From positions 62,001 through 126,000 of IMG/VR virus record IMGVR_UViG_3300035181_000471: 64,000 bases of DNA; one strand, given 5' to 3'. Source of the stretch: a virus. Positions within the stretch are counted from its first letter, which is position 1, and the number at the start of each line of letters is the position of its first letter. Of the stretch, positions 1 to 64,000 are shown piece by piece. The position numbers and the translations under genes were made by a program. Under the pieces are notes generated by a model, which saw nothing but the letters and a program-made list of their open reading frames with translations, searched no databases and was not told where the DNA came from.

Positions 1-29
1 AGTGTGCTTACCAAAGCCACTTCAGCCCC
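1..29 (-). tRNA. tRNA 5' half, cut by the window edge
   Basis: Read on the minus strand, this is a tRNA 5' end: a GGGGCTG acceptor strand followed by a D-arm with a GGTAA loop and a GCAC closing stem. The anticodon lies beyond the window, so the isotype cannot be given. It directly follows the tRNA-Ala in the array. Confidence 0.6.
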
Positions 30-38
30 ATATATTGG

Positions 39-110
39 TGGAGCTACGGGGAGTCGAACCCCGAACTTTTGGATGCCGTCCAAATGTGTTCCCGCTAGCA
101 CTATAGCCCC
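39..110 (-). tRNA. tRNA-Ala (anticodon GGC)
   Basis: The cloverleaf folds well: acceptor GGGGCTA/TAGCTCC, D-stem GTG/CAC, anticodon stem TTTGG/CCAAA and T-arm CGGGG-TTCGACT-CCCCG. The seven-base loop ACGGCAT places GGC at positions 34-36. Position 33 is C instead of the nearly universal U, which is odd and makes the anticodon call slightly uncertain. No CCA is encoded, unlike most neighbours in the array. Confidence 0.8.
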
Positions 111-120
111 ATGATGCTGG

Positions 121-191
121 CTCCAAAAAGGGGAATCGAACCCCTGTCTCTGACTTAACAGGTCAGCATCCTACCATTGGATGATTTTGGA
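121..191 (-). tRNA. tRNA-Asn (anticodon GTT)
   Basis: Acceptor TCCAAAA pairs with TTTTGGA, the anticodon stem CTGAC/GTCAG encloses CTGTTAA (anticodon GTT), and the T-arm is AGGGG-TTCGATT-CCCCT. The discriminator G fits bacterial tRNA-Asn. CCA is not encoded. Confidence 0.92.
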
Positions 192-270
192 ATAGTAAGG
201 TCTCTCCCTTGTCAAGCCTGGATGATTAGCGGCTTTCCCTCCGAGGTTGGGTTGGACAGTGAATCGTTTT

Positions 271-981
271 TTAGATTGCCTTCACTATCTCATTCGCCTG
301 ATTTTTACAAACCCAGGTGTCCAACTTTTTAAGGACTAATTGTCCATGATCAAATTCCCAATGACAGTTGGGGCAAAGACCAACCAGATTATCGGGGGCA
401 TTGATTTCTTTCAGTGTAGCGGAATCTGGGAAACTCATTACTGCTTGAATATGGCAGACCTCCACATGCTTACTATACCCACAATTAAAACAAGAATCGG
501 TCTTGTGGCAAACACTAGCTATTCTTTGAGCGTGTTTTGTTATAACAGACCTAGCTCTCTGCCAATTAGTGCCACCGGATTCAGATTTCCCAAATAACTC
601 TAACTTTGTTACATGGTCTCTTTTCCCTTTTAGGGGGTCTTTCTCTGCTTTAATCTTAACTACTTTTTCCTTTTTAGGTCTAAGTTTGTTATTGTAAGAG
701 GCCGCGCAAGAGGTGGAACAGAAAATCCCGCTTTTAGTCTGAGATGGGACTCTGTGAAACTGCTTGGAACAGTTAAAACAAGAGACCTCTAATCGAGTTA
801 TGTTATGATCGTGAAAGCATCGTTGGGAGCAGAATAATTTGATTTGCCCTCGTCTTTTCGATATAATTAAGTTGGCCTTAGATTGAGTGGTCTCTTTCCC
901 ACACTGCTCACAAACTACAGGAATGCGATCTTTGTATTTCTTGTCCTTATATTCGATCAGCAGCGTTTCTAGTTGAGTCAT
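271..981 (-). CDS. HNH homing endonuclease inside the tRNA array
   Basis: A 236-residue protein. The C-terminal third has an HNH nuclease core: CFNCG, then EVCHI, then the NLVGLCPNCH segment, giving paired CxxC zinc ligands around the active site. The N-terminal half has further CxxC pairs (VCEQCG, CFNCS), likely zinc-binding DNA-recognition modules. The start at 981 is chosen because GAGGGAGAA lies just upstream; the longer frame from 1002 would place that site inside the gene. It lies between tRNA-Asn and the initiator-like tRNA and is read on the same strand. Free-standing HNH genes in phage tRNA clusters usually act as homing endonucleases; that role is inferred here. The target is unknown. 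Confidence 0.88.
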   Translation of the reverse strand: MTQLETLLIEYKDKKYKDRIPVVCEQCGKETTQSKANLIISKRRGQIKLFCSQRCFHDHNITRLEVSCFNCSKQFHRVPSQTKSGIFCSTSCAASYNNKLRPKKEKVVKIKAEKDPLKGKRDHVTKLELFGKSESGGTNWQRARSVITKHAQRIASVCHKTDSCFNCGYSKHVEVCHIQAVMSFPDSATLKEINAPDNLVGLCPNCHWEFDHGQLVLKKLDTWVCKNQANEIVKAI

Positions 982-1020
982 AATTTCTCCCTCTATAATC
1001 AAGAGTTAGAAAGTCGATTT

Positions 1021-1095
1021 TGGTTGCGGGAGGTGGAATCGAACCACGCTTTCACTATGAGCTTATGAGACTCTAGGCCAACCTCTGGCCCCGCT
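1021..1095 (-). tRNA. tRNA-Met (anticodon CAT), initiator-like
   Basis: The loop CTCATAA gives anticodon CAT. The acceptor starts AGCGGGG and ends TCCCGCA-ACCA, so position 1 (A) is unpaired with position 72 (A). A mismatched first pair is the hallmark of bacterial initiator tRNA. The 3' CCA is encoded. The three-GC-pair anticodon stem of classical initiators is absent and the variable region looks about nine bases long, so initiator identity is suggestive only. The alternative is a tRNA-Ile read with a lysidine-modified CAT anticodon. Confidence 0.75.
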
Positions 1096-1105
1096 ATAAT
1101 TTTAT

Positions 1106-1180
1106 TGGTCCTCCAGGCAGGAATTGAACCCGCACTTCATGGTTCGAAGCCATGTGTTCTATCCGTTATACTACTGGAAG
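1106..1180 (-). tRNA. tRNA-Arg (anticodon TCG)
   Basis: Acceptor CTTCCAG/CTGGAGG, anticodon stem CATGG/CCATG with loop CTTCGAA (anticodon TCG) and T-arm GCGGG-TTCAATT-CCTGC. Discriminator A and an encoded CCA follow. Confidence 0.92.
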
Positions 1181-1189
1181 ATAATTTCT

Positions 1190-1308
1190 CGGCCTTGGGG
1201 TTGTGGCCCCTCGCTTGCGTCTGACTCCCTGCCATCAGTCAGAACCGTGTATAGAGCCGCTAAGTCTTCCTACCTACTCCATACGGAGAGGGGCTCTCTT
1301 GTGCGGCA
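1190..1308 (-). ncRNA. structured non-tRNA segment in the tRNA array
   Basis: About 120 bases between two tRNAs with no T-loop signature but dense inverted repeats. A long-range stem pairs GCCCCTC (1206-1212) with GAGGGGC (1288-1294). An internal hairpin pairs TCTGACT (1220-1226) with AGTCAGA (1237-1243). GCCGC (1256-1260) can pair with GCGGC (1303-1307), and CTCC-ATAC-GGAG forms a small hairpin at 1277-1288; some of these exclude each other. It would be co-transcribed with the tRNAs. It may be a small RNA or a processing spacer; I recognise no known family. Confidence 0.4.
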
Positions 1309-1396
1309 TGGCGGAAGATACAGGAATCGAACCTGCTTGCCTTTGACAGCCCATGCTTTCCAGGCATGTGTGACGCTCCTACTTCACCGATCTTCC
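1309..1396 (-). tRNA. tRNA-Ser (anticodon GGA)
   Basis: A class II tRNA: acceptor GGAAGAT/ATCTTCC, anticodon stem CATGC/GCATG with loop CTGGAAA (anticodon GGA), a long variable arm, T-arm GCAGG-TTCGATT-CCTGT, discriminator G as expected for Ser, and encoded CCA. Confidence 0.95.
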
Positions 1397-1525
1397 ATTC
1401 TATACTAGATACTGAAAGTTTTTCAATATCGTTTGGTGGTAATTTTAGAATTATTTTTTGTAAACAACTCAGACCTTTGCTCTTATTATCGGGCGGTCCG
1501 GCGAGAACCAATCTTCGTCTTTATG

Positions 1526-1603
1526 TGGCGAGGCATAGGGGATTCGAACCCCTGATCTCTTCGTAGACAGCGAAGCGGGAACTCCGGACTTCCCCAATAC
1601 CCC
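1526..1603 (-). tRNA. tRNA-Asp (anticodon GTC)
   Basis: Acceptor GGGGTAT/ATGCCTC, D-stem GGGA/TCCC, anticodon stem CTTCG/CGAAG with loop CTGTCTA (anticodon GTC), and T-loop TTCGAAT. The discriminator G matches tRNA-Asp, and CCA is encoded. Confidence 0.92.
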
Positions 1604-1611
1604 ATGATAAT

Positions 1612-1686
1612 TGGTGCCAACAAAGGGATTCGAACCCTTGACAAGAAGCTTATGAGACTTCCCCCTCACCTTTCGGGCTTGCTGGC
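1612..1686 (-). tRNA. tRNA-Met or tRNA-Ile2 (anticodon CAT)
   Basis: Acceptor GCCAGCA/TGTTGGC is fully paired, unlike the other CAT tRNA in the array. The anticodon stem GAAGT/GCTTC holds loop CTCATAA. T-arm AAGGG-TTCGAAT-CCCTT, discriminator A, encoded CCA. Elongator Met and lysidine-modified Ile cannot be separated by anticodon alone. Confidence 0.9.
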
Positions 1687-1745
1687 AAAGTGAGAGTTTT
1701 TAACTACCCAGTGGCTCTCACACTGGTCCTGGCCGTCCAAGTCAT

Positions 1746-1832
1746 TGGTACTCCTGACAGGATTCGAACCTGCGTTGGGCTTTCGCCGCACGGTTTCGTA
1801 GACCGTTACTAATCCATCTCAGTTACAGGAGC
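1746..1832 (-). tRNA. tRNA with anticodon ACG (Arg), unusually long variable region
   Basis: Acceptor GCTCCTG/CAGGAGT, anticodon stem ACGGT/ACCGT with loop CTACGAA, so the anticodon is ACG (Arg, CGU). T-arm GCAGG-TTCGAAT-CCTGT, discriminator A, encoded CCA. The variable region is about 16 bases and contains a GGC-GAAA-GCC hairpin, as in Ser, Leu or Tyr tRNAs; normal tRNA-Arg has a short one. See findings. Confidence 0.85.
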
Positions 1833-1898
1833 ATAGAATCAAGACTCGTCTTTTAGTTTCATCTTAAGTGAAAGGTTTTTAGTTGCTGTGAGAGTCTT

Positions 1899-1992
1899 TG
1901 GTGACGCATGTAGGAATCGAACCTACTCAGGGCTTACTTGTGTGCCAACGGTTTTACAGACCGCCTCCGCTCTCCTACTCGGACGATGCGCC
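1899..1992 (-). tRNA. tRNA-Tyr (anticodon GTA)
   Basis: Acceptor GGCGCAT/ATGCGTC, anticodon stem GCGGT/ACCGT with loop CTGTAAA (anticodon GTA), the long variable arm typical of bacterial tRNA-Tyr, discriminator A and encoded CCA. Confidence 0.95.
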
Positions 1993-2117
1993 ATAGACGA
2001 GGGTTTTTAGGTTCTCCCTCAAACCAATTCACCTGTCAACCCTAAAGTTGTAGATGGTTATCATGTTATTCATTATTTAGTTGTCAGAGAAGAAGAAACA
2101 AGCCTTGACTTGTTCTA

Positions 2118-2191
2118 TGGATGGGGTAGATGGATTTGAACCATCACCTTCGGAGTCAGAGACCGAAATCCTACCGTTAGAAGATACCCCA
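2118..2191 (-). tRNA. tRNA-Gln (anticodon CTG)
   Basis: Acceptor TGGGGTA/TACCCCA, as in bacterial tRNA-Gln, with its weak U1-A72 pair. The anticodon arm TCGGT-CTCTGAC-TCCGA gives CTG. The discriminator reads T instead of the usual G; CCA is encoded. It is the first tRNA of the array in the direction of transcription. Confidence 0.88.
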
Positions 2192-2226
2192 ATTTGTGAA
2201 AGAACTGAATTTGGTTCCTAGAAACC

Positions 2227-2259
2227 GAAAACCCCGTGGTCTTTGTGGACTCACGGGGT
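2227..2259 (-). terminator. hairpin terminator upstream of the tRNA array
   Basis: ACCCCGTG (2231-2238) pairs with CACGGGGT (2252-2259). On the minus strand the stem is followed by TTTTC. It lies just downstream of the small gene at 2283-2387 and before the first tRNA. The short T tract suggests partial termination. Confidence 0.6.
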
Positions 2260-2282
2260 CAGAGTGAAGCTTTGACTGTGAG

Positions 2283-2387
2283 TTAGTCCCAGGTGATTTC
2301 GCCATTGGCAAAGAGGACTTTGGACATACGCTGGCTATCAGGTGTCCCTGGCTGGCCTAGATAGGTATGTTCTTGAGTGCGTGACAT
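2283..2387 (-). CDS. small ORF, 34 residues, unknown
   Basis: An ATG at 2387 opens a 34-codon frame ending TAA, with GAGG about ten bases upstream. The product begins MSRTQEHTYL and ends NGEITWD, with no recognised motif. It lies between the promoter-like site at 2506-2537 and the terminator at 2227-2259, which gives it a plausible transcription unit. The frame stays open upstream with a basic stretch but has no start codon there. Confidence 0.4.
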   Translation of the reverse strand: MSRTQEHTYLGQPGTPDSQRMSKVLFANGEITWD

Positions 2388-2505
2388 TGAAGGTGGTCCT
2401 CGTTTACATTTTGAGCGTTTTGCTCTCTTACCTACTACTGAAAATTTCGTAAACTTCTTTTACTTTACTTTTCTATCGGGTTTGGTTTCGCTTACCCAAC
2501 ACTAC

Positions 2506-2537
2506 ACTATACTGAGGTGCCACCCGATTTTCTTACC
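2506..2537 (-). promoter_or_regulatory. promoter-like site, GGTA-element family
   Basis: On the minus strand GGTAAGAAAA (2528-2537) precedes GTATAGT (2506-2512) by the spacing seen at the other GTATAAT sites of this window. It would drive the 34-residue ORF and probably the tRNA array. Confidence 0.55.
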
Positions 2538-2542
2538 GTTTT

Positions 2543-2974
2543 CTAAACTTTTTTGAAGGTTGCGATCTGACGAATGGCGGAACTGCTGATATGTCCTAGG
2601 TTACGGTCACAAATAAAATACACGGTGGGGACCGAGATTCCTAGATCTTCGTTCCAATACTGCTGGTTGGTCTCGTATTGAAGGTCGCTCCCATTGCGTA
2701 GCCCACGAATTACACCATCCACGGGCCAGCGTCCATCTTCGTTTAATTCGTTGATGAAGTTCACGAGCAAGCCCTTGAACCCTAACAGTATAACACGGTC
2801 TCCGTATCTTTCTTGAAAATATCTGGCAGAAGGATTGTGGATAGCTCCTTCTTTGGATGGATTCATGCCAACGGCCACCACAACTTTATCGTATACCCTC
2901 AAAGCTTTGTCTAGGATGTCAGTGTGACCATCGTGCCACGGATTGAACGAGCCTGGGTAGATTCCTGTTTTCAT
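2543..2974 (-). CDS. coaD: CoaD-like phosphopantetheine adenylyltransferase
   Basis: A 143-residue nucleotidyltransferase of the HxGH superfamily. GIYPGSFNPWHDGH at the N-terminus, KGLLVNFINE, VIRGLRNGSDLQYE and the C-terminal ISSSAIRQIA follow the layout of phosphopantetheine adenylyltransferase (CoaD), which joins 4'-phosphopantetheine and ATP to make dephospho-CoA. It is slightly shorter than E. coli CoaD (159 residues). The usual PGSFDPxT is PGSFNPWH here. NMN adenylyltransferase, more often reported in large phages, lacks the RGLR-DLQYE block, so CoaD fits better, but the substrate may have shifted. Its start overlaps the stop of the HD gene by four bases, so the two are probably translated together. 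Confidence 0.82.
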   Translation of the reverse strand: MKTGIYPGSFNPWHDGHTDILDKALRVYDKVVVAVGMNPSKEGAIHNPSARYFQERYGDRVILLGFKGLLVNFINELNEDGRWPVDGVIRGLRNGSDLQYETNQQYWNEDLGISVPTVYFICDRNLGHISSSAIRQIATFKKV

Positions 2975-3624
2975 TTGATCCTCGATAGGATCTCAGACTG
3001 ACGCCAAGCGTATTCATTGGTGGCAAACTTACTCTTAGCCCATTCAGTGAATAGATTGTGGGGGATGTGTTCAGATAGGAACACCATCTGGCCCTTAAGC
3101 ATTTCCTGTTCAGTGAAGGACTTTCCGCCGTTTAAGAATTCAAGTTGAAGACCGAGAATAATATGTTCAAACCACTCTGGCTCTAAAACCTGCATCAAGT
3201 CAGCATCACGAATGATCTTCTGCTCAATGGTCTTGGGTGTGTGGATAAACGGATACTGGGTCACTCTAATGGTGTGTTCAATCTGGAGATTATCTAACTC
3301 CACCGTACCATACCCAAAATCCTGGAATCCCTTGACGGCCACTTCAATGTTTTCAGCATCCGTAGACCTTCCGCCTGAATGATTGAAATCATGAAATAGT
3401 GCTGACACACCAATAAGATAGCACTGACGAAAATCCAGATTATAGTATTGAGCGCCTTCGATACAGTTACAAACCATGCAACAGGTGTGAAACCAGTTGT
3501 GGTAGGGAAGAGTATTAGAAAAATTGTTCAATCTTACCTTTTCAAACATAGTATTAAACCCGAAGTCCTTGGACAACTGTTCTGCCTGATCGTATCTTGG
3601 GGAAAAGTAGGTATCCTCAGCCAT
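2971..3624 (-). CDS. HD-domain phosphohydrolase resembling class I cyclic-nucleotide phosphodiesterases
   Basis: A 217-residue single-domain HD protein. YHNWFH, ALFHDFNHSGG and RDADLMQV give the metal ligands in the order H-HD-H-D. The YHNxxH plus HDxxHxG combination is characteristic of the PDEase_I branch of HD enzymes, which cut cyclic nucleotides, rather than of SpoT or dGTPase types. It overlaps the methyltransferase gene by eight bases and the coaD-like gene by four. A role in degrading a host defence nucleotide signal is a guess; a generic nucleotide phosphohydrolase is equally possible. Confidence 0.75.
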   Translation of the reverse strand: MAEDTYFSPRYDQAEQLSKDFGFNTMFEKVRLNNFSNTLPYHNWFHTCCMVCNCIEGAQYYNLDFRQCYLIGVSALFHDFNHSGGRSTDAENIEVAVKGFQDFGYGTVELDNLQIEHTIRVTQYPFIHTPKTIEQKIIRDADLMQVLEPEWFEHIILGLQLEFLNGGKSFTEQEMLKGQMVFLSEHIPHNLFTEWAKSKFATNEYAWRQSEILSRIK

Positions 3625-4381
3625 TTAGTAGCTCCTCAAAAGTTCGGATGTAGTTTGTGTCGATCTCGTATCCAATTGCATTTAAGCCTAGCTCCTTAGC
3701 AGCTAGAAGTGTAGTTCCAATGCCAGCGAAGGGGTCAAGCACAATATCCTCACCAGTGGCCCCAGAGAGCTTAATACAGCGTCTTGGTAGTTCCAATGGG
3801 AAAGTAGCCGGGTGATTACCTCGCTCCTTACTACGGGACTGTATCGTCTTGTAGGGGATGAACCAGGAGTTGCCCTGACAGCGTAGATTATTTTTCGAAG
3901 ACCATCTGGCTACATTACTGGCATCCTCGTAAGGAACACCAATGGCTAAACGATCAATGGGGATATCACCAGTCTTGGTGAGATGGAAAATGAACTCATT
4001 GGTAGGGTTGATGAACCTCTTACTATTGATCGGCTTGAAGTGACCTGAGGACTTTCCATCCACGGTAATGGACTTGACCCAAGTAATGAGATTCTGAAGC
4101 TTGAACACTTTCTGTGCTTCTGCCATCACTTCAAAAGGAATCGTTGGCTTTAGGTTGGTCCCTCCAAGCTGAAGGAAGAAATGTCCATCGTCCTGAAGGA
4201 CTCTGTGAGTTTCGATGAAGATGGAGAGGAGCCAAGATAGGTAGTCGGCTCGTGAATCTGTGTATTCCCCGTAATTAGCACCGATGTTATAGGGAGGTGA
4301 GGTTACGATAACCTTAACGGACTTCGCCTGGAGAGTTTTCATACCCTCCAGGCAATCCATAGCGTGTAAAACTTGGCTCAT
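3617..4381 (-). CDS. DNA N4-cytosine/N6-adenine methyltransferase
   Basis: A 254-residue orphan methyltransferase. The catalytic motif TSPPYNIG is near residues 27-34 and the SAM-binding motif DPFAGIGTT near the C-terminus, so the motif order is the beta class (catalytic before SAM-binding). It would protect phage DNA from restriction or mark it. No restriction partner is adjacent. The start codon overlaps the stop of the PspA gene (TAATG). Confidence 0.92.
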   Translation of the reverse strand: MSQVLHAMDCLEGMKTLQAKSVKVIVTSPPYNIGANYGEYTDSRADYLSWLLSIFIETHRVLQDDGHFFLQLGGTNLKPTIPFEVMAEAQKVFKLQNLITWVKSITVDGKSSGHFKPINSKRFINPTNEFIFHLTKTGDIPIDRLAIGVPYEDASNVARWSSKNNLRCQGNSWFIPYKTIQSRSKERGNHPATFPLELPRRCIKLSGATGEDIVLDPFAGIGTTLLAAKELGLNAIGYEIDTNYIRTFEELLNG

Positions 4382-5118
4382 TAAGCCTTCTTAGCCTTCA
4401 GACGAGCGAGGCGCTCAGTGGCGGTCTCGTTCATACCAGTCCCAGCAGAAGCGGCGTTTAGAGCGGCCTGAATGTCAGCGTTCTTGGCTGACTCAGGAGT
4501 GTGGAGACCGACCATAGTGCGGTCCACATCAGCCTTGGCCTTGAGGTCAGCGGCCTTCTTATGAAGGGCACCAAGGCTCGTGTCAAGGCCGGAGGTCTTG
4601 ACGGCAGAAGAGATGATCTCCTCAGCACGACGAGTGGACTCAGCGGCCTTCTGATCGGCCTGAGCAGTCTTGAGTTCCATGAGGGCATCAGACGCCTTGT
4701 CATCGAACTTCTTCAGGGCGTCAAGCACCTGATCCTTAGCGGCCTTCATTTCAGTCACGATCTTGAGAGCGGAGTCGGACTCCAACTTTTCCTTGACCAT
4801 GCGTTTTTCGTCCTTCTCGATCTCCTTGGTGAGAATATCGAGAGCTTCGTTCTTGGTGGCGTCAGCGGCCAGGATCTCAGCGGCCTTGTACTTCTGGTCA
4901 ATCTGAGCCTGGAGCTTCACCACATCTTCAACCTCAGCCTTGAGCTTGGTCTCGGCATTGGAGAGTTCGGTGGCGATGATGCGGAGGTTACGCTCCAGTT
5001 CATCACGATCTACCTGGATAGCAAGTTCTGGGTTACGAGCGGCGAGAGCGGCAGAGGCGGCGTCAGTCATGGCCTCCCCCTGCTTACCTAGAAGACCGAA
5101 GAGAGTGCGAAGTGACAT
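4381..5118 (-). CDS. PspA/IM30 family protein (ESCRT-III-like)
   Basis: A 245-residue, almost wholly helical protein. The opening MSLRTLFGLLGKQGEAMTDA resembles the amphipathic first helix of PspA, a long Lys/Glu/Ala-rich coiled coil fills roughly residues 40-170, and a basic tail ends in KAKKA. PspA proteins coat and remodel the inner membrane under envelope stress. AAGGAGAAATACT precedes the ATG. It lies downstream of a DUF2491 gene and a secreted-protein gene, as PspA-like YjfJ lies with YjfK (DUF2491) in E. coli. An upstream inter-gene stretch (5119-5220) holds only a 19-codon frame with no clear support. Confidence 0.85.
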   Translation of the reverse strand: MSLRTLFGLLGKQGEAMTDAASAALAARNPELAIQVDRDELERNLRIIATELSNAETKLKAEVEDVVKLQAQIDQKYKAAEILAADATKNEALDILTKEIEKDEKRMVKEKLESDSALKIVTEMKAAKDQVLDALKKFDDKASDALMELKTAQADQKAAESTRRAEEIISSAVKTSGLDTSLGALHKKAADLKAKADVDRTMVGLHTPESAKNADIQAALNAASAGTGMNETATERLARLKAKKA

Positions 5119-5220
5119 AGTATTTCTCCTTTTTGGTTAGATTGCGTTTGCTTCTTTAAGACTTCAGAGGGAATGTTGAGTTCTCTTGCTGTTGCCGTTC
5201 TGAGTAATCTAGCATTGTCC

Positions 5221-5934
5221 TTAGTTAGTAGGGATGAACTTGATATCGTTGATATTGAGAGGAATTCCGGTGTAGAATTTTACAGTAGCTTGGTCAGTTT
5301 CAACCATGTCGAAGACTTCAATCAGCACAAATTCACTGGAGTCATCGGTAAGACCTCGCTCCCAAAGCTGATACTCGATTTCTACATCAGCCCCTTTTTC
5401 GCCATCGGCGCTGTAAACTAGGGTGAAGCGTGTCTTGGTCTCACCCATCGTCACTCTATTATACTCGTTCCCTTCGGGATTTGTATAAGTTTCGGAGTTG
5501 AAAGCGTCACGATAATACTGCCAACCTTCATCATCCTGGGGGTAGTCGAAGAAGAAGGAGGAGAAAAGAATGGCCTCATCCACTACAACCTTACCCTCTA
5601 AGTCAGTGTGGGTGAGGATTTGAATGAATTCATTGTCCTCTGGCTGGAGGGTGATATAGGCGCGATAGAGCTTGTGATCACCGATCTTATAGGAACCGAT
5701 TGCCTGAACCTTGGAGTCCTGAGACTTGGCAGAGACATTAATGACCGAGCCAAGAGTTTGAACTACGAGAAGGCGGGACTCAGGGAAAGAGGCTAGGGAA
5801 CCAATTCGAAGATTAAGAGGTAGGTTTGCATCAACTCGCCCCACTTCGATGGTGTGTCCGTCAACCACAGTCTTTGTGGTCTCTTCCTTCTTGATTCCTA
5901 CGGAAGCTTTGAAGAGGTTAAAGAGGCGGCTCAC
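5221..5934 (-). CDS. DUF2491 (YjfK-like) protein
   Basis: A 237-residue acidic protein with many beta-prone segments and no signal peptide. Overall pattern and neighbourhood match DUF2491/YjfK: a short helical lead-in (MSRLFNLFKASVGIKK), a DGHTIEVGRVDANLPLNLRIG entry, then a long beta-rich body with SFFFDYPQDDEGW and an LWERG segment. The biochemical function of the family is unknown; it belongs to PspA-linked membrane stress loci. Its start overlaps the preceding gene by four bases. Confidence 0.7.
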   Translation of the reverse strand: MSRLFNLFKASVGIKKEETTKTVVDGHTIEVGRVDANLPLNLRIGSLASFPESRLLVVQTLGSVINVSAKSQDSKVQAIGSYKIGDHKLYRAYITLQPEDNEFIQILTHTDLEGKVVVDEAILFSSFFFDYPQDDEGWQYYRDAFNSETYTNPEGNEYNRVTMGETKTRFTLVYSADGEKGADVEIEYQLWERGLTDDSSEFVLIEVFDMVETDQATVKFYTGIPLNINDIKFIPTN

Positions 5935-6875
5935 AGACGATACCTAGAGGAGAAGTTATTACGGCGCTTTCGATTCTGACTCCAGGTGAAAAGGCCGAAA
6001 CCAGCAACGATGAGAGCAGAGATACCAAGGAACCCTAGGAGGATGATTCCAGCCATGCTATCGTCATCAAAGCCATCGCCTTCACCTTCGTTCTGGGTGA
6101 CGGTTTCGTTCTGGATGGTTTCCTGAGGCAAGGTGGCCTCAGCTACCTCAACAGGCATGGCAACAAGAGGATCAATGCCGGGAGTCATGTAGGCGGGGTC
6201 CACGGGGGTTTTAGCCTTCTCAAGCTCCTTTACCTTAGCATCCATAGTGGCAAGCTTGGCGCGGAGTTCAGCGTCAGTTGCGGCCTGCTTATCAGCGTCA
6301 CGCCTCCAATTCTGGTAGTCGGCGTCATTACGGTGATGGTAATACTGATTATAATTCATGTTGTCGAGCATCATCCACATAAACATCGCGTCCATCATGC
6401 CGTAGCGAGGAGCGTAGCTGTACACATAGACTGGGGGATGATAGTTACTGTAGTAAGCCTGACGACTCCCAAGATAACCTCGATAAGTAGTGTGAGGAGC
6501 CGTAGACGAGAAGCTCTTAGCATACACGGGTGAGGACTTGACGCTAGCAACTGTGGGAGCAGGAGCGGCAGGAGCCTTGAACTTGGAGAGCGAAGCCTTG
6601 GCCTGGGTGGACAGTGCTGTTTGCTGTTGCACACGAGCCATAGAAGACTGGGTGGGGCGAGTCACCTGACGAGGCGCAGTGGAGAAGCTACCTCCACCAC
6701 GGCTAGGTGAGGTAGATCGGCTTGGACTAGGGGAGCTATAGCTACGGCTGGGGGAACTGAAGCTCCCAGACCGACTTCCACTAAAACTGCCACCACTTGA
6801 ACGGCCACCTGGACCCGCCATAAGGGTAAGGGCCATGACACTACAAAGTAGAACTGCGGTAATTCGCTTCAGCAT
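5931..6875 (-). CDS. exported Ser/Gly-rich protein with C-terminal membrane anchor
   Basis: A 314-residue protein. Residues 1-20 form a signal peptide (KR followed by AVLLCSVMALTLMA). About residues 21-75 are Gly/Ser/Arg low complexity. A Tyr/Met-rich patch lies around 145-180, a Lys/Asp/Ala coiled coil around 185-225, and one membrane helix (GIILLGFLGISALIVAGFGL) near 277-298 with a basic tail. AAGGAGG precedes the start and a promoter-like motif lies at 6888-6903. As first gene of the DUF2491-PspA set it may be the envelope-facing sensor or anchor; this is inference from position. Confidence 0.7.
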   Translation of the reverse strand: MLKRITAVLLCSVMALTLMAGPGGRSSGGSFSGSRSGSFSSPSRSYSSPSPSRSTSPSRGGGSFSTAPRQVTRPTQSSMARVQQQTALSTQAKASLSKFKAPAAPAPTVASVKSSPVYAKSFSSTAPHTTYRGYLGSRQAYYSNYHPPVYVYSYAPRYGMMDAMFMWMMLDNMNYNQYYHHRNDADYQNWRRDADKQAATDAELRAKLATMDAKVKELEKAKTPVDPAYMTPGIDPLVAMPVEVAEATLPQETIQNETVTQNEGEGDGFDDDSMAGIILLGFLGISALIVAGFGLFTWSQNRKRRNNFSSRYRL

Positions 6876-6887
6876 GAAGCCTCCTTC

Positions 6888-6903
6888 TTTGTGTTTAATA
6901 CTG
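6888..6903 (-). promoter_or_regulatory. AGTATTA-type promoter-like motif
   Basis: On the minus strand AGTATTAAACACAAAG lies just upstream of AAGGAGGC and the start of the exported-protein gene. It resembles the AGTATTA-N-GTAAAG motifs found upstream of several other minus-strand genes here. Confidence 0.45.
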
Positions 6904-6907
6904 GTTA

Positions 6908-7603
6908 CTAGACTTCTTTGATTCGAACGATAAGACCATCCTTGTTGGTGATAAGGTAGAAATCATCGTATTCATAGCTAGTTTTGGGATAGAGGGGGTC
7001 ATGGATAGTCGTGGTGCTGAGGTGCGGTCCCAGATGAATCTGTGCATCCTTAATGGAGGTTTCTGACACAGTAATGAGATACATAGAAGGGAGCAACAAG
7101 ATTCTAGAGATCCCGGTTTTCGAGCCTCTCGTATAGAATTTCTCAATTTTAACTGGTTCCACGACTTTAGCACTGAGTTGCTTGGCTGGCTTATTAGCTA
7201 CAGTTGGGACGCGAGACTTAATCGGCAGAGTAGGAAGGATATAACCAGCCAAGCCGTGCTTAACTGCTCCAATTTCCTGCATCACCAGTCCGATATCTGC
7301 CCTACGGAGGGTCATACCGACACTGGTGGAGATATCGTTACAGAACATATGAAGCTGTCTGACATTACGGTTAAGGTAATAGCCGTTCCCGCTAGGAAGC
7401 GGAGAGAACTCTTCAATCACATTTTCCTTAATTTCTTTCAGGACAAGTCGAAAAAGAGCCTCAGTCTTCTTAGCGTCAGCTTGAATGGACTTGGCCTTTT
7501 CCAACTTGGCCTTAGCCTTTACTTCCTCAGCCTGCCACTTAGTAATTAGCTCCTGACAAACAATTGGAGTAGTCCGATTCTTAATACGAGTGCGGGTTCC
7601 CAT
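6908..7603 (-). CDS. unknown protein, 231 residues
   Basis: Not recognised. The N-terminal 65 residues are basic and helical (repeated KAKAKLEKAKSIQADAKK) and could form a coiled coil or bind nucleic acid; the rest is mixed alpha/beta with no membrane segment. The ATG overlaps the stop of the DUF2786 gene (TAATG), so translation is probably coupled. Confidence 0.75.
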   Translation of the reverse strand: MGTRTRIKNRTTPIVCQELITKWQAEEVKAKAKLEKAKSIQADAKKTEALFRLVLKEIKENVIEEFSPLPSGNGYYLNRNVRQLHMFCNDISTSVGMTLRRADIGLVMQEIGAVKHGLAGYILPTLPIKSRVPTVANKPAKQLSAKVVEPVKIEKFYTRGSKTGISRILLLPSMYLITVSETSIKDAQIHLGPHLSTTTIHDPLYPKTSYEYDDFYLITNKDGLIVRIKEV

Positions 7604-8346
7604 TACCTGACTCCCAAAGTGGAGGTGGCTGTCTTGATGCGACCACGGTTATTCATATCCAGATTTCGACCAGTGGCCTGACCCTTGCTGTAAGCATCAC
7701 GGTCAATGTTACACTTAATAGAAGATGCAGAGCGAAGTTTACCAACGGTATCCTTGATGAAAGTATCAACCTGCTCACCCTGCTTTTCCAGCTTCATCAG
7801 AGCATACTGAGAACCACCCTTGAAGGCTTCTGCCTTAGTGGTGTTCAAGCGAGTGCGAATAGCGGTGGCGGCACCAAGATACCACGAATTTGCGTAAACC
7901 TTGCCCTGTCCAGAAGGAGCAAGGCGGGTAAGCTGGGTGATGGCGTAGGCCAGCAAGAAGCGAACATTGGCGATGTCGCTGGGACGGCCAAAGATCACGG
8001 TCTTTTTGCCACGCTGACCACCCATCTGGAAACCCTGACCACCGTAGTTAACTAGGCGGCAGTTATTGGCGGTAGCCAAAGCGCCTGCAAGAATGGCCTT
8101 CCAGCTAGCGATACGGCCAGCCAGGAAGAGAGGCTCGGCGTCCTGGATAATCGGCTCTTCGAAAGCCTTGGACTCCTCTTCGGAGAGTTCGGCCATCGTG
8201 AGCTTGTGCTTGTGAATGAGGGCTTGAGCCATAGACATGGCGGATTCGGCCTCGTGCTGGTTAGAGCTAGAAGCCGTTGCAAGAAGCTTGTTGATCCGCT
8301 CCTTGATGGTGGTCATATTAGGTGTAGCGGTAGTGGTCTCAGCCAT
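7603..8346 (-). CDS. DUF2786-domain protein
   Basis: A 247-residue protein. Residues 16-55 (IKERINKLLATASSSNQHEA, then AMSMAQALIHKHKLTMAEL) match the helical DUF2786 module common in phage and bacterial proteins of unknown role. The C-terminal part is basic, including QRGKKTVIFGRPSDIANVRF. GGAGGC lies nine bases upstream of the ATG. This ribosome binding site is also the arm of a perfect inverted repeat that encloses the promoter box (8355-8396). Confidence 0.82.
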   Translation of the reverse strand: MAETTTATPNMTTIKERINKLLATASSSNQHEAESAMSMAQALIHKHKLTMAELSEEESKAFEEPIIQDAEPLFLAGRIASWKAILAGALATANNCRLVNYGGQGFQMGGQRGKKTVIFGRPSDIANVRFLLAYAITQLTRLAPSGQGKVYANSWYLGAATAIRTRLNTTKAEAFKGGSQYALMKLEKQGEQVDTFIKDTVGKLRSASSIKCNIDRDAYSKGQATGRNLDMNNRGRIKTATSTLGVR

Positions 8347-8354
8347 GTGGTAGT

Positions 8355-8396
8355 GCCTCCAGAATGATTATACCACTCTGGAGGCTATTCCTTACC
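8355..8396 (-). promoter_or_regulatory. promoter inside a perfect inverted repeat that includes the RBS
   Basis: GCCTCCAGA (8355-8363) and TCTGGAGGC (8377-8385) are perfect complements, with GTATAAT (8367-8373, minus) in the loop. GGTAAGGAAT (8387-8396, minus) lies at about -35. On the minus strand the predicted transcript start falls at the beginning of the downstream arm, which carries the GGAGG of the DUF2786 gene. Confidence 0.7.
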
Positions 8397-8399
8397 AAA

Positions 8400-9527
8400 T
8401 TATTCCGAAATTTCTTCACGATCCTCAAGGGACAGCCACTCAAGAGTGGACTTAGGGCTGGCGTTCTTAAACCAATCCATTGCAGACTCTACACGACCAG
8501 AGCGAAGTGCAAACAAGACCCCGGAGTAGCGGTGCTTAAGAGCTTCAAACGCAAAGTCCTTCTGAGTCTCGATGTCCTTGATCTCACGGTAGGTTTTGTT
8601 GATGTTTTCAACCAACGAAGTGAGAGCGTTCTGGATTACAAGAATCTTATCCTGAACAAACTGAGGGAGAATGGACAGAACATCATCCACCTTCTCAGAA
8701 AGAATCAACTCAAGACGAGCCTTATTGGACTTACCCAGACCGTCACGCTGATGAGACATGAGACAGTATGCGTCACTTTTCAACTTGATACGGTTGAAGT
8801 TAGTATCAACGAGAACGAAGCCCTCAAACTCCAAAGGGTTACGGGTCTGAACATACTCTTTAAGAGCGTCCAGAGAGAAGCCGTCATACAATCTGACCAC
8901 AGGAGTAGGATGCTTAGGGTTCTCGTCCTTCCACACTTCCACATCGACTTCCTGAAGAGTATCAAGGTTGCGGATCGCTGTCAGAACCAACTTACGGTCC
9001 TTGTGGTGAACTACAACTTGATTTTCTGGCGAAAGTAACTCGTAGGCGTATGAAAAATTTGGCTCCATCGAGAAGATAAAGCGGGACCAAGATACCCCCA
9101 TGTCATGCAGGGCCTTGATAACCAAATCTCGATAAGACATACCTGAGTCATCAACCTCGTTAGATCCGTCAGGAATAGAGCGAGTCGAAACCTGCCAACC
9201 AAACTCTTCGTGGTACCATAGCGTGATCAAAGATCCATCCAGCTTCTCGTAGGTCTTGAAGTTCTCCCAATCGAAGCTAGAAGGGCAATGGCTCTCTCCG
9301 TAGTTGAAGAACTTGTTGAAGGCCCAACCCTTAACATCCCAAGTCGTAAGATCCAAGATGAGAGAGCGGCACTCCTGCACGATCTCCTCTCCCATAGGAG
9401 ACTCAATCATGGAGTAATTGAGGCAAGCCACATTCAGCTTCTCGTTTACGCGATAGCCGACATAGAACTCGGACTTGAGATCCTCAAGGGTCTTTCCAGA
9501 TCGAAGATATTCCTGAACCTTTAGCAT
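8400..9527 (-). CDS. rnlA: T4 RnlA (Rnl1)-type RNA ligase
   Basis: 375 residues, matching T4 RNA ligase 1 (374). The nucleotidyl-acceptor motif KLDGS is at residues 95-99, close to Lys99 of T4. ECRSLILD and FNKFFNYGE lie before it; YAYELLSPENQVV (motif III), EFEGFVLVD (motif IV) and IKLKSDAY (motif V) follow. It would seal 3'-OH/5'-phosphate RNA ends, classically tRNA anticodon loops cut by host nucleases. The start at 9527 is preceded by GGAGG at 9533-9537; the TTG at 9539 would swallow that site. It follows the cREC gene directly. Confidence 0.92.
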   Translation of the reverse strand: MLKVQEYLRSGKTLEDLKSEFYVGYRVNEKLNVACLNYSMIESPMGEEIVQECRSLILDLTTWDVKGWAFNKFFNYGESHCPSSFDWENFKTYEKLDGSLITLWYHEEFGWQVSTRSIPDGSNEVDDSGMSYRDLVIKALHDMGVSWSRFIFSMEPNFSYAYELLSPENQVVVHHKDRKLVLTAIRNLDTLQEVDVEVWKDENPKHPTPVVRLYDGFSLDALKEYVQTRNPLEFEGFVLVDTNFNRIKLKSDAYCLMSHQRDGLGKSNKARLELILSEKVDDVLSILPQFVQDKILVIQNALTSLVENINKTYREIKDIETQKDFAFEALKHRYSGVLFALRSGRVESAMDWFKNASPKSTLEWLSLEDREEISE

Positions 9528-9540
9528 AACTTCCTCCAAT

Positions 9541-9873
9541 TTAGCTGTTTACGAGTGTAGAATACGGGATGTGCTGAACCTTGTAGACATGGTTCTTCAA
9601 GAGATTAACCATGTTCCTGGCCCCCACGATGTTCATAGAGTGGACCACAACCTGATAAGGCGGATTCTCAGAGATGGCCTTAGCCAACTCATAGCCATCG
9701 GGGTAATTAAGACCCAAATCATGGTCCAAAAACATAACATCCCACTTTTCAGCGATACGAACAAGAGCATCGGTACCGTCAGAGTAGTGAATGTCATGAC
9801 CCTGTTTAGACAACATGGCCTCAATCTTCACAAAGCGGGGATGTTCATCGTCAATGACGAGGATACGAGCCAT
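9541..9873 (-). CDS. receiver-fold protein, cREC (cyclic-phosphate processing receiver) type
   Basis: A 110-residue stand-alone receiver fold: ILVIDDEHPRF at the first strand, DVMFLDHDLG at the second acidic strand, and VVHSMNIVGARNM near the end. The HDLG and HSMNxxGxxNM signatures are those of the cREC family, proposed to handle cyclic phosphate RNA ends in RNA repair loci, not of ordinary two-component regulators. It lies immediately upstream of the Rnl1-type ligase, which supports that reading. No kinase or output domain is present. Confidence 0.8.
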   Translation of the reverse strand: MARILVIDDEHPRFVKIEAMLSKQGHDIHYSDGTDALVRIAEKWDVMFLDHDLGLNYPDGYELAKAISENPPYQVVVHSMNIVGARNMVNLLKNHVYKVQHIPYSTLVNS

Positions 9874-9886
9874 GATTACCTCCAGT

Positions 9887-9912
9887 AGCCTATTATACCT
9901 TATTTTGTGGAG
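9887..9912 (-). promoter_or_regulatory. GTATAAT promoter-like site for the cREC/ligase pair
   Basis: GTATAAT on the minus strand (9892-9898) lies about 20 bases upstream of the cREC start. A short TGGAG (9908-9912)/CTCCA (9880-9884) repeat flanks it, weaker than at 8355, 11317 or 12276. It overlaps the 3' end of the upstream small gene. Confidence 0.5.
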
Positions 9913-10046
9913 TTCTTTTCCAGAATTTCTTTGGCTTCCTCAATTAGTTTGGGGTTAGAGAGTAATTCTAGGAGGCATTTGGACTTATGGATGGTTCCCA
10001 GATAGTCGCTGGTGAGGAGGTGCTTAAGAATGTCTTTCACTTCCAT
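9900..10046 (-). CDS. small protein, 48 residues, unknown
   Basis: Reads MEVKDILKHLLTS at the start and ends EILEKNSTK; helical and charged, no known domain. Its ATG overlaps the TAA of the upstream Zn/OB protein gene (TAATG), the coupling style used throughout this strand, which supports it as a real gene. Confidence 0.6.
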   Translation of the reverse strand: MEVKDILKHLLTSDYLGTIHKSKCLLELLSNPKLIEEAKEILEKNSTK

Positions 10047-11308
10047 TAGGCCACCTCCTCAATGAGTTCCAGTTTGCAGCGGGTCAGGATGGTCTGGGGG
10101 ACATCCTTGTAGTTGTCCAGCTTCTTGATCTTGCCAGTGATACGAACCTTGCTGAACTTGTGCAGATCGTTGTAGTTGCAGTTCACGAAGTCAAAAGAGC
10201 TAGTGAACCAAGTGGCAACACCCTTTGCACCCTGGACTTTGATCAGATAGGAAACACCAAACTCAGTGCTGAAGGTGGTAGTGAAAGCAATCTCGCCCTC
10301 CAGCGTGACCTTCTCGCCAATCTCACCCAGATACATGAAGGAGCAGATGGGGAGTTCCTGGGTCTCAGTGGGGGCCTTGTCCTTGCCCTCAGCTTCGAAG
10401 CCGACACCGATGAGGGTCAGGTACTTCTGAGCAGCGATAGCAGCCATAGCGGGGGAGCAAGTGCTGTCCACGATGGAGGAGCGCAGGTTGGAGGAGAAGA
10501 GGTCAGTCACAGCGTAACCATTCAGAAAGTAATCCTGAAGGGCAGAGAACTGCTTGTTGATCATTTCCCGATTTTCAGAGAAGAAAGTGTGAAGGGTGGG
10601 GGTTTTCTTAGTGTAGCCAGGAGTGTTAGGAGCCAGGTAATAGCTGGTGAGTTCCAAAGCCTCGTTAGCAGTGGAGTTATCAAACTTACTGCCAACGAAA
10701 CCACGACTCTGAACAGAAGCGAGAGCGGTGAGGATGAAGTAGTTAGCCCACAACATCTCAGCGGCACGGTGATCACGGTAACCACGCTCTTCCTCGCAGA
10801 AGTTGGTGAAGCAGGTCATGGCCTTCAGGAAGTTCTCGATACCGATACCATACCACTCCTTAGCGCAAGTGGCACCGATGGTGACAAGCTTCTCGTCTTT
10901 CTTGAAGATGTAGAGAGCGTTACGGCGGCGATTGGTGTTGCAATGATCGCAGTTGCTCTTGCGGTCCTTGATCATGTTGAACAGGATTTCATCGTATGTG
11001 TCAGAGGTTTCGTCAGCCTTGAAAATACGGTTGCCAGCTTCGTCAGAACCGAAGTCCAGACGAGCGATGAAAGTGGTGCCGTCCACGCCAACGCGATCAA
11101 TGGGAATGATCAGATCGAGCTTGTGGACCAGGACACGGCGATTGCGCTCATTGCCGTTTTCGTCAACCTGCGTGTAGGTGACATATTCTTCGGTGTGATT
11201 GGTCTGTTCGACCTCAGCATACCCGAATTTCACGAGCTTCTTGTTGATTTTGGCACAACGCTCGTTGAAGTGAGTCATCGAGGTGGTTTCAATCTTCACG
11301 ATAGCCAT
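10046..11308 (-). CDS. Zn-finger protein with C-terminal OB-like domain, possible ssDNA-binding protein
   Basis: 420 residues. A C-x2-C pair (CDHC, 120-123) with a further Cys at 148 (GATCAKEW) suggests a zinc knuckle around residues 115-155. The C-terminal ~95 residues (VTLEGEI, YLIKVQGAKGVATWF, KVRITGKIKKLDNYKDVPQT, ILTRCKLELI) have the strand pattern and the ITGKIKK-YKDVPQT-LTRCK ending seen in phage and plasmid OB-fold proteins. Single-stranded nucleic-acid binding is inferred. GGAGG is nine bases upstream, within the inverted repeat at 11317-11345. Confidence 0.7.
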   Translation of the reverse strand: MAIVKIETTSMTHFNERCAKINKKLVKFGYAEVEQTNHTEEYVTYTQVDENGNERNRRVLVHKLDLIIPIDRVGVDGTTFIARLDFGSDEAGNRIFKADETSDTYDEILFNMIKDRKSNCDHCNTNRRRNALYIFKKDEKLVTIGATCAKEWYGIGIENFLKAMTCFTNFCEEERGYRDHRAAEMLWANYFILTALASVQSRGFVGSKFDNSTANEALELTSYYLAPNTPGYTKKTPTLHTFFSENREMINKQFSALQDYFLNGYAVTDLFSSNLRSSIVDSTCSPAMAAIAAQKYLTLIGVGFEAEGKDKAPTETQELPICSFMYLGEIGEKVTLEGEIAFTTTFSTEFGVSYLIKVQGAKGVATWFTSSFDFVNCNYNDLHKFSKVRITGKIKKLDNYKDVPQTILTRCKLELIEEVA

Positions 11309-11316
11309 AGGTTACT

Positions 11317-11359
11317 GCCTCCACAAGTATTATACCAGGGGAGGCGGTAGATTTCTACC
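11317..11359 (-). promoter_or_regulatory. promoter inside an inverted repeat that includes the RBS
   Basis: GCCTCC (11317-11322) pairs with GGAGGC (11340-11345), with GTATAAT (11329-11335, minus) between. GGTAGAAAT (11351-11359, minus) is at about -35 and is itself part of a small palindrome, GGTAGA-TT-TCTACC. The downstream arm is the RBS of the 10046-11308 gene. Confidence 0.68.
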
Positions 11360-11365
11360 AAAATT

Positions 11366-11644
11366 TTAGGTTTTAGTAACTTCTTTTAATGCACACTTTG
11401 AGCAGCGGCGAACCTTGATGTCACACGGCTTGGGATCTCCAATTTCCACCCCTTGGAAGGTGGGGGTAGTAGTTCCAACTTCGTAGGTGTAGGGAAGCCA
11501 AGTGTGCTGGGTTTCATCACGGATAACCTGATGTAACACTCTCCCACAGTTGCAGACATGCCAAACTTCGTGAACCTGACAGTTGTCAACCTCTTTGAGA
11601 AGGTGGTAGACATGGCGATGAAAAAGGCGATCAAAAATGGTCAT
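11366..11644 (-). CDS. small Cys-rich protein, 92 residues, unknown
   Basis: Two CxC/CxxC pairs (VCNCG near residue 32 and RRCSKCALK near the end) separated by about 50 residues could bind one zinc. No other match. It starts right after the stop of the upstream gene (TAAATG). Confidence 0.65.
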   Translation of the reverse strand: MTIFDRLFHRHVYHLLKEVDNCQVHEVWHVCNCGRVLHQVIRDETQHTWLPYTYEVGTTTPTFQGVEIGDPKPCDIKVRRCSKCALKEVTKT

Positions 11645-11929
11645 TTAGTCTCCATAGCGACTCAGAAACGAGTCTGTGATGCTGTCTTCCTTCTTTTCAC
11701 GCTTAAGCTTCTTCAGTTCCACATACTTAGCGGGGAACGGAGGGCTGGAAGGGATGAGGTCTTCGGGCTCACCAAGGGCAAACAAGGCTCGGCGCAAGGC
11801 TCCAATTTCATTTCGGTAAAGCATGGCGAGTTCACCATTGTCCCACTCGGTTTCCAGCTTCACAGTGGCCTTATTGAGATAACAAAGGCGCTTCTGGATG
11901 GTAATTCGGGCGATCTTTTCAGGCATCAT
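11645..11929 (-). CDS. unknown protein, 94 residues
   Basis: Soluble, helical and charged, ending FLSRYGD; no recognised motif. AGAGGAAA lies upstream of the chosen ATG. It is in a row of small minus-strand genes read toward the Zn/OB protein gene. Confidence 0.65.
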   Translation of the reverse strand: MMPEKIARITIQKRLCYLNKATVKLETEWDNGELAMLYRNEIGALRRALFALGEPEDLIPSSPPFPAKYVELKKLKREKKEDSITDSFLSRYGD

Positions 11930-11943
11930 GGCATTTCCTCTGG

Positions 11944-12276
11944 TTAAACAAGGCGATCAGGGAAGCAGTTGTCATAAGCTTTACGAACCGTATCAGCCAG
12001 GACATCCACATACACTTCAACGGCTTCGTATTTGTAGTTACGGACTGAGGCGTTCTTACCACGGCCCATCTTGTATGAATTCACTTCGTAGATGTCCTTG
12101 CCAGCGTCCAGAAGGATCTCAACATAAATCCCCTTGGTGCAGACATAGGTAAGACCGTCCATACCCTTGTGGGTCATGGCAATGGACTTTTTGGCACCAA
12201 TGTAGGCACGGCACCAGTAATCGAGAGCGTTGATCTGACGGTTGATCTCGGTTGCTACTTCCAAGGTGTTGGACAT
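11944..12276 (-). CDS. unknown protein, 110 residues
   Basis: Begins MSNTLEVATEINRQINALDYW; a mixed alpha/beta soluble protein with no recognised domain. The ATG at 12276 follows GGAGGGAC; a GTG at 12288 would place the RBS inside the gene. The RBS is an arm of the 11-bp perfect inverted repeat around the promoter. Confidence 0.72.
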   Translation of the reverse strand: MSNTLEVATEINRQINALDYWCRAYIGAKKSIAMTHKGMDGLTYVCTKGIYVEILLDAGKDIYEVNSYKMGRGKNASVRNYKYEAVEVYVDVLADTVRKAYDNCFPDRLV

Positions 12277-12322
12277 TTGTCCCTCCACAGCTATTATACC
12301 GAAGGAGGGACAAATTTCTACC
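12276..12322 (-). promoter_or_regulatory. promoter inside an 11-bp perfect inverted repeat that includes the RBS
   Basis: TTTGTCCCTCC (12276-12286) and GGAGGGACAAA (12304-12314) are perfect complements; GTATAAT (12293-12299, minus) is in the 17-base loop and GGTAGAAATT (12313-12322, minus) is at about -35. The predicted start of transcription is near 12286, exactly where the RBS-containing arm begins. Confidence 0.75.
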
Positions 12323-12323
12323 G

Positions 12324-12725
12324 TTAGAGCTTCATTTCTTCAGTCGTTCCATTTTCACTAAAATAACGAACTTTACGAACCCCGGCCAACTTCATCAAAT
12401 GCTGACAGTTAGCGCACGGCTTAGAGGATGCGGGTCTACCATCCCCCCCGGTGCGCCAGACATACATAATGAGATTGGTATCACCGTCATAGTGTCTACG
12501 GCGAATAAGGGCCATCTGTTCGGCATGGACACAGACATTATACCCGGATTTGTGCTGACTTTGAGGGTGGCTCTTAGTCATTAGATTGAACCCGATGGAG
12601 AGAAGGTTACTACCACTGAACATTGCGGCCCCCATCTTCCAGGGGCTATAAGTCACCTCGGCATGAGCGGAGGCAGCTTCAGCGGCTTCAAATCCCTTTA
12701 CCCACCTTTTTCCTCTTCCGTTCAT
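12324..12725 (-). CDS. dCMP/cytidine deaminase family protein
   Basis: 133 residues with zinc ligands in CVHAEQMAL (HAE) and SKPCANCQHL (PCxxC), the signature of cytidine/deoxycytidylate deaminases. It probably makes dUMP from dCMP (or uridine from cytidine) and so feeds thymidylate synthesis with the thymidine kinase and dUTPase of this window. AGGAG precedes the ATG. Confidence 0.85.
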   Translation of the reverse strand: MNGRGKRWVKGFEAAEAASAHAEVTYSPWKMGAAMFSGSNLLSIGFNLMTKSHPQSQHKSGYNVCVHAEQMALIRRRHYDGDTNLIMYVWRTGGDGRPASSKPCANCQHLMKLAGVRKVRYFSENGTTEEMKL

Positions 12726-12804
12726 TTTTTCTCCTGGGAATTAGTCTACCTTGAAAGATCTTTTTGAAGAGTTCCATCTCTTCCTTTTTAACTTTTTCAG
12801 ACAT
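12688..12804 (-). CDS. small basic protein, 38 residues
   Basis: MSEKVKKEEMELFKKIFQG start, Lys/Arg-rich end. The ATG follows GGGGGAG by four bases and overlaps the stop of the next upstream small gene (ATGTCTGA); its 3' end overlaps the deaminase start. Overlap and a strong RBS support it; function unknown. Confidence 0.5.
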   Translation of the reverse strand: MSEKVKKEEMELFKKIFQGRLIPRRKNERKRKKVGKGI

Positions 12805-12934
12805 TTTCTCCCCCAAACGCTCTCTTTCTGAGAGCCAAAATCATTTCTGTTTCAGCCTGTGGTCGGCCTGAGGCTTCAAGCGTAAGACGGAAGTCCTTGT
12901 CTTCAGGATCAGTGACCGGAATTGGATTTTCCAT
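12797..12934 (-). CDS. small protein, 45 residues
   Basis: MENPIPVTDPEDKDFRLTLE start; acidic N-terminal and basic C-terminal half, no known domain. AGGAGATTCAA precedes the ATG. It lies between the HD hydrolase and deaminase genes. Confidence 0.55.
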   Translation of the reverse strand: MENPIPVTDPEDKDFRLTLEASGRPQAETEMILALRKRAFGGENV

Positions 12935-12943
12935 TTGAATCTC

Positions 12944-13459
12944 CTACTTAAGAATCTTGTCGAGAACTTCCCACATAGGTTCGAACACACCAGGAGTGTA
13001 AAGCGAAGCCTTAAACTCCGTGTATTCCTTACGATACATGCTGGTCTTTCCACCAGCTTCAACATTTGCAATTCGGTCACAGAGCTTCAGGAAGACAGCA
13101 GCGTGACTTTCCTTGATCTTGCCGTGAGTGGCTTCGTGACGAGCCCTTCGATTGACTCCAGGCTCATTGGTGACTCGCCAAATCAGTTCGGACACTTCCT
13201 CTCCGAAACGAGCGGTTAGTTCCTGACGAGTAACGCCAGTGTCTTCAATGAGATCGTGGCCCCAAGCCGCCAACACAACCACTTCAGGAGCGGTATTATA
13301 GGGGATATAAGGTAGGAACCGCAGAACCGTGTCACGAACTGCACGAAGATGGTAGGTGTAAGGACGGTCAAGGCTGTAGGTCTGATGCTTGTGATGCTCA
13401 GACGCAAAGGCAATCATGTCGTGTTCAAGGGCTTGGAAAGCGGCTTCAGTGTACTTCAT
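12944..13459 (-). CDS. SpoT/MESH1-like HD hydrolase
   Basis: A 171-residue HD protein: YTYHLRAV (His37), AAWGHDLIEDTGVT (HD at 68-69, ED at 72-73) and KLCDRIANV (Asp128). The HDxxEDT plus K-L-x-D-R-x-x-N pattern marks the (p)ppGpp hydrolase branch (SpoT HD, MESH1), here with no synthetase domain. It may remove host alarmone during infection or hydrolyse another nucleotide. The start at 13459 has GGAGGAAGCC just upstream; a TTG at 13507 is rejected. A 13-codon frame starting GTG about 65 bases upstream, behind AAGGAGG, might be a leader peptide. Confidence 0.82.
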   Translation of the reverse strand: MKYTEAAFQALEHDMIAFASEHHKHQTYSLDRPYTYHLRAVRDTVLRFLPYIPYNTAPEVVVLAAWGHDLIEDTGVTRQELTARFGEEVSELIWRVTNEPGVNRRARHEATHGKIKESHAAVFLKLCDRIANVEAGGKTSMYRKEYTEFKASLYTPGVFEPMWEVLDKILK

Positions 13460-13537
13460 GGCTTCCTCCGAATGGTTTTCAATGACTGGGGCAACAAGCG
13501 TGATCAAAGTTCTCGGACACTATGTCCTCCTTATTTG

Positions 13538-13545
13538 ATTATACC
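13538..13545 (-). promoter_or_regulatory. GTATAAT promoter-like box for the HD hydrolase
   Basis: GGTATAAT on the minus strand, followed by AAGGAGG. It lies immediately downstream of a terminator hairpin, so it would restart transcription. No clear inverted repeat surrounds it. Confidence 0.5.
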
Positions 13546-13555
13546 GGGATAAAAG

Positions 13556-13590
13556 CAAAAACCCCCCAAATTTCTTTAGGGGGTTCACTG
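13556..13590 (-). terminator. Rho-independent terminator
   Basis: On the minus strand ACCCCC pairs with GGGGGGT around an A/T-rich loop and is followed by TTTTT. It ends the transcript of the 48-residue gene at 13648-13794. Confidence 0.8.
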
Positions 13591-13633
13591 TGAAGGGCAA
13601 ATTGGGAGGGAGGAGGCAATGTCTTGCCCTTCA
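13591..13633 (-). ncRNA. 3' UTR hairpin with a C-rich, anti-RBS-like loop
   Basis: TGAAGGGCAA (13591-13600) and TTGCCCTTCA (13624-13633) form a perfect ten-pair stem. On the minus strand the loop contains CCTCCTCCCTCCC, complementary to GGAGG-type ribosome binding sites. A terminator hairpin follows directly, so the stop-codon-proximal 3' end could persist as a small RNA. See findings. Confidence 0.5.
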
Positions 13634-13647
13634 TTTTACTACTTCTT

Positions 13648-13794
13648 TTATTTCTTGTACTTTGACTCTATAATAGTTAGGTCAGGGTCGTGGTCAATGA
13701 GATTGAAATACTGCTCATCGGCCTGCTTGATCCATTCTTTTCGCTTTTCTTGGTCTCTAGGACTTACACCCTGGATTTCTTCTAAGTGATTCAT
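13648..13794 (-). CDS. small protein, 48 residues, unknown
   Basis: MNHLEEIQGVSPRDQEKRKE start, ends IIESKYKK; helical and charged. AAGGAG precedes the ATG, and an AGTATTAGGTAAGG motif lies just upstream at 13804-13817. Its transcript would end at the terminator at 13556. Confidence 0.65.
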   Translation of the reverse strand: MNHLEEIQGVSPRDQEKRKEWIKQADEQYFNLIDHDPDLTIIESKYKK

Positions 13795-13803
13795 GTTCTT
13801 ACT

Positions 13804-13817
13804 CCTTACCTAATACT
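13804..13817 (-). promoter_or_regulatory. AGTATTAGGTAAGG promoter-like motif
   Basis: Minus-strand match to the AGTATTA-N-GTAAAG family, 10 bases upstream of the 48-residue gene and overlapping its RBS region. Confidence 0.5.
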
Positions 13818-13821
13818 GGGA

Positions 13822-14127
13822 TTAAGGCATTAAGTAAACATGGAGTGCATGAAAAGTTGGTCCCATATAGCTATCGGAGTAAGTTCCGAGGTATACAGCC
13901 TCTTCAGGCATCTCATTGTTATCACGAGTGATCTTCAAAGCGATTTCCTGAGGCTTAACATCCTCGCCAACCTGAACTGGTGCAGAAATATAGCCAGTTG
14001 GAGGGACATGGGAAGAGGTACGATGAAGATGAATCTTCGCCTTGGAAGCGTCAAAGGCAGACGGCCAATTGATAGTGATATTCTCTGGATGGTCTGAAAG
14101 CTTGACCGTTTGAATCATGTATGCCAT
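13822..14127 (-). CDS. unknown protein, 101 residues
   Basis: MAYMIQTVKLSDHPENI start; predicted mainly beta, soluble, no recognised domain. GGAG lies just upstream of the ATG. It follows the 228-residue gene after one base. Confidence 0.65.
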   Translation of the reverse strand: MAYMIQTVKLSDHPENITINWPSAFDASKAKIHLHRTSSHVPPTGYISAPVQVGEDVKPQEIALKITRDNNEMPEEAVYLGTYSDSYMGPTFHALHVYLMP

Positions 14128-14128
14128 T

Positions 14129-14815
14129 TTAGCTCCATATGCTAGAAATTTTTAGTGCGGTATGTAGATCCTGTCTTTCTGACTTCCATCGGGATAGTTC
14201 AGATATAGTAGCTGACATTAGATTATTACTGAGTTTTTTAGCTTTGAGATAAGCGGCTTTTTTAGCGGATATACCAAGAGATGCCAATTCCTTCTTACAA
14301 TCGTCTTGAGCGTAGACATAAGCTATTGAATCTGTGTATAGCCAAGAGAGTCTGAGACCTAAATCAACGGCCCCAGTCCAATTAGTTGGGTCTTCCCAGG
14401 GATTCTTTAGCCACGGAGATTTTTTAAACCCCTGAGATCTGTTTTTAACTCCCCAGTAAAGGGAGTTAAAATCTCGGATACCATCGAATTCTCGCATGAG
14501 AGCCAGAGCGAGGTCCGCCTGATCTTCTTTTGGAGTGTCTGTCAAATGAGCCACTAAATACTTGAATGCGTCCAAATTTTTTGAAATAGAAGGATTTAGC
14601 CAAATAGCCGCAGACTCCCTCAGCGACAAGGGGATATCGAGTTCGGTATCAAGATACGAGAATTGGCATGGGTCTTCTTCATCAAACTTGCGAATCTTGA
14701 TATCAAACTTTTTCTCCAATGCCTTCAAGACAAGAGAGTCCTGACCCACTAAGATATTCATGGGTTTCGGCTTCTTCTTCTCTATGAGAAGACTTAGAGC
14801 TAGTAATGGTTTCAT
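14129..14815 (-). CDS. unknown protein, 228 residues
   Basis: Not recognised. Starts MKPLLALSLLIEKKKPKPMN and ends in a helical, basic region. The start at 14815 is chosen because its ATG overlaps the stop of the small membrane protein gene (TAATG); the longer frame to 14896 would overlap that gene by 80 bases. An alternative start is the internal MNILVGQD, about 18 residues later. Confidence 0.68.
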   Translation of the reverse strand: MKPLLALSLLIEKKKPKPMNILVGQDSLVLKALEKKFDIKIRKFDEEDPCQFSYLDTELDIPLSLRESAAIWLNPSISKNLDAFKYLVAHLTDTPKEDQADLALALMREFDGIRDFNSLYWGVKNRSQGFKKSPWLKNPWEDPTNWTGAVDLGLRLSWLYTDSIAYVYAQDDCKKELASLGISAKKAAYLKAKKLSNNLMSATISELSRWKSERQDLHTALKISSIWS

Positions 14816-15072
14816 TAGAGTAGAAACTTGATAGCGGCAGTTGCGGCTAGGCCACCGATTCCGGTAGCCACGGCATGGGATAAGGATACTCGGCACTTAC
14901 TGGGATTGAAGTAGGCCCATAGTTCCTTAGCTCCCATTACTACGGATACTGCTAAGAGAATGAATAGCCATTCTTCGGTCAGAAAATGGGTGCCTAGTGC
15001 AGTTACAGCACCGGACATGGCATGAAGCTGTAAGGCTTTGTCATCAACGGCGGGGGGATTCCAATTGATCAT
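14815..15072 (-). CDS. small integral membrane protein, 85 residues
   Basis: Two or three hydrophobic segments: AMSGAVTALGTHF, WLFILLAVSVVMGAKELWAY and VATGIGGLAATAAIKFLL. The DDKALQLHAMSGA opening, KELW after the second helix and the final G-rich helix recall the small YfiM/DUF2279-type membrane proteins. A holin role is possible by size and topology, but no lysis genes are adjacent. Confidence 0.6.
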   Translation of the reverse strand: MINWNPPAVDDKALQLHAMSGAVTALGTHFLTEEWLFILLAVSVVMGAKELWAYFNPSKCRVSLSHAVATGIGGLAATAAIKFLL

Positions 15073-15195
15073 TTTTTAGTTCCTTTTTCTTTCTTTTCAA
15101 GAAGGCTGAAGAGGCTTGATATCTCTTTCTCTCAGCTAGGATCAAGATTCAAGCGATACTGGGCCACTATTAAATAGAGCTAGCTCAGTCAAGAA

Positions 15196-15229
15196 CTCAG
15201 AGGCACCCAAATAGGAGGATACCTCTGAG
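15196..15229 (-). ncRNA. hairpin with TCCTCC loop, downstream of a small gene
   Basis: CTCAGAGG (15196-15203) and CCTCTGAG (15222-15229) are perfect complements. On the minus strand the loop contains TATCCTCC, again complementary to an RBS core. No T tract follows, so it is not a typical terminator. The remaining inter-gene stretch 15073-15195 has a GAGCTAGCTC palindrome and nothing else recognised. Confidence 0.4.
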
Positions 15230-15241
15230 ACTGGCGGGACA

Positions 15242-15451
15242 CTAGGCGTCCACGCTCTCCACTAACACGAGGCGCTGGCCGTTTTCAAATATAGCAAAGG
15301 TTAGAAGCTGATCATCGGTTTGAGTTTGTCCGATCTGACAAGCTACACCTTCTGGAACCATGCCATCTAGAACAAACCAGTCAAGGTGTCTATTGAAGCT
15401 GGTGGCAGTAGGGTCACCCTCTGGGATATAGGTAGGCTTAAACAGTTGCAT
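15242..15451 (-). CDS. small protein, 69 residues, unknown
   Basis: Starts MQLFKPTYIPEGDPTATSF after AGAGGAGATCCA; a longer frame to 15559 lacks an RBS and runs through the neighbouring gene. Mixed alpha/beta, ends VLVESVDA; not recognised. Confidence 0.62.
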   Translation of the reverse strand: MQLFKPTYIPEGDPTATSFNRHLDWFVLDGMVPEGVACQIGQTQTDDQLLTFAIFENGQRLVLVESVDA

Positions 15452-15662
15452 TGGATCTCCTCTGACGAGCAGCGGCCTTCTTACGACTCCCTTTAGTGGA
15501 GCGGGTGGCTCTCTCTGGATTGGTATAAGGGGTCTTCTTCCACTTACGCTGAGGTGCAAATCCTGTTCTGGACTGACCCTCTGATAATCTGGACGCTACA
15601 AGAAGTGCGTAGACTTCCTGGACTTTCTTTGCTTGACCCTTGCGGTGTTTACTGATAGCCAT
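15438..15662 (-). CDS. small, strongly basic protein, 74 residues
   Basis: Very rich in Lys/Arg, notably the C-terminal ATRSTKGSRKKAAARQRRSN, suggesting nucleic-acid binding. It overlaps the next small gene by 14 bases, and its ATG overlaps the stop of the upstream gene (TAATG). Confidence 0.6.
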   Translation of the reverse strand: MAISKHRKGQAKKVQEVYALLVASRLSEGQSRTGFAPQRKWKKTPYTNPERATRSTKGSRKKAAARQRRSNATV

Positions 15663-16054
15663 TAGTTGGACTCCTTAGTTGGGAACATCAATTGTTTTTG
15701 TAAATCGAGTCTGAGTTGATCCGAAGATCTACCGACTCCTAACTTGGGTAGACGATTGGCACTTCTTTCATAGTCCCCTCCCTCAAGGGGATCGAGATCT
15801 ATGTCTTCCATTGTCACCGAGTTTATTAGGGACTCAACTTCCTTTTCAGAGTAACGGATGAATATTCCGTAAGAGTAGACTGACCCGCTACAACTGAGTG
15901 TAAATTTGAACATTCGGATCATTGGTATCAGGCTCATTGAGTCAAAAGTATCGTTGACATCGAGGTTCCTGAGCCTACCAATAGTGGTGCTTCCAATAGT
16001 AATACTGCGAAGAGAGGTTAGGGTTCTCCACCATCCCAAGAGTTTCATGATCAT
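15662..16054 (-). CDS. unknown protein, 130 residues
   Basis: Not recognised. Begins MIMKLLGWWRTLTSLRSITI; a beta-rich middle and an acidic then basic C-terminal part. AGGAGAACTT precedes the ATG. It follows the HAD phosphatase gene closely. Confidence 0.62.
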   Translation of the reverse strand: MIMKLLGWWRTLTSLRSITIGSTTIGRLRNLDVNDTFDSMSLIPMIRMFKFTLSCSGSVYSYGIFIRYSEKEVESLINSVTMEDIDLDPLEGGDYERSANRLPKLGVGRSSDQLRLDLQKQLMFPTKESN

Positions 16055-16062
16055 AAGTTCTC

Positions 16063-16959
16063 CTAATATCCGGGTCTTTTACCACTGAGGTCTGTAATTT
16101 TCTGTCGGAGTGAATACTCCTCTGAGCTTAAGTAGATTAGCTCTTTAGTTTTGTTGAGTAGCCAATAAGAAGCAGTTGTTCCTTCCCTGTAATCAGCAAT
16201 AGCAACAGTATCTAGACGATTCCCTGCTCGGATATTTTCAATCAACTGGAACTGCCCAGGAAAGTCTGGATTAAAAACTCCTAGAGTGCATCCTCCAGAA
16301 TCTCTTACTAGGTTAAATGCGAATACATCACTAGGGCCATCGCCTACATAGATCATGGATTCAAGCGGAACTCGCCTTCCACCTTTAGGGATAGACACAG
16401 TGACATCATATCCGTACACATTACAGCCCTTGCTAATCTCGTAGATGGCTCTAGTTTTGCCTATTGGGTCCATGCAAGATGCGATGGAGGTAAGGCCCTT
16501 GGCCCCGCCTTCGTCACAACGGAAATCGCCTGCATAGATACCACTGATTTTGAAGTCTGGATTTCTAGACTCCATTCTGACTCTATCTTCAAGGCCACCG
16601 AGCATAGCTTTAATACCTGCTGACACGATGTAAATCTCTGCTCCTAGTTTGTGTAGCTCGTTAAACATCCAGGTCACTCCTGGATAAAGCTTGATGTCGT
16701 TACCTAGCTTCTTTAGGATAATGTTGTCAAGACCAGCGAATCTACCATCCTTGACATATTGGAGGAAGGTATTCATGTAGTCTAGTTCATTGTGCGTGTG
16801 ACCTAATGTCTGCTCATTGGCTTTTGATCTAGCTCTGCAATCGTTCCAGAACTGATCTTCGTTTACACCGTAGCTCTCAAAGACCACCTTTTGCATGTAG
16901 TTAGGTGATAGGGTCTTATCGAAGTCAAAAATGACAGCTACTTTGGTGGACTTGAACAT
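16063..16959 (-). CDS. HAD-superfamily phosphatase
   Basis: 298 residues. DFDKT at residues 11-15 is HAD motif I, IVSAG is motif II, the KTRAIYEI Lys region is motif III and YVGDGPSDV is motif IV. The helical cap between motifs I and II is typical of phosphoserine-phosphatase-like enzymes. The substrate is unknown; a nucleotide or sugar phosphate is likely. AAAAGGAGGC precedes the start, behind the promoter-like motif at 16976-16989. Confidence 0.88.
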   Translation of the reverse strand: MFKSTKVAVIFDFDKTLSPNYMQKVVFESYGVNEDQFWNDCRARSKANEQTLGHTHNELDYMNTFLQYVKDGRFAGLDNIILKKLGNDIKLYPGVTWMFNELHKLGAEIYIVSAGIKAMLGGLEDRVRMESRNPDFKISGIYAGDFRCDEGGAKGLTSIASCMDPIGKTRAIYEISKGCNVYGYDVTVSIPKGGRRVPLESMIYVGDGPSDVFAFNLVRDSGGCTLGVFNPDFPGQFQLIENIRAGNRLDTVAIADYREGTTASYWLLNKTKELIYLSSEEYSLRQKITDLSGKRPGY

Positions 16960-16975
16960 CCAGCCTCCTTTTAAT

Positions 16976-16989
16976 CTTTACATAATACT
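16976..16989 (-). promoter_or_regulatory. AGTATTATGTAAAG promoter-like motif
   Basis: Minus-strand member of the AGTATTA-N-GTAAAG family between the thymidine kinase stop and the HAD gene RBS. Confidence 0.55.
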
Positions 16990-17560
16990 ACGGTTTGATC
17001 TGGTCCATTCTCCAATGATTTCGACAAAGTGATATGTATTGGTCATTTCCACCCACACATACTTGCTCCCCGGAGTAGACAACATGACCATCTCTAATTC
17101 TTGCGTTAATAATTGCTTTTTTACCGCACCAGCAGATTGTCTTGAGTTCTTCGATTGTGTCTGCTACGGCCATAAGTTGGGATGAACCTGGGAATAAGTC
17201 GCCAAAAGCATCGGCACGAATACCGTAACAAATCACTGGAACATTGAGTCTATCTACCACTTCGGTAAGTTGCCAAATCTGGTCTTTTGTCAAGAACTGG
17301 GCTTCATCAACTAAAATGCAGTCCGGTTTTTGACACAATTCTACTATTTCTTTTATATTAGAATTTGGGTTAATGAGCCAGTCTACCCGCCTCTCTAAAC
17401 CAATGCGGGGTTTAATTATATCTGCACCCTCTCGATTGTCGATGGATGGCTTTATTACCCACACCTTTTGGTGCCTCTCTTCGTAGTTATAGGCTACTTG
17501 AAGAAGTTGGGTGGATTTACCGGAGTTCATGGCTCCGTAACGAAAGTATAGTTTAGCCAT
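16988..17560 (-). CDS. tdk: thymidine kinase
   Basis: 190 residues, normal for the TK1 family. Walker A GAMNSGKS at 9-16, Walker B DEAQF at 85-89, a lasso-type segment before the end and a Cys-rich zinc site (CWCG, then Cys in VCVGG and SLCRNH). Makes dTMP from thymidine for phage DNA synthesis. The ATG overlaps the upstream gene's stop (TAATG). Confidence 0.95.
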   Translation of the reverse strand: MAKLYFRYGAMNSGKSTQLLQVAYNYEERHQKVWVIKPSIDNREGADIIKPRIGLERRVDWLINPNSNIKEIVELCQKPDCILVDEAQFLTKDQIWQLTEVVDRLNVPVICYGIRADAFGDLFPGSSQLMAVADTIEELKTICWCGKKAIINARIRDGHVVYSGEQVCVGGNDQYISLCRNHWRMDQIKP

Positions 17561-18270
17561 TATACTGCCTTTTTATTAGCTAGTTCCTTGTATACCGTTG
17601 ACATCTCATTAATATACCGCTCTACATCTATGATATGCAAGTATACTCTGATCCCTAGAGGTGTTATGCTGGTTTCAATATTATCTTCCTGCTTATTGAT
17701 CTCGACTAGTCCGTAATCTGCCATAACCTTGGCAATAACTTCCATAAGCAGAGCCACTCTGTTCTTAATGATGCGATCTCTTTGTTCCCCTAGAATCTCT
17801 TTGTTCCCTTTGTCTCTGATGGAGAAATTGAGGTTGTCCATCACTCTCTCCATCATGGAGCGGTCTTCTCCGTCTTCAGGAGAGTAAAGCTCTTTCATCA
17901 CTTTGATAAAAATTGGCTTGACAGATACACTGAATTCGGGGAACGACTCGACTAAGGAGCGCAGAATTACGGTGCCTAGGACTGAGGACACGCCAAAGGA
18001 GCCTCCCCAAGTTGCATCTCTGGTTAAGGTTGGATTTTGCGCGTATTCTGTGAGGGTTGGTAGCGAAGCGTAATTGTGGAAAAGACCTGTCACTCTACGA
18101 ATGATATCATTTGTAGTTGAATCTGAAAATGTCCCATCAGGACCGAGAATTACTGGAACGGCGTCTGAAACTCGTTGGAGTTCTCGCTTAGCTTTTTCAG
18201 TAAATTCTTTCTGCTTCAGTATGTAAGTCTGAAGGTCTTCAAGTGTATCAACTTTTAGTAATTTTGTCAT
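17560..18270 (-). CDS. unknown protein, 236 residues
   Basis: Not recognised. Predicted mainly helical, with a short Lys/Glu-rich lead and a central stretch of long helices. It lies between the DnaB-like helicase and the thymidine kinase. A role as helicase accessory is only suggested by position. It overlaps the upstream 97-residue gene by 23 bases. Confidence 0.72.
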   Translation of the reverse strand: MTKLLKVDTLEDLQTYILKQKEFTEKAKRELQRVSDAVPVILGPDGTFSDSTTNDIIRRVTGLFHNYASLPTLTEYAQNPTLTRDATWGGSFGVSSVLGTVILRSLVESFPEFSVSVKPIFIKVMKELYSPEDGEDRSMMERVMDNLNFSIRDKGNKEILGEQRDRIIKNRVALLMEVIAKVMADYGLVEINKQEDNIETSITPLGIRVYLHIIDVERYINEMSTVYKELANKKAV

Positions 18271-18541
18271 AGTTAAGTCCTAGGCTACGGTAGAGGTATG
18301 AGATGAGGGATAGGGGAGTTTTGAATGTTTGGTGAGTTTCGGGTTGAACTAGGGTGTAATAAAAGTCTTTTGAGTAGAAATCTACTACCCATGCTCTTCC
18401 AAAGGTTGTGGCTTCATGACGAATACACAACCTACCTTTCATATTGCGGCGAATTTGAATATTTGGAGGAGTGTCCATAGGGATGTAGCTCTCCAACAGG
18501 AGAAAAAGACTGACCGCATCTCTTTCCACAAGTTTTCTCAT
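18248..18541 (-). CDS. unknown protein, 97 residues
   Basis: Begins MRKLVERDAVSLFLLLESYIP; mixed fold, soluble, not recognised. Its ATG overlaps the helicase stop codon (TAATG). Confidence 0.65.
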   Translation of the reverse strand: MRKLVERDAVSLFLLLESYIPMDTPPNIQIRRNMKGRLCIRHEATTFGRAWVVDFYSKDFYYTLVQPETHQTFKTPLSLISYLYRSLGLNYDKITKS

Positions 18542-19995
18542 TAGAAGAAAGTCTCAATGATATCGTCCATTCGTTTGTCTTCAACAAGACAGACTGAGTT
18601 CATATTTGACACCAAACCACAGTTGTTTTGCATCGCTGCCTTGAACACTGGGACACCCTCAGAGCGTCTAGTCTTTGCAGATGAAACCACCAATGCCTTC
18701 TCAGCTTTTAGATCATCGTTCAAGAAGACCGTCAGCATAGTATCAACCGATTTATCGAACTCAGAATACATATTGACACCGTTGATTTCCCATCGACCTT
18801 CGCTCTCCCCAGCCTTCTCCCACCCAGCACGGTTACCCTGAACTGGAGTCATGAAAACCACGCCTCTACCATTGTCGAAGTGTAGGGCGAACTGCTTAGC
18901 GTCTTTGATAACTACTTCCATCTCTTCTTTTTTACCTGTCCTAGTCTCGCAAAGCGTGAGGTAGTCCACCAGAAGAATATCAAGTTGGTCGGTTTGGTTT
19001 GCAATTTCAGCGGTGGTCTTTACGGCATCCCAAGTGGTGCTTTCGATGGGCTGACGAATGAGAAGCTTACCAGGAAGATTGGGAAGATCTGGAATGACTT
19101 CGTTGAATAGGAATGCTTCTTCTTCATCAGTGAAGTTTCCATCATCGAAAGCTTTCTTATCAAGCTTGAAACGACTGCCCCACTTTGGGTGGTAAGAATG
19201 CATGATACCATAGATGATCAACTCTTCTTCATAGGTCTGCTCAAGAGTAATATGGAGAACATTGAAACCGTCTAGGGCTGCATAGTAAGCGATGGAGCGA
19301 CAGAGGGCGGATTTTCTCTGACCCGCATAGCCTAGAACACCTACAAAGTCGCCTCGCTTTACGGCGAGGTGGTCATCAATGCCGTTGATGTGAGTGTAAA
19401 TTCTAAGTCTGCCAGCAAGACGCTCGGATTTGAACTTCTCATAGAGTTCACGAATGTAGCTACCGTTCTCGTTGAGAGATCCGTGAGAATTTTTACTACC
19501 AGTTGCCAGGGTGCCACGCTCAACCTGCTGGAAGAGGTAGCGCATAGCATCTTTTGGACCGGACAGCTTTTTCTTCGTCTTAGGCTCTTCAACTGAACCA
19601 GAGTTGATCTGCCTGACTACCTTCAATACATCAGATAGCCTCTGAGTTTCATACTCTTCAACTCTATCCGCTAAGATTTGATCTAAATCTAGAACAGAGT
19701 GAAGGTTAAGCTCTTCATAAAGCTCTTCATACTCTGTGATTCGTTCAGAAAGTAGGGGAGAAGAGGACTTACGCTCAATAGACTCTTTTAAGATGTCTAT
19801 GCTGGGGGCTTTCTTGTGGGTTGACCAGAAGTTGTAGACGAATCCAATTAGTTCCGCTTCGGTACTGTCAGAAATTTTTCTAATCGTTGACAAATGGTCA
19901 GATAGCCAGTTACAGGCATCCAAAGCTCGTTGAGATTCAGTTGCGCTATCCCCATGTCGGAGTAGATTATGAAAAATTCTATCAAAATTTGCCAC
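18541..19995 (-). CDS. DnaB/gp41-like replicative helicase
   Basis: 484 residues: a helical N-terminal half (1-185) and a RecA-fold C-terminal half. The P-loop reads GYAGQRKS at 222-229, the post-Walker HITLEQTYEE matches the DnaB H1a region, LDILLVDYLTL is Walker B and the arginine finger region lies in SSAKTRRSEG. It would unwind DNA at the fork. The start is GTG, overlapping the TAG of the upstream 33-residue gene, with GAGGCAGG before it. Oddity: the second Gly of the P-loop (GxxxxGKS) is Arg. Confidence 0.88.
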   Translation of the reverse strand: MANFDRIFHNLLRHGDSATESQRALDACNWLSDHLSTIRKISDSTEAELIGFVYNFWSTHKKAPSIDILKESIERKSSSPLLSERITEYEELYEELNLHSVLDLDQILADRVEEYETQRLSDVLKVVRQINSGSVEEPKTKKKLSGPKDAMRYLFQQVERGTLATGSKNSHGSLNENGSYIRELYEKFKSERLAGRLRIYTHINGIDDHLAVKRGDFVGVLGYAGQRKSALCRSIAYYAALDGFNVLHITLEQTYEEELIIYGIMHSYHPKWGSRFKLDKKAFDDGNFTDEEEAFLFNEVIPDLPNLPGKLLIRQPIESTTWDAVKTTAEIANQTDQLDILLVDYLTLCETRTGKKEEMEVVIKDAKQFALHFDNGRGVVFMTPVQGNRAGWEKAGESEGRWEINGVNMYSEFDKSVDTMLTVFLNDDLKAEKALVVSSAKTRRSEGVPVFKAAMQNNCGLVSNMNSVCLVEDKRMDDIIETFF

Positions 19996-20096
19996 TACTT
20001 ACCTGCCTCTGTCTTTATTACCTGAATTCGATGGACTCCAACCAAACCAACTTTCGATTTCTTGAAACTAGGGGTGAGAGCAAAGAAGGGTGTCAT
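19995..20096 (-). CDS. small protein, 33 residues
   Basis: MTPFFALTPSFKKSKVGLVG start. It is bracketed by an ATGA overlap with the DinG-like helicase and a TAGTG overlap with the DnaB-like helicase, so it looks like a genuine link in the operon. Basic; function unknown. Confidence 0.55.
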   Translation of the reverse strand: MTPFFALTPSFKKSKVGLVGVHRIQVIKTEAGK

Positions 20097-22729
20097 CTGA
20101 ATTCCAGTGCCTCTAACCACCATTCTGGTAGCATACCAGAATTAAATAGTCTAATAGTGTCTGAATCCAGAATATAACTTGTTGCATAATCATCCTTTGA
20201 TCTAACTGAACGACCAATACTCTGAACCAAGTGGAGGCAGGCTTGCCAAGTATACCAAGTTTCGTCCATCTCCATTCTGGTTCTAATATACGGATCTGCC
20301 AAACTTCCCCAAGGACACTTAGCTATAACCTGGAATCTAGACAGGTCGTCCCTGAGATCCAGCCCTTCGGTCATAGAGGGGCTTAGAAGGACCGTTGGTT
20401 TGGAGCTAGTCATATGGTAGTCAACAACCATTCCACGGTTTTTAGAGTCATGTGTGAGCAACCTAGCGCCATGTGGGGTTCCAGCAAAATGATCCATGAT
20501 GTGCTGTGAAAGTTTGAACGAATTACAGTGGATGATACCTTTCTCCTCACTATGCTTGGTAAGCACTCTGTCAATTCGCTTTAGGAGTTTGGGTAGTGTA
20601 GTGTCATAGTTCTTGAAGGACATGCTACCCGCTGGGGCAAAGATAACTTGACGGTTTGACACCGGGAATTCTGAGGGTAGACTCATATAACCACACTCTT
20701 TGGGGTTGATTCCTAGATTACGGGTGAAGGTCTTAGGATCTAGGATGGTTGCTGACATCATAACAATGTGTTCGGCTCGACTAAACAAAAGCTCCTCAGC
20801 AAATACATCCCCTCTGAGGGGTTTGATGTTGATCCCGGTCTCAGTCTGGTTAATAAACCACAATAGGGACTCAGATTCCATAAATTTACCCAGATTTTCC
20901 GCAAATTGCTCGTAAGAAGTAAGTCGTTTTGCAATTGGCAACAGCTCTCTCCTGGACCCACCTTTCTCCAGCATTTCCATCTCAAGCTGCCCGATCAAAG
21001 CGGAGATCGCGGGGTTTAAAATGGTATTAATCCAATCTTTAGCTCTCTTAATATCAGTGAATTGAAGAACTCGTTTGGGGGGTTGAACATTTAGTTCACC
21101 CATTCTAATAGAAGAAATGTTGATCTCAGAGTGGCCGACTAAGGATGATTCAGTATTGTGAGCTTCGTCAATAACTAGAACTTTCTTCTTAGGAAGCTTT
21201 TTTGCCTCCTCTTTTTTGTAAGCTGAATCGGTTAAGAAGTAGCTAAAATTGGTAACCCCGTTAGGTTGGGACATAAATGCCGATTTAGCCTGCCTGTAGG
21301 GGCAGACAGAGCAAACATTACCGGAGATTCGGTTAAGTTGTTGACCGATATCACAGGTGGTGTCTTCGTGTTCGGTGCAAGTGTAGTTAGAGGCACCTCT
21401 TAGGTCCATTAGATTTAGGTGTTCAAATTCATTTTGGTATTGCTGTTGAAGGATTTTTTGAGATGTGAGGATCGTCCCTCCAGAGGTGTAGGGTTTACTT
21501 TGGGGTTCCTTAGCTGCGGCTTGAACCACACTCAGGGCTAAGCCAGAGTTATGGGTGACGGTAAAATCCCCCAATAAAAACAACCCGTCCCCGTCCAGAG
21601 TAAAGCCGTAAAATGGCCCGACTCCAGTTGCTTTTACGGAAATCCCAGTCACTAATACATCTTTTTTCTGAAGTCTAGGCTCCTGTCTTTTCCTTGGTAA
21701 CTTAACGGGAATAACACTACAGTCCCCGCTTATTGAAACCCTGTAGTAGTCCCCCACAGTCCCGTGTTGGTCAGATTTCTTACAGGGTGTTACATAAGCG
21801 GCTAAACCTAAGGATCGAGCCACAAATGCTATAGCGTTAGACAGGTTAGGCAATGACGAAATACTTTCGTAGCCTCCCGACACTTTAGAACCATCAGCGT
21901 CTAGGTATCCGGCTAGCAACTCTAATCTAGTGTCTCTGCTTCCAAATTTTAGTAATTCTGGAATAAATTTTGAGTTACTATGTAGGCCAAGGCATTTCAT
22001 GGCATTTAACAAGGGATTCCTACCCGGCTTCCCCCCTGTTATTCCGGTGGTTAGATTATAAGCTACAGCTTTTGAGCCGTTACTCCGAGTTGTCACGACT
22101 AACCCAAACTTGGATGCTAACGAAGTTAGGTAATCAACAATTTCTGAGTCCATCGAGGTAATCTCAGTCGGGGTACTAGTGGTTCCGTCCCCTAGCCAAA
22201 GTCCCACATAATAAGGGTCTACTGGTGAGCTAGCTTGTTTTTGAAAATCAACTCCGACTCTGTATCCCTTAGCACACCATTTAAAGTAGTTGGATTTACT
22301 AAGATAATCTGTAACTTTAATATTTATAACTGAGCCTTTTGTAAACTCCGAAATTTTTCTAGTTGCCCCACTCTGAGTAGTTTTTAGGGACAGTATATGC
22401 TCCTTGTTGACCCTGTAAGACATCCCTTTAACTGGAGTCACTTCATACATCTCATCTAGCCCCTGACTGATAGCTATAACCGTCCTTGGTAGCGAGTCAG
22501 GCCCCATTAGTAGATCACCAATACGGACACTGTTGGCTGGGACTACTTCACCAGAAAACAACATTACTGGGGTTAGAGGGTCCAAACACTTACCTATGCC
22601 TGTCGGGAGTTCAAAAATGGAGAATCGCTTACCCTTCTCAAGATTGGAGGCTAATTTCTCTAGTGCCTTCTCTTGGGATGGTCTAATTTCTGGGAATGGG
22701 AAGCCTGCTTTGAGGCTATCAATGTTCAT
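20093..22729 (-). CDS. DinG/XPD-like superfamily 2 helicase, interrupted by an intein
   Basis: 878 codons encode a 531-residue helicase plus a 347-residue intein. Extein motifs: LPTGIGK^S (Walker A, split by the intein), four Cys (CTEHEDTTC, CSVC) spaced like the Fe-S cluster of XPD/DinG, IDEAHN (DEAH box), ATILD (motif III) and SIGRSVRSKDD (motif VI). The active 5'-3' helicase can form only after splicing joins GIGK to SGLALS. The stop overlaps the 33-residue gene; the start overlaps the 3' end of the 22719 gene. Confidence 0.92.
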   Translation of the reverse strand: MNIDSLKAGFPFPEIRPSQEKALEKLASNLEKGKRFSIFELPTGIGKCLDPLTPVMLFSGEVVPANSVRIGDLLMGPDSLPRTVIAISQGLDEMYEVTPVKGMSYRVNKEHILSLKTTQSGATRKISEFTKGSVINIKVTDYLSKSNYFKWCAKGYRVGVDFQKQASSPVDPYYVGLWLGDGTTSTPTEITSMDSEIVDYLTSLASKFGLVVTTRSNGSKAVAYNLTTGITGGKPGRNPLLNAMKCLGLHSNSKFIPELLKFGSRDTRLELLAGYLDADGSKVSGGYESISSLPNLSNAIAFVARSLGLAAYVTPCKKSDQHGTVGDYYRVSISGDCSVIPVKLPRKRQEPRLQKKDVLVTGISVKATGVGPFYGFTLDGDGLFLLGDFTVTHNSGLALSVVQAAAKEPQSKPYTSGGTILTSQKILQQQYQNEFEHLNLMDLRGASNYTCTEHEDTTCDIGQQLNRISGNVCSVCPYRQAKSAFMSQPNGVTNFSYFLTDSAYKKEEAKKLPKKKVLVIDEAHNTESSLVGHSEINISSIRMGELNVQPPKRVLQFTDIKRAKDWINTILNPAISALIGQLEMEMLEKGGSRRELLPIAKRLTSYEQFAENLGKFMESESLLWFINQTETGINIKPLRGDVFAEELLFSRAEHIVMMSATILDPKTFTRNLGINPKECGYMSLPSEFPVSNRQVIFAPAGSMSFKNYDTTLPKLLKRIDRVLTKHSEEKGIIHCNSFKLSQHIMDHFAGTPHGARLLTHDSKNRGMVVDYHMTSSKPTVLLSPSMTEGLDLRDDLSRFQVIAKCPWGSLADPYIRTRMEMDETWYTWQACLHLVQSIGRSVRSKDDYATSYILDSDTIRLFNSGMLPEWWLEALEFR
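21548..22588 (-). mobile_element. LAGLIDADG intein in the helicase Walker A
   Basis: Residues 48-394 of the helicase frame. It begins with Cys1 (CLDPLTPVML), has a block B-like NKEHILSL with its His, and ends FTVTHN followed by Ser+1, all as expected for a class 1 intein. Two endonuclease motifs, GLWLGDGT and LLAGYLDADGS, look intact with their acidic residues, so both splicing and homing may be active. Insertion between GK and S of a P-loop is a classic intein site. Confidence 0.95.
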
Positions 22730-23357
22730 TAATGGCTCGGAAACAGTAGGAACTGCATGAGTAATTGTCTAGGGTCTTGTTGTCGGCTATTTCAACATCA
22801 TCAGGGGTCATGAATTCTTTCAGGGTGTATGCTGCTTGGTTACAGGCGTTCCTGATGGTTTCATCATTCAATCTCTTGGTCATTTGAAGGATGGACTGGA
22901 ATTCCGAAATATGCATCAGGGCTAACTGATGAGGGATGCTACCTTCTGCGGCACATTTCTTAAATAGAGCAATAGCTTCGGTCAATCGAATGTTGGGAGA
23001 ATCTAGGTGAATCTCAATACAACAGAGTTTGAACCAAAGCTTTAGAATATTAGAGAGTTCTTCCCATCTCGGAAAGCCGGTATTGTGGTTACGGTCATCC
23101 AAAACCCCATCAAGCATACCAGTCTGCTCCAAATAGTCCCTATCGTCATCAATCGTTGGCTTTGCAACAAAGGCATGGCGGCGAAGCATCTTCTCTTTGC
23201 GAACTAACCCGCTTGAACACTTGCATGGGCCAGCATTTCCAATGGCGGCTAGATCAAGTTGATGGTATGCCAACTTTTTCAGGGTTTTTCCATCGAATTT
23301 CTGGCCTTTTGCCTTCAACTTCTCTAGTAATGAATAGAAATCCTCATACGACTCCAC
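22719..23357 (-). CDS. unknown protein, 212 residues
   Basis: Not recognised. Helical, with several Cys (PCKCSSG near residue 44, LCCIE and CSSYC near the end) but no clear zinc motif. The GTG start at 23357 follows TAGGAGG by seven bases; an upstream GTG at 23378 would put that site inside the frame. It is the first gene after the adhesin block and leads the helicase genes. Confidence 0.68.
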   Translation of the reverse strand: MESYEDFYSLLEKLKAKGQKFDGKTLKKLAYHQLDLAAIGNAGPCKCSSGLVRKEKMLRRHAFVAKPTIDDDRDYLEQTGMLDGVLDDRNHNTGFPRWEELSNILKLWFKLCCIEIHLDSPNIRLTEAIALFKKCAAEGSIPHQLALMHISEFQSILQMTKRLNDETIRNACNQAAYTLKEFMTPDDVEIADNKTLDNYSCSSYCFRAINEH

Positions 23358-23368
23358 TGTTCGTCCTC

Positions 23369-23408
23369 CTAGCCTCACCTTATTATACTGGTTTTAAGAG
23401 GAAGCTAG
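23369..23408 (-). promoter_or_regulatory. GTATAAT promoter flanked by an imperfect inverted repeat
   Basis: CTAGCCTC (23369-23376) faces GAGGAAGCTAG (23398-23408), complementary apart from a three-base bulge, with GTATAAT on the minus strand between them. It lies between the Ig-repeat gene and the 22719-23357 gene. Confidence 0.52.
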
Positions 23409-26400
23409 GGCAGATTTCTTTCCAGAGTAGACAGGGTAGGCCACAATAATTGGAATAGTGCGAGTTATGGTGGGATCGGCAACGGAGGTTGCGGTGATGT
23501 AGGCTGGGTCACCCAATGGGTGGGCCACCGATGGTGCAGTCCAGTAGATGAAGTTATCTGGGGAGTTGGAGGTGGAAACAGAGAGGTTCCCAACACTACA
23601 GGTCCAACTTACAGAGGTATCTACGCAGTAAGTAGCTGTTGCGCTAATCTTTGTGACAGAATTGACTAGAACAATGGCGGTGTTTGATGCGGCAACACCT
23701 GGAACGGTTGGGCCGTTAAGAATAACGGTTGGGACGGTTACAGTGACATCCACAGAGGTATGATCACCTGCGGCGTTAGTCACAGTCAGGGTGAAGACAT
23801 TAGATTTAGCAGTCAAAGGCCCGGTATCGTAGCCTTGACCACTTCTTATGATGCTGGGGTTTCCAGGGAGTGTTGGAGTGATTGTTGCAGTTCCAGAGGC
23901 AAAAACAGGGGTTAGAACGGCAAATCCACCGTAATTGGGGGAGGTGGCGGAGAACGAGGAGATCTCTCCGGCCCCCACTACGGTAATAACACAATCAGCG
24001 TATTTAGTTGGATCAATGACTGAAGTTGCTCTCAGAACACTGGTCCCGACTGTAGAAGCGTTGTAGGTATTTCCGTTTGAAACAGACCCTACCCCGGATG
24101 CGATAGACCAAGTTACAGAGGTATTAACTGCTCCGGTCACAGTGGCAGGCGTTGTGAAGGTAGTTCCAATCGTCAAGACCTTAGTCGCTAGAACAGTCAC
24201 TACAACGGGAGTCATCGTTACAGTAGCGGAGGCAGACTTGGAGGGATCAGCAACAGAGGTTGCGGTGACAGTCAGCGTATTTCCAGGAACCGAAGTTAGA
24301 GGTGCTGTGAACTGGCCCGAGGCGTTAATTGTGCCATAGGTAGTAGACCAGATGACCGAAGTGTCTACGGCTCCGGTTACAGAGGATGCGAAGGTAGCCG
24401 ACTCTCCTGCTAGTAGGGTCTTCGTTGTAGGTAGGACTGAAACAGAAACAGTCTGAGGAGTTACCGTTAGACTTCGTTGGGTGCTTCCAGAAATGGCATT
24501 TGTAGCGGTGAGAGTGAAAGTAACTGCGGTTAGGGTGGCGGTTCTAGGTGCAGTTGGGGTCCCAGAGGTCACGGCTCCAACACCCTGATTGACAGATCCA
24601 GTTCCTCCAGAGAAGGTGGCGGTTAGGGTGTAGGTTTGGCCGACCTGAGGAGAGACTACGGAACTAGTGAACCCTGAAATTACAGGAAGATTGACCACTG
24701 TGACAGCGGAGGTTCCTGACTTGGCGGGGTTAGCTGTGGATGTGGCCCTAACAGTTGCAATTCCACCCGAGGGTGAGGTAGCTGGGGCAGTATACACACC
24801 ACTAGAGTTAACGGTTCCATAGGTTGCTCCACCATCTACTGACCAAGTGACTCCCTGTAGCCCTACGACTGCACCAGAAACGGTTGGAGTGAGGGTGGTG
24901 GTGCCGTTGATGGCAACAGAGGTAGAGGTTGGTGCTACAGAGACAGTGATGGCACTAACCGTCATGGTGATAGTAGCAGATTTGGTTGCGTCAGCTACGG
25001 ATGTTGCTCTGACTACGGTTCCTGTTCCGGTTCCAGCGGTGTATACACCACCTACGGTGATAGAACCATTAACAGCCGAAGCTCCTCCATCAATGGACCA
25101 AGTTACAGCGGTGTTTACTGCGTTGGTGACGGTTGCTGAGCAGTTAGTTGTCTCTCCGGCAAGAAGAGTGGTTTTTACTGCGGAAGCAGAGATGGTGACG
25201 GTTGGAATGGTGATTACACAAGTGGCGTTCTTTGTAGGATCAGACACGGATGCGGCATAGATGGTGTAAGTTCCTGGTACGGCTGGTGCTACGAAAACAG
25301 CGGTGGTGGCACTAGGCGTTAGACCACTCCCTACAGTGGCTACAGACCAAGTTACGGTGTTGTCTGTAGCCCCTGTTACCGTTGCGGTTAAATTGACGGT
25401 TCCGCCAACTTGAGGTGAGGCGGTAGTTGGGGACACGGCCACTGACACGGTTTGAGGAGTGATGGTAACGGATGGAGCATCATAAACAACCCCAGCTAAG
25501 CTGGTAACCCTCAAATAGTAGGTGATGGGAGAAGTAAATCCGCCAGTCTGAACAGCGATGCTAACACCAGTTGCGGCATTAGCAGAAATGTCGCTCCCAC
25601 CTAAGGTAGTTCCAATAATCGCAGAAGAACCGTTGTGAGTTGGAGTGATGGTTACATTGGTAGCACCTCTTAGCGGAGCTAGGGTTGAAGCGGCTAGAGA
25701 TCCAGTTGGAGATGCGGCTGTGACAACAGTTAGATCACCAGTTCCGCTATTGGAGCTATTTTTAGCGGCGTTGGCAACAGAGGTGGCACGGATTGTGGCG
25801 GTTCCGGTTGAAGTGGGAGTGAATTGGTTTCCAACCCAACTTCCAGTTACGCCTGTGTGGGACCAAGTTACGGTGGTATCCACGGCTCCAGTCACGGTTG
25901 CACTGTAGGACTTAGTGGTATTGACTCCAATGGCCCCAGCAGGAGTAGGAGTCCCTACAACTACAAGCTGAGGGGTGATAGTTACAGATGCAGTCGTAGA
26001 GGCACCGACTACATTAGTCACTGTTAGAGTGTAAGTGATGGGCGCAGACCCAGATTGAACAGGGTTTGTAGGTAGAGTTGGAGTGGCCTTGTCAACACCA
26101 GAAGAGATTGCACCAATTCCGTTATCGACAGTTGCAGTTCCACCACCAGGAGCGGTGTATACGCCGTTCAAGTTTACTGAAGCACCATGCAAGGGAGTTA
26201 AGGAGGAGGAGGTGAAGCTAGAAATGGTGGGTGGTGCCCAAGCCGTTACGGTCACAGTTCTAGTTACAGAAGTTCCTGCGGCATTTGTGGCCGTTAAAGT
26301 GTATGTGGTTGCGGCACTACTTGGAGGAGTGACAATCGTACTGGAATTAACTCCGACAGACCCGACACCCTGATTGATAGAGGCCGAAGTAGCTCCGGTA

Positions 26401-28865
26401 GTAGTCCAAACCAAGGTAACGGTGGTTCCATCAGTAACAGCGGCTAGAGAAGTAGTAAAGGTTGGGATTGTAGGTGCGGCGACAACGGTGATAGTGACAT
26501 TCTGAGTCACTGAATAGCCAGCAGGATTGGTTACAGTCAGAGTGAAGGTTGTGGTGGAAGCTGGAGAAACTACATATCCAGAACCCGAGGTTACGGCTCC
26601 AACACCATTGTCGATGCTACCAGTTCCACTAGAGAATGTTGGAGTAATAGTTACACTAGACCCTGCGGTAATGGTCGTGGAAGTGGAGGTCAGAGAGCTT
26701 GCGACAGGCATAGCGTAGACTGTCACAGCAGTTGTGGTCTGTGCTGTGGCCCCAACGGGGTTGGTAACAGTTAAGGTGAAGGTAACAACGCCTGGAGTGT
26801 TCAATGCTCCGCTAGAAACACCAGAACCCGAGGTTACGGCTCCTAAACTTCCGCTAGATACCCCAGAAAAAACAACCGCTCCAGTTCCGTTAGAGAATGT
26901 TGGAGTAATGGTGGTGGATTGACCCACAGTTAGCTTACTACCAGGCGAAGAGTTGGTTAGTGAAGAGGCAGCAGGAAGCGGATATACAGTTACGGTAGCG
27001 TTAGCTGTGGTTGTTGTCCCTGCCCCGTTATCTACAGTAAGGGTGTAGGTAGTGGTGGTAGTGATATTGGTGACGGATTTTCCGACACCGGAAGTTACGG
27101 CTCCAACACTTTGATTAATAGATCCAGTTCCTCCCGTGAAAGATCCGGTCAAAGTAGAGGAAGATCCTGCGGAAATGCTAGATGGAGAAGCTGTGAAGGA
27201 GGAAATGGAGGGGTTTGGAATTACAGTCACATTCACGGTTGAAGTGGCTGTTTGACCAGCTTGGTTAGTAACAGTTAGAGTGTAGGTAGTGGAGGAGGTT
27301 GGATAAACACTGTAGGAGGTTCCTGAAGAGACTGCACCAATTCCATTGTCAATACTTCCGGTTCCGTTTGAAAAGGTCGGGGTTAGGACTACCTGAGATC
27401 CGGTAGTGGAAGTGGTTTTATTGGTTGTAAAGGATGAGATGGCTGGTGCGGCGACAACGGTAATCGTAGTTTGTACAGTTGCTCCGTTAACTGCGTAAGC
27501 GGTGAAGGTTGCAACACCTGGGAGTCCTGCGGTGAAAGTGGTGTTAGCCCCACTTGCTGTTGTGGTTGGAGATACTGATCCGGTGTTTACAGTCCAATTC
27601 ACATTAGTATTTACGGCACCTGTTACGGTTGTGGAGAGGGTTCTAGTGTAGCCTGTGGTTACATAACCCCCTCCACCAGTGATAGCGGCAATAGCGGGGG
27701 TCTGAACACTTACAGTTGCGGAGGCATCAACAGAAGTGCCTGCGCCATTGGTCACGCGAACCCATGCGGTGAGAGTGCCAGTTAATGAAGATGTAATCCC
27801 GTAGAGGGTGCCGGAAGTGGCCCCGTTTACCCAATCGGAGGCACCCTGAGAGGAGCCGATGACGGCGGTTCCGCCAGAGAAGGTTGCAGTAACCCCTTCC
27901 CAAGTTCCGTAGGGCACAGTCCCAGCACTGCTCCATACAATCGAGGCCGTTGGAACTGGTAGAACAGTAATCTGAACCTGCGCGGTAGCCGTAGCCCCAG
28001 CCGCATTGGTAACTGTCATATAGTAAATAGTGGTAGTGCCTGGAGTAACTGAATAACTTGATCCACTTGAGGCATTAGCAGTAATTTGGGTTCCGCCAGG
28101 AGAAGTTCCGATATAGCAAGTGCCACCTGAAAAAGTGGGGACTAAGTTCGAAGTTGCACCAGCGGTAATTGGAGAGGGCGAAGCTGTAAATGAGGAGATG
28201 CTGGGTGCAGCAACCACTATAACAGTGGTGGAGGAGGTAGCAGTATCCCCTGCGGCATTTGTTACAGTTAGAGTGTAGGTGGTGTTTGAAGTAGGGGAAA
28301 CATTGAAGGAGGTTCCAGAAGTGACTGAGATGCTTCCGGGTTGAACTACTCCGGTCCCCCCTGTGAATGAGGGAGTTAGGGGGCAGGAACCACCGTTTGT
28401 AATGGTGACCCCACCAGTTAACGAAGCGGTGGGTGCAGCAACAACAGTTACCCATGTACCATTGGAAGAAACAACTCCGAGCGATCCTGAGGAATAATCA
28501 TTGGAGACTAAATATGTACCTGGGGTGGAGGGGGCGGTCCATTGAACAGTGGTTGCATTCATCACCAATAAAGTGCCGTAACCATGTGCATTCCATGAAA
28601 GCACGGGGGAGTAGACATCTAGTGCGCCGCCTTGACTGAACATGGCTAGTCCATTGACGGTCATATAGGTAGGGCCGGAAGGAGGGTTGGCCCCTGGACT
28701 TAAAACCCTAATTTCAATTCTTTTTGTGTCTCCCCCAGGCTGAACCGTCAAATCATAATAATTTGTTCCTGGATGAGTAGCTGTTGTATAGTAATTTGTG
28801 CCACTAACGGGGTTAGTGACCAGTGTAGTGGTTAGATTGGGTGGGGAGGGAGGAGGAACTGGCAT
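23394..28865 (-). CDS. giant Ig-like repeat adhesin / tail-surface protein
   Basis: 1823 residues made almost entirely of about 80-residue Ig-like beta modules. Two types alternate: 'SSFTASPSSISAGSSSTL ... TTYTLTVTNAAG' modules in the first half, and 'VSVAPTSTSVAINGTTTL ... TVTWSVDGG ... GVYTAP ... ATS' (Big_2-like) modules increasing toward the C-terminus. No signal peptide or membrane segment is present. Such proteins decorate phage tails or fibres and bind cell-surface glycans; role inferred. The coding strand is rich in ACC/ACT/GTT codons, producing long spurious frames on the other strand. It begins two bases after the 152-residue gene's stop. Confidence 0.85.
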   Translation of the reverse strand: MPVPPPSPPNLTTTLVTNPVSGTNYYTTATHPGTNYYDLTVQPGGDTKRIEIRVLSPGANPPSGPTYMTVNGLAMFSQGGALDVYSPVLSWNAHGYGTLLVMNATTVQWTAPSTPGTYLVSNDYSSGSLGVVSSNGTWVTVVAAPTASLTGGVTITNGGSCPLTPSFTGGTGVVQPGSISVTSGTSFNVSPTSNTTYTLTVTNAAGDTATSSTTVIVVAAPSISSFTASPSPITAGATSNLVPTFSGGTCYIGTSPGGTQITANASSGSSYSVTPGTTTIYYMTVTNAAGATATAQVQITVLPVPTASIVWSSAGTVPYGTWEGVTATFSGGTAVIGSSQGASDWVNGATSGTLYGITSSLTGTLTAWVRVTNGAGTSVDASATVSVQTPAIAAITGGGGYVTTGYTRTLSTTVTGAVNTNVNWTVNTGSVSPTTTASGANTTFTAGLPGVATFTAYAVNGATVQTTITVVAAPAISSFTTNKTTSTTGSQVVLTPTFSNGTGSIDNGIGAVSSGTSYSVYPTSSTTYTLTVTNQAGQTATSTVNVTVIPNPSISSFTASPSSISAGSSSTLTGSFTGGTGSINQSVGAVTSGVGKSVTNITTTTTYTLTVDNGAGTTTTANATVTVYPLPAASSLTNSSPGSKLTVGQSTTITPTFSNGTGAVVFSGVSSGSLGAVTSGSGVSSGALNTPGVVTFTLTVTNPVGATAQTTTAVTVYAMPVASSLTSTSTTITAGSSVTITPTFSSGTGSIDNGVGAVTSGSGYVVSPASTTTFTLTVTNPAGYSVTQNVTITVVAAPTIPTFTTSLAAVTDGTTVTLVWTTTGATSASINQGVGSVGVNSSTIVTPPSSAATTYTLTATNAAGTSVTRTVTVTAWAPPTISSFTSSSLTPLHGASVNLNGVYTAPGGGTATVDNGIGAISSGVDKATPTLPTNPVQSGSAPITYTLTVTNVVGASTTASVTITPQLVVVGTPTPAGAIGVNTTKSYSATVTGAVDTTVTWSHTGVTGSWVGNQFTPTSTGTATIRATSVANAAKNSSNSGTGDLTVVTAASPTGSLAASTLAPLRGATNVTITPTHNGSSAIIGTTLGGSDISANAATGVSIAVQTGGFTSPITYYLRVTSLAGVVYDAPSVTITPQTVSVAVSPTTASPQVGGTVNLTATVTGATDNTVTWSVATVGSGLTPSATTAVFVAPAVPGTYTIYAASVSDPTKNATCVITIPTVTISASAVKTTLLAGETTNCSATVTNAVNTAVTWSIDGGASAVNGSITVGGVYTAGTGTGTVVRATSVADATKSATITMTVSAITVSVAPTSTSVAINGTTTLTPTVSGAVVGLQGVTWSVDGGATYGTVNSSGVYTAPATSPSGGIATVRATSTANPAKSGTSAVTVVNLPVISGFTSSVVSPQVGQTYTLTATFSGGTGSVNQGVGAVTSGTPTAPRTATLTAVTFTLTATNAISGSTQRSLTVTPQTVSVSVLPTTKTLLAGESATFASSVTGAVDTSVIWSTTYGTINASGQFTAPLTSVPGNTLTVTATSVADPSKSASATVTMTPVVVTVLATKVLTIGTTFTTPATVTGAVNTSVTWSIASGVGSVSNGNTYNASTVGTSVLRATSVIDPTKYADCVITVVGAGEISSFSATSPNYGGFAVLTPVFASGTATITPTLPGNPSIIRSGQGYDTGPLTAKSNVFTLTVTNAAGDHTSVDVTVTVPTVILNGPTVPGVAASNTAIVLVNSVTKISATATYCVDTSVSWTCSVGNLSVSTSNSPDNFIYWTAPSVAHPLGDPAYITATSVADPTITRTIPIIVAYPVYSGKKSALASS

Positions 28866-28866
28866 A

Positions 28867-29325
28867 TTAGTTGTTGGGGTTCACATAGGTATTAGTGATA
28901 GTGCCACTAGTTTGATTGACAAATTGACCATTTAGGGTTAGCGGAGTCCCAAATAACACATTTTGAGGGTCTGGGGTGGGAGATAAGGTGAATGAAGTAA
29001 TTTTGGCTGGAATTGTAACAGTTATCGAGGCTGGCCCATCCCCATAGTCAGAGGATATTACCGAATCGTCATACTTATCAACTATCTCCCAGTACCAATA
29101 CACATGCATGTTATATGTAGTGGTAGTGGTAGGGTAAAATGTACCATGATCCCCGGTAATACTGGTGATTTCTGAATAAAAGAGTTCGTTCGTCCCCGAA
29201 GTCCCGTATTCAAAGGTTAGCTCGGCGCTGATATCTACTGCTGCACCAGAAACCCACCCACTAGCGGGTGAGGCAGTACCATAGGCCCCAGATACGGCGA
29301 CAGGAACATTGGTATAAGCAGGCAT
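28867..29325 (-). CDS. Ig-like surface protein, 152 residues
   Basis: Beta-rich, Thr/Ser/Tyr-rich with no Cys. The segment YPTTTTTYNMHVYWYWEIVD and the ending SFTLSPTPDPQNV resemble the modules of the neighbouring 1823-residue protein, so it may be its N-terminal partner. AGGAG precedes the ATG. Confidence 0.65.
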   Translation of the reverse strand: MPAYTNVPVAVSGAYGTASPASGWVSGAAVDISAELTFEYGTSGTNELFYSEITSITGDHGTFYPTTTTTYNMHVYWYWEIVDKYDDSVISSDYGDGPASITVTIPAKITSFTLSPTPDPQNVLFGTPLTLNGQFVNQTSGTITNTYVNPNN

Positions 29326-29335
29326 TTAAAACTCC

Positions 29336-30556
29336 TTAAGCATATTGCTCGATATCAAGTTGGACCGTTACTTTACTCGCAGTTCCAGCACCCGTTACTG
29401 CAATGCTGATAATGTCCCCAACTGCCAAAGTGGTTTCAGTGAATCCAGATTTTGTAACGAATCCAGTGTCTCCACCCGATAGTGACAGGGTAGAAAGCGT
29501 GGTTCCGTTTCTGTAGATCACAATAGTCCCAGTCCCGGTGCTTCCAGGAGGAGCGTAGTAACGAATGGCTACAATCTTCCCAGCGGCGTCAATTCTCAGG
29601 GCTGGCTGTTGGTCTGTGAGGGCTAGAGGGGTCTCAAAGAAATAGCGAATAGGTGATTTTACAGCGTTTTTGGGGTGAACATGGTTCTCCCTAGCGGCAA
29701 ATAGTGAGTCCCCTACTGCGGCTACACCATCAGGTAATGGGACAGCACCACCACCGTCAGCTAGAAGGCGCTGTAGAGTGGTGTTAGTGACATCTGGATG
29801 AACATGGTCTAAGGGTGCGGCATAGGGAGATCCGCCTAGTGCGGCAGTTCCTAGAGCCACTGGGACACCAGTAGTGGCTAGCTGGAGGCCATTGGAGTTG
29901 TCGATCTTACTCCAAGAAGTTCCGCTGGATAGAACCCAGTCACCGGGATTCCATACATTAATCCCACCGATTGAAGTGTTACCCTGGACCGAGACTACAT
30001 AGTACCAGCCCTTACTTCCACCAGGAGGTGTATTTGTGAGGGCGGGGTTATTGATGGAGGCATCCCAGGTGCCCTTATAGGTTAGTGTATCCTGGGGAGT
30101 GATGAAAGAGGGTTTGAAGGCCACTTCCATAGTGGTTGTTCCAACTCCAATAACTTCACCAATTCTCTGGAAGTTAGAGGCCGAGGGAAGAATTTTGGTC
30201 AATTTACCTGCATTGGTATTGTCGAGATAGACGGAGACACCAAGATCTGCGGAAGTGAAAGTATACCCACCCCCCGCTCCATCACCCTGATAAATAGGAA
30301 CCTCTTTGTTAATACCGCTTGTGAACACAGTGGCTAGATTAGTGGCGGTAGAAAGGACATATCCGGTAGCGAAGTGGTTGGATGCGGCGTCAGCTAGACG
30401 AATCTTTCTAACTCCGGCGTCATTATACACGCTTACGAAATTGCCAGCGAGAAGAGCCACATCAGATTTAGCTTCAAATGGTGCGCTGGACCCAGTTGGG
30501 TCTTCTACTACAAGTCTAGTATCTGGATCAAATACGACTGGAATTTTTAGAGTCAT
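29336..30556 (-). CDS. tail fibre / appendage protein
   Basis: 406 residues, Gly/Thr/Ser-rich and beta-prone. Two HxH motifs (LDHVHPD and ENHVHPK) are like the metal-binding HxH repeats of trimeric phage fibres. The C-terminal ~110 residues look like a small beta-sandwich. It leads the adhesin block with AAGGGACT before the ATG; assembly with the Ig-repeat proteins is inferred. Confidence 0.68.
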   Translation of the reverse strand: MTLKIPVVFDPDTRLVVEDPTGSSAPFEAKSDVALLAGNFVSVYNDAGVRKIRLADAASNHFATGYVLSTATNLATVFTSGINKEVPIYQGDGAGGGYTFTSADLGVSVYLDNTNAGKLTKILPSASNFQRIGEVIGVGTTTMEVAFKPSFITPQDTLTYKGTWDASINNPALTNTPPGGSKGWYYVVSVQGNTSIGGINVWNPGDWVLSSGTSWSKIDNSNGLQLATTGVPVALGTAALGGSPYAAPLDHVHPDVTNTTLQRLLADGGGAVPLPDGVAAVGDSLFAARENHVHPKNAVKSPIRYFFETPLALTDQQPALRIDAAGKIVAIRYYAPPGSTGTGTIVIYRNGTTLSTLSLSGGDTGFVTKSGFTETTLAVGDIISIAVTGAGTASKVTVQLDIEQYA

Positions 30557-30559
30557 GTC

Positions 30560-30817
30560 TTAGTCCCTTTTTGTCTTCATCATGCGCTGAGGGGTCTCAG
30601 GAGTGTTGTTAAGCTTAGCTTTGTTGTCCAAATCATGCTGGTTGGACATCGCTTCTTGGGCCACATTGGTTCTGTCATTAGGTGGCATGGATCGGTATTG
30701 AGGGTTAGTATCGTCCTTGGTTTCCCCGGAGATATCTAAGCCGTAACCCTTTTTGGTCAGAAACTTTGCTCTAAATAACAAGAAGACCCCTCTCAATAAG
30801 GGGTCTAAAAGTTTCAT
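30560..30817 (-). CDS. possible small protein, 85 residues
   Basis: MKLLDPLLRGVFLLFRAKFL start and a hydrophilic Asn/Asp/Lys-rich end. No RBS is visible upstream, and the first codons coincide with a terminator-like hairpin (30783-30810). A later start such as MPPNDRTN is possible. Not recognised. Confidence 0.45.
   Translation of the reverse strand: MKLLDPLLRGVFLLFRAKFLTKKGYGLDISGETKDDTNPQYRSMPPNDRTNVAQEAMSNQHDLDNKAKLNNTPETPQRMMKTKRD
30783..30810 (-). terminator. probable terminator after the HNH gene
   Basis: On the minus strand AGACCCC pairs with GGGGTCT around TTATTGAGA and is followed by TCTTGTTATTT. It is placed to end the HNH transcript, although it overlaps the start of the 85-residue frame. 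Confidence 0.5.
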
Positions 30818-30829
30818 TTGAAGGTTAGG

Positions 30830-31342
30830 TTAAGAAGTTGTTTCACAAAGAACATGAAACTTCTCCATCAGGTTCCAGCGGAAACTTCGAACAGGCTGGA
30901 TCAGAGGCATTCCTGCCTCGTCAGGAGTTCTGTCGGCCTTCTTCTGGTTACACTTGAAGCAACACGCAACCAAGTTACCAGGGTTGCTACCACCTCCACG
31001 GCTACGAGGGATAACATGGTCAATTGTAGTAGCCTTAGGGCCATCGGGACCGCAATATTGGCAGATGTGCTTGTCACGCTCCAGGATTCCACGGAAACCT
31101 CGACCAACAGTGATCTTCGACTCCTTCACAGCCTGGGCGTGAGGATAGATGATCACCTTGAAGTCTGAGAAGGTGTCCATTTCGGACCATGCAGATCGAG
31201 ACCAGCTAGGTAGGTTTAGAACCTCTGCTCTTTCTGTAACTAGAGCCTTAACTGCGTGTCTACGAGTAACGGTCATCATGGGAATGAAATTCCGGTCCAC
31301 GGCGATGATCTGCTCTCCCATATTTTTCTTCCGCTTGTCCAT
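30830..31342 (-). CDS. HNH endonuclease
   Basis: 170 residues. The C-terminal half has the HNH core: CQYCG, TIDHVIPRSRGG, NLVACCFKCNQKK, with paired CxxC zinc ligands. The N-terminal half (VDRNFIPMMTVTRRHAVKAL) resembles the strand-helix lead of a widespread free-standing HNH family. GAGG lies about seven bases before the ATG at 31342; a TTG at 31378 has no RBS. Possibly a homing or packaging-type nuclease. Confidence 0.88.
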   Translation of the reverse strand: MDKRKKNMGEQIIAVDRNFIPMMTVTRRHAVKALVTERAEVLNLPSWSRSAWSEMDTFSDFKVIIYPHAQAVKESKITVGRGFRGILERDKHICQYCGPDGPKATTIDHVIPRSRGGGSNPGNLVACCFKCNQKKADRTPDEAGMPLIQPVRSFRWNLMEKFHVLCETTS

Positions 31343-31383
31343 AGAGTTACCTCGTTCTCTTTTAAAGGAGAACTCCAAAGTCG

Positions 31384-31433
31384 ATCTTTGGAGCCTCTAT
31401 CTATTATACCAAGGCTCCAAAGATTTTCTTACC
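31384..31433 (-). promoter_or_regulatory. promoter inside a 13-bp perfect inverted repeat
   Basis: ATCTTTGGAGCCT (31384-31396) and AGGCTCCAAAGAT (31412-31424) are perfect complements; GTATAAT (31403-31409, minus) sits in the 15-base loop and GGTAAGAAAA (31424-31433, minus) is at about -35. Here the downstream arm is not the RBS of the HNH gene, which lies about 35 bases further on. Confidence 0.7.
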
Positions 31434-32508
31434 TGTCGAAGCCTACGGATTGTTTTCCTTGCAGTTTTTCTGATGAAATGAGCTTTTTCTGGTCTTTTAG
31501 ACGCTTCAAAGTCTCCTCAAATGAGTAGTTAAAGCATGTTACGCTTACGATGATTTCCTTGAGATGGGCGATTCCGAAGTCCTTAGTGGCCTTGGCCCAC
31601 TCTAGAAGGGTGTCCTTGTCGATACCGGGAGCCTTTGCGGTCAGGTAGAAGAGTCGATCCTCTAGGGAGGGTAGGCCCACGGTCACAATCTGGTCAAAGC
31701 GGCTGGGACGGTCTAGGAAACGCTTGTCGATGTCCTCAGGATAGTTGGTGGTAGCCACATAAACCACATGGTCAATGGACTTTTCGCCATCGAATAGGCT
31801 TAGATAATCTGCTTCTTCGTAGTTCTTGATGAGGGAGTCGAAATCCTCAAGAATGCAGATGATTTTTCTATCGGGTTCAATAGAGCGGATCATTCTGAGA
31901 CAGGAGTAACCGATGTTGGGGTTTTCCAGGTAAAGCACGATTCCATCAAAGTTGTCAACTAGGCTCTTAGAGAGTAGTTGAATGATAGAGGTCTTACCGG
32001 AACCTGGAGGTCCAACGAGGAAGAACCCTCGCTTGTGTAGGAACCCGTTGACCTTGAAGGTCTCTTCTAGAGACCAGAATCGTTCAAATTCTGCAATTAG
32101 GGAGACAGTTCTGGAATCGGGGAGGGTTAAGAGGTCATCCGTAACTGGAGTTTCATTGACCAGATAGGGCTGACCGTTGTTGGTAATGCCAGTGGAGTAA
32201 ACCCCAGGACGGAGATTAGGGCGAAATTCCTGAACAGAAAAAACGGTTCCATCTTTGTCGGCCCAACCGGAGTTAGCGGTGGCTGGAGCGAATAGACCAG
32301 TGAATTGAGCGGCCAAGCGATCATTGCCGTCACTGATAAGGACTCTTGCGACCTTATTGAGCATCTCAAGGCGTTCTCGATCCATTCCACCACGAAGCTT
32401 GGGCTTAAAGCTGTCTTCTGAGTCACACGAGGTCACATCAGGCTCACCGCAAGGCTTACTGAACATAGAAATTAAACCTGGATTTTGACCTTCAACTGGT
32501 TTAGTCAT
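31429..32508 (-). CDS. AAA+ ATPase
   Basis: 359 residues. GPPGSGKT (166-173, Walker A), IICILEDFD (216-224, Walker B), ATTN (252-255, sensor 1) and RFLDRPSRFD (263-272, arginine-finger region) define a classical AAA ATPase like the BCS1/FtsH/proteasomal group. The N-terminal 150 residues are specific to this protein and may recognise the substrate. GAGGAAAT precedes the ATG. Function unknown; remodelling or clamp loading are options. Confidence 0.88.
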   Translation of the reverse strand: MTKPVEGQNPGLISMFSKPCGEPDVTSCDSEDSFKPKLRGGMDRERLEMLNKVARVLISDGNDRLAAQFTGLFAPATANSGWADKDGTVFSVQEFRPNLRPGVYSTGITNNGQPYLVNETPVTDDLLTLPDSRTVSLIAEFERFWSLEETFKVNGFLHKRGFFLVGPPGSGKTSIIQLLSKSLVDNFDGIVLYLENPNIGYSCLRMIRSIEPDRKIICILEDFDSLIKNYEEADYLSLFDGEKSIDHVVYVATTNYPEDIDKRFLDRPSRFDQIVTVGLPSLEDRLFYLTAKAPGIDKDTLLEWAKATKDFGIAHLKEIIVSVTCFNYSFEETLKRLKDQKKLISSEKLQGKQSVGFDR

Positions 32509-32518
32509 TATTTCCTCA

Positions 32519-32532
32519 CTTTACCTAATACT
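32519..32532 (-). promoter_or_regulatory. AGTATTAGGTAAAG promoter-like motif
   Basis: Best match to the AGTATTA-N-GTAAAG family, upstream of the AAA+ ATPase RBS and overlapping the stop codon of the 47-residue gene. Confidence 0.55.
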
Positions 32533-32664
32533 CAGAGTTATGTCGTCTTGTCGCACTTTAGACAGCGAATTTGCCTGTAAACATGATAGGGTGACTCCAC
32601 AATTTAGGCAGATTACATGCTTGACCGCTAATGGGTTTGGGACTGAATTAACAACCTGAATCAT
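32521..32664 (-). CDS. small CxxC protein, 47 residues
   Basis: MIQVVNSVPNPLAVKH start with CLNCG and a later Cys; a zinc-ribbon fragment is possible. Its ATG overlaps the stop of the upstream ligase gene (ATGA), and GAGGT lies seven bases upstream. Confidence 0.55.
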   Translation of the reverse strand: MIQVVNSVPNPLAVKHVICLNCGVTLSCLQANSLSKVRQDDITLSIR

Positions 32665-33260
32665 AGTAGTACCTCAAATTGATCGGCAGGAACAGTGGAG
32701 CGCAGTTTTTCAATCCAAGCTTGATTCTTTACTTTGAACATGATAGGCGAGTGGCTGGCTTTTGCTCTGGAGGCTTTGCAAACAACACCTTCGAATGTCA
32801 TCCCCTCAAGATTACCTGTTTTTACTGCCTCAACAAATTCTCTATTGCAGTTGCCGTAGTAAAGCATTCCAGCTTTAGGAATCTCTTTGAATGATTTATT
32901 GAAATCCCCAGGATTCATAAAACCTTTTTTGTAAATAGAGACATCAATTAAGGATACTCGATGAGTTTCATCATAATGGGTTCCTGCAAAAGAGCTAGCA
33001 CCAAAAAATTCGAAAAAGAGCGTGGCTCCCTCGGCTCCCATATCTCGTAGTTCCTTGTGAATAGCTTCGCTGTGTTGATTGATGAGGCCGATTGCTTCTC
33101 CTAGAGGAGAGGTTTCATCAATCAACTGTGTGCGAGATCCAAATTTCCACAGGCCCTTCTTAGGGTGCCATTCTGTACGAATGTTGGACCCATCCAATTT
33201 GTCGAAAGCGTAGACTGGAATATTCTGTAGCTCTCGTGGAATAGAAGGATACTGCTTCAT
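32661..33260 (-). CDS. RNA ligase, Rnl2-like catalytic domain
   Basis: 199 residues, just the nucleotidyltransferase domain. FDKLDGSN puts the adenylated Lys at residue 21; FFEFFGASSFAGTHY is motif III, TFEGVVCKAS motif IV and IMFKVKNQAW motif V. Much shorter than T4 Rnl2 (334 residues), lacking its C-terminal helical domain. It overlaps the next ligase gene (TAATG), so both are made together. Confidence 0.85.
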   Translation of the reverse strand: MKQYPSIPRELQNIPVYAFDKLDGSNIRTEWHPKKGLWKFGSRTQLIDETSPLGEAIGLINQHSEAIHKELRDMGAEGATLFFEFFGASSFAGTHYDETHRVSLIDVSIYKKGFMNPGDFNKSFKEIPKAGMLYYGNCNREFVEAVKTGNLEGMTFEGVVCKASRAKASHSPIMFKVKNQAWIEKLRSTVPADQFEVLL

Positions 33261-34294
33261 TAATCTCCCTTTTTAAGTAGGAATTTATTGCTAATGGCTT
33301 TGAAGCTGACGGTCTCACCATTAATGAGATTACAGCTTTTGTATACTAGGCCCTCACGAATAGCGGCCTTGAGGCTTGGTCCATCGGCATGAGCTAGGAG
33401 CTTGTCAACTGTGTCATAGACTTGGAAGATGGCAATGGCCTTCTCGGTTACAGGAACTTCCTTGATGCCTGGAATTTGAGCTAGGATGTCTCTGCGCTCG
33501 TCAGGGGTGCAGTACCTTCGGTTGTCGATGTCCCAAATGTCGAAGACATAGAAGTCCTGACCCTTGATACCTTCATGATTTCCTTGGATACCCTCGCCAA
33601 TAAGCTCACCCTGGATGGCAATGTTCTTACCGATAGCCATCAGCTTATCACGGAGATTCAGCTTGTTTGCCATGTCCCAGAACGAGTTGCCTTCGGTCTC
33701 TTTTAGGTTGAGGTTGCGGCTACAGACACCGAAGTCCCCATCATTCTTGTAGACCGTCATCGAGGAGCCATCTAGTTTGATGGATTCTTCAAATAGCTCA
33801 TCCTTGTAAGTGTCAAAATAGCGTAGAAGGTTCTGAATTCTTTCCTGGTCAGTCTTACGAATGAAGGCTGGGAACATACCTTTTGCCTGTCCAGCAAGCT
33901 GAGCGGGTAGCGGGGCTTCCCACTTCTGGATACCCAGTAGCTCAGTGAGGTCTGTGCCCTCTTCAAGACCTTGAACCTTGTCCTTGATGGTCTCCTCCCA
34001 AAGTGGTAGTAGGAGACCCTGAGAGACCTGTCCACGAAGCTTGACGGTCTTTAAACGCTCACCTTCAACCTCGTTGAACACCTTTGGAGAGTGTTCTGGC
34101 TTGGTTAGGAATGGAGCTACTTTGGTTGGGATAAAGCTATCAATTTCAAAGTACACCACCAAGTCACCAACGGCATAAAGGCCCTTCTGACACACGATCT
34201 TCCAACCCTGAACAGTAGCGACCTCGATACGATCCGCACCCTCAATTGGGTCTAGGGCTAGAACTCTTTGAATACTGGCTAGTTTTCTTTCCAT
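33260..34294 (-). CDS. RNA ligase with N-terminal OB domain, DraRnl (Rnl5)-like
   Basis: 344 residues. The N-terminal ~120 residues have the OB-fold pattern ADRIEVATVQGWKIVC of Rnl5 ligases; SIKLDGSSM places the nucleophilic Lys at 173, QGELIGEGIQGN is motif III, EGLVYKS motif IV and SFKAISNKFL motif V. Length and order resemble Deinococcus radiodurans DraRnl, which seals RNA nicks. AGAGGAG precedes the ATG. Confidence 0.87.
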   Translation of the reverse strand: MERKLASIQRVLALDPIEGADRIEVATVQGWKIVCQKGLYAVGDLVVYFEIDSFIPTKVAPFLTKPEHSPKVFNEVEGERLKTVKLRGQVSQGLLLPLWEETIKDKVQGLEEGTDLTELLGIQKWEAPLPAQLAGQAKGMFPAFIRKTDQERIQNLLRYFDTYKDELFEESIKLDGSSMTVYKNDGDFGVCSRNLNLKETEGNSFWDMANKLNLRDKLMAIGKNIAIQGELIGEGIQGNHEGIKGQDFYVFDIWDIDNRRYCTPDERRDILAQIPGIKEVPVTEKAIAIFQVYDTVDKLLAHADGPSLKAAIREGLVYKSCNLINGETVSFKAISNKFLLKKGD

Positions 34295-34295
34295 G

Positions 34296-34370
34296 TTACT
34301 CTCCTCTAAATTCTTCTCGGATTCTCATTAGAATTTTTACATGATACTGAGTTATTCGTTCGTCTGGCAC
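34296..34370 (-). CDS. possible micro-ORF, 24 residues
   Basis: A GTG at 34370 behind GAGG opens 24 codons (MPDERITQYHVKILMRIREE start) ending one base before the next gene's ATG. An AGTATCATGTAAAA promoter-like motif lies inside it (34334-34348, minus). Plausible as a coupling peptide, weakly supported. Confidence 0.3.
   Translation of the reverse strand: MPDERITQYHVKILMRIREEFRGE
34334..34348 (-). promoter_or_regulatory. AGTATCATGTAAAA promoter-like motif
   Basis: Variant of the AGTATTA-N-GTAAAG family on the minus strand, about 40 bases upstream of the Rnl5-like gene start. Confidence 0.42.
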
Positions 34371-34377
34371 ATGGGCC

Positions 34378-34968
34378 TCAAAAAGAGTAATTCTTGGTTG
34401 GTTTGCGGCATTTTACTTGCCATCCTGCATTGGTTCCTTCTTTGTAGCATGGAAGGAGAGTGGCCTTGGGGTCTTTGAGAACGATACCTTCGTCCTCTAT
34501 TTTAGTAATACCGTTAAAAATCTCAACAAAACCACACTCAAACCACCGAGCTACCCAAAGATTTTTGTGGACTTCGAAATGGGAGTAGTGAACCTTCTGG
34601 ATAGGCCAAAGGGTGTGAAGGATGGCTCTTCGCTCCATGAGGGTCATCCCAGTTAGCATCTTACCCTGATACTTTAGGATGTCGAACACATACAGGGTGT
34701 CCTTAACTCCGACACCCTTAGAGTGGAGTAGTTCAGCCACAAAATAGGAGTCCTCAATCTTCAAAAGCATGTCTTTTGCCGGAAACTCGTTTATATTCCA
34801 GGCTTTATGGGGTTCATTGTGCCGTGTCCAGGACTTGAGACCATCATCGGTTTCAATAGTTGTGCAAGTCCCGTTCTTTTTGTATTCGGCAGAGAAACCC
34901 ATACCCTCAAACACAGGAAGGTGGCCGGGAATGACAGCTCTCTCAGGTCGAGGTGGGTAAAGGAACAT
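34378..34968 (-). CDS. ATP-dependent DNA-ligase-like nucleotidyltransferase
   Basis: 196 residues, a lone adenylation domain. EYKKNGTC carries the candidate Lys30 (KxNG where KxDG is usual), YVFDILKYQGKMLTGMTLMERRAIL resembles motif IIIa of ATP-dependent DNA ligases, DEGIVLKD is motif IV and WQVKCR motif V. The OB domain needed for full ligation is absent, so it may be a partial ligase, an adenylation partner or an RNA-directed enzyme. GGAGG precedes the ATG. Confidence 0.72.
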   Translation of the reverse strand: MFLYPPRPERAVIPGHLPVFEGMGFSAEYKKNGTCTTIETDDGLKSWTRHNEPHKAWNINEFPAKDMLLKIEDSYFVAELLHSKGVGVKDTLYVFDILKYQGKMLTGMTLMERRAILHTLWPIQKVHYSHFEVHKNLWVARWFECGFVEIFNGITKIEDEGIVLKDPKATLLPCYKEGTNAGWQVKCRKPTKNYSF

Positions 34969-34982
34969 TGTGCCTCCACACC

Positions 34983-34989
34983 ATTATAC
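34983..34989 (-). promoter_or_regulatory. GTATAAT promoter-like box
   Basis: GGTATAAT on the minus strand 15 bases upstream of the ligase-like gene at 34378-34968. No inverted repeat surrounds this one. Confidence 0.48.
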
Positions 34990-34999
34990 CTGACTGTTC

Positions 35000-35200
35000 T
35001 TAGTTTAACACCAATTTTATCGAAGAAGTATCACCTTCTTTAAGATTGGTAAGTGTTTGAATCACCACGAGATTCCCCTCTAGTCTGGCTAATTCAAGGA
35101 AAATTTCTTTGTGCTTCAGCACATAAGCAGCCATTCTGCGTTTCCTCTCCGTACGGAAGACCTCAAAAGCCTTTATTACTCGCTGATCATCAGTAGCCAT
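35000..35200 (-). CDS. small helical protein, 66 residues
   Basis: MATDDQRVIKAFEVFRTERK start; helical, basic N-terminal half. AAGGAGGGCGGA precedes the ATG, a strong RBS. Not recognised. Confidence 0.62.
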   Translation of the reverse strand: MATDDQRVIKAFEVFRTERKRRMAAYVLKHKEIFLELARLEGNLVVIQTLTNLKEGDTSSIKLVLN

Positions 35201-35235
35201 TCCGCCCTCCTTATGTCTACAAAAAGGATTCTATA

Positions 35236-35267
35236 AAAGTAAAAGCCCTCAATAGGGCTTTTACTTT
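35236..35267. terminator. strong bidirectional terminator hairpin
   Basis: A 14-bp perfect stem (35236-35249 with 35254-35267) with a CAAT loop. On the plus strand a T-rich tract follows; on the minus strand the stem itself ends in ACTTTTA. It lies downstream of the 73-residue gene at 35283-35504. Confidence 0.8.
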
Positions 35268-35282
35268 GTTTTTTCTTGGATT

Positions 35283-35504
35283 TTACTCTCCGATTACGCC
35301 TTCAGCAATGACCTTAGTGACACCACGACCTCGCCAGGGGATCTGGACCACACGATAGCAATCCTTACCTTCCTCATTCTGGTAAAGGACCGTATTGATG
35401 GCCCCATTCCAAGATGCGGCTGTAGTGCTTAGACCGGAATTCTTGGTCCCACAACGAGTGGTTTCACCACGACTACCCTGCATCAATCCGTAAAAGTGAC
35501 TCAT
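35283..35504 (-). CDS. small protein, 73 residues
   Basis: MSHFYGLMQGSRGETTRCGT start, Gly/Thr-rich and beta-prone. A similar opening (MSHFYG..QG.RGE.TR.G) is, as far as I recall, common in small conserved phage and bacterial proteins of unknown function. It overlaps the upstream gene by four bases (ATGA). Confidence 0.7.
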   Translation of the reverse strand: MSHFYGLMQGSRGETTRCGTKNSGLSTTAASWNGAINTVLYQNEEGKDCYRVVQIPWRGRGVTKVIAEGVIGE

Positions 35505-35734
35505 GATTTCTCCGTTTCTGTTTTAGGCGGAAGGGTTCGATGATCGAACTTTGTTGCGACTGACCACTTGCTCTTGTAATCATCTGGGTGAGTGATTGTT
35601 GAAAGAACCTGCATACAGTGGGAACACTCCATGAACCTCAAAAGTGAAAGATGGTCGTTCTCATCCTTGGGTTCAATCCACCGCTCCATCAGAAGACGAT
35701 ACTGGTGGCCCTTAACATAGCACAAAAGTCTCAT
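35501..35734 (-). CDS. small CxxC protein, 77 residues
   Basis: MRLLCYVKGHQYRLLMERWI start with MECSHCMQVL in the middle; a CxxC/His zinc-ribbon is likely. It is linked by ATGA and TAATG overlaps to its neighbours. Confidence 0.62.
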   Translation of the reverse strand: MRLLCYVKGHQYRLLMERWIEPKDENDHLSLLRFMECSHCMQVLSTITHPDDYKSKWSVATKFDHRTLPPKTETEKS

Positions 35735-35808
35735 TACTTGCTCCCGTAAAGAAGGATGTAAGCTTCCTGTTGTTCCTTAGTGAGAGATACCCACCACATG
35801 AGCATCAT
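35734..35808 (-). CDS. micro-protein, 24 residues
   Basis: MMLMWWVSLTKEQQEAYILL start. Both ends use TAATG overlaps with the adjacent genes, the same coupling as confirmed-looking neighbours, which argues that it is translated. Function unknown. Confidence 0.5.
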   Translation of the reverse strand: MMLMWWVSLTKEQQEAYILLYGSK

Positions 35809-36494
35809 TATTTGGCCTCCTTAGCCTTAAGGGTAACACCAGCGGCCTCAAGCATCGAGACAGCCTCACTCAGAGTCCCATCAAACTTGGGCTTGATGGA
35901 GAGAACACCAACAGTAGGGAGGAGAGATTCGGCATCTTCCTCGTTCTCGGTCAGCATGAAGACCTGATCCAACGAATCCTCGTGGATGATCTTCTTCACT
36001 TCGCGCTCCTGGTGGAGAATGGGAGCGATGCCGCCGAAGTCAATCTTGCTCAGAGCGTCACTGACCTTCTTGCGAAGCACGGGATCAAGCAGAATAGCCT
36101 GATTGAACAGATAAGCCTCAGGGCGAACTTCCTTTTCATCCAGTTTGATGCCCTTTTCAGTCAGCATCGCGGCCTCTTCAGCGGTCAGAACCGAAGTGCT
36201 AGCTCGTTTCTTGAGTTCGCACGAAGCAGTAGACACACTACCCGTGCCTTCGAAGTTGGCAGGACGCTTGTGAGCTTCGGTCCCCATGTTGGCGAAGAGC
36301 TTGAGCATGTTGGCCTTGACCTTAGCCTCGTAAATAGCCGAGACACCTTCAAGAGACTTGATGACAGCCGTAGCCGCCGAAAGATTGTCGAGGTCGGAGC
36401 CGAGAACGACAGTCTCCTTCTCCTTCTTACCAGCCTTCTTAGTGGGGGTAGCGGCGACTTTCTCAGCGGTAGCGAACATATCCATTTTAGCCAT
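35808..36494 (-). CDS. unknown protein, 228 residues
   Basis: Starts MAKMDMFATAEKVAATPTKK behind GGAGGCAAT; a longer frame to 36545 lacks an RBS. Helical and charged with a Lys-rich N-terminal linker, no Cys-rich motif. Not recognised. Its RBS is exactly complementary over nine bases to the loop of the 13591-13633 RNA hairpin (see findings). Confidence 0.7.
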   Translation of the reverse strand: MAKMDMFATAEKVAATPTKKAGKKEKETVVLGSDLDNLSAATAVIKSLEGVSAIYEAKVKANMLKLFANMGTEAHKRPANFEGTGSVSTASCELKKRASTSVLTAEEAAMLTEKGIKLDEKEVRPEAYLFNQAILLDPVLRKKVSDALSKIDFGGIAPILHQEREVKKIIHEDSLDQVFMLTENEEDAESLLPTVGVLSIKPKFDGTLSEAVSMLEAAGVTLKAKEAK

Positions 36495-36513
36495 GTGTAT
36501 TGCCTCCATAGTC

Positions 36514-36543
36514 ATTATACCAGGGTGGCCCCAGAATCCTACC
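36514..36543 (-). promoter_or_regulatory. GTATAAT promoter with GGTAGGATTC upstream element
   Basis: GTATAAT (36514-36520, minus) with GGTAGGATT (36534-36543) at about -35. Flanking GCCTCC and GGTGGC are nearly, but not fully, complementary. Confidence 0.58.
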
Positions 36544-36548
36544 AAATT

Positions 36549-37091
36549 TCAAACACGAATTTTACGGACCATCTGACCATCACGAATAGTGGTCGAGTCC
36601 TTGTCGGGTAGGCAGTCATCAAACAAGATAAAATCGGTCTCAGGGAACTGGCGAGTCCACAGATCAAACATCTTGTCCTTACCGTAGAGATTGACGATTT
36701 CCCACTTCTGGAGATCGGACCTCAGCCTAACGAGAGCCTCAAAATCGGACCAGCAGGGAACCCACTTATCATCAACTTCGATGTTCCGTCCTGTATGAGA
36801 AGCAAGGTTACGGCCAATTTGACGCTCGTGTGGATGATCAATGGCGAAACTGAAGACTCCGAACTTGGGAGCATTATGCATTTCACGGTCTGTAGCTAGG
36901 AAAGAATTGATGAATGAGTTCATGTAGCCTATTTTCTTAGGTAGGGGACATGCGGAGTGCCAACTGTCAACGACAGTAGCCTCCAAGTCAAACATTACCA
37001 TCAAATCACGCATATTAACCCCTGTAGCCAGAAGGTCAGGTTGGTCTTCGGAGAGATTGTAGGTTCGATTGAGTTCCGAGAATTTGGACAT
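36549..37091 (-). CDS. HAD-like hydrolase
   Basis: 180 residues. VMFDLEATV at 32-40 resembles HAD motif I (DxExT, with Asp35) and DFILFDDCLPDKD near the C-terminus resembles motif IV. The motif I second Asp is Glu, so activity is uncertain. GGAGGT precedes the ATG. A nucleotidase role is conceivable. Confidence 0.55.
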   Translation of the reverse strand: MSKFSELNRTYNLSEDQPDLLATGVNMRDLMVMFDLEATVVDSWHSACPLPKKIGYMNSFINSFLATDREMHNAPKFGVFSFAIDHPHERQIGRNLASHTGRNIEVDDKWVPCWSDFEALVRLRSDLQKWEIVNLYGKDKMFDLWTRQFPETDFILFDDCLPDKDSTTIRDGQMVRKIRV

Positions 37092-37109
37092 ATGAATACC
37101 TCCAACCCT

Positions 37110-37117
37110 ATTATACC
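37110..37117 (-). promoter_or_regulatory. GTATAAT promoter-like box
   Basis: CGGTATAAT on the minus strand, upstream of GGAGGT and the HAD-like gene, and immediately after the terminator hairpin at 37130-37167. Confidence 0.5.
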
Positions 37118-37129
37118 GAACCTAAATAC

Positions 37130-37167
37130 AAATTGCCCCAAGAATTTTTAGGTTCTTGGGGCAATTT
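37130..37167. terminator. strong terminator hairpin
   Basis: A 15-bp perfect stem (37130-37144 with 37153-37167) around an eight-base loop. It ends the transcript of the small exported protein gene and separates it from the HAD-like gene promoter. T tracts are stronger in the plus direction. Confidence 0.78.
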
Positions 37168-37182
37168 TTAGACTAAATGCTG

Positions 37183-37386
37183 TTACTTCTTGACTTCAGC
37201 CTTAGGAGCGGTCTTCTTGACAGCCTTCTTGTGCTTCTTGGCCTTCTTGACTTCTGCCTTAGCAGGAGCGGCAGGGGCCTTCACCTCAGCCTTGACAGCG
37301 GGAGCGGCCTTGGCGGTCTCGTGAGGAGCCTGAGCGAAAGCTAGGGTGCTGGTGGCGAGTAGTGCGGCGAGTAGGGTATTCTTCAT
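37183..37386 (-). CDS. small exported Lys/Ala-rich protein, 67 residues
   Basis: MKNTLLAALLATSTLAFAQA is a clear signal peptide with an AFA-QA cleavage site; the mature part is a low-complexity Ala/Pro/Lys-rich peptide (repeats of KAEVK, KAPAAPA, ending in multiple KK). A positively charged periplasmic peptide could bind the cell envelope. The start at 37386 follows TAAGGAGAG. Confidence 0.72.
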   Translation of the reverse strand: MKNTLLAALLATSTLAFAQAPHETAKAAPAVKAEVKAPAAPAKAEVKKAKKHKKAVKKTAPKAEVKK

Positions 37387-37429
37387 TGGGTGGCTCTCCT
37401 TAAATTGGCGCATGGGCCGTAGAGTCTGA

Positions 37430-37440
37430 TTACTTATACT
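37430..37440 (-). promoter_or_regulatory. AGTATAAGTAA promoter-like motif
   Basis: Minus-strand variant of the AGTATTA-N-GTAAAG family, about 45 bases upstream of the small exported protein start. Confidence 0.42.
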
Positions 37441-37468
37441 GCGATTTTGGTGCCAACTTACATTTTCT

Positions 37469-37579
37469 TTATTTTCCTGTGCTTCCTAGGCCACCTTCAC
37501 CTCTAGGGATGCCTTTAATGTGGCATTTTGCAATAGCTAGAGGTGCAAAAACCATCTGAGCAATGTGATAAAGGTGAGG
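37469..37579 (-). pseudogene. 3' remnant of a second dUTPase
   Basis: A 36-codon open stretch without its own start, preceded in frame by TGA, reads LYHIAQMVFAPLAIA and then RGEGGLGSTGK followed by TAA. These are motifs IV and V of trimeric dUTPases at the correct spacing. The intact dUTPase domain at 37617-38885 has different versions (KIAQIVPMP and RGIGGFGSTGS), so this is not a simple duplication. It looks like the tail of the original gene left after the endonuclease-dUTPase block arrived. Confidence 0.78.
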
Positions 37580-37616
37580 TCATTTCAACATAAAGACTAC
37601 ACAAATAGTTTGAAAC

Positions 37617-38885
37617 TCAGCTTCCGGTACTTCCAAATCCCCCGATTCCTCTATTTGTGACTTCAAGCGATTCTACTTCCTCAATCTCAAAATGGGATGC
37701 AGGCATTGGAACTATTTGTGCGATCTTTAGTGGTAATTCCAAATCGGGGGCAAGTTTATCTACTTTTCTAAGCGCCACAATTATGTTTCCTGTGTAGCTC
37801 TGGTCAATTACCCCAAGATTATTAGCTAGCATGTAACCTGTTTTTGAGATTGAACTTCTAGGAACGAGAGCCAACCACCAACCTGGGGCTGGTTGAATTT
37901 TGATACCCGTGTCAAAAAACTCTACATCTCCAATTGTTTTTAGCTTAGAAATGATTGTAACATCATACCCAGAGTCAGAGATGTTGGTTTTACTGGGAAT
38001 TTTAGCTTCAGAGCTTGTTCTCACACATTTAAAGGTGGCTAAGGTTGTGCCGGGACCAAAAGAAGGAAGCCATGCAGCTAGTTTTTTAAAAAGTTGGTAT
38101 TTTCTTTCTAACTTGAATGGGGTAATGCTGTAAATTCTACCTAAAATATCAAGAGCGTTGGACCCTGCATACTCTAAGTGATTACAGGCCCCTTTAGCTA
38201 TAGACGAGGAAACTCCTAGAAAAGATTGAATACTTTCAAGAAACTCCAACGATCCAGAGGCAAAGTTGCATCGAGGATAATTGTAAAATTCACTATCTTG
38301 AGTCACACAACCATCTCCATCAAAGAATCCTGCTATGAAGGAGAGAGTCAGTTCCGGGGGAAGCAAGGGAAACTTAATATCAAAACACTTTTTACCATAG
38401 GAACTCAATCCAAGGTGGGAGGCAACATCTGTGACAATCTGAGTTGAGTTAAATGTTATTCCACAAATATCCTTGTTTTTCTTTGAGGTAACGGGACCAC
38501 ATTGAGACCACTTGGCAATAGAGGTAAGAAGGTTAAAACTGGACTCATCTGATTCTTTTAAGGAGATGTTAACCACCCCCCTCCCTATAGAACCATCTGC
38601 GGCAATTAATCCTAGGACATAGGCTTTTTCATGTGTATCTATAACAGAAAAAAGGTTGTCATCGAGCGGGTATTTCATACTGGGGTTTCCCCTTCCAGAG
38701 AATTTAAGGGTTCTTGAGCAAAATAAGCATATATCCTTGCCATTATTGCTATTTCTAAATCTAAGGGCATCCTTATAGGGGTAACTGTATTGGCCCCTAC
38801 ATTTATTGGATACCCCAAAGTCACAAGTCACAGTGACTACTGCGTGTGATCCTTTGGTTAGGAATTTTATTTCTTCTTTTATCAT
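37617..38885 (-). CDS. LAGLIDADG endonuclease fused to dUTPase
   Basis: 422 residues. Residues 1-70 contain four Cys (CDFGVSNKC, CLFC) that may bind zinc. VLGLIAADGS (90-99) and FIAGFFDGDG (183-192) are two LAGLIDADG motifs of a monomeric homing endonuclease. From about 285 a complete trimeric dUTPase follows: DSGYDV (I), PRSSISKTG (II), NNLGVIDQSYTGNI (III), KIAQIVP (IV) and RGIGGFGSTGS (V). No intein C-terminal HN-C/S/T junction is present, so this is a fusion, not an intein. The dUTPase part would turn dUTP into dUMP; whether it works while fused, or is also translated separately, is unknown. A hairpin covers the start region. Confidence 0.9.
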   Translation of the reverse strand: MIKEEIKFLTKGSHAVVTVTCDFGVSNKCRGQYSYPYKDALRFRNSNNGKDICLFCSRTLKFSGRGNPSMKYPLDDNLFSVIDTHEKAYVLGLIAADGSIGRGVVNISLKESDESSFNLLTSIAKWSQCGPVTSKKNKDICGITFNSTQIVTDVASHLGLSSYGKKCFDIKFPLLPPELTLSFIAGFFDGDGCVTQDSEFYNYPRCNFASGSLEFLESIQSFLGVSSSIAKGACNHLEYAGSNALDILGRIYSITPFKLERKYQLFKKLAAWLPSFGPGTTLATFKCVRTSSEAKIPSKTNISDSGYDVTIISKLKTIGDVEFFDTGIKIQPAPGWWLALVPRSSISKTGYMLANNLGVIDQSYTGNIIVALRKVDKLAPDLELPLKIAQIVPMPASHFEIEEVESLEVTNRGIGGFGSTGS

Positions 38886-38887
38886 TT

Positions 38888-38919
38888 CCAGCCCCTATCA
38901 ATAGCCCCTAGGGGGCTGG
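38888..38919 (-). promoter_or_regulatory. hairpin covering the RBS of the endonuclease-dUTPase gene
   Basis: CCAGCCCC (38888-38895) and GGGGCTGG (38912-38919) are perfect complements, with a second overlapping palindrome CCCCTAGGGG. On the minus strand the last arm ends three bases before the ATG, so in read-through mRNA from the reductase the start region would be paired. Translation may be kept low. Confidence 0.55.
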
Positions 38920-38927
38920 TAAGTTGG

Positions 38928-41546
38928 CTAACCACACTTACTATTACTGAAGTTACAAGAGGTGCAGAACTCAACCAAGCATCCCGATTCGCGTCTAAAA
39001 TCAAGGGCCTCTCCGCACTCAGGACAGGGTTTCCCTTTGGCCTTCTCCTTAGAAATGACTTCTTCGTCAGGAATATACTGCTTGAGAACACGAGCGAATA
39101 CGGCTGGAGCATCATATAGTGAAGATGCGGCCTTATTAAGCTGGTCCACGATATCCCCAACGCTAATGCCATTGCGGAGAGATAAACTCAACATTCTAGT
39201 TAGGGTCATAACATCCTGGGCTGGAAATCTAGCTCCGATGTTATTGACCTTGAGAACATCCTCTTCATCCTCAGAAAGCTGGATCTCAAGAGTGTAGTGA
39301 CCTCTGGATTTCTTGGTTAGAGTGGCAGAGTGGTAATGAGTTGGAAGACTCAATCCTGCTTCCTCACCACCAAAGATTTCGATGGCCTTACCCTCGTGCT
39401 TACCGACAAGGATCATGTAATTCTTTTCCTTGTACTTGGTCTTGTGAACATCCACTTCTGTCTTCTTAGGTCTCTCAACCTTGTCGCCAGTGACTACTTT
39501 AGGCTTGATCGCATTCAATACACCAGTTCTGCAACCATCGCGGTAGACTGTGAATCCCTTGCAACCATACTCATGAGCCATCTCATAGAGATCTCTCACT
39601 TCCTCAACGGTAGCAGTAGATTTTAGGTTGGTGGTGATGGAGATAGCGGAGTCAATGAACTTTTGCATAACACCCTGTAGACGAACTCGCATTCTGGGAT
39701 TGATGTCACCAGCTTCAACGAAGATGGCTTCAATTTGATCCTTAGTCCAACCAGCGTCCATAGCGTCCTGAATGGCCTGATGATAGATGGTGTACTGAAC
39801 TACTTCATTGGTGCCATTGATCTTGACATTGCGAGTGCTAGCACGAAGGAATGTAGGCTCTGAACCCGAGGAGCAATTTCTCATTTCGATACTCATGCTA
39901 CCGTTTGGAGCCTGGGTGAGAAGGGCTACATTGCGAATACCGTACTTCTTGATGTCATTCTGAATTGCCTTTGGAAGTCTCTGAATGAAGGGACTGTTCT
40001 TATGTTTCTCCCAGTTAAAGGCTAGGAATGAACCCTTTTCCTTAGCGAGATTGACGGATTCAGAGTAAGCGACATCACGAAGATATGCATAAAGCTTCTC
40101 AACGAATTCGATAGCGGCTTCGGTATCGTAGCGAATGCCAAGTGAGGCCATGCAGTCAGAAAGACCTGTGTTACCTAGACCGATGCGGCGAAGAAGAATA
40201 GCCATAGCTCTCTGGCTGGGAATTGATAGACTCATGGCATCAATTCCCTTGATATTGTCCTGCGCTCTCACGGCAATGCGAAGCACACGGCCATATTCTT
40301 CGTAATCGAATGAAGCGGCAGAGGTCCAAGGATTTGTGACGAAGGCGGGTAGGTAGTGAGTTCCCAAGCAACAGCTATCATCAGCAGGTAGCGGCTGTTC
40401 TCCACAAGGATTAGTAGCGGATACACGGAAGTCCATGAAGGGGAGGATCTTCACTTCACCAGTCATAGGATCAGTGAATTCAAAGTTTTCCAACTGGCCG
40501 TAATAGTCGGAAGTGGATTCTCTGGCAATGTTATCCCAGAATAGAATTCCAGGCTCAGCCGACTTCCAAGCAGACTGCATCAATGTAGACCAGATGGATT
40601 CAGCACTGACCATCTTAGACATAGGGGCATACTTGCTAGCATCACCAACGAAAGTAAATCTCTGCTCGTAGTCTGTTCCATTTTTCACAGCATCCATGAA
40701 CTCGTCAGAAACCATTACAGACACATTGGCGAAGGAAGTGGACTTGAGCCTGTCAGCGATGGGAGCATAACGCCAATCGTTAATGTCAATCCCAGCTTCA
40801 GCCAATTCACTAAAGAAAGGCTGTAGAGGCTTGTCTGTCTTCATCTCAATGAAACGGACGATATCGGGGTGATGGACGGTCATGCATTCCATCAAGGCTC
40901 CACGGCGACCTTCCTGACCGATCATTCCAGTCACATAGGAGTAAAAATCCATGAAGCTAGCGGCACCAGTAGAGGTTTTAGCCGCATTGTTTGTTAGCGC
41001 ACCGTAAGGACGAAGGTAATTGAAGTTGATACCGACTCCACCACGACTAGCGTAGGTTCTAGCCATGTATTTAGCGGTGTCGAAGATGGACTCCAGGTTG
41101 TCCTTAGGGGGAGGAGCTACGAAGCAATTGCTGACAGAAGCCTTTACATGGGGGTTCCCGAGGGCATACATTCCACTACCCTGAGGGGAGTACTTCCAGT
41201 CTCTTAGGGCAGAAATGAACTCGTTATACCAGTAGTTGTAGTCCTTGTTGGTAGGGTTGGTTCTGACTTCCTCTAGGGCCATCGCAACGGCTTCACGATC
41301 CCAGGTATCTGCGGGAGTAGATTCTAGACAAGTCCCATCCGAATCATGTAGGGCATATTTGTTAACCCAGACATCGGAAGCGATTGCGGCAGTATTTTCA
41401 GTAACTTTTTGGTTTTCTAGATACCACTCGTAGCAGGTAGCATAGGATTCTGCCTTACTAAGTTGTTGTGGAGTTGGGTCTAAAAACCCTTTATCTGATA
41501 GGAATTTCGCTACCAGGGTATCGTGACTGGAAATATCTGCTGACAT
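38928..41546 (-). CDS. nrdJ: class II (B12-dependent) ribonucleotide reductase
   Basis: 872 residues in one polypeptide. NCFVAPP near residue 141 (redox Cys), NPCGEQPLP near 379-384 (the Cys radical and acidic residues), KFIDSAISITTNLKSTATVEE and GFTVYRDGCRTGVL are NrdJ signatures; the C-terminus has a CPECG ... CTSCNFSNSKCG zinc ribbon carrying the shuttle Cys. It needs adenosylcobalamin and no small subunit, so works with or without oxygen. The start at 41546 follows GAGGTGTT; the frame to 41594 has no RBS. Confidence 0.93.
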   Translation of the reverse strand: MSADISSHDTLVAKFLSDKGFLDPTPQQLSKAESYATCYEWYLENQKVTENTAAIASDVWVNKYALHDSDGTCLESTPADTWDREAVAMALEEVRTNPTNKDYNYWYNEFISALRDWKYSPQGSGMYALGNPHVKASVSNCFVAPPPKDNLESIFDTAKYMARTYASRGGVGINFNYLRPYGALTNNAAKTSTGAASFMDFYSYVTGMIGQEGRRGALMECMTVHHPDIVRFIEMKTDKPLQPFFSELAEAGIDINDWRYAPIADRLKSTSFANVSVMVSDEFMDAVKNGTDYEQRFTFVGDASKYAPMSKMVSAESIWSTLMQSAWKSAEPGILFWDNIARESTSDYYGQLENFEFTDPMTGEVKILPFMDFRVSATNPCGEQPLPADDSCCLGTHYLPAFVTNPWTSAASFDYEEYGRVLRIAVRAQDNIKGIDAMSLSIPSQRAMAILLRRIGLGNTGLSDCMASLGIRYDTEAAIEFVEKLYAYLRDVAYSESVNLAKEKGSFLAFNWEKHKNSPFIQRLPKAIQNDIKKYGIRNVALLTQAPNGSMSIEMRNCSSGSEPTFLRASTRNVKINGTNEVVQYTIYHQAIQDAMDAGWTKDQIEAIFVEAGDINPRMRVRLQGVMQKFIDSAISITTNLKSTATVEEVRDLYEMAHEYGCKGFTVYRDGCRTGVLNAIKPKVVTGDKVERPKKTEVDVHKTKYKEKNYMILVGKHEGKAIEIFGGEEAGLSLPTHYHSATLTKKSRGHYTLEIQLSEDEEDVLKVNNIGARFPAQDVMTLTRMLSLSLRNGISVGDIVDQLNKAASSLYDAPAVFARVLKQYIPDEEVISKEKAKGKPCPECGEALDFRRESGCLVEFCTSCNFSNSKCG

Positions 41547-41633
41547 AACACCTCTCAAAAAATGTAGTTTTCCGCTAAAACCGTTCCGGTTCATTGGGGG
41601 AGTAAATTAGCTTCACCAAGTTGTCTTACTTGA

Positions 41634-42479
41634 TCACTTTTCACCATCTAAAAGTGAATCCAAATCTGGAATACCGAAGTCTGACTTTTCAAAGGTCATG
41701 GATGTGGCGTTGTTAGGATCATACATACTTTCTAGGATGAAAGTAATTAAACTATCCTCATACTCCATGATTTTCGGGTCAAATAAAAAGGGATCAACTC
41801 CCATAAATCCTAAGGCCCTAAATCCTTGGTAACCTTGAGACAATTCAATCCCTCTCTCCTCTTCGGCTTTGGCCTTTAGAAGATCGTCAAGGAAAGTATC
41901 TGCGGCGGCAACATTGGGGACCGTGAAAGCCTTGCCAATCTTCTTACCATTACCGATGGCATAAGTCAACCACTCGGGTTCAACCTCAAGAGTGTGCTTC
42001 TTTACATAGGATAGTGTGTCAGAAATCAGGATTGATACCTGATCAGACGGAGACAACTCAAGGTCTGAGTTAAGTGAAGGGCCATTACTTCTTAGCTTAG
42101 ATAGCTCTGTTAATAGTGCATATCTATCGTGGTAACTTGGGGTCTGATTGAGTGGAAGGAAGTCGGCTTCAGCGGTATACTGCTCGTTCTTCTCAGCCTC
42201 GGTCCCGAACATCAGAATAAAATCTCGCCTCAGATTAGCAGTTGTCATGTCCAGAGTTGCGGTGTCAAACGATTGCCCAGTTGAGAAGAATTCTCGTATG
42301 GACTCCAAGATCCTCTTTCGAAAACGCCAAGAGCAATTCATCAAGGCTTTTCTAAATATGTGGTCATTACACTTGGAGAATGCGGCACCTCTAAAATGAT
42401 AGAAGTTCTTTTTGCCTACTGTTCCAACTGGTTTAAGACCTGCATGTAGGGATAGATCCGACACTGTTAAATTCCTCAC
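41634..42479 (-). CDS. unknown protein, 281 residues
   Basis: Not recognised. Soluble, mixed composition, with an acidic C-terminal part (DLDSLLDGEK end). The GTG start overlaps the glycosyltransferase stop (GTGA); a second GTG five codons later behind GAGG is also possible. It lies between a sugar-modifying enzyme and the reductase. Confidence 0.7.
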   Translation of the reverse strand: MRNLTVSDLSLHAGLKPVGTVGKKNFYHFRGAAFSKCNDHIFRKALMNCSWRFRKRILESIREFFSTGQSFDTATLDMTTANLRRDFILMFGTEAEKNEQYTAEADFLPLNQTPSYHDRYALLTELSKLRSNGPSLNSDLELSPSDQVSILISDTLSYVKKHTLEVEPEWLTYAIGNGKKIGKAFTVPNVAAADTFLDDLLKAKAEEERGIELSQGYQGFRALGFMGVDPFLFDPKIMEYEDSLITFILESMYDPNNATSMTFEKSDFGIPDLDSLLDGEK

Positions 42480-45178
42480 TCCTTCCCTAATACTTCATTC
42501 CACAGATTTTTGACAGCTTCAATGACGGTTGAAGTCTGAAGTTGAGCCATACAGCCATGTTTGGGGAAGTCATAGGTCTGACCGGGAGGATTGTCGCAGG
42601 GTCCAAGAGGGTGGATGGTCATGCGAGGATCTTCCTTAAAGCAAGGTTGACAGGGTAAGCCCACGGATAGGTTCGTGTTCTGTTCATAGCCTGCGGCTGA
42701 CGGCTGTGTGGAACCCCACAGGATGACGGCTGGGGTCTTAACCATGTTAGTCACATGGTTGGAGAAAGAGTCGATGCCTACATGGATTGTAGCGTTGGCA
42801 ATGAGCTTCACGGAATCCATTAAGGGGTTACCTAGGAAGCTGTGGACGGCTCCAGGAATCTTGGGGTCGTTCTCTGCACCAATCTGAATAAAAGTGATCT
42901 CAGGGCAAGCGGCTACTACCTCAGCCCAACGCTCTTGTGACCAATCCTTATAGTGAGACCAGCCAGCCTTGGTGTGAAGGGTTGCGTATTTCTTAGTGCT
43001 TGGGAGCGGGTACTTGGCTTCCAGTGAGTAGATCTTAGGTTCGATTCCCACTTCATCAGAGAAGTACTCTAGGAGGTGTCGCTTCATAGGTGTGTATGGG
43101 TAGTTCTCGTGAAGAGGGTATCCGACAAGGTTGATTGCCTTATCAAACTTAGAGGCATCAAATTCATTGAAGTCTCTAACCTCGTCTACTCCAGCGTCTT
43201 TCATAAGTTCAAACAAGGCAGAGCCGATGGAAGGGTGACAGAAGTAGGAGATCTTCTGTCCTGGATTTTGCTTTTTCAACTCGGGAATTAGGTTTAGGGT
43301 CATGATGATGTCCCCAATAGCGCCGGGACGATTTAAAGCTATGCCATTCAACTTCTTTACCACCTTAGACTTGAGATAGTCGAGGTGCTGGTCCCAACTG
43401 GCGTCCTCTACTCCGATGGCTTCCTTAGCCTGCTCCGCGCAATTGATGGCGTCTTGGGTTTTCCCAAGGTTATCGTAGCAGAAAGTCATGATTCGGAGAG
43501 GCTGATCAGTGTATTTATTCATTTCCCTCCAAAGTTGTGTTGGAGCGGGTTTGTTATTTTTTGCCATCAAACATGCGGAAATGCACTTCTCCCACTCGCC
43601 TGAATCGGAGAAGATGTAAGCTAGTTCCATCCAGAATTCAGACCAATCGGGTTGATGACTGATGGCTTCATAGAGGGTGGCGGTAGCTCCAGCTACATCA
43701 CGATTTGCTCTCTGGCATCTAGCTTTGTAGAGATAGGAAAACAGCCACTCATCGTAGAAAAAATGGCCCATCTTGATGCGCTCAGTGTAATATTGAACAG
43801 CTTCGGGCCATCTACCAGCGTCCTTATGGGTGTTAGCTAGATAGAATGCGGTTCTTGAGTTGGGATTCTCCTCCCATTCTTTTTCAAGAATGCGAAGGTT
43901 TCTCTGGTTGGAAGACTCACCTGGATTTGGTGCGCCATCGTGATGAATTATACAATCGCTGATGACGAAAGTGTGACTGTCCCCAAGAACGGGATACTCA
44001 TGAATAGCACCTTCAAAATGAATGCCCTTACGAGTTTTCCACATGCGATGATGAACCCATTTGACATCAGTCTCCATCATTACTCCGAAGGCATCATACT
44101 CATTTAAGTATAAAGCTCTCTTGAGATTCTGGGGAGTCTTGAGAATGTCATCAGCGTCCATCCAAAGAAGGTAGTCGGCATCAGGATAGGAGTCAATGAT
44201 GTTTACAAACTCGTTTCTGGCCTTGGCGAAGTCCCAGAGCTTCCAATCGCGCTTGGTGTCCAGCTTAGAGGCACCTAGATATTGAGTTACAAAAGCTCCT
44301 CTTTCCCTAGCTACCTGAACTGTCCTATCGGTTGAACCCGTGTCGATGATAACCACACCATCCGTCACATTTTTGATAGAGTCAAGGCACTTTGGAAGGT
44401 CTCTCTCTTCATTCTTGACAATCATTCCGGTGTAGAGCTTTGGCTTCTTCTTCAAGGGTTTCAGAACTATATCACCCTGACCAGCACCATCCATAGGACC
44501 ATACCACTCAATTGTGAACTGATCTTGAGCCTGAACTAGCAACTCAAGAATACTAGAGAAGGAATGGAAGAATGGATGGATGGTGAAGTGGCCTGAGGTT
44601 AGGTCTCTCTCAAAGCCGCTGACATTGTGCTGAGGCAATCTGAGGAACAGAATACCATCATCGGTCAGAAGCTTCTTTAACTTCTTGAGAGTCTCTAAGG
44701 GGTTATACATATGCTCAAAACAATGAATCATTGTGATGAGATCAAACTTATTTGTCTTCGTCCAATCCGTTATGGTTTCCTCTGAAATTTGCTCAAAGTC
44801 GGCCATTAACATTGGGACATCTAGCTCCTTTGAATACTCAGGAACTATCTCGATGTTATCCATGCCGTAGGCTTCACAACCTCTGTTTTTGAAGCAATGA
44901 GCTAGGTAGGGATACTTGGAACCAATGTCGAGTGTTTTGATGGGTTGATTGTTGAACCAGCGTTCCAGAATGCTTCCGGCAAGCCAATCGTTTACACCCT
45001 TTTCGTAATCTGACATAAGGTGTCCAGCGAAATCCCCATTGACTTTTTCGTGGTCAGCTTCATAAACCTTTTCGGTCATCGGCTGTTGATACCAGCAATC
45101 GCAGGAGGGACAAACCCAGTAAGGTGTGTCCTGAAACTTAGCGGTAGATTCTGTTCTACAAATGGGGCAAATACCCAT
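42476..45178 (-). CDS. multidomain methyltransferase - GT2 - TPR - GT9 glycan enzyme
   Basis: 900 residues. A Zn finger (CPIC/CPSC, residues 4-26) and a SAM methyltransferase domain (KTLDIGSKYP, FDLITMIHCFEHMYNP) occupy 1-240. A GT2-type glycosyltransferase follows at about 250-430 (TGMIVKNEERDLPKC, VIIDTGSTDRT, DYLLWMDADDIL). Helical TPR-like repeats fill about 440-620. A heptosyltransferase-like GT9 domain ends the protein (NRPGAIGDIIMTLNLIP, HTKAGWSHYKDW, VGIDSFSNHV). This combination could glycosylate phage virion proteins or the host surface; the target is unknown. GGAGT precedes the ATG. Confidence 0.85.
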   Translation of the reverse strand: MGICPICRTESTAKFQDTPYWVCPSCDCWYQQPMTEKVYEADHEKVNGDFAGHLMSDYEKGVNDWLAGSILERWFNNQPIKTLDIGSKYPYLAHCFKNRGCEAYGMDNIEIVPEYSKELDVPMLMADFEQISEETITDWTKTNKFDLITMIHCFEHMYNPLETLKKLKKLLTDDGILFLRLPQHNVSGFERDLTSGHFTIHPFFHSFSSILELLVQAQDQFTIEWYGPMDGAGQGDIVLKPLKKKPKLYTGMIVKNEERDLPKCLDSIKNVTDGVVIIDTGSTDRTVQVARERGAFVTQYLGASKLDTKRDWKLWDFAKARNEFVNIIDSYPDADYLLWMDADDILKTPQNLKRALYLNEYDAFGVMMETDVKWVHHRMWKTRKGIHFEGAIHEYPVLGDSHTFVISDCIIHHDGAPNPGESSNQRNLRILEKEWEENPNSRTAFYLANTHKDAGRWPEAVQYYTERIKMGHFFYDEWLFSYLYKARCQRANRDVAGATATLYEAISHQPDWSEFWMELAYIFSDSGEWEKCISACLMAKNNKPAPTQLWREMNKYTDQPLRIMTFCYDNLGKTQDAINCAEQAKEAIGVEDASWDQHLDYLKSKVVKKLNGIALNRPGAIGDIIMTLNLIPELKKQNPGQKISYFCHPSIGSALFELMKDAGVDEVRDFNEFDASKFDKAINLVGYPLHENYPYTPMKRHLLEYFSDEVGIEPKIYSLEAKYPLPSTKKYATLHTKAGWSHYKDWSQERWAEVVAACPEITFIQIGAENDPKIPGAVHSFLGNPLMDSVKLIANATIHVGIDSFSNHVTNMVKTPAVILWGSTQPSAAGYEQNTNLSVGLPCQPCFKEDPRMTIHPLGPCDNPPGQTYDFPKHGCMAQLQTSTVIEAVKNLWNEVLGKE

Positions 45179-45237
45179 GAAAACTCCTTTAATTTTTCAG
45201 GCTTAACTAATCCTGGGGACTTTGTGGCTCTAGTTCC

Positions 45238-45245
45238 ATTATACT
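45238..45245 (-). promoter_or_regulatory. GTATAAT promoter-like box
   Basis: AGTATAAT on the minus strand about 60 bases upstream of the glycan-enzyme gene. No GGTA element or inverted repeat is obvious. Confidence 0.42.
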
Positions 45246-45249
45246 ATTA

Positions 45250-45429
45250 CCCACTATTTTGTCCAACCCCCGCATCCTGTGGTGCGTGACCCTCCATTTC
45301 AGAAGGGGAAGGCGGTTTCCTGTCTGAGATTCCCACTCAAACTTGGATACCCTGTGATCACACCCGCAAGGTTGCAGGCACTATCCATCGCAATCCAGGT
45401 GTAAAAATGGACCTGGAAGGCTTACATAG
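45250..45429 (-). ncRNA. non-coding, hairpin-rich stretch 3' of the 468-residue gene
   Basis: No gene is convincing here. On the minus strand hairpins are CATAG/CTATG (45425-45441, overlapping the upstream gene's 3' end), TCCAGGT/ACCTGGA with a ten-base loop (45394-45417) and a short GCAA/TTGC stem near 45367-45376. It could be a structured 3' UTR, an RNA partner of the upstream protein, or ordinary leader sequence of the next gene. Confidence 0.35.
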
Positions 45430-46836
45430 TCAGGGTCTATGTCGAAAGACAGAAGTCTTTTGCTGTACTTTTTCTTTACGGCGATCCAACCTTTTTCGGA
45501 CTGTGCGACAGGTTCCACGATCCATGAATGTAGCACCGTGCCACATATCATATTTCGCCAAAGCCAGTTGGAGAGCATAGTTAGCCATAGTTTCCGGCAA
45601 AACCTTGGTCCCAGTATGGGAAATCAGGCCGTTACAGGTATACTTGACTAGAACTTGCGCTCCAGTTAATCCCATGATTGTAGCAAACTCCTCGTTTTCA
45701 GCTAGTAGTTTACGCTCCCACACTTTTAGGTGCTTGGAATCGTAGAACGGCGTATCTTTCGGATATTGCTCCCCAAGTGAGACAAGTCTTGGAGTTAAGT
45801 AGAATTCTATAGCACCCACCGCCTTTAGAACTCCACATCTGCGAGTGAATTCTTTATGAATCCCCAGGAGATTTTTAGGTGTAACGCTAGATCCGTCTAG
45901 ACTTAGGGATCTGACCTTACCCTTGATTTCTTTGAAGAACTTGTCAAGGAAGTTCTTCACATTTTCTAATAATGCAGGACTTATAGTGTAAAACTCTCGA
46001 TCTTCGAAGGCGTTTTGAACAACGATGCTCAAGCCTTTCTCAGAGAACGAGCAACCGATGTCAACAAGTCTTGGATCTCGGCAAAAATTGATGGAACTAT
46101 CTTCTAAGTTCACTTCCCTCACTACATCGGGAGCTGTGAAGGTGAATGATACCAAGAATCGCTTGTCAGATTTCCTAACCAAGCGAGTTGAGACCACTCG
46201 CCTGAGATCTGAGCCTACTGACTTGAGGTAGAGGGCAACTTCAGATTGAATACCTGGGTAGTTTCTCAAATCCAACGGTACGGTGTTCAGACGGTGGAGC
46301 CTCTTATGCCTCAGGGGGCTTGAAGAGCGACCTCTGCGCTTCAGATACTCTTTCAAGGCTCTGAGCGTGTAGAAGGGGCTTTCTGCGAAGGCACGGGCTA
46401 GGTTAGAGTCGGTCTTCAGGAGACCGCGACCTAACTGGATACCCTTTTGGTCCAGGTCCACGAGTAGGTTCCAAGCCTTCAAGTAGTCTTGGAACATGGC
46501 TTCCATGCCGATTATGTCCTTCAAGCCAATAGACTTACGGTGGCGGATTTTCTTGATAGAAAACTCTTCTTTGCAGAACTCAGAGGAAAATGCTATCTTA
46601 TCCCCTTCGATGGAATAGTCCGTGTGCTTACGCTCACAAGGAGCAATGCCTTTCAGGAGGCCGGAGCCCCCGGAGGTGGCACCACGGGACCAAACAGAGC
46701 CATCCCACCACTCGGCATCCATCATCACGGACTTGTATCGGCGGAACTCCCCCTTCTGGAAGAAAGGCATAGGCTCGGGGAAGACCCTAGGTAGGTCACT
46801 CGTAGCCTTGATAGTCTTCACGGTGAAGGTGGTCAT
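45430..46836 (-). CDS. unrecognised 468-residue protein, possibly RNase H/RuvC-fold (TnpB-like) nuclease
   Basis: Basic protein, rich in Lys/Arg. After a helical, charged first half, KRFLVSFTFTAPD leads to RLVDIGCSFSEKGLSIVV (258-271), which looks like the strand-Asp-strand of RuvC motif I as it follows the wedge strands in TnpB/Cas12 proteins. VRSLSLDGSSV (308-318) could be motif II with Asp in place of Glu, and ETMANYALQLALAKYD (415-430) the final helix. No clear CxxC zinc finger is present. A 27-bp hairpin repeat lies in its last codons and again upstream. The assignment is tentative. GAGGA lies about ten bases before the ATG. Confidence 0.7.
   Translation of the reverse strand: MTTFTVKTIKATSDLPRVFPEPMPFFQKGEFRRYKSVMMDAEWWDGSVWSRGATSGGSGLLKGIAPCERKHTDYSIEGDKIAFSSEFCKEEFSIKKIRHRKSIGLKDIIGMEAMFQDYLKAWNLLVDLDQKGIQLGRGLLKTDSNLARAFAESPFYTLRALKEYLKRRGRSSSPLRHKRLHRLNTVPLDLRNYPGIQSEVALYLKSVGSDLRRVVSTRLVRKSDKRFLVSFTFTAPDVVREVNLEDSSINFCRDPRLVDIGCSFSEKGLSIVVQNAFEDREFYTISPALLENVKNFLDKFFKEIKGKVRSLSLDGSSVTPKNLLGIHKEFTRRCGVLKAVGAIEFYLTPRLVSLGEQYPKDTPFYDSKHLKVWERKLLAENEEFATIMGLTGAQVLVKYTCNGLISHTGTKVLPETMANYALQLALAKYDMWHGATFMDRGTCRTVRKRLDRRKEKVQQKTSVFRHRP
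45445..45471. repeat. 27-bp repeat, copy 1 (within the gene 3' end)
   Basis: Identical over 27 bases to 46975-47001 in the same orientation. It contains AAAGAC-AGAA-GTCTTT, a small hairpin. Here it encodes part of the last fourteen residues of the 468-residue protein. Confidence 0.9.
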
Positions 46837-47196
46837 CCAGAAATAGTCCTCAAAGGTTTGTTACTCTATTCTGGGGAATCGGAAGCGGATTTCTTTTTCC
46901 TGGTTTCATAGGGGGTCTGAAAACCATAAAGAGAAGAAAAGATATTATACATATATATGTCTTTTTTAAGTACAAAAGACAGAAGTCTTTTGCTGTACTT
47001 TATTATAGGAAACGAGGCCCCTATACACTTCGAATGGACCCTAAGTTGTTGAAAACATTAGCCTGTCAACTTTCGAACACCCCTCAAAATGGTCCAAAAC
47101 CTGAAAAAACTCTAATTTTCCGGTGTGAGTTTGTTTTCCTTGAGTTGTAAGCGAATTTCGTCAGATGGGTTTCAGTGCCCTAGATAGGAGAGGGAG
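46837..47196. other. 360-bp divergent inter-gene region at the strand switch
   Basis: A/T-rich, no gene seen. It holds a GTATAAT box on the minus strand (46944-46950) for the 468-residue gene, a long hairpin at 46969-47001 containing the second 27-bp repeat, and a 190-base plus-strand leader before the structural genes with AGGAGAGGGAG at its end. No GGTA-type promoter is visible in the plus direction. This is where transcription of the metabolic arm (minus) and the structural arm (plus) diverges. Confidence 0.6.
46975..47001. repeat. 27-bp repeat, copy 2 (intergenic, extended hairpin)
   Basis: Same 27 bases as 45445-45471. Here flanking bases lengthen the hairpin: AAGTACAAAAGAC (46969-46981 approx.) is complementary to the other side apart from a two-base GC bulge, giving about 13 pairs with an AGAA loop. 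Confidence 0.9.
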
Positions 47197-47718
47197 ATGG
47201 CGGATTGGAAACCTATGAGAGATTTAATGGCATTCCTGAAGAGGATGGTTTCAGACGATAACGGTATGCCGAGTTCGTCTAGGGTCATTGGGATAATGAT
47301 CTTCACCCTCCTAGTAGTCTCCGTTGGGAGCATCACAGGTGTATTCCTGTGGAAGTTATATTGGACTCAGGATGCTAATGTAGTTAAAATCCTGGTTGAA
47401 GGCATCAATAAGTTCTCTTGGTTCTACATGATTCTAGCGGCCACGGCTCTAAGTTTATATGGAATCAATGTTTGGAAATACATCGCTCAGATAAAGAGCG
47501 GTGGTATAATGGGTGGAGGGAGCAGTATTAATGATAGTGATGCTGACTATTCCAAGCCTTTGAAGCCTTCAGGTGTCACTGGGCTACCACCCTCAGGGGT
47601 TCCATCCACTCAGGCAATCAAGATTCCAATCCAGACTGGGCGAAAGGTTGCTGAGAAACCACATCCAGTTCCACCACCAGTTAAAACTAGTATTCCAGGG
47701 CAAGGATCGGACGATTAA
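47197..47718 (+). CDS. membrane protein heading the structural operon, 173 residues
   Basis: Two transmembrane helices, VIGIMIFTLLVVSVGSITGV (about 30-52) and WFYMILAATALSLYGINVW (about 75-95), and a Pro-rich soluble C-terminal tail. Not recognised; holin-like topology is possible but no lysis genes are next to it. AGGAGAGGGAG precedes the ATG, and it is coupled to the next gene by TAATG. Confidence 0.72.
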   Translation: MADWKPMRDLMAFLKRMVSDDNGMPSSSRVIGIMIFTLLVVSVGSITGVFLWKLYWTQDANVVKILVEGINKFSWFYMILAATALSLYGINVWKYIAQIKSGGIMGGGSSINDSDADYSKPLKPSGVTGLPPSGVPSTQAIKIPIQTGRKVAEKPHPVPPPVKTSIPGQGSDD

Positions 47719-48221
47719 TGCTACCTCCAGTGAAGGAAGAGATACCCATCGAGCTTAAGGGCTACAAATTCATATTCAGGCGTATGACCTGGAAGGAGTC
47801 TCTATCCAACACCAAGAAGTTTTCTAAGTTGGAGGTGATGGCTACCGCCCTTCACTCTGTAGCCGGGACTCCGATGAACTACGAGGACGCATTCAAGGTC
47901 TTGAAGTCCTTACCCATCCCCATTCAAGAGAGGCTTTACATCATCTACATGGGCTCCCAGGATGACAGACGCCTTCTTACTGCCCCAATCCCTTGGTCGG
48001 CACCTGAAGCCGTGGAATTCAAGGCTGAGTTGGAAAGGGAAGAGGCGCAGAAGGATGAAATGCTCAGTGATGTAGAAGAGAGCTTTGCCAAACAGTTCGG
48101 GAAGCAGGCGTTGAAGGACGAAATGGAACTCAGTCGTGAGATCATCAGGAACTCCGGTTACAAGGGTGCAGTTTTGAAGGAAAAGTCGGAATTGAATAAT
48201 GATGGGTGGAGCGATGAGTAG
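47718..48221 (+). CDS. probable tail assembly protein, 167 residues
   Basis: Begins MLPPVKEEIPIELKGYKFIF. The beta lead, the FRRMTWKES segment and the highly charged C-terminal helix (ELEREEAQKDEMLSDVEESF) recall tail assembly chaperone-type proteins. The position upstream of the tape measure supports a tail role. Not firmly assigned. Confidence 0.6.
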   Translation: MLPPVKEEIPIELKGYKFIFRRMTWKESLSNTKKFSKLEVMATALHSVAGTPMNYEDAFKVLKSLPIPIQERLYIIYMGSQDDRRLLTAPIPWSAPEAVEFKAELEREEAQKDEMLSDVEESFAKQFGKQALKDEMELSREIIRNSGYKGAVLKEKSELNNDGWSDE

Positions 48222-49296
48222 TCTCGGCACCGATTTCATGAAAGAGATCAACGAAGGTAGGGTAGCTGTCAGAAGCTCTGCCTTCGCAGAAGAGGTCAAG
48301 ATTAAGACTACGGATGCCATGTCAGAACTAATAACCTTTGGAGCTAGGGTTAGGCCCTTGAGCCTGAAGGGTGAACAGATTGGTTGGGTTAAGGCCCTAC
48401 CCTTCAATGAAAAGAAACAGCTTGACATCTGGTATCCTGATGAGAACACAAGAATCGAACAATTACTGCTTCACACCACTACCTTGACTTCGGAGGAGGT
48501 CAATGACCTTGATAGCGTGGAGTTAAACACCATTCTACGAGTCATTCTGAGCCTTAACCTAGCTGACTTAAGTCTCTACCCTTATGTCTCAGCCTTTGTG
48601 TCTACCAATACCTCCTTTAGATTATCTGCGTCCCACTCCTCCGATCTTTTGGCTCCTAAGCGTATTGTTCTACCTGATGGTAAAGAGTTAAAGCAGTTAT
48701 CTTCCCCTGACATCCTCCAGCTTTGGGTCTCCCTTTGCCGAATTCGTGAGACTACCATTGAGAGGCTTGAGAACGCTCAAAACGCTGGAACCATAGCCAA
48801 GGCTTTCGTGGGGAAGGGTGCTGACAACTACAATAATGCCATCTCCCAGGCCCTAGCTTCGCTGAGAACCGACTCAATTGAGCCCTGGATGGATGTTATC
48901 AACTTCCTCAGCGTCAAAACTGACCAAAATTTACATGATGGCTACGGTCACTCCCACCAGGATAACTCTACCGAGGGTCTAATGAGGGAGATGAGAGGGA
49001 TGAACGAGGGTGACAAGCACGAACAGCTAATGGACGCCTTTCACCAGTCACAACTACGAGAAGAAGAGGAAAAACGCAGAAGAGTGGATGAACTCATCGC
49101 TAGACGCCGAGAAATCCTTGAAGCCGCAGATGCCAATGAAATTATGGTGGTGAGAACCGAGGCAGAGGTCAAGAAGAGGGAGCGAGAGATTCATACCCAG
49201 AAGTATGGATGGATTCAAGAGAAGCAAAAGCGAGACTTACTTAATCAAGCAGACGAAGAGGCACCTGTTGAGACCCGACTCAGTAAGTATGTGTAA
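48199..49296 (+). CDS. structural-operon protein, 365 residues, unknown
   Basis: Soluble, with a charged coiled coil in the last 100 residues (EEEEKRRRVDELIARRREIL). Two starts are possible: 48199 (ATGATGG, weak RBS) and 48214 (ATGAGTAG overlapping the previous stop, with GGTGGAG very close). No known tail domain recognised; a tail chaperone or baseplate role fits the position. Confidence 0.68.
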   Translation: MMGGAMSSLGTDFMKEINEGRVAVRSSAFAEEVKIKTTDAMSELITFGARVRPLSLKGEQIGWVKALPFNEKKQLDIWYPDENTRIEQLLLHTTTLTSEEVNDLDSVELNTILRVILSLNLADLSLYPYVSAFVSTNTSFRLSASHSSDLLAPKRIVLPDGKELKQLSSPDILQLWVSLCRIRETTIERLENAQNAGTIAKAFVGKGADNYNNAISQALASLRTDSIEPWMDVINFLSVKTDQNLHDGYGHSHQDNSTEGLMREMRGMNEGDKHEQLMDAFHQSQLREEEEKRRRVDELIARRREILEAADANEIMVVRTEAEVKKREREIHTQKYGWIQEKQKRDLLNQADEEAPVETRLSKYV

Positions 49297-49308
49297 ATAA
49301 AATAACCC

Positions 49309-49326
49309 AAATTGGCGATCCAATTT
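49309..49326 (+). other. short hairpin between structural genes
   Basis: AAATTGG-CGAT-CCAATTT, a 7-bp perfect stem followed by TAG, in the 44-base gap before the 198-residue gene. It may slow polymerase or protect mRNA; too weak for a confident terminator. Confidence 0.4.
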
Positions 49327-49340
49327 TAGAAGGAGTTTTA

Positions 49341-49937
49341 ATGGCAACGAAGAAGGCAATCGTAAAACCTAAGAAGGTCGAAGAGGTTCAACCTGAACCA
49401 GTGACCCTTAGTGTGGACGAGATTATTGCAGGATTACAGGGATTCGGTATTGAAGACACCGAAGAACTCATCAAACTGACTGTGGATGGCAAGACCGTCA
49501 GCCTCCGTCTATCCAATATTCCCTCTGAGGCTGAAATTCAGTCCCTATACAGTGCCGAAGAGCTAAAAGGACACGCCTGGGTAACCAGAATCAAGTGCGA
49601 GGTTCTCTCCAGAGCTATCAGTTGGATTAATGGCATCTCCTTAAAGGACGCCACCTCAATCTTCATCGTAAACCCCATTACTGGGAACGAAGGTAACATC
49701 CGTCCCATCCTAAGAGATTTACTTATGGGTTGGGGTCAGGAAACCGTCAATGTTCTGTGGAAGATCCTAATGGTCCACTGTCAGAGAATTGAAGACAGAC
49801 TTTATGAGTCTCTACCAGACGCCGCCATCATGACGGATGTAGAAAAGAGATTCTTCCAGAAGGCTCTAGAAGAGATTGAAGAAATTAACCGTGAAGTTGT
49901 AAAGGATTCCATCAAAGAGATGAGAGATTCCGACTAA
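49341..49937 (+). CDS. tail assembly chaperone candidate, 198 residues
   Basis: A Lys/Glu-rich N-terminal tail then a helical domain. It lies nine bases upstream of the tape measure gene, where tail assembly chaperones normally sit. No slippery site for a chaperone frameshift was evident by eye at its 3' end. AGAAGGAG precedes the ATG. Confidence 0.6.
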   Translation: MATKKAIVKPKKVEEVQPEPVTLSVDEIIAGLQGFGIEDTEELIKLTVDGKTVSLRLSNIPSEAEIQSLYSAEELKGHAWVTRIKCEVLSRAISWINGISLKDATSIFIVNPITGNEGNIRPILRDLLMGWGQETVNVLWKILMVHCQRIEDRLYESLPDAAIMTDVEKRFFQKALEEIEEINREVVKDSIKEMRDSD

Positions 49938-49945
49938 GGTAAATA

Positions 49946-52900
49946 ATGGCCTCAAACGCTCAACAGATCAAAGACCTAACCGCCGCAGTAGCCACTTTGC
50001 ACACCAACTCAGCGGCTATCAGCACATCTCTAGCTGAATTTACGAAGGGGTTCAAAGAGTCCATTGACCCCGCTAAGAAACTTAGCGATCATGTTAAGCG
50101 TTTAGGTGACAATCTGAAGGACACCCTAGCTGACACTGAAGATATGAGTGCTTTGTTAAAGACTCTTGGCAAATCTGCTAAGGATCTCGCTAGAACTGAT
50201 TGGTCTGCCCCAGGCGCTATAGACAAGGCCAATGAAGCATTAAAGAAGATGATTAAAAATGCAGAGGATTTGAGGAAAACAAAGAACCTCACTCTAGAGA
50301 CTGAGAAGGCATTAACAAAGCAGATTGAGGCGATGACAACAGCCCAAGTTAAGCTAGCTAGCGGAGTTATGCTTCTTGACGATGAGTGGGAGAAGTTGGA
50401 AGATACCGTCAATAGTGTAGTCAAGGGTGTGGATTCTATTGATTTCAAAAAAGCCAAGGCTGGAATGACCAGCTTAGGCTCCGCCTTAGGTTCCGTAGCT
50501 AGTGTATTCAAGGATATCAATGCATTCCAGTTCAAGAACATTACTGACGCTTTCTCAAAAATGAGAACTGATGCCAAAGAGATGAAGAAACACATGGCCG
50601 AAGGAGGAGCCGGGTGGAAGGCTCAGCAAGATGCTAGAAAAATTTTAAGTGGTGATGACAAAGATGCCAAGAGGAAGCTATTGGCTGATGGCTTTGAGGC
50701 TTCTGGGAAGAGTAGAATGAACCCTATGGGTTGGATTGACAAGGGTCTTGCAAAGGTGATGGCTAGACAAGTGGCAAACGGGGGAGGTCAGACCCTTACC
50801 AAAATGTTTGCTCAAGGTGGTGGGTCTATTACCGCTGGTGGTGGTATGGATGTCATGTCAATGATGGGGAAGATGTCTCCAATGATCACTGTATTCTCAA
50901 CTCTTCTAGAGGCTGTGGGTTCTGTAGCAAAGAGGAAAAATGACATTTACCAGGGACTTGGTAAGGGTGGGCTCCTAGCCGGAAACACTGATGTTCGTGG
51001 TGTTTATAGTGGTATGATTGACAAGTTAACACCAGAAAAGCCCTTATCTTTTTCTACCTCCGTTATGGGGATGAACTTTGATAAAAATCTAGAGATCATG
51101 AAGAGTCTCGTAGAAAATGGTATTGGCATCAGAGGTATGGGAACAGGTCAGTCTGCACAAGGAGCCTTGGAGGGAGGACAAGCTACGACTGCTATGGGTG
51201 GTATCATGCGTAACTCATATATTTTTGGTAGCAACCTCGGGATGAGTAACCAGGAGTCGGTCGCACTCACAGCTAAAGCCATCACCGAGTTCAACCAGTC
51301 ATTCCAGCAGACAGAAGACCTATTCATTAATATCAACAAGGGTGTTTCCGCCACTGGTTTGACAACAACTAAGTACCTCGGATTGATTGATCAGATCACT
51401 GGACAGTTTAGTAGATTTAATAAAACACTTGCCGACACCGTTGCCGTCATCACAGCAATGGGTAAGTCGGGGAAATACACAGCGGAGTATATGTCTGAAA
51501 TGATGAAGGCCGTTTCTGGTGGGGAGAAGAGCTTTGAACAGAGAGCCTTTGCCTATGACACTATGTCGAAAGACGATAGAAAAGGTCTACTTGATAACTA
51601 CAGAAGGCAGTCTCAAGCTTCTGGAGATGCACTAGCTGGGCAACTAGGTATCAAGAGTTCTGACCTAGAGAAGATGTCTGACGCAGACATTAACGAGTTG
51701 GTTAATAAAAAGATTGAGGGCATGTCAGATCTTGACAAGAAGCAGTATGGTAGTTTACAGAGTCAGTACTTAAACAATAGAAGCAATCTATCAGCTAGAG
51801 AAAGAGCATTCAAGTCTGGTGATGTAGTTGCAATGGCTGGCGTGGACATGAGTGTTGGTGCTACAAGAGAAGGTGAAACTGCTCAGCAGATGGCGCTTCT
51901 AAATGTTCTTGTTAAGAACATGGGTGGGAAAGATATTTCGGATTTTTCAGATAGAGAAAAACGAGCCAAGATCATATCAAACCCTGGATTCAGTTTGATG
52001 GCACAACAGTTAGGAATCTCTGATGTAAAGGGGTTAACAGGGGCCTTACCCGCTGCCCAGATGCAATTAGCCAAGGAATTTCAGAATACCAAGCCTGGGA
52101 TGAAAGGTAAATCCCTCGATCAAGTTATGCAATCTCCAGAATTCCAGAAGTTCTTGTCTAGTGGTGCTGGCGCTAATAAGATGGCCGAAGTAATCACCAA
52201 AGAAATGCGTGATGCAGAAGAGAAGAAATCAGCCGACAACTACAAGTCGATCACTGACCCACTCTCCATCATTAAAAACACACTTAAGGCCCTTCTCGAC
52301 AACATCATTAAGATGCTATCCGTAGTAGTAGATATCTTCACCTTTAGTATATTCAAGAGTGACGCAGAAAGTAACAAAAAGGGAATCGAAATCGCTGATG
52401 CGTACGGTCACACTGGAACTCAAGGAGAGCGCGACTTCTACAGATCCCAAGCTGATGAAGCTTTTAAAAAGGTAGATTCGGACAAGTCAATTGAAGACGC
52501 AGGCATGAGGGATGCCCTAAAATCGCGCATCACTCAAGCCAGAGATGAGTATGAAATGTTGAGTAAAGCCAAAGAGGAAAAAACTCTAACTGAGGATATG
52601 GGGAAGAGACTAGCTGTTCTAGGTAGCCAGATGAATAGGTTCCAATCAGGAACCGCTATGGACGGCCTGACAGTGTTTGATACTAACGCTAAGTTTACAC
52701 AGGCTGATATTGACAAACATAAAAAAGCTTTAAACGGTGGACCCGTAAAGGCCACCACACTTTCTGATGTCAATGCTCAAGATCAAGCTGTTGATAGTGC
52801 AGTTACCGCCACTCTCAGTAAACTAGATAGCGGTGATTTCTCAGGATTCCTAAAGAATGGCGCAGTTGCAGGGGACACCCTTGGTAGGGATCTAATCGCT

Positions 52901-53071
52901 GATATCAAGAAATACCAGGATGACATTAAAGCCGCCAGCACCGATGCAGAAAGAGCTAAGGTGGATACCGAATTCAAAGCTAACATCACAAATAACTACA
53001 CCAATGTTGATGCGTCCACAGTGCTTGGTGCCATCAAAGGCACTAATGTAGCTGGAGAAACGGCTAAGTAA
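49946..53071 (+). CDS. tape measure protein
   Basis: 1041 residues, mostly helical with long coiled-coil regions (MASNAQQIKDLTAAVATLHT start), a Gly/Met-rich hydrophobic segment near residue 290-330 (AQGGGSITAGGGMDVMSMMG), and a second hydrophobic stretch near 780. This profile, with size, place after a chaperone-like gene and before baseplate genes, identifies the protein that sets tail length and occupies the tube. Coupled to the next gene by TAATG. Confidence 0.85.
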   Translation: MASNAQQIKDLTAAVATLHTNSAAISTSLAEFTKGFKESIDPAKKLSDHVKRLGDNLKDTLADTEDMSALLKTLGKSAKDLARTDWSAPGAIDKANEALKKMIKNAEDLRKTKNLTLETEKALTKQIEAMTTAQVKLASGVMLLDDEWEKLEDTVNSVVKGVDSIDFKKAKAGMTSLGSALGSVASVFKDINAFQFKNITDAFSKMRTDAKEMKKHMAEGGAGWKAQQDARKILSGDDKDAKRKLLADGFEASGKSRMNPMGWIDKGLAKVMARQVANGGGQTLTKMFAQGGGSITAGGGMDVMSMMGKMSPMITVFSTLLEAVGSVAKRKNDIYQGLGKGGLLAGNTDVRGVYSGMIDKLTPEKPLSFSTSVMGMNFDKNLEIMKSLVENGIGIRGMGTGQSAQGALEGGQATTAMGGIMRNSYIFGSNLGMSNQESVALTAKAITEFNQSFQQTEDLFININKGVSATGLTTTKYLGLIDQITGQFSRFNKTLADTVAVITAMGKSGKYTAEYMSEMMKAVSGGEKSFEQRAFAYDTMSKDDRKGLLDNYRRQSQASGDALAGQLGIKSSDLEKMSDADINELVNKKIEGMSDLDKKQYGSLQSQYLNNRSNLSARERAFKSGDVVAMAGVDMSVGATREGETAQQMALLNVLVKNMGGKDISDFSDREKRAKIISNPGFSLMAQQLGISDVKGLTGALPAAQMQLAKEFQNTKPGMKGKSLDQVMQSPEFQKFLSSGAGANKMAEVITKEMRDAEEKKSADNYKSITDPLSIIKNTLKALLDNIIKMLSVVVDIFTFSIFKSDAESNKKGIEIADAYGHTGTQGERDFYRSQADEAFKKVDSDKSIEDAGMRDALKSRITQARDEYEMLSKAKEEKTLTEDMGKRLAVLGSQMNRFQSGTAMDGLTVFDTNAKFTQADIDKHKKALNGGPVKATTLSDVNAQDQAVDSAVTATLSKLDSGDFSGFLKNGAVAGDTLGRDLIADIKKYQDDIKAASTDAERAKVDTEFKANITNNYTNVDASTVLGAIKGTNVAGETAK

Positions 53072-54480
53072 TGGGTAAATCTCCTTCTCCATCCCCATCA
53101 GTTCGTGATGCGATCACTTCTGGTGCAAGAACTTGGAAGCAAGATCCTAAGGTCATGCTTGCGTTTGCACAGGTGGAATCTTCGTTTAATCCAGCACCTA
53201 AGCCATCCGATGAGAAGGAATCTACCGGACTTTTTCAAATTAGGAGAGAGACCTGGGCTGGCCTAGTCAAAGATAAGCTGATTACTGGTGATTATTCAAC
53301 CAATCCTGCTGAACAGAGTAGAGCCGCCGCCGCACTAGTATCTCAACTAACAACTGAGATGAATGGGGACATGAAGGCTGTGGCAGTAGCCTACAACGCT
53401 GGCCCTAAAGCTGGTCTCCGTTTTAAGGCGCTCGTAGCTCAAGGGTGGTCAGATGTCGAAGCTAATAAGCAAGCAGTCCTAGAGGCTGGAAGGGGAGACC
53501 CTTCCTACATCGTAAAATGGACTAAGGCCGCTGGGATGCAAGCCTCGACTGGTGGAACTCACACGGCAGGCTCAAATACATCCGAAGCTTCATCTACCTC
53601 ACAAACCGTCACAGAAGGTCCGCCATCTGACTATGTTCCACTGGTTTCTGATTCGGTAGAAGCCTCCATCGTTACAGAAGGGAACACCCGCTCTCTCTTC
53701 ATTGACGAGGGTCTAGACTCTCTCCCCTGGTACGAAGACCAAGATCTTCTAGTTGGTAATCCGCACCTTAAGAAACTTCAGTACCCCGTTACCTTCTCCA
53801 TCAATCTAAAGGAATTTGCTTCACCTTTAATGGCAACAAAGGACTCACCCCTTACTGTAAAGCTCAATTGTAGCCTTGATTCCGAAACTATCAATATGAA
53901 ACACATTATCAATAAATCTAACACAAGAACCGGGTTCCACATGACTTTCTGGGGGATGGAGCCAGACACAATTACCGGCTCTGGTTCTACTGGTGTGTTC
54001 ATGAACCAGTTTGGAGTTACGGACTTGATGAGTCTTGCTGTTACTCCAGACGAGCTATTTGACGCCGCAGAAGAGGCAGGACAGGGCGCTCCACTTCTGA
54101 ACACACCAAGAAACTCCAGACTTCGCGTAGCCGCTCAAGATGCCTTTGTGGAGCTTCTATCCCTATTCAGAAACAACGGCATCACCCGCTACAAGAGAGA
54201 TAACTACGAAGATGGGGATTCCGTGACTATTAATCGTGACCAAATCCAGCAATCTGTGTGGTCCGAGAAATATGGAGACACCTCTTACACTAGAAATGCT
54301 AGAAACAACGATGTTATGGTTAAAGGTAATGTCGTGATGAAGTTTAAGAGTAATTACTACCACGGGTATTTCAAATCCCTTTCATGGACAATGGACGCTG
54401 AGAATCCATTCCAGTGGAAGTTTGATTTCACCTTCCAAGTCCAGAAGACCGTTTCCTTTGTATTCTACCCCAGAGCCTAA
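53071..54480 (+). CDS. lytic transglycosylase fused to a tail/baseplate domain
   Basis: 469 residues. Residues about 20-150 are an SLT-type lysozyme-like domain: AFAQVESSFNP with the catalytic Glu near 36, STGLFQIRRETW and VAVAYNAGP. After a Thr/Ser-rich linker, the C-terminal 300 residues are beta-rich tail protein (residues around TGFHMTFWGMEPDTITG). It would thin peptidoglycan during DNA injection. The C-terminal part resembles the next protein. Confidence 0.85.
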   Translation: MGKSPSPSPSVRDAITSGARTWKQDPKVMLAFAQVESSFNPAPKPSDEKESTGLFQIRRETWAGLVKDKLITGDYSTNPAEQSRAAAALVSQLTTEMNGDMKAVAVAYNAGPKAGLRFKALVAQGWSDVEANKQAVLEAGRGDPSYIVKWTKAAGMQASTGGTHTAGSNTSEASSTSQTVTEGPPSDYVPLVSDSVEASIVTEGNTRSLFIDEGLDSLPWYEDQDLLVGNPHLKKLQYPVTFSINLKEFASPLMATKDSPLTVKLNCSLDSETINMKHIINKSNTRTGFHMTFWGMEPDTITGSGSTGVFMNQFGVTDLMSLAVTPDELFDAAEEAGQGAPLLNTPRNSRLRVAAQDAFVELLSLFRNNGITRYKRDNYEDGDSVTINRDQIQQSVWSEKYGDTSYTRNARNNDVMVKGNVVMKFKSNYYHGYFKSLSWTMDAENPFQWKFDFTFQVQKTVSFVFYPRA

Positions 54481-55452
54481 ATGTCAGATATTCTATTCCC
54501 AACAGATTATGACCTAACCACCGCGCAAAGAGTGGGGCTACTTCCCATTCGTGGGGAAAAGAGAATCATTCCCGTTGATGTTGGAGTGACAGGGGAGGAT
54601 GATGAAACGGCCATTAGTGCCATTTCCAATGTAAAGGCCACCCTAACCGACTATGTGACCGTCAGACTCCTAAACAGAAAAGGTGAAAACTATGTCTACC
54701 GTTTCCTAGTCAACCCTAAAACTATTTCAGTCGCTCACCAGACCTTAGACTCACATTCCATGACCAGAGCCGGGTGGCAGTTTGGGGTATGGGGGGAGGA
54801 CACCATCGACCTCCACATCTCTGGCTCCACCGCAGGGCAATACCACTTCAACGGAACCACTGACGCATTTGAAGAATTCAGTATTAGTTATAGAAACATC
54901 ATGGAGTTAATGAATCTTTTTGAAAACAATGGCTATACCTTTGAAGGAGATGATCTTAACTCAACGAATGTATTTGCCGCCGACTTTACTAGACGAAGAA
55001 TTAAATATCACCAGGATGTTGAATTAAAAGTTGGAAACTTCATCTGGAGAGGGATGTTCACTACTATGAGTCTCTCTAGCACAGCCGACACCCCCTACTA
55101 CAACAAGTTTGATCTCGGTTTTCTAGCTTGGAAGGAAGACTATAAGAAGGAATCTCCTTGGAGAAGTCCCATCGTAAATAGTGTCTACAGAGGCCACTCC
55201 AAAGAAGTTCTTGATATGCTAGAAGCAAAAGCACAGCAAGAGGCGGAATACGCTGCTGATGCCGCCGCCAAAGAAGAATCTGCAAAGCAGTCAGATGCCG
55301 CCATTCAAAACGAGATTCTAACTCAAGGTATTCAACAAGGTATCGTGGACCCAAGAACCGCCTTTGGTCAAACATCCTACAACAATCAAACCCCTCTCAT
55401 CGCAGACGCATTAGTTCGTATGCAGTTATTTGGGTCAGAAGGAAACTTATAA
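54481..55452 (+). CDS. baseplate/tail protein, 323 residues
   Basis: Beta-rich with a helical Ala-rich C-terminus (ALEAKAQQEAEYAADAAAKE-like). The central segment MTRAGWQFGVWGEDTIDLHI-SGSTAGQYHFNG aligns by eye with the C-terminal domain of the preceding protein (TRTGFHMTFWGMEPDTIT-GSGSTGVFMNQFG). Likely a related subunit near the baseplate hub. Confidence 0.68.
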   Translation: MSDILFPTDYDLTTAQRVGLLPIRGEKRIIPVDVGVTGEDDETAISAISNVKATLTDYVTVRLLNRKGENYVYRFLVNPKTISVAHQTLDSHSMTRAGWQFGVWGEDTIDLHISGSTAGQYHFNGTTDAFEEFSISYRNIMELMNLFENNGYTFEGDDLNSTNVFAADFTRRRIKYHQDVELKVGNFIWRGMFTTMSLSSTADTPYYNKFDLGFLAWKEDYKKESPWRSPIVNSVYRGHSKEVLDMLEAKAQQEAEYAADAAAKEESAKQSDAAIQNEILTQGIQQGIVDPRTAFGQTSYNNQTPLIADALVRMQLFGSEGNL

Positions 55453-58058
55453 TGACTCAAATCAGAAACATCATTCAATCCGCGCCTAGTAGAGAGATCA
55501 TCAAGACCGCTCCTGATATGGTTGTGTATATTGATGGGCTTCCATTTTTCATTAACCCTTATTTGAAGGATGAGTCTAACAACTACACCACCGTAAACTT
55601 CAATGACTATGTTACTGCAATAGCAACAAACTATGGTGTTGATAATTTAATCCCATCAGGCTCCATCAATCTTTCAGTTCCTAACGGCTCCAAGCAGTTG
55701 TTCATGGCTCCAGGCGGGGGGCTACTCATTGACACAATGAGTGAGGTGAGGATCTATGCAAAGTCATACTTCTTCAGCCCAACAGGTAATACCGTTTACA
55801 GAAGAATTTTTAATGGGATGATTAAGTCAGTAGACTACAATGAGAACAATACTTCTCTTGAAATCGCAATTTCCGTGGTGGGAATTCTTCATTTGATGGA
55901 GTTGATGCAGACTGATCGCGCACCAGCAACCATGTCTAATTCCTCTGAGAGTCAGACTCCAATGCAAACGGTGGACTCTAACAAGAACGCTTACCAAGTT
56001 ATTGTGGCGACCTTCAGACGAGCGATGGATTACTCCGGTTTTTTGAAGACTGCCATTGGGACCAAGGAAGAAAAAATCAAAGACTCGGCTCTTGCGGCCA
56101 GTCTTAAGGCTAACTTCATAGCCAAGTGGCAAGAACGCTTGACCGATTTGAGAAAGTATGTCCACCTATTTGGTTACAAGGAAACAGTAGCTCAGCCAGA
56201 TAGTGTAGACGCTAAGTCACAAGATGTGAAGAACACCAAGGACACCACCAAGGCTTCTGGAGCAGAGGCTTCCAGTGTAGAGAGTCAGGCAAACAACTAC
56301 CTGACAAACTCTATCAGAAGGCACCTACCTGAGTTTGCTCTAGGATCTATCCAATTGTTCCAGGGTAAGATCATGCCTAGACTTGAGATCGTTAGAGCCG
56401 CCATTGAGTCCATTGGCTATGAGGGTTATCAGGATGTAGACGGGTCTATCATCATTAAACCGCCTCTCTACAACCTAGATTCCACCATCATTGGGGATAC
56501 CTCCAAGATCAAGGATGAGAACCTATCCGAGTATTCTAACCCATTCATCATTCACCTATCCGAAGTTTTAGGTGAGAACTACATGGAAGATGAGTCGGCC
56601 ATTAGAAGAACCAGAATGACGGTTCAGGGTGGGTTTAATCCCGCTGGCTGGCAAATGGGAATGGCAAACAGCCTGAAGGCTGTAGGCTCCTTCATTGATG
56701 TAAACCTAGTTCGTAAATTTGGTGTTCGTGATGAAGCTCCTAGACAGCTTAATTTCTTGTCACACAATTCAAAGGCTATCTTCGCCTTTGCCGCTATGGA
56801 GTTGGTGAAACTTAACAAAAACTTCAGAACTTATCATGTCACCATACCTCTCAGACCTGAGATGAGGTTAGGCTTCCCAATCTTCATTCCACACCTTGAT
56901 ATGTATGCTTATGTCTCTGGGATAGGGGTCTCATACAATGTTGGTGGTCGCGCAGATATGTCGCTAACCTGTAACTTCATCCGTAAAAGACCACAATTTC
57001 CTACTTATCAGAAGACTGAGAAAGGGGAACCCATCATCGTGTACGCCTCCCAGCCTAATCTAGTTCACAAGTGGACTAAGAGCGGAGGGTCAACTGTATT
57101 CAACAGTGATCAGATGAAAGCAGATCAGCTAGGATTGTTGGTCACTGGTTCCCCAGCTACTATCCATAACCCCTTTAAGCCTTCGGATGAGCAAAATGCC
57201 ATAGATTCCTATGTTAAGAAGAAACTTGGAAACCTATTCGAAACTCATACCGACTCTAAGGACATGAACTGGACCGTCCAGAAAGATGATGAAAAGTTCT
57301 TTGGAGATGAATTTGATATTGATAACATCAGCACTGAGCGTCCAGCCGGAAAGAAGGTGGTTTCCAACAATGGAGTTTACATTGATAAACTAACTTCAGC
57401 CCAGCCTTTCACAGATGAAAAGGGCTATGAAGTTATGACTCCATTTGCTTGGGGTCGATACTCCTCCGTGAGCGAAGCCATTTATGAGTTTACTAGAGGC
57501 GGAACAATTGAAGACACTAGAGGAATTGAAACTAAAACCGCTGAGAGTAAAGCCCTCCTAAAGACCTCCTCTGCCTTCCTCTACGCTGGTATGGCAACTC
57601 CAGTTCTAGCTCCAACAAGTGCTTCTCAATTGCGAACAGTTACGGAAAAGACTGGTGGAGATGCCGCTAAAATTGTGGATGAATTGCAGTTATTTGATCG
57701 CTCTAATGTCATTTCGTTTGAGATGGACTTCACTGGAGGTAATAGACTTAACAATGATTCTACTCAGCTACAAGCTATGGCTGACTCCGCAGATTTCTCC
57801 AATGTTGTCGATGTGACTCCTCCACCCGTGTCTCCTACAAGTGATCAATCCGCCCTACAAAGAGCCGAGTCTTTCCTTGCTGGCACACAAGATTATCTAA
57901 AATCAGTTCTTAACGAAGGCAGTAATAGTAATAGTGATGTGTCTCTATTGCCACAAAACACCGATCTAGGAACTTACGCAACCCCAGGCTCAATCTCTTC
58001 AAGCCTGTCAAAGCTTCAAGCGACTTGGGTTAACCTAGGGAAAGGGACGGTTGAGTAA
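55452..58058 (+). CDS. baseplate hub candidate, 868 residues
   Basis: Large, mixed alpha/beta. The block TIPLRPEMRLGFPIFIPHLDM-YAYVSGIGVSYNVGGRADMSLTCNFIRKRP is the kind of strand-rich hub segment seen in phage late-control/gp27-like proteins, followed by a linker-rich C-terminal third. Its gene lies between the lysozyme-like protein and the OB/spike protein, the usual hub position. Assignment is inferred. Confidence 0.62.
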   Translation: MTQIRNIIQSAPSREIIKTAPDMVVYIDGLPFFINPYLKDESNNYTTVNFNDYVTAIATNYGVDNLIPSGSINLSVPNGSKQLFMAPGGGLLIDTMSEVRIYAKSYFFSPTGNTVYRRIFNGMIKSVDYNENNTSLEIAISVVGILHLMELMQTDRAPATMSNSSESQTPMQTVDSNKNAYQVIVATFRRAMDYSGFLKTAIGTKEEKIKDSALAASLKANFIAKWQERLTDLRKYVHLFGYKETVAQPDSVDAKSQDVKNTKDTTKASGAEASSVESQANNYLTNSIRRHLPEFALGSIQLFQGKIMPRLEIVRAAIESIGYEGYQDVDGSIIIKPPLYNLDSTIIGDTSKIKDENLSEYSNPFIIHLSEVLGENYMEDESAIRRTRMTVQGGFNPAGWQMGMANSLKAVGSFIDVNLVRKFGVRDEAPRQLNFLSHNSKAIFAFAAMELVKLNKNFRTYHVTIPLRPEMRLGFPIFIPHLDMYAYVSGIGVSYNVGGRADMSLTCNFIRKRPQFPTYQKTEKGEPIIVYASQPNLVHKWTKSGGSTVFNSDQMKADQLGLLVTGSPATIHNPFKPSDEQNAIDSYVKKKLGNLFETHTDSKDMNWTVQKDDEKFFGDEFDIDNISTERPAGKKVVSNNGVYIDKLTSAQPFTDEKGYEVMTPFAWGRYSSVSEAIYEFTRGGTIEDTRGIETKTAESKALLKTSSAFLYAGMATPVLAPTSASQLRTVTEKTGGDAAKIVDELQLFDRSNVISFEMDFTGGNRLNNDSTQLQAMADSADFSNVVDVTPPPVSPTSDQSALQRAESFLAGTQDYLKSVLNEGSNSNSDVSLLPQNTDLGTYATPGSISSSLSKLQATWVNLGKGTVE

Positions 58059-60403
58059 TGAGTGAAGATCCCACAATCTACAGACAGCTTCCAGAAAAGC
58101 AGGCCGTATCTCAGCGTAGCCGTGAGGCCGAGCAGTTTGCTGGATTTCTTGTCGTTGTAAGACGAGTAGACTACGAAAGCAAGATCCTAACCGTAGAGGA
58201 TACTCGCACCAACATCGTCTACAACCAAGTAAAGATCTTCCCCACCGTTGCCTCTTCACCAGAGTCTACTGATGAGGTGATGGTTCAAGAGGGTGCCATA
58301 GGTTTAGCCTTCTTCCTAGAAGGTCATGGATCAATGGCAGAACTAGCCATCTCAACCTGGATTGTTACCGACACACTACGAGCTATTGATGCCATCGCAA
58401 CTCGTCCCATGACCGCTAAGGATAGCCTTCATGGGTGGACCAATAGAAATCGTGGTGTATATCGCAAGGCTTATCCAGGTCAGAAGGTGTCCACGCTATC
58501 CGCTGGCTTCACCGAGAAGATGGATGAGGGTTGGGACAGAACATCCTCTGACTTCTCTAGAGAGAAGCTTGATTCATTCAAGAGAACAAAGTTCGGAGTC
58601 ACTGGTAGAACTGTGAACTACACTGACGCTGGCTTGACCTTTGAAGGTCCAGTCAATCGTCCTAATGCCTCCACTGACGATGTAACACCCAGACTCATGC
58701 CTGACGGTTCAAATGAGTGGGTAGTCTATCTATCCTCTAAGAGCAGTAAGCTATCAGACAAATACAAGAAGGGTACTCAAGATCTTCTACCTATTGTTGA
58801 ACGCACTGAAAAGATCCAGGAATTCGCGTTAGACTTCCCTCTACCCCTTGAGGTGCTTGAGTCCGACTATTTAGACAAGGTGCTTGGGTTATCTAAAACT
58901 TCTGATGAATGGTGGTCTAGAACCTCCGTAAAAGATCTTGGTGACAAGTTCAAAGTAGCTTATGAGGATCAATCCTACATGGTTGATCAAGGATGGGATC
59001 ACCCTCTAAACTCTTCAACCCCCATTGGACCTACTACCAGTGACGGACCCTCGCCTAGACGCAGGGGTTGGATCATTGAAAAATCCGAAGGAACTTTGGT
59101 GGGGTCTAATTCCTTCGACAAGACCACCTATGGCAAAGTTTTGAAGCCCACTATCTTTCCTTACACCAAGGAAGGTAGATTTGGAACTAGTGTAGAATCC
59201 GGGTATATCCCTGTAGTGAAGAAGTCAGATCAGGTGGAAACCCGCATGGCCGCTTCCGCATGGTCATTGAGATTCCCTTATGAATACAACACCACTCGTT
59301 TTGATATTACCAAAGAAGGTCATATTCAATTCGAAGTCGGGTCTACTATCCCCAAAGAAAACATTGCATGGGATGGACAGTCCTATGAGCATCCATACGG
59401 TGCTGGTAGGTCATTAGACGGTCACTTCCTTGGAAGCGTTAGATTAGTAATTGGAAAGAATAGGGATGATGAAGACTCGTTAGATCTCACCACTTTAGGC
59501 GGAACCGTTCTTCGCCTAGGAGCAGATGATACATCCCTCCCAACTACTAGAAGAGCAGTAAACACTCAGATCAGAGGCAAAAAGGATAGTATTCAGGCCC
59601 GTGATATCCAGTTCTGGGGTAAGTCCAAGTTCAAATCAATGGGTGACGCTGGTGATCTAAATTCTAAGATTGCTGGAGAAAATGTATCTCTTCGCGCCTC
59701 CCTGGACGGCGGTATGCTTCTTCGCCTAGGAGCGAGAGACAAGGCTTCGCGCCGTAAGCACCTCCGTAACGGCTACGAAGACGGACAAGGAAGGGCACAA
59801 CAGTCACCATTTGATGCAACACGCCAGGACTCCAGAAGCAAGGGTAGGCCCATCTACGGAGTCGGAGACAGTCACTACAGATTCCATGATCTCGCTAAAG
59901 CCGGATCTCCAGTTCAGAAAGTGCAACCCTACTCTTGGTCAGGTGACGCCGTTGGAGATATGGACACCACTGGCCTATCCGCTGATATTCACGCTGTCAG
60001 AGACATTCTAATTCGTATTGGAGCCAACGAGCAAAATGGTCAGTCACTACTCGCTGATTTGGCTGGTGGTATCGTTGCCGCAGTTGGTAAGGACAAGCAG
60101 GGTAGATCTTTAACAGCCGCATTCGATGGTGGTATTGAAGCCACTATCGGCTCTAATAACGAGAAGAAAGGACTCAGATTGGAGATCAACGGAGATGTTG
60201 ATATTGCCATCCGAGGAAACCTACACTTGAATGTTACAGGTGATATCTCAATTGAATCTGTCCGATCCACTCATGTAGCCAAGATTATGATGGTGAACAA
60301 GTCACTATCCATTATTGACCGAGCTTCAGTAGTTCACACCACAGAAGCTCCAGAAATTATTCATAACCAAGGATTCTACGATTCTCCCGCCGATTCGAAC
60401 TAA
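58058..60403 (+). CDS. baseplate spike protein (gpV/gp5-like)
   Basis: 781 residues. Residues about 25-110 look like the OB-fold of spike proteins: GFLVVVRRVDYESKILTVED, then GAIGLAFFLEGHG. The C-terminal 200 residues have short repeating beta strands (IEATIGSNNEKKGLRLEING-DVDIAIRGNLHLNVTGDISIES), typical of the triangular beta-helix needle that pierces the outer membrane. A tip such as PAAR may be separate. Coupled to the hub gene by TAATG. Confidence 0.78.
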   Translation: MSEDPTIYRQLPEKQAVSQRSREAEQFAGFLVVVRRVDYESKILTVEDTRTNIVYNQVKIFPTVASSPESTDEVMVQEGAIGLAFFLEGHGSMAELAISTWIVTDTLRAIDAIATRPMTAKDSLHGWTNRNRGVYRKAYPGQKVSTLSAGFTEKMDEGWDRTSSDFSREKLDSFKRTKFGVTGRTVNYTDAGLTFEGPVNRPNASTDDVTPRLMPDGSNEWVVYLSSKSSKLSDKYKKGTQDLLPIVERTEKIQEFALDFPLPLEVLESDYLDKVLGLSKTSDEWWSRTSVKDLGDKFKVAYEDQSYMVDQGWDHPLNSSTPIGPTTSDGPSPRRRGWIIEKSEGTLVGSNSFDKTTYGKVLKPTIFPYTKEGRFGTSVESGYIPVVKKSDQVETRMAASAWSLRFPYEYNTTRFDITKEGHIQFEVGSTIPKENIAWDGQSYEHPYGAGRSLDGHFLGSVRLVIGKNRDDEDSLDLTTLGGTVLRLGADDTSLPTTRRAVNTQIRGKKDSIQARDIQFWGKSKFKSMGDAGDLNSKIAGENVSLRASLDGGMLLRLGARDKASRRKHLRNGYEDGQGRAQQSPFDATRQDSRSKGRPIYGVGDSHYRFHDLAKAGSPVQKVQPYSWSGDAVGDMDTTGLSADIHAVRDILIRIGANEQNGQSLLADLAGGIVAAVGKDKQGRSLTAAFDGGIEATIGSNNEKKGLRLEINGDVDIAIRGNLHLNVTGDISIESVRSTHVAKIMMVNKSLSIIDRASVVHTTEAPEIIHNQGFYDSPADSN

Positions 60404-60412
60404 GGAATACTA

Positions 60413-63400
60413 ATGCCAGAACTATTTCCAGTCCAAGCTAAAGGCCCAGCAATCACTAGGCCGGAGCTTCCTTCTGCCTTAGTTAAAGTTCAAAAGAATT
60501 ACCATAAGGCTATGGAGCAGGGACGCTTTCTTGAAAGCTCCATCGGTGACGCTACTTTTTGGGCCAAGAACGCCAAAAAAGACCTGGAAGACAAGATTAA
60601 ACTCTGGATCAAGCTTCAGCTATTAGGTGTAGACGGACAGCAGGGTGATAAGGTTCGTCCCTTCCTTTACATCAAGGATGTAATTGAAATCATCAAGGAA
60701 ATGAAGGCCCTAATGGATGAGGTCATTGGGGTCATCCAAGCTCTGATCCAGATAGTTCAGCTTCTTATCGCCATTAAAAATAAAATGCAGGCCATGATCC
60801 AGGGAATTCTAAATGCCCTAGCAACTTTAATCGCTGAGATCTGCAACTGGAAACTACCTGACCTCCCCTCCCTTCCCAACCTCTTCGGAGATTTAGTTTG
60901 GGGCTGGAACGGGTTCAATCTAAACTTTAATTTTAACACAAAATTCACTTTTGACACCAAATTTGCCTTCGGGAACTGCAAAGTTGTGCCTCCCAACCTA
61001 GACATATTCAGGAACTACCCAAAGAATTTAAACATCGGTGGCGTCACCTACGGCAATCAGGTATTTAACCCTCCAATCGGAGGAATTATTCCAACCATGA
61101 ACCAGCTTAATAGCAAAGATTATTACGATTCATTTGTTGCCCCAGCCTCACAAACTAGCCCAGTTCTTTCCCCAGATTTCAATCCTAACTCGGATATGGC
61201 CGGATCTCTACCAAAGGCAGAGATCGTGGTATCAAATTTCTCCATGCCACCCTCCATGTTTGAAGAAAATGTTGTAGCCCTCATTCTTCCCGAAGCCGTG
61301 CCTCAGGTGGATGACCCTGACTACAACGACATCCAAGTTCCAAACAACGGCCTAAGCTCTCCTAATGCCTCCACACAGGCTAGAAGACTGGATCTATACA
61401 ACCTGTTCTCCAAGGAAATCACATTAGCAAAAATCATCGACAACAACTTTGATTTAAACCGAGCCGCCGCCTGGGTTCTATACCTGAAGAATGCAAGAAC
61501 CTTGAGAAAGGGTTTGTGGATTCCTGAATTCCAGCATGTTTTTGAAGAATTTATTCAACCTACTATCGCGTATCTAGAAGCTAATCCTGTTCCTTATAAT
61601 TCCTTCGAAGGGGAAGTAAAGCGTGGACCTAAGTCCCTCCCACTCATTGATAAGTTTATTTCGTTTGCTAACGCAGATGACGCCAACCACACCTATTGGA
61701 TGCTATCGTTCATTGAAGCTGGGCTACTTGGGTATACTAGAGAGGTCAGATGGGATTCCTATGCTTCTGATGACTATCTATCGAGAGTTACCCTTGATGA
61801 TTTGGACTTCTTCCCTGCAACCTACAATTCCACATTTACTAGCATCGTAGAGTCATCAAACGGGAAAGCCAACTACCCTCAACTCATAAAATTACCTTCT
61901 CTTACAATTGATCTAGTCAACCAAGCCGTAGCTAAGGGAGAGGTTGACATTGAAAATCACACTACCTGGAGAACTTCTAGAACCCAATACAAGTTCGTTT
62001 ATGATCAGTTTGCAAATGCCACCGAAGTAGATAGATACTCCCAGTTCTGGAGAGAGTGGTCTGGAAATTTTGACTCACTGATGCAAGAAGATGGTTATGT
62101 TCCTTATGTAATGAACTACTGGCTCATCCTTGATTCTGCCGTAAGTCCTCTTGCGAGTGGTGAATTATTCTCTTATTTAAAGACCGATTACATGACTCGT
62201 GACTTGGGATGGAAGCCCGGAGATGGACTACTTAATCTACCCAAAGCCGTCTACTTCAATATTGATCCAGGTTGGAGACCCGATGATTCAAACAACGGAT
62301 GGAGTGCAGATGGCAAGACCTTTGATGAACAAGCCTTCATCTCTCGTCCTGATATCCTGGCTCTACCTATTCCAACACAGATGGCGATGATGGATTTAAA
62401 TAAGTCCTATGCCACTGTCCTAAAATTCCGTGATACTATGTCAGCCGCTATCGACAGTGAGATAACAGCTATTCAAGCAACCATTGACGAAGCCTCTTCT
62501 GTAGTCGGATTCCAAGTCTCCACCTCGGACAAACTCACGCTTCTCACTAATGAACCTTATGTGATTTCCTTCCCCACTATAGTATTCGACCACACTAAGA
62601 ATGTTGCAGACCCAACCAAGTTCATTGTCAAAAAGACTGGGGACTACACTGTGGCTGGAGCCTTCTACACTAGCACCTCTTCTACCCCAGCCACTAGAAA
62701 AGTTGAGATTCTAGTTAACGGGAAAACCCTACTCTCCAACACCTCAGACAAAACTACCAATGAGGCTTTAATTGGTTTGAGTGGTGCGCTCCCATTAGTC
62801 GAGAACGATGAGGTTCAGATCTTTATATCTCAAGACGGTGTTAACCCCGTAGAGCTACTTCAGGACTCTACAGTGTCCTTCATGGTCACAGTGTCCGATC
62901 CAACAGTTGTGGCCGCTCAGAGTGCCTCCTACGGCTACCCGGTGGGTATTGGCTCCATCTTAAACCTCACCGCCTCATTCATCTCCACCAGCGGTAAAAT
63001 TCTCCCCATTCACCCTGAATTGGATGTTTCTACTCCGCCTTGGTTCGATGGTATCACTTTAAAGCCTGGAAAAGCTGATGAATCCGTGCCACTAGCTATG
63101 GAATACGGCAAGGTCTACTCAATTGATGAGCCTGTCTTAAGCCCAGGAATGGTAATGTTTGCTGGACCAAACGGAGTAATTAACCAGGACTACAACACCA
63201 CAGCCGCATCTTGTAGGTGGATTGTAGTGGTAGGCAAGGCCATCTCTCCAACTGAGTTTGTATTCCAGCCCCATCTACCCACTGACCAAGCCAAGTCCGG
63301 TGGAGGAGCCTCAGTGAACGATTCCAACTATGTCCATGAACAGACTACACCATCTAGTGCCTGGGTGGTCCACCACAATCTAGGTAAGTATGTCTCGGTT

Positions 63401-63532
63401 GATTTGGCCTATGACAACGGTCAGCAATTTGATGCAAACATCATCTACGGAACCGATGCAGATCCCAATGATCTCAACACTGTTAGGGTGTTCATGACTC
63501 GCGCCATCACGGGTAAGGCCATCTGTAATTAA
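60413..63532 (+). CDS. large baseplate-wedge or fibre-anchor protein, 1039 residues
   Basis: The first 150 residues include a long hydrophobic helix pair (VIGVIQALIQIVQLLIAIKN and MIQGILNALATLIAEI). The middle is unrecognised. The last ~70 residues (SSAWVVHHNLGKYVSVDLAY, VRVFMTRAITGKAICN) match the small tail domain 'W-HNLG-YVSV ... F...GKA' common in phage receptor-binding proteins. TAAGGAATAC precedes the ATG. Confidence 0.68.
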   Translation: MPELFPVQAKGPAITRPELPSALVKVQKNYHKAMEQGRFLESSIGDATFWAKNAKKDLEDKIKLWIKLQLLGVDGQQGDKVRPFLYIKDVIEIIKEMKALMDEVIGVIQALIQIVQLLIAIKNKMQAMIQGILNALATLIAEICNWKLPDLPSLPNLFGDLVWGWNGFNLNFNFNTKFTFDTKFAFGNCKVVPPNLDIFRNYPKNLNIGGVTYGNQVFNPPIGGIIPTMNQLNSKDYYDSFVAPASQTSPVLSPDFNPNSDMAGSLPKAEIVVSNFSMPPSMFEENVVALILPEAVPQVDDPDYNDIQVPNNGLSSPNASTQARRLDLYNLFSKEITLAKIIDNNFDLNRAAAWVLYLKNARTLRKGLWIPEFQHVFEEFIQPTIAYLEANPVPYNSFEGEVKRGPKSLPLIDKFISFANADDANHTYWMLSFIEAGLLGYTREVRWDSYASDDYLSRVTLDDLDFFPATYNSTFTSIVESSNGKANYPQLIKLPSLTIDLVNQAVAKGEVDIENHTTWRTSRTQYKFVYDQFANATEVDRYSQFWREWSGNFDSLMQEDGYVPYVMNYWLILDSAVSPLASGELFSYLKTDYMTRDLGWKPGDGLLNLPKAVYFNIDPGWRPDDSNNGWSADGKTFDEQAFISRPDILALPIPTQMAMMDLNKSYATVLKFRDTMSAAIDSEITAIQATIDEASSVVGFQVSTSDKLTLLTNEPYVISFPTIVFDHTKNVADPTKFIVKKTGDYTVAGAFYTSTSSTPATRKVEILVNGKTLLSNTSDKTTNEALIGLSGALPLVENDEVQIFISQDGVNPVELLQDSTVSFMVTVSDPTVVAAQSASYGYPVGIGSILNLTASFISTSGKILPIHPELDVSTPPWFDGITLKPGKADESVPLAMEYGKVYSIDEPVLSPGMVMFAGPNGVINQDYNTTAASCRWIVVVGKAISPTEFVFQPHLPTDQAKSGGGASVNDSNYVHEQTTPSSAWVVHHNLGKYVSVDLAYDNGQQFDANIIYGTDADPNDLNTVRVFMTRAITGKAICN

Positions 63533-63564
63533 AGACTTCCTGCTTCTTCTTTGAGGAATGTTGA

Positions 63565-64000
63565 ATGGCTCGTCCCCTAGAAGATAATTTAGATCTTAAC
63601 CTAAATCAAGCCCAGAATTTACTGATGGAGAAGCTAGCCTCCGACCCTTCAGTATTGACTGAGGCTAGATTATGGTATAATACCACCGAAAAAGTTGGTA
63701 AGTATTGGAATGGGACAAGTTTAATCCTTCTAGATGGTCTCGGAGGTGGTGGAACACCACCCTACATTACCACCATCGGTGACGCTACAAATGCTACTTT
63801 CGTCCTGACACACGGCTTAGGGACCACTCATGTAGCCGTGTCCATTTTTGAAACCACAGGCTTCAAACGAAAAGTTGACGCTGGCATTGAAATTCGTGCT
63901 ACAAGTGCCAATCAGATCACACTTCTTTTCGCAGTTCCACCAGCCGTAAATTCCTATGAAGTAATTGTATTCATAGCAGGTAGTGGTGCCAGTGTCATTG
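63565..64000 (+). CDS. tail fibre/appendage protein, 5' part (continues past the window)
   Basis: 145 codons remain open to the window edge. Starts MARPLEDNLDLNLNQAQNLL; ARLWYNTTEKVGKYWNGTSL resembles fibre-head 'GRLYYNTT' segments, and VLTHGLGTTHVAVSIFETTG is the same HGLG tail domain as at the end of the previous protein. GAGG lies upstream of the ATG. Total length unknown. Confidence 0.8.
   Translation, partial: MARPLEDNLDLNLNQAQNLLMEKLASDPSVLTEARLWYNTTEKVGKYWNGTSLILLDGLGGGGTPPYITTIGDATNATFVLTHGLGTTHVAVSIFETTGFKRKVDAGIEIRATSANQITLLFAVPPAVNSYEVIVFIAGSGASVI

Follow-up and report, generated by a model that had tools for sequence, protein, structure and literature searches.

Putative promoters placed within predicted start-hiding hairpins in a phage record and its cultured relative Tunturi_5

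Inverted repeats around GTATAAT in the window

The window analysed here is a 64-kb stretch (positions 62,001-126,000) of the 221-kb phage record IMGVR_UViG_3300035181_000471 (G000). Coordinates refer to the window unless a genome is named, and the window features listed by coordinate are on the minus strand. The first-pass annotation had reported inverted repeats at 12276, 8355 and 11317, with a minus-strand GTATAAT box in the loop and the RBS as downstream arm. At all three sites the arms do enclose the box, and GGAGG falls within the downstream arm.

The repeat at 12275-12315 is a perfect match of 12 bp (arms 12275-12286 and 12304-12315); its presence was correctly reported, its length had been given as 11 bp. 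The downstream arm, GGAGGGACAAAT (12275-12286), holds a GGAGG SD, with 12286 as the predicted +1, and reaches into the ATG at 12276. The -10 box GTATAAT (12293-12299) lies in the loop, six nucleotides before GGAGG, and the upstream arm, ATTTGTCCCTCC (12304-12315; shuffle p=0.002-0.003), lies inside the putative promoter spacer. Next to it is a -35-like element, GGTAGAAA (12315-12322), and GTAAGAAA or GGTAGAAA recurs at sibling promoters. The gene behind this hairpin (11944-12276) encodes 110 aa of unknown function, with no PHROG match and no relative among phages or in IMG/VR. The SD fits the ATG at 12276; the list of open reading frames begins the gene at GTG 12288.

The second repeat (8355-8385) is 9 bp and perfect, as reported (shuffle p=0.001-0.003). 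Its downstream arm TCTGGAGGC (8355-8363) contains the SD and the predicted +1 at 8360, the box GTATAAT lies in the loop (8367-8373), and the upstream arm is GCCTCCAGA (8377-8385). The gene behind it (7603-8346) belongs to phrog_421, of unknown function. The third (11317-11345) is the reported 6 bp perfect repeat, with the SD-bearing arm GGAGGC (11317-11322; predicted +1 at 11322), the box at 11329-11335 and the upstream arm GCCTCC (11340-11345); taken alone it is unremarkable (shuffle p=0.05-0.07). It precedes a gene (10046-11308) of phrog_2319, a remote homologue of Tunturi_5 ORF318, which is annotated as RecT-like. No close relatives of window proteins 11308, 8346 and 12288 were found in IMG/VR. 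In each of the three repeats TATAAT stands six bases before GGAGG, so that the first G of GGAGG is where a normal +1 would fall, in line with the earlier prediction of a transcript start at the RBS arm.

Two further sites were absent from the first-pass annotation. At 23368-23409, arms CCTAGCTTC (23401-23409) and GAGGCTAGG (23368-23376) form nine pairs including one G-U (p=0.04-0.05) around GTATAAT at 23382-23388, and the gene starts at GTG 23357. At 31384-31424, 13-bp arms (31412-31424 and 31384-31396) surround GTATAAT at 31403-31409, with GTAAGAAA at 31425-31432. The latter site precedes an HNH endonuclease gene (30830-31342; 170 aa, ATG at 31342) matching PHROG HNH families with E-values down to 6e-24. 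Here the promoter-like box is in the loop, and the SD stands some 30 nt past the hairpin instead of in its downstream arm, so that at the HNH gene the hairpin may not hide the SD directly. A second copy of CTTTGGAG (31373-31380) can pair with the same arm of this hairpin in promoter-initiated RNA. The stretch 31373-31424 holds three alternating CTTTGGAG/CTCCAAAG copies, and two mutually exclusive stems are possible. A putative promoter thus lies between an upstream arm and an RBS arm at four window sites, and at many sites in relatives, the arm at 31409 not being an RBS.

The window contains 19 copies of GTATAAT where 4.7 are expected, and the minus strand carries 17 of them. Among 7-mers upstream of minus-strand genes GTATAAT ranks first, typically standing about six bases before GGAGG and the start codon; the plus-strand half shows no enrichment of it. 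The -35-like GTAAGAAA or GGTAGAAA is often found 23-25 nt upstream of TATAAT. Across the 221-kb record, GTATAAT precedes GGAGG by 3-12 nt at 14 sites, compared with none for the reversed control pattern. When perfect inverted repeats with a stem of at least 9 and a loop of 9-26 were counted in the record, TATAAT was in the loop of 4 of 28 (0.13 expected). Upstream anti-SD stretches of at least 6 bp accompany 4 of 11 SD sites behind GTATAAT, compared with 7 of 152 other SD sites.

A convincing hairpin accompanies no more than about a third of the GTATAAT-SD promoters in this phage, some 4-6 of roughly 15. The proposal of a repeated genome-wide device therefore fails for this genome and holds for Tunturi_5 (below). 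Among the same-class promoters, that at 9892-9898, before a receiver-like gene (9541-9873), has only a weak 5-bp anti-SD (p=0.20); those at 36514-36520, 37110-37116 and 34983-34989 have no significant hairpin, and that at 13538-13544 has none, its upstream structure being a terminator. Other -10 spellings in this phage yielded one more hairpin (G000 33260).

The only Rfam families that reached the gathering score in the window were tRNAs. A large tRNA cluster of the record includes a minus-strand tRNA with a CTA anticodon ('Pyl'; G000 54603-54680), a possible amber suppressor, and TAG is the stop codon of 7 of 73 long reading frames. At G000 215864-215912 and 47940-47990 the record has hairpins that resemble terminators, each with a T-run and with TATTAT as part of its loop; the former is preceded by GTAAGAAA.

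Locus-specific pairing and its distribution among relatives

The large terminase is 45.5% identical to that of Tunturi_5 over 100% of the protein, and through it we reached related IMG/VR contigs and Tunturi_5 itself, a cultured jumbo phage of Tunturiibacter (Acidobacteriota) (PMC11924767). The text of that paper contains neither the word 'promoter' nor 'hairpin'. No DNA similarity to this record was found in the phage collection, no closer relatives of the phage were found in the collections searched, and a scan of IMG/VR for the promoter pattern gave 10 matches without convincing copies of promoter plus hairpin. Both this phage and Tunturi_5 encode sigma factors; the sigma factor match in this record (G000 43267-43935, minus strand) has an E-value of 7e-29 at 34% identity. 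In its terminase and in having a sigma factor gene this phage agrees with the Tunturi_5-like jumbo phages. The sigma factor gene itself spans G000 43249-44061 (minus strand), and its G004 orthologue lies behind a GTATAAT promoter.

The arms had been said to differ between loci and yet stay complementary. We let each upstream region pair in turn with all downstream regions of its own genome, and swapping the arms in this way weakened the pairing (P=0.0008; 34 promoters on six contigs, comprising this phage and five related contigs), which bears out the claim. The 95 other GTATAAT sites had no excess over shuffles (Fisher 0.18, compared with 1.5e-5 at promoters). For this phage alone the swap P varied with window length (0.145, 0.0024 and 0.047): the first test, with long windows, was not significant (P=0.145), and the windows limited to the start region were chosen post hoc, the same approach then being applied to the other genomes and the controls.

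Predicted folding agrees with the proposal that the SD is hidden in read-through RNA and exposed in RNA from the local promoter. The unpaired fraction of the SD was 0.00 in read-through RNA at the three reported sites, compared with 0.48 (12275-12315), 0.33 (8355-8385) and 0.52 (11317-11345) in promoter-initiated RNA. Folding predicts a closed SD in read-through RNA and a more open one in promoter-initiated RNA at most strong sites. The difference is not seen everywhere: the predicted opening is small at some hairpin sites (0.26 at Tunturi_5 218497, none at G006 311768).

Strong examples of the arrangement occur in relatives at G004 92872, G004 117293 (dCMP deaminase), G006 4767 (16 bp) and G006 311768. 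Window gene 10046-11308 shares it with the orthologue at G006 311740, the two differing in their arms (GCCTCC/GGAGGC at 11317, AATCTCC/GGAGATT in G006), each pair of which is complementary. At one locus CCTCC/GGAGG is kept in three phages while the adjoining spacer has diverged; at another, one of two phages has lost the pairing. Where compared, G003 is a duplicate of G004 and so contributes no covariation. Conservation of complementarity in related phages is therefore mixed: two loci keep the hairpin, one loses it, and most orthologues of the hairpin genes are without one, so that the device is more widely shared than its positions. A different SD-hiding hairpin, TACACACCTC..GAGGTGTGTA, ends at an ATG in both G006 (200830) and G007 (33229), with no promoter in its loop.

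Pairing and putative leaderless starts in Tunturi_5

The corresponding box in Tunturi_5 is GGTATTAG, with about 59 such promoters. In 16 of the 59 the distance from GTATTA to an ATG is exactly 12 nt (binomial 7e-16), and GAGG or GGAG is found at 12-14 nt in 21 instances. These positions suggest that transcripts start at the start codon or the SD; judged by this spacing, GGTATTAG transcripts seem to begin at the SD or, at the 16 sites, at the ATG itself (leaderless). In the putatively leaderless cases it is the start codon that lies in the downstream arm, as at a helicase gene (GTATTA 74268) and a MarR gene (60173).

At the 44 start-adjacent promoters of Tunturi_5, own-arm pairing amounted to -672 kcal/mol, compared with -500 +/- 21 kcal/mol for swapped arms, about 8 s.d. 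beyond the swapped arms and at the limit of the test (P=5e-5). This is a much stronger effect than in the window's phage and the five related contigs. The excess was -4.5 kcal/mol per site for promoters near a start and -1.2 for the rest (p=0.009). A second promoter-like class of Tunturi_5 (PP885688), TTCATCTTTGG...GTAGGTTG with 27 sites, showed no excess over shuffles (Fisher 0.57) and a marginal swap result (z -1.7), and the pairing is nearly restricted to one class. The control class was drawn from a repeated TTCATCTTTGG-N10-GGTTTGTAGGTTGAG that stands immediately before genes at about 27 sites in PP885688.

A model for translation that depends on the local promoter

These observations are probably best explained by the logic known from T4 genes e, soc and 49, I-TevI and mobE, as far as sequence and predicted folding can tell. 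We infer from them that the boxes are promoters, where exactly transcripts start, that read-through RNA exists, and how translation and its timing are affected. The promoter would sit between the two arms, and the downstream arm would contain the signal for translation to start: the SD or also, in the case of Tunturi_5, the start codon of leaderless genes. RNA reading through from an upstream promoter would carry both arms, fold and hide the start. RNA from the local promoter would begin with the first nucleotide of the SD or start codon, lack the upstream arm and be translatable. The gene would answer to its own promoter and be insulated from read-through; it is probably translated only when that promoter made the message. 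As to timing, our guess is that a promoter class used by a phage sigma factor lies inside transcripts of another class. Against this model, most promoters of the class in this phage have no good hairpin, nor do most orthologues.

An unlikely but more serious alternative is that the repeats act as DNA palindromes, either binding sites or a promoter-opening feature (operator or cruciform), with the overlap with the SD arising from compact promoters. The arms are centred near the -10 box, the Tunturi_5 consensus carries a C-rich GCCcCC stretch in its spacer, and promoters away from a start retain a slight pairing excess (P=0.047). Strand asymmetry (G-U versus A-C mismatches) gave no signal (p=0.42 and 0.95), so RNA pairing cannot be separated from DNA pairing by strand. 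However, arm sequences vary by locus, which argues against one operator, and pairing is concentrated at start-adjacent promoters and nearly absent from the second Tunturi_5 class. This evidence from location favours RNA over a DNA palindrome.

It is very improbable that composition, a C-rich spacer opposite a G-rich SD, produced the pairing without selection. Many spacers do contain the anti-SD CCTCC, and the pairing of upstream regions with the SDs of other loci is fairly good, but the swap tests preserve the composition of both sides and nevertheless give P=0.0008 and 5e-5, which largely refutes this explanation, and stems reach 12-16 bp. Least credible is that the hairpins are terminators or attenuators of the upstream operon with an incidental promoter: two stem-loops of the record with TATTAT in the loop do end in a T-run (G000 47960 and 215890), but the SD or start codon forms the downstream arm, and we rejected this reading for the window sites as no T-run follows the stem at any of them.

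The preferred, T4-like reading also fits in anatomy, as the first-pass annotation had suggested (PMC3014915, PMC2988022). T4 genes e, soc and 49 have been reviewed (PMC3014915), with genes 25, 26 and 39 also listed (PMC2988022), and the structure at gene e lowers lysozyme synthesis about 100-fold (PMC3014915). As at those genes, local transcripts would lack the upstream arm and read-through RNA would hide the SD. T4 uses gp55 late promoters, TATAAATA, at few genes, whereas the sites here, in a non-T4 lineage, have GTATAAT and a -35-like element or, in Tunturi_5, GGTATTAG; TATAAATA occurs three times in the 221-kb record and at none of the hairpin sites. T4 late promoters given the same test had no excess pairing as a class (z -0.5), with e, I-TevII and I-TevIII ranking near the top. 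In Tunturi_5 pairing at GGTATTAG promoters marks the whole class. The homing endonuclease genes I-TevI/II/III, segB and mobE of Aeromonas phage Aeh1 likewise have a promoter within or beside an RBS-hiding hairpin (PMC2988022), and the HNH endonuclease gene at 31342 also has its promoter in a hairpin loop. It differs in that its SD lies outside the 31384-31424 hairpin and that the short RNA could form an alternative stem. What is new relative to T4 is the different promoter, the class-wide use in Tunturi_5 and, probably, the hiding of leaderless start codons as well.

The earlier reading is thus partly supported: it names the right kind of mechanism, claims too much for this genome and finds better support in Tunturi_5. 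For Tunturi_5-like jumbo phages we consider the chances evenly balanced that one promoter class is systematically coupled to start-hiding hairpins, leaderless start codons included, so that translation reads out the promoter, with a second class lacking the coupling. Tunturi_5 and its host, Tunturiibacter psychrotolerans X4BP1, are in culture, which makes this directly testable. Control of leaderless genes would be unusual because they have no leader for a regulator. In T4 the arrangement is a special trick at few genes; should a jumbo-phage lineage apply it to an entire promoter class, it would offer compact genomes a general, terminator-free way of keeping genes silent on read-through RNA.
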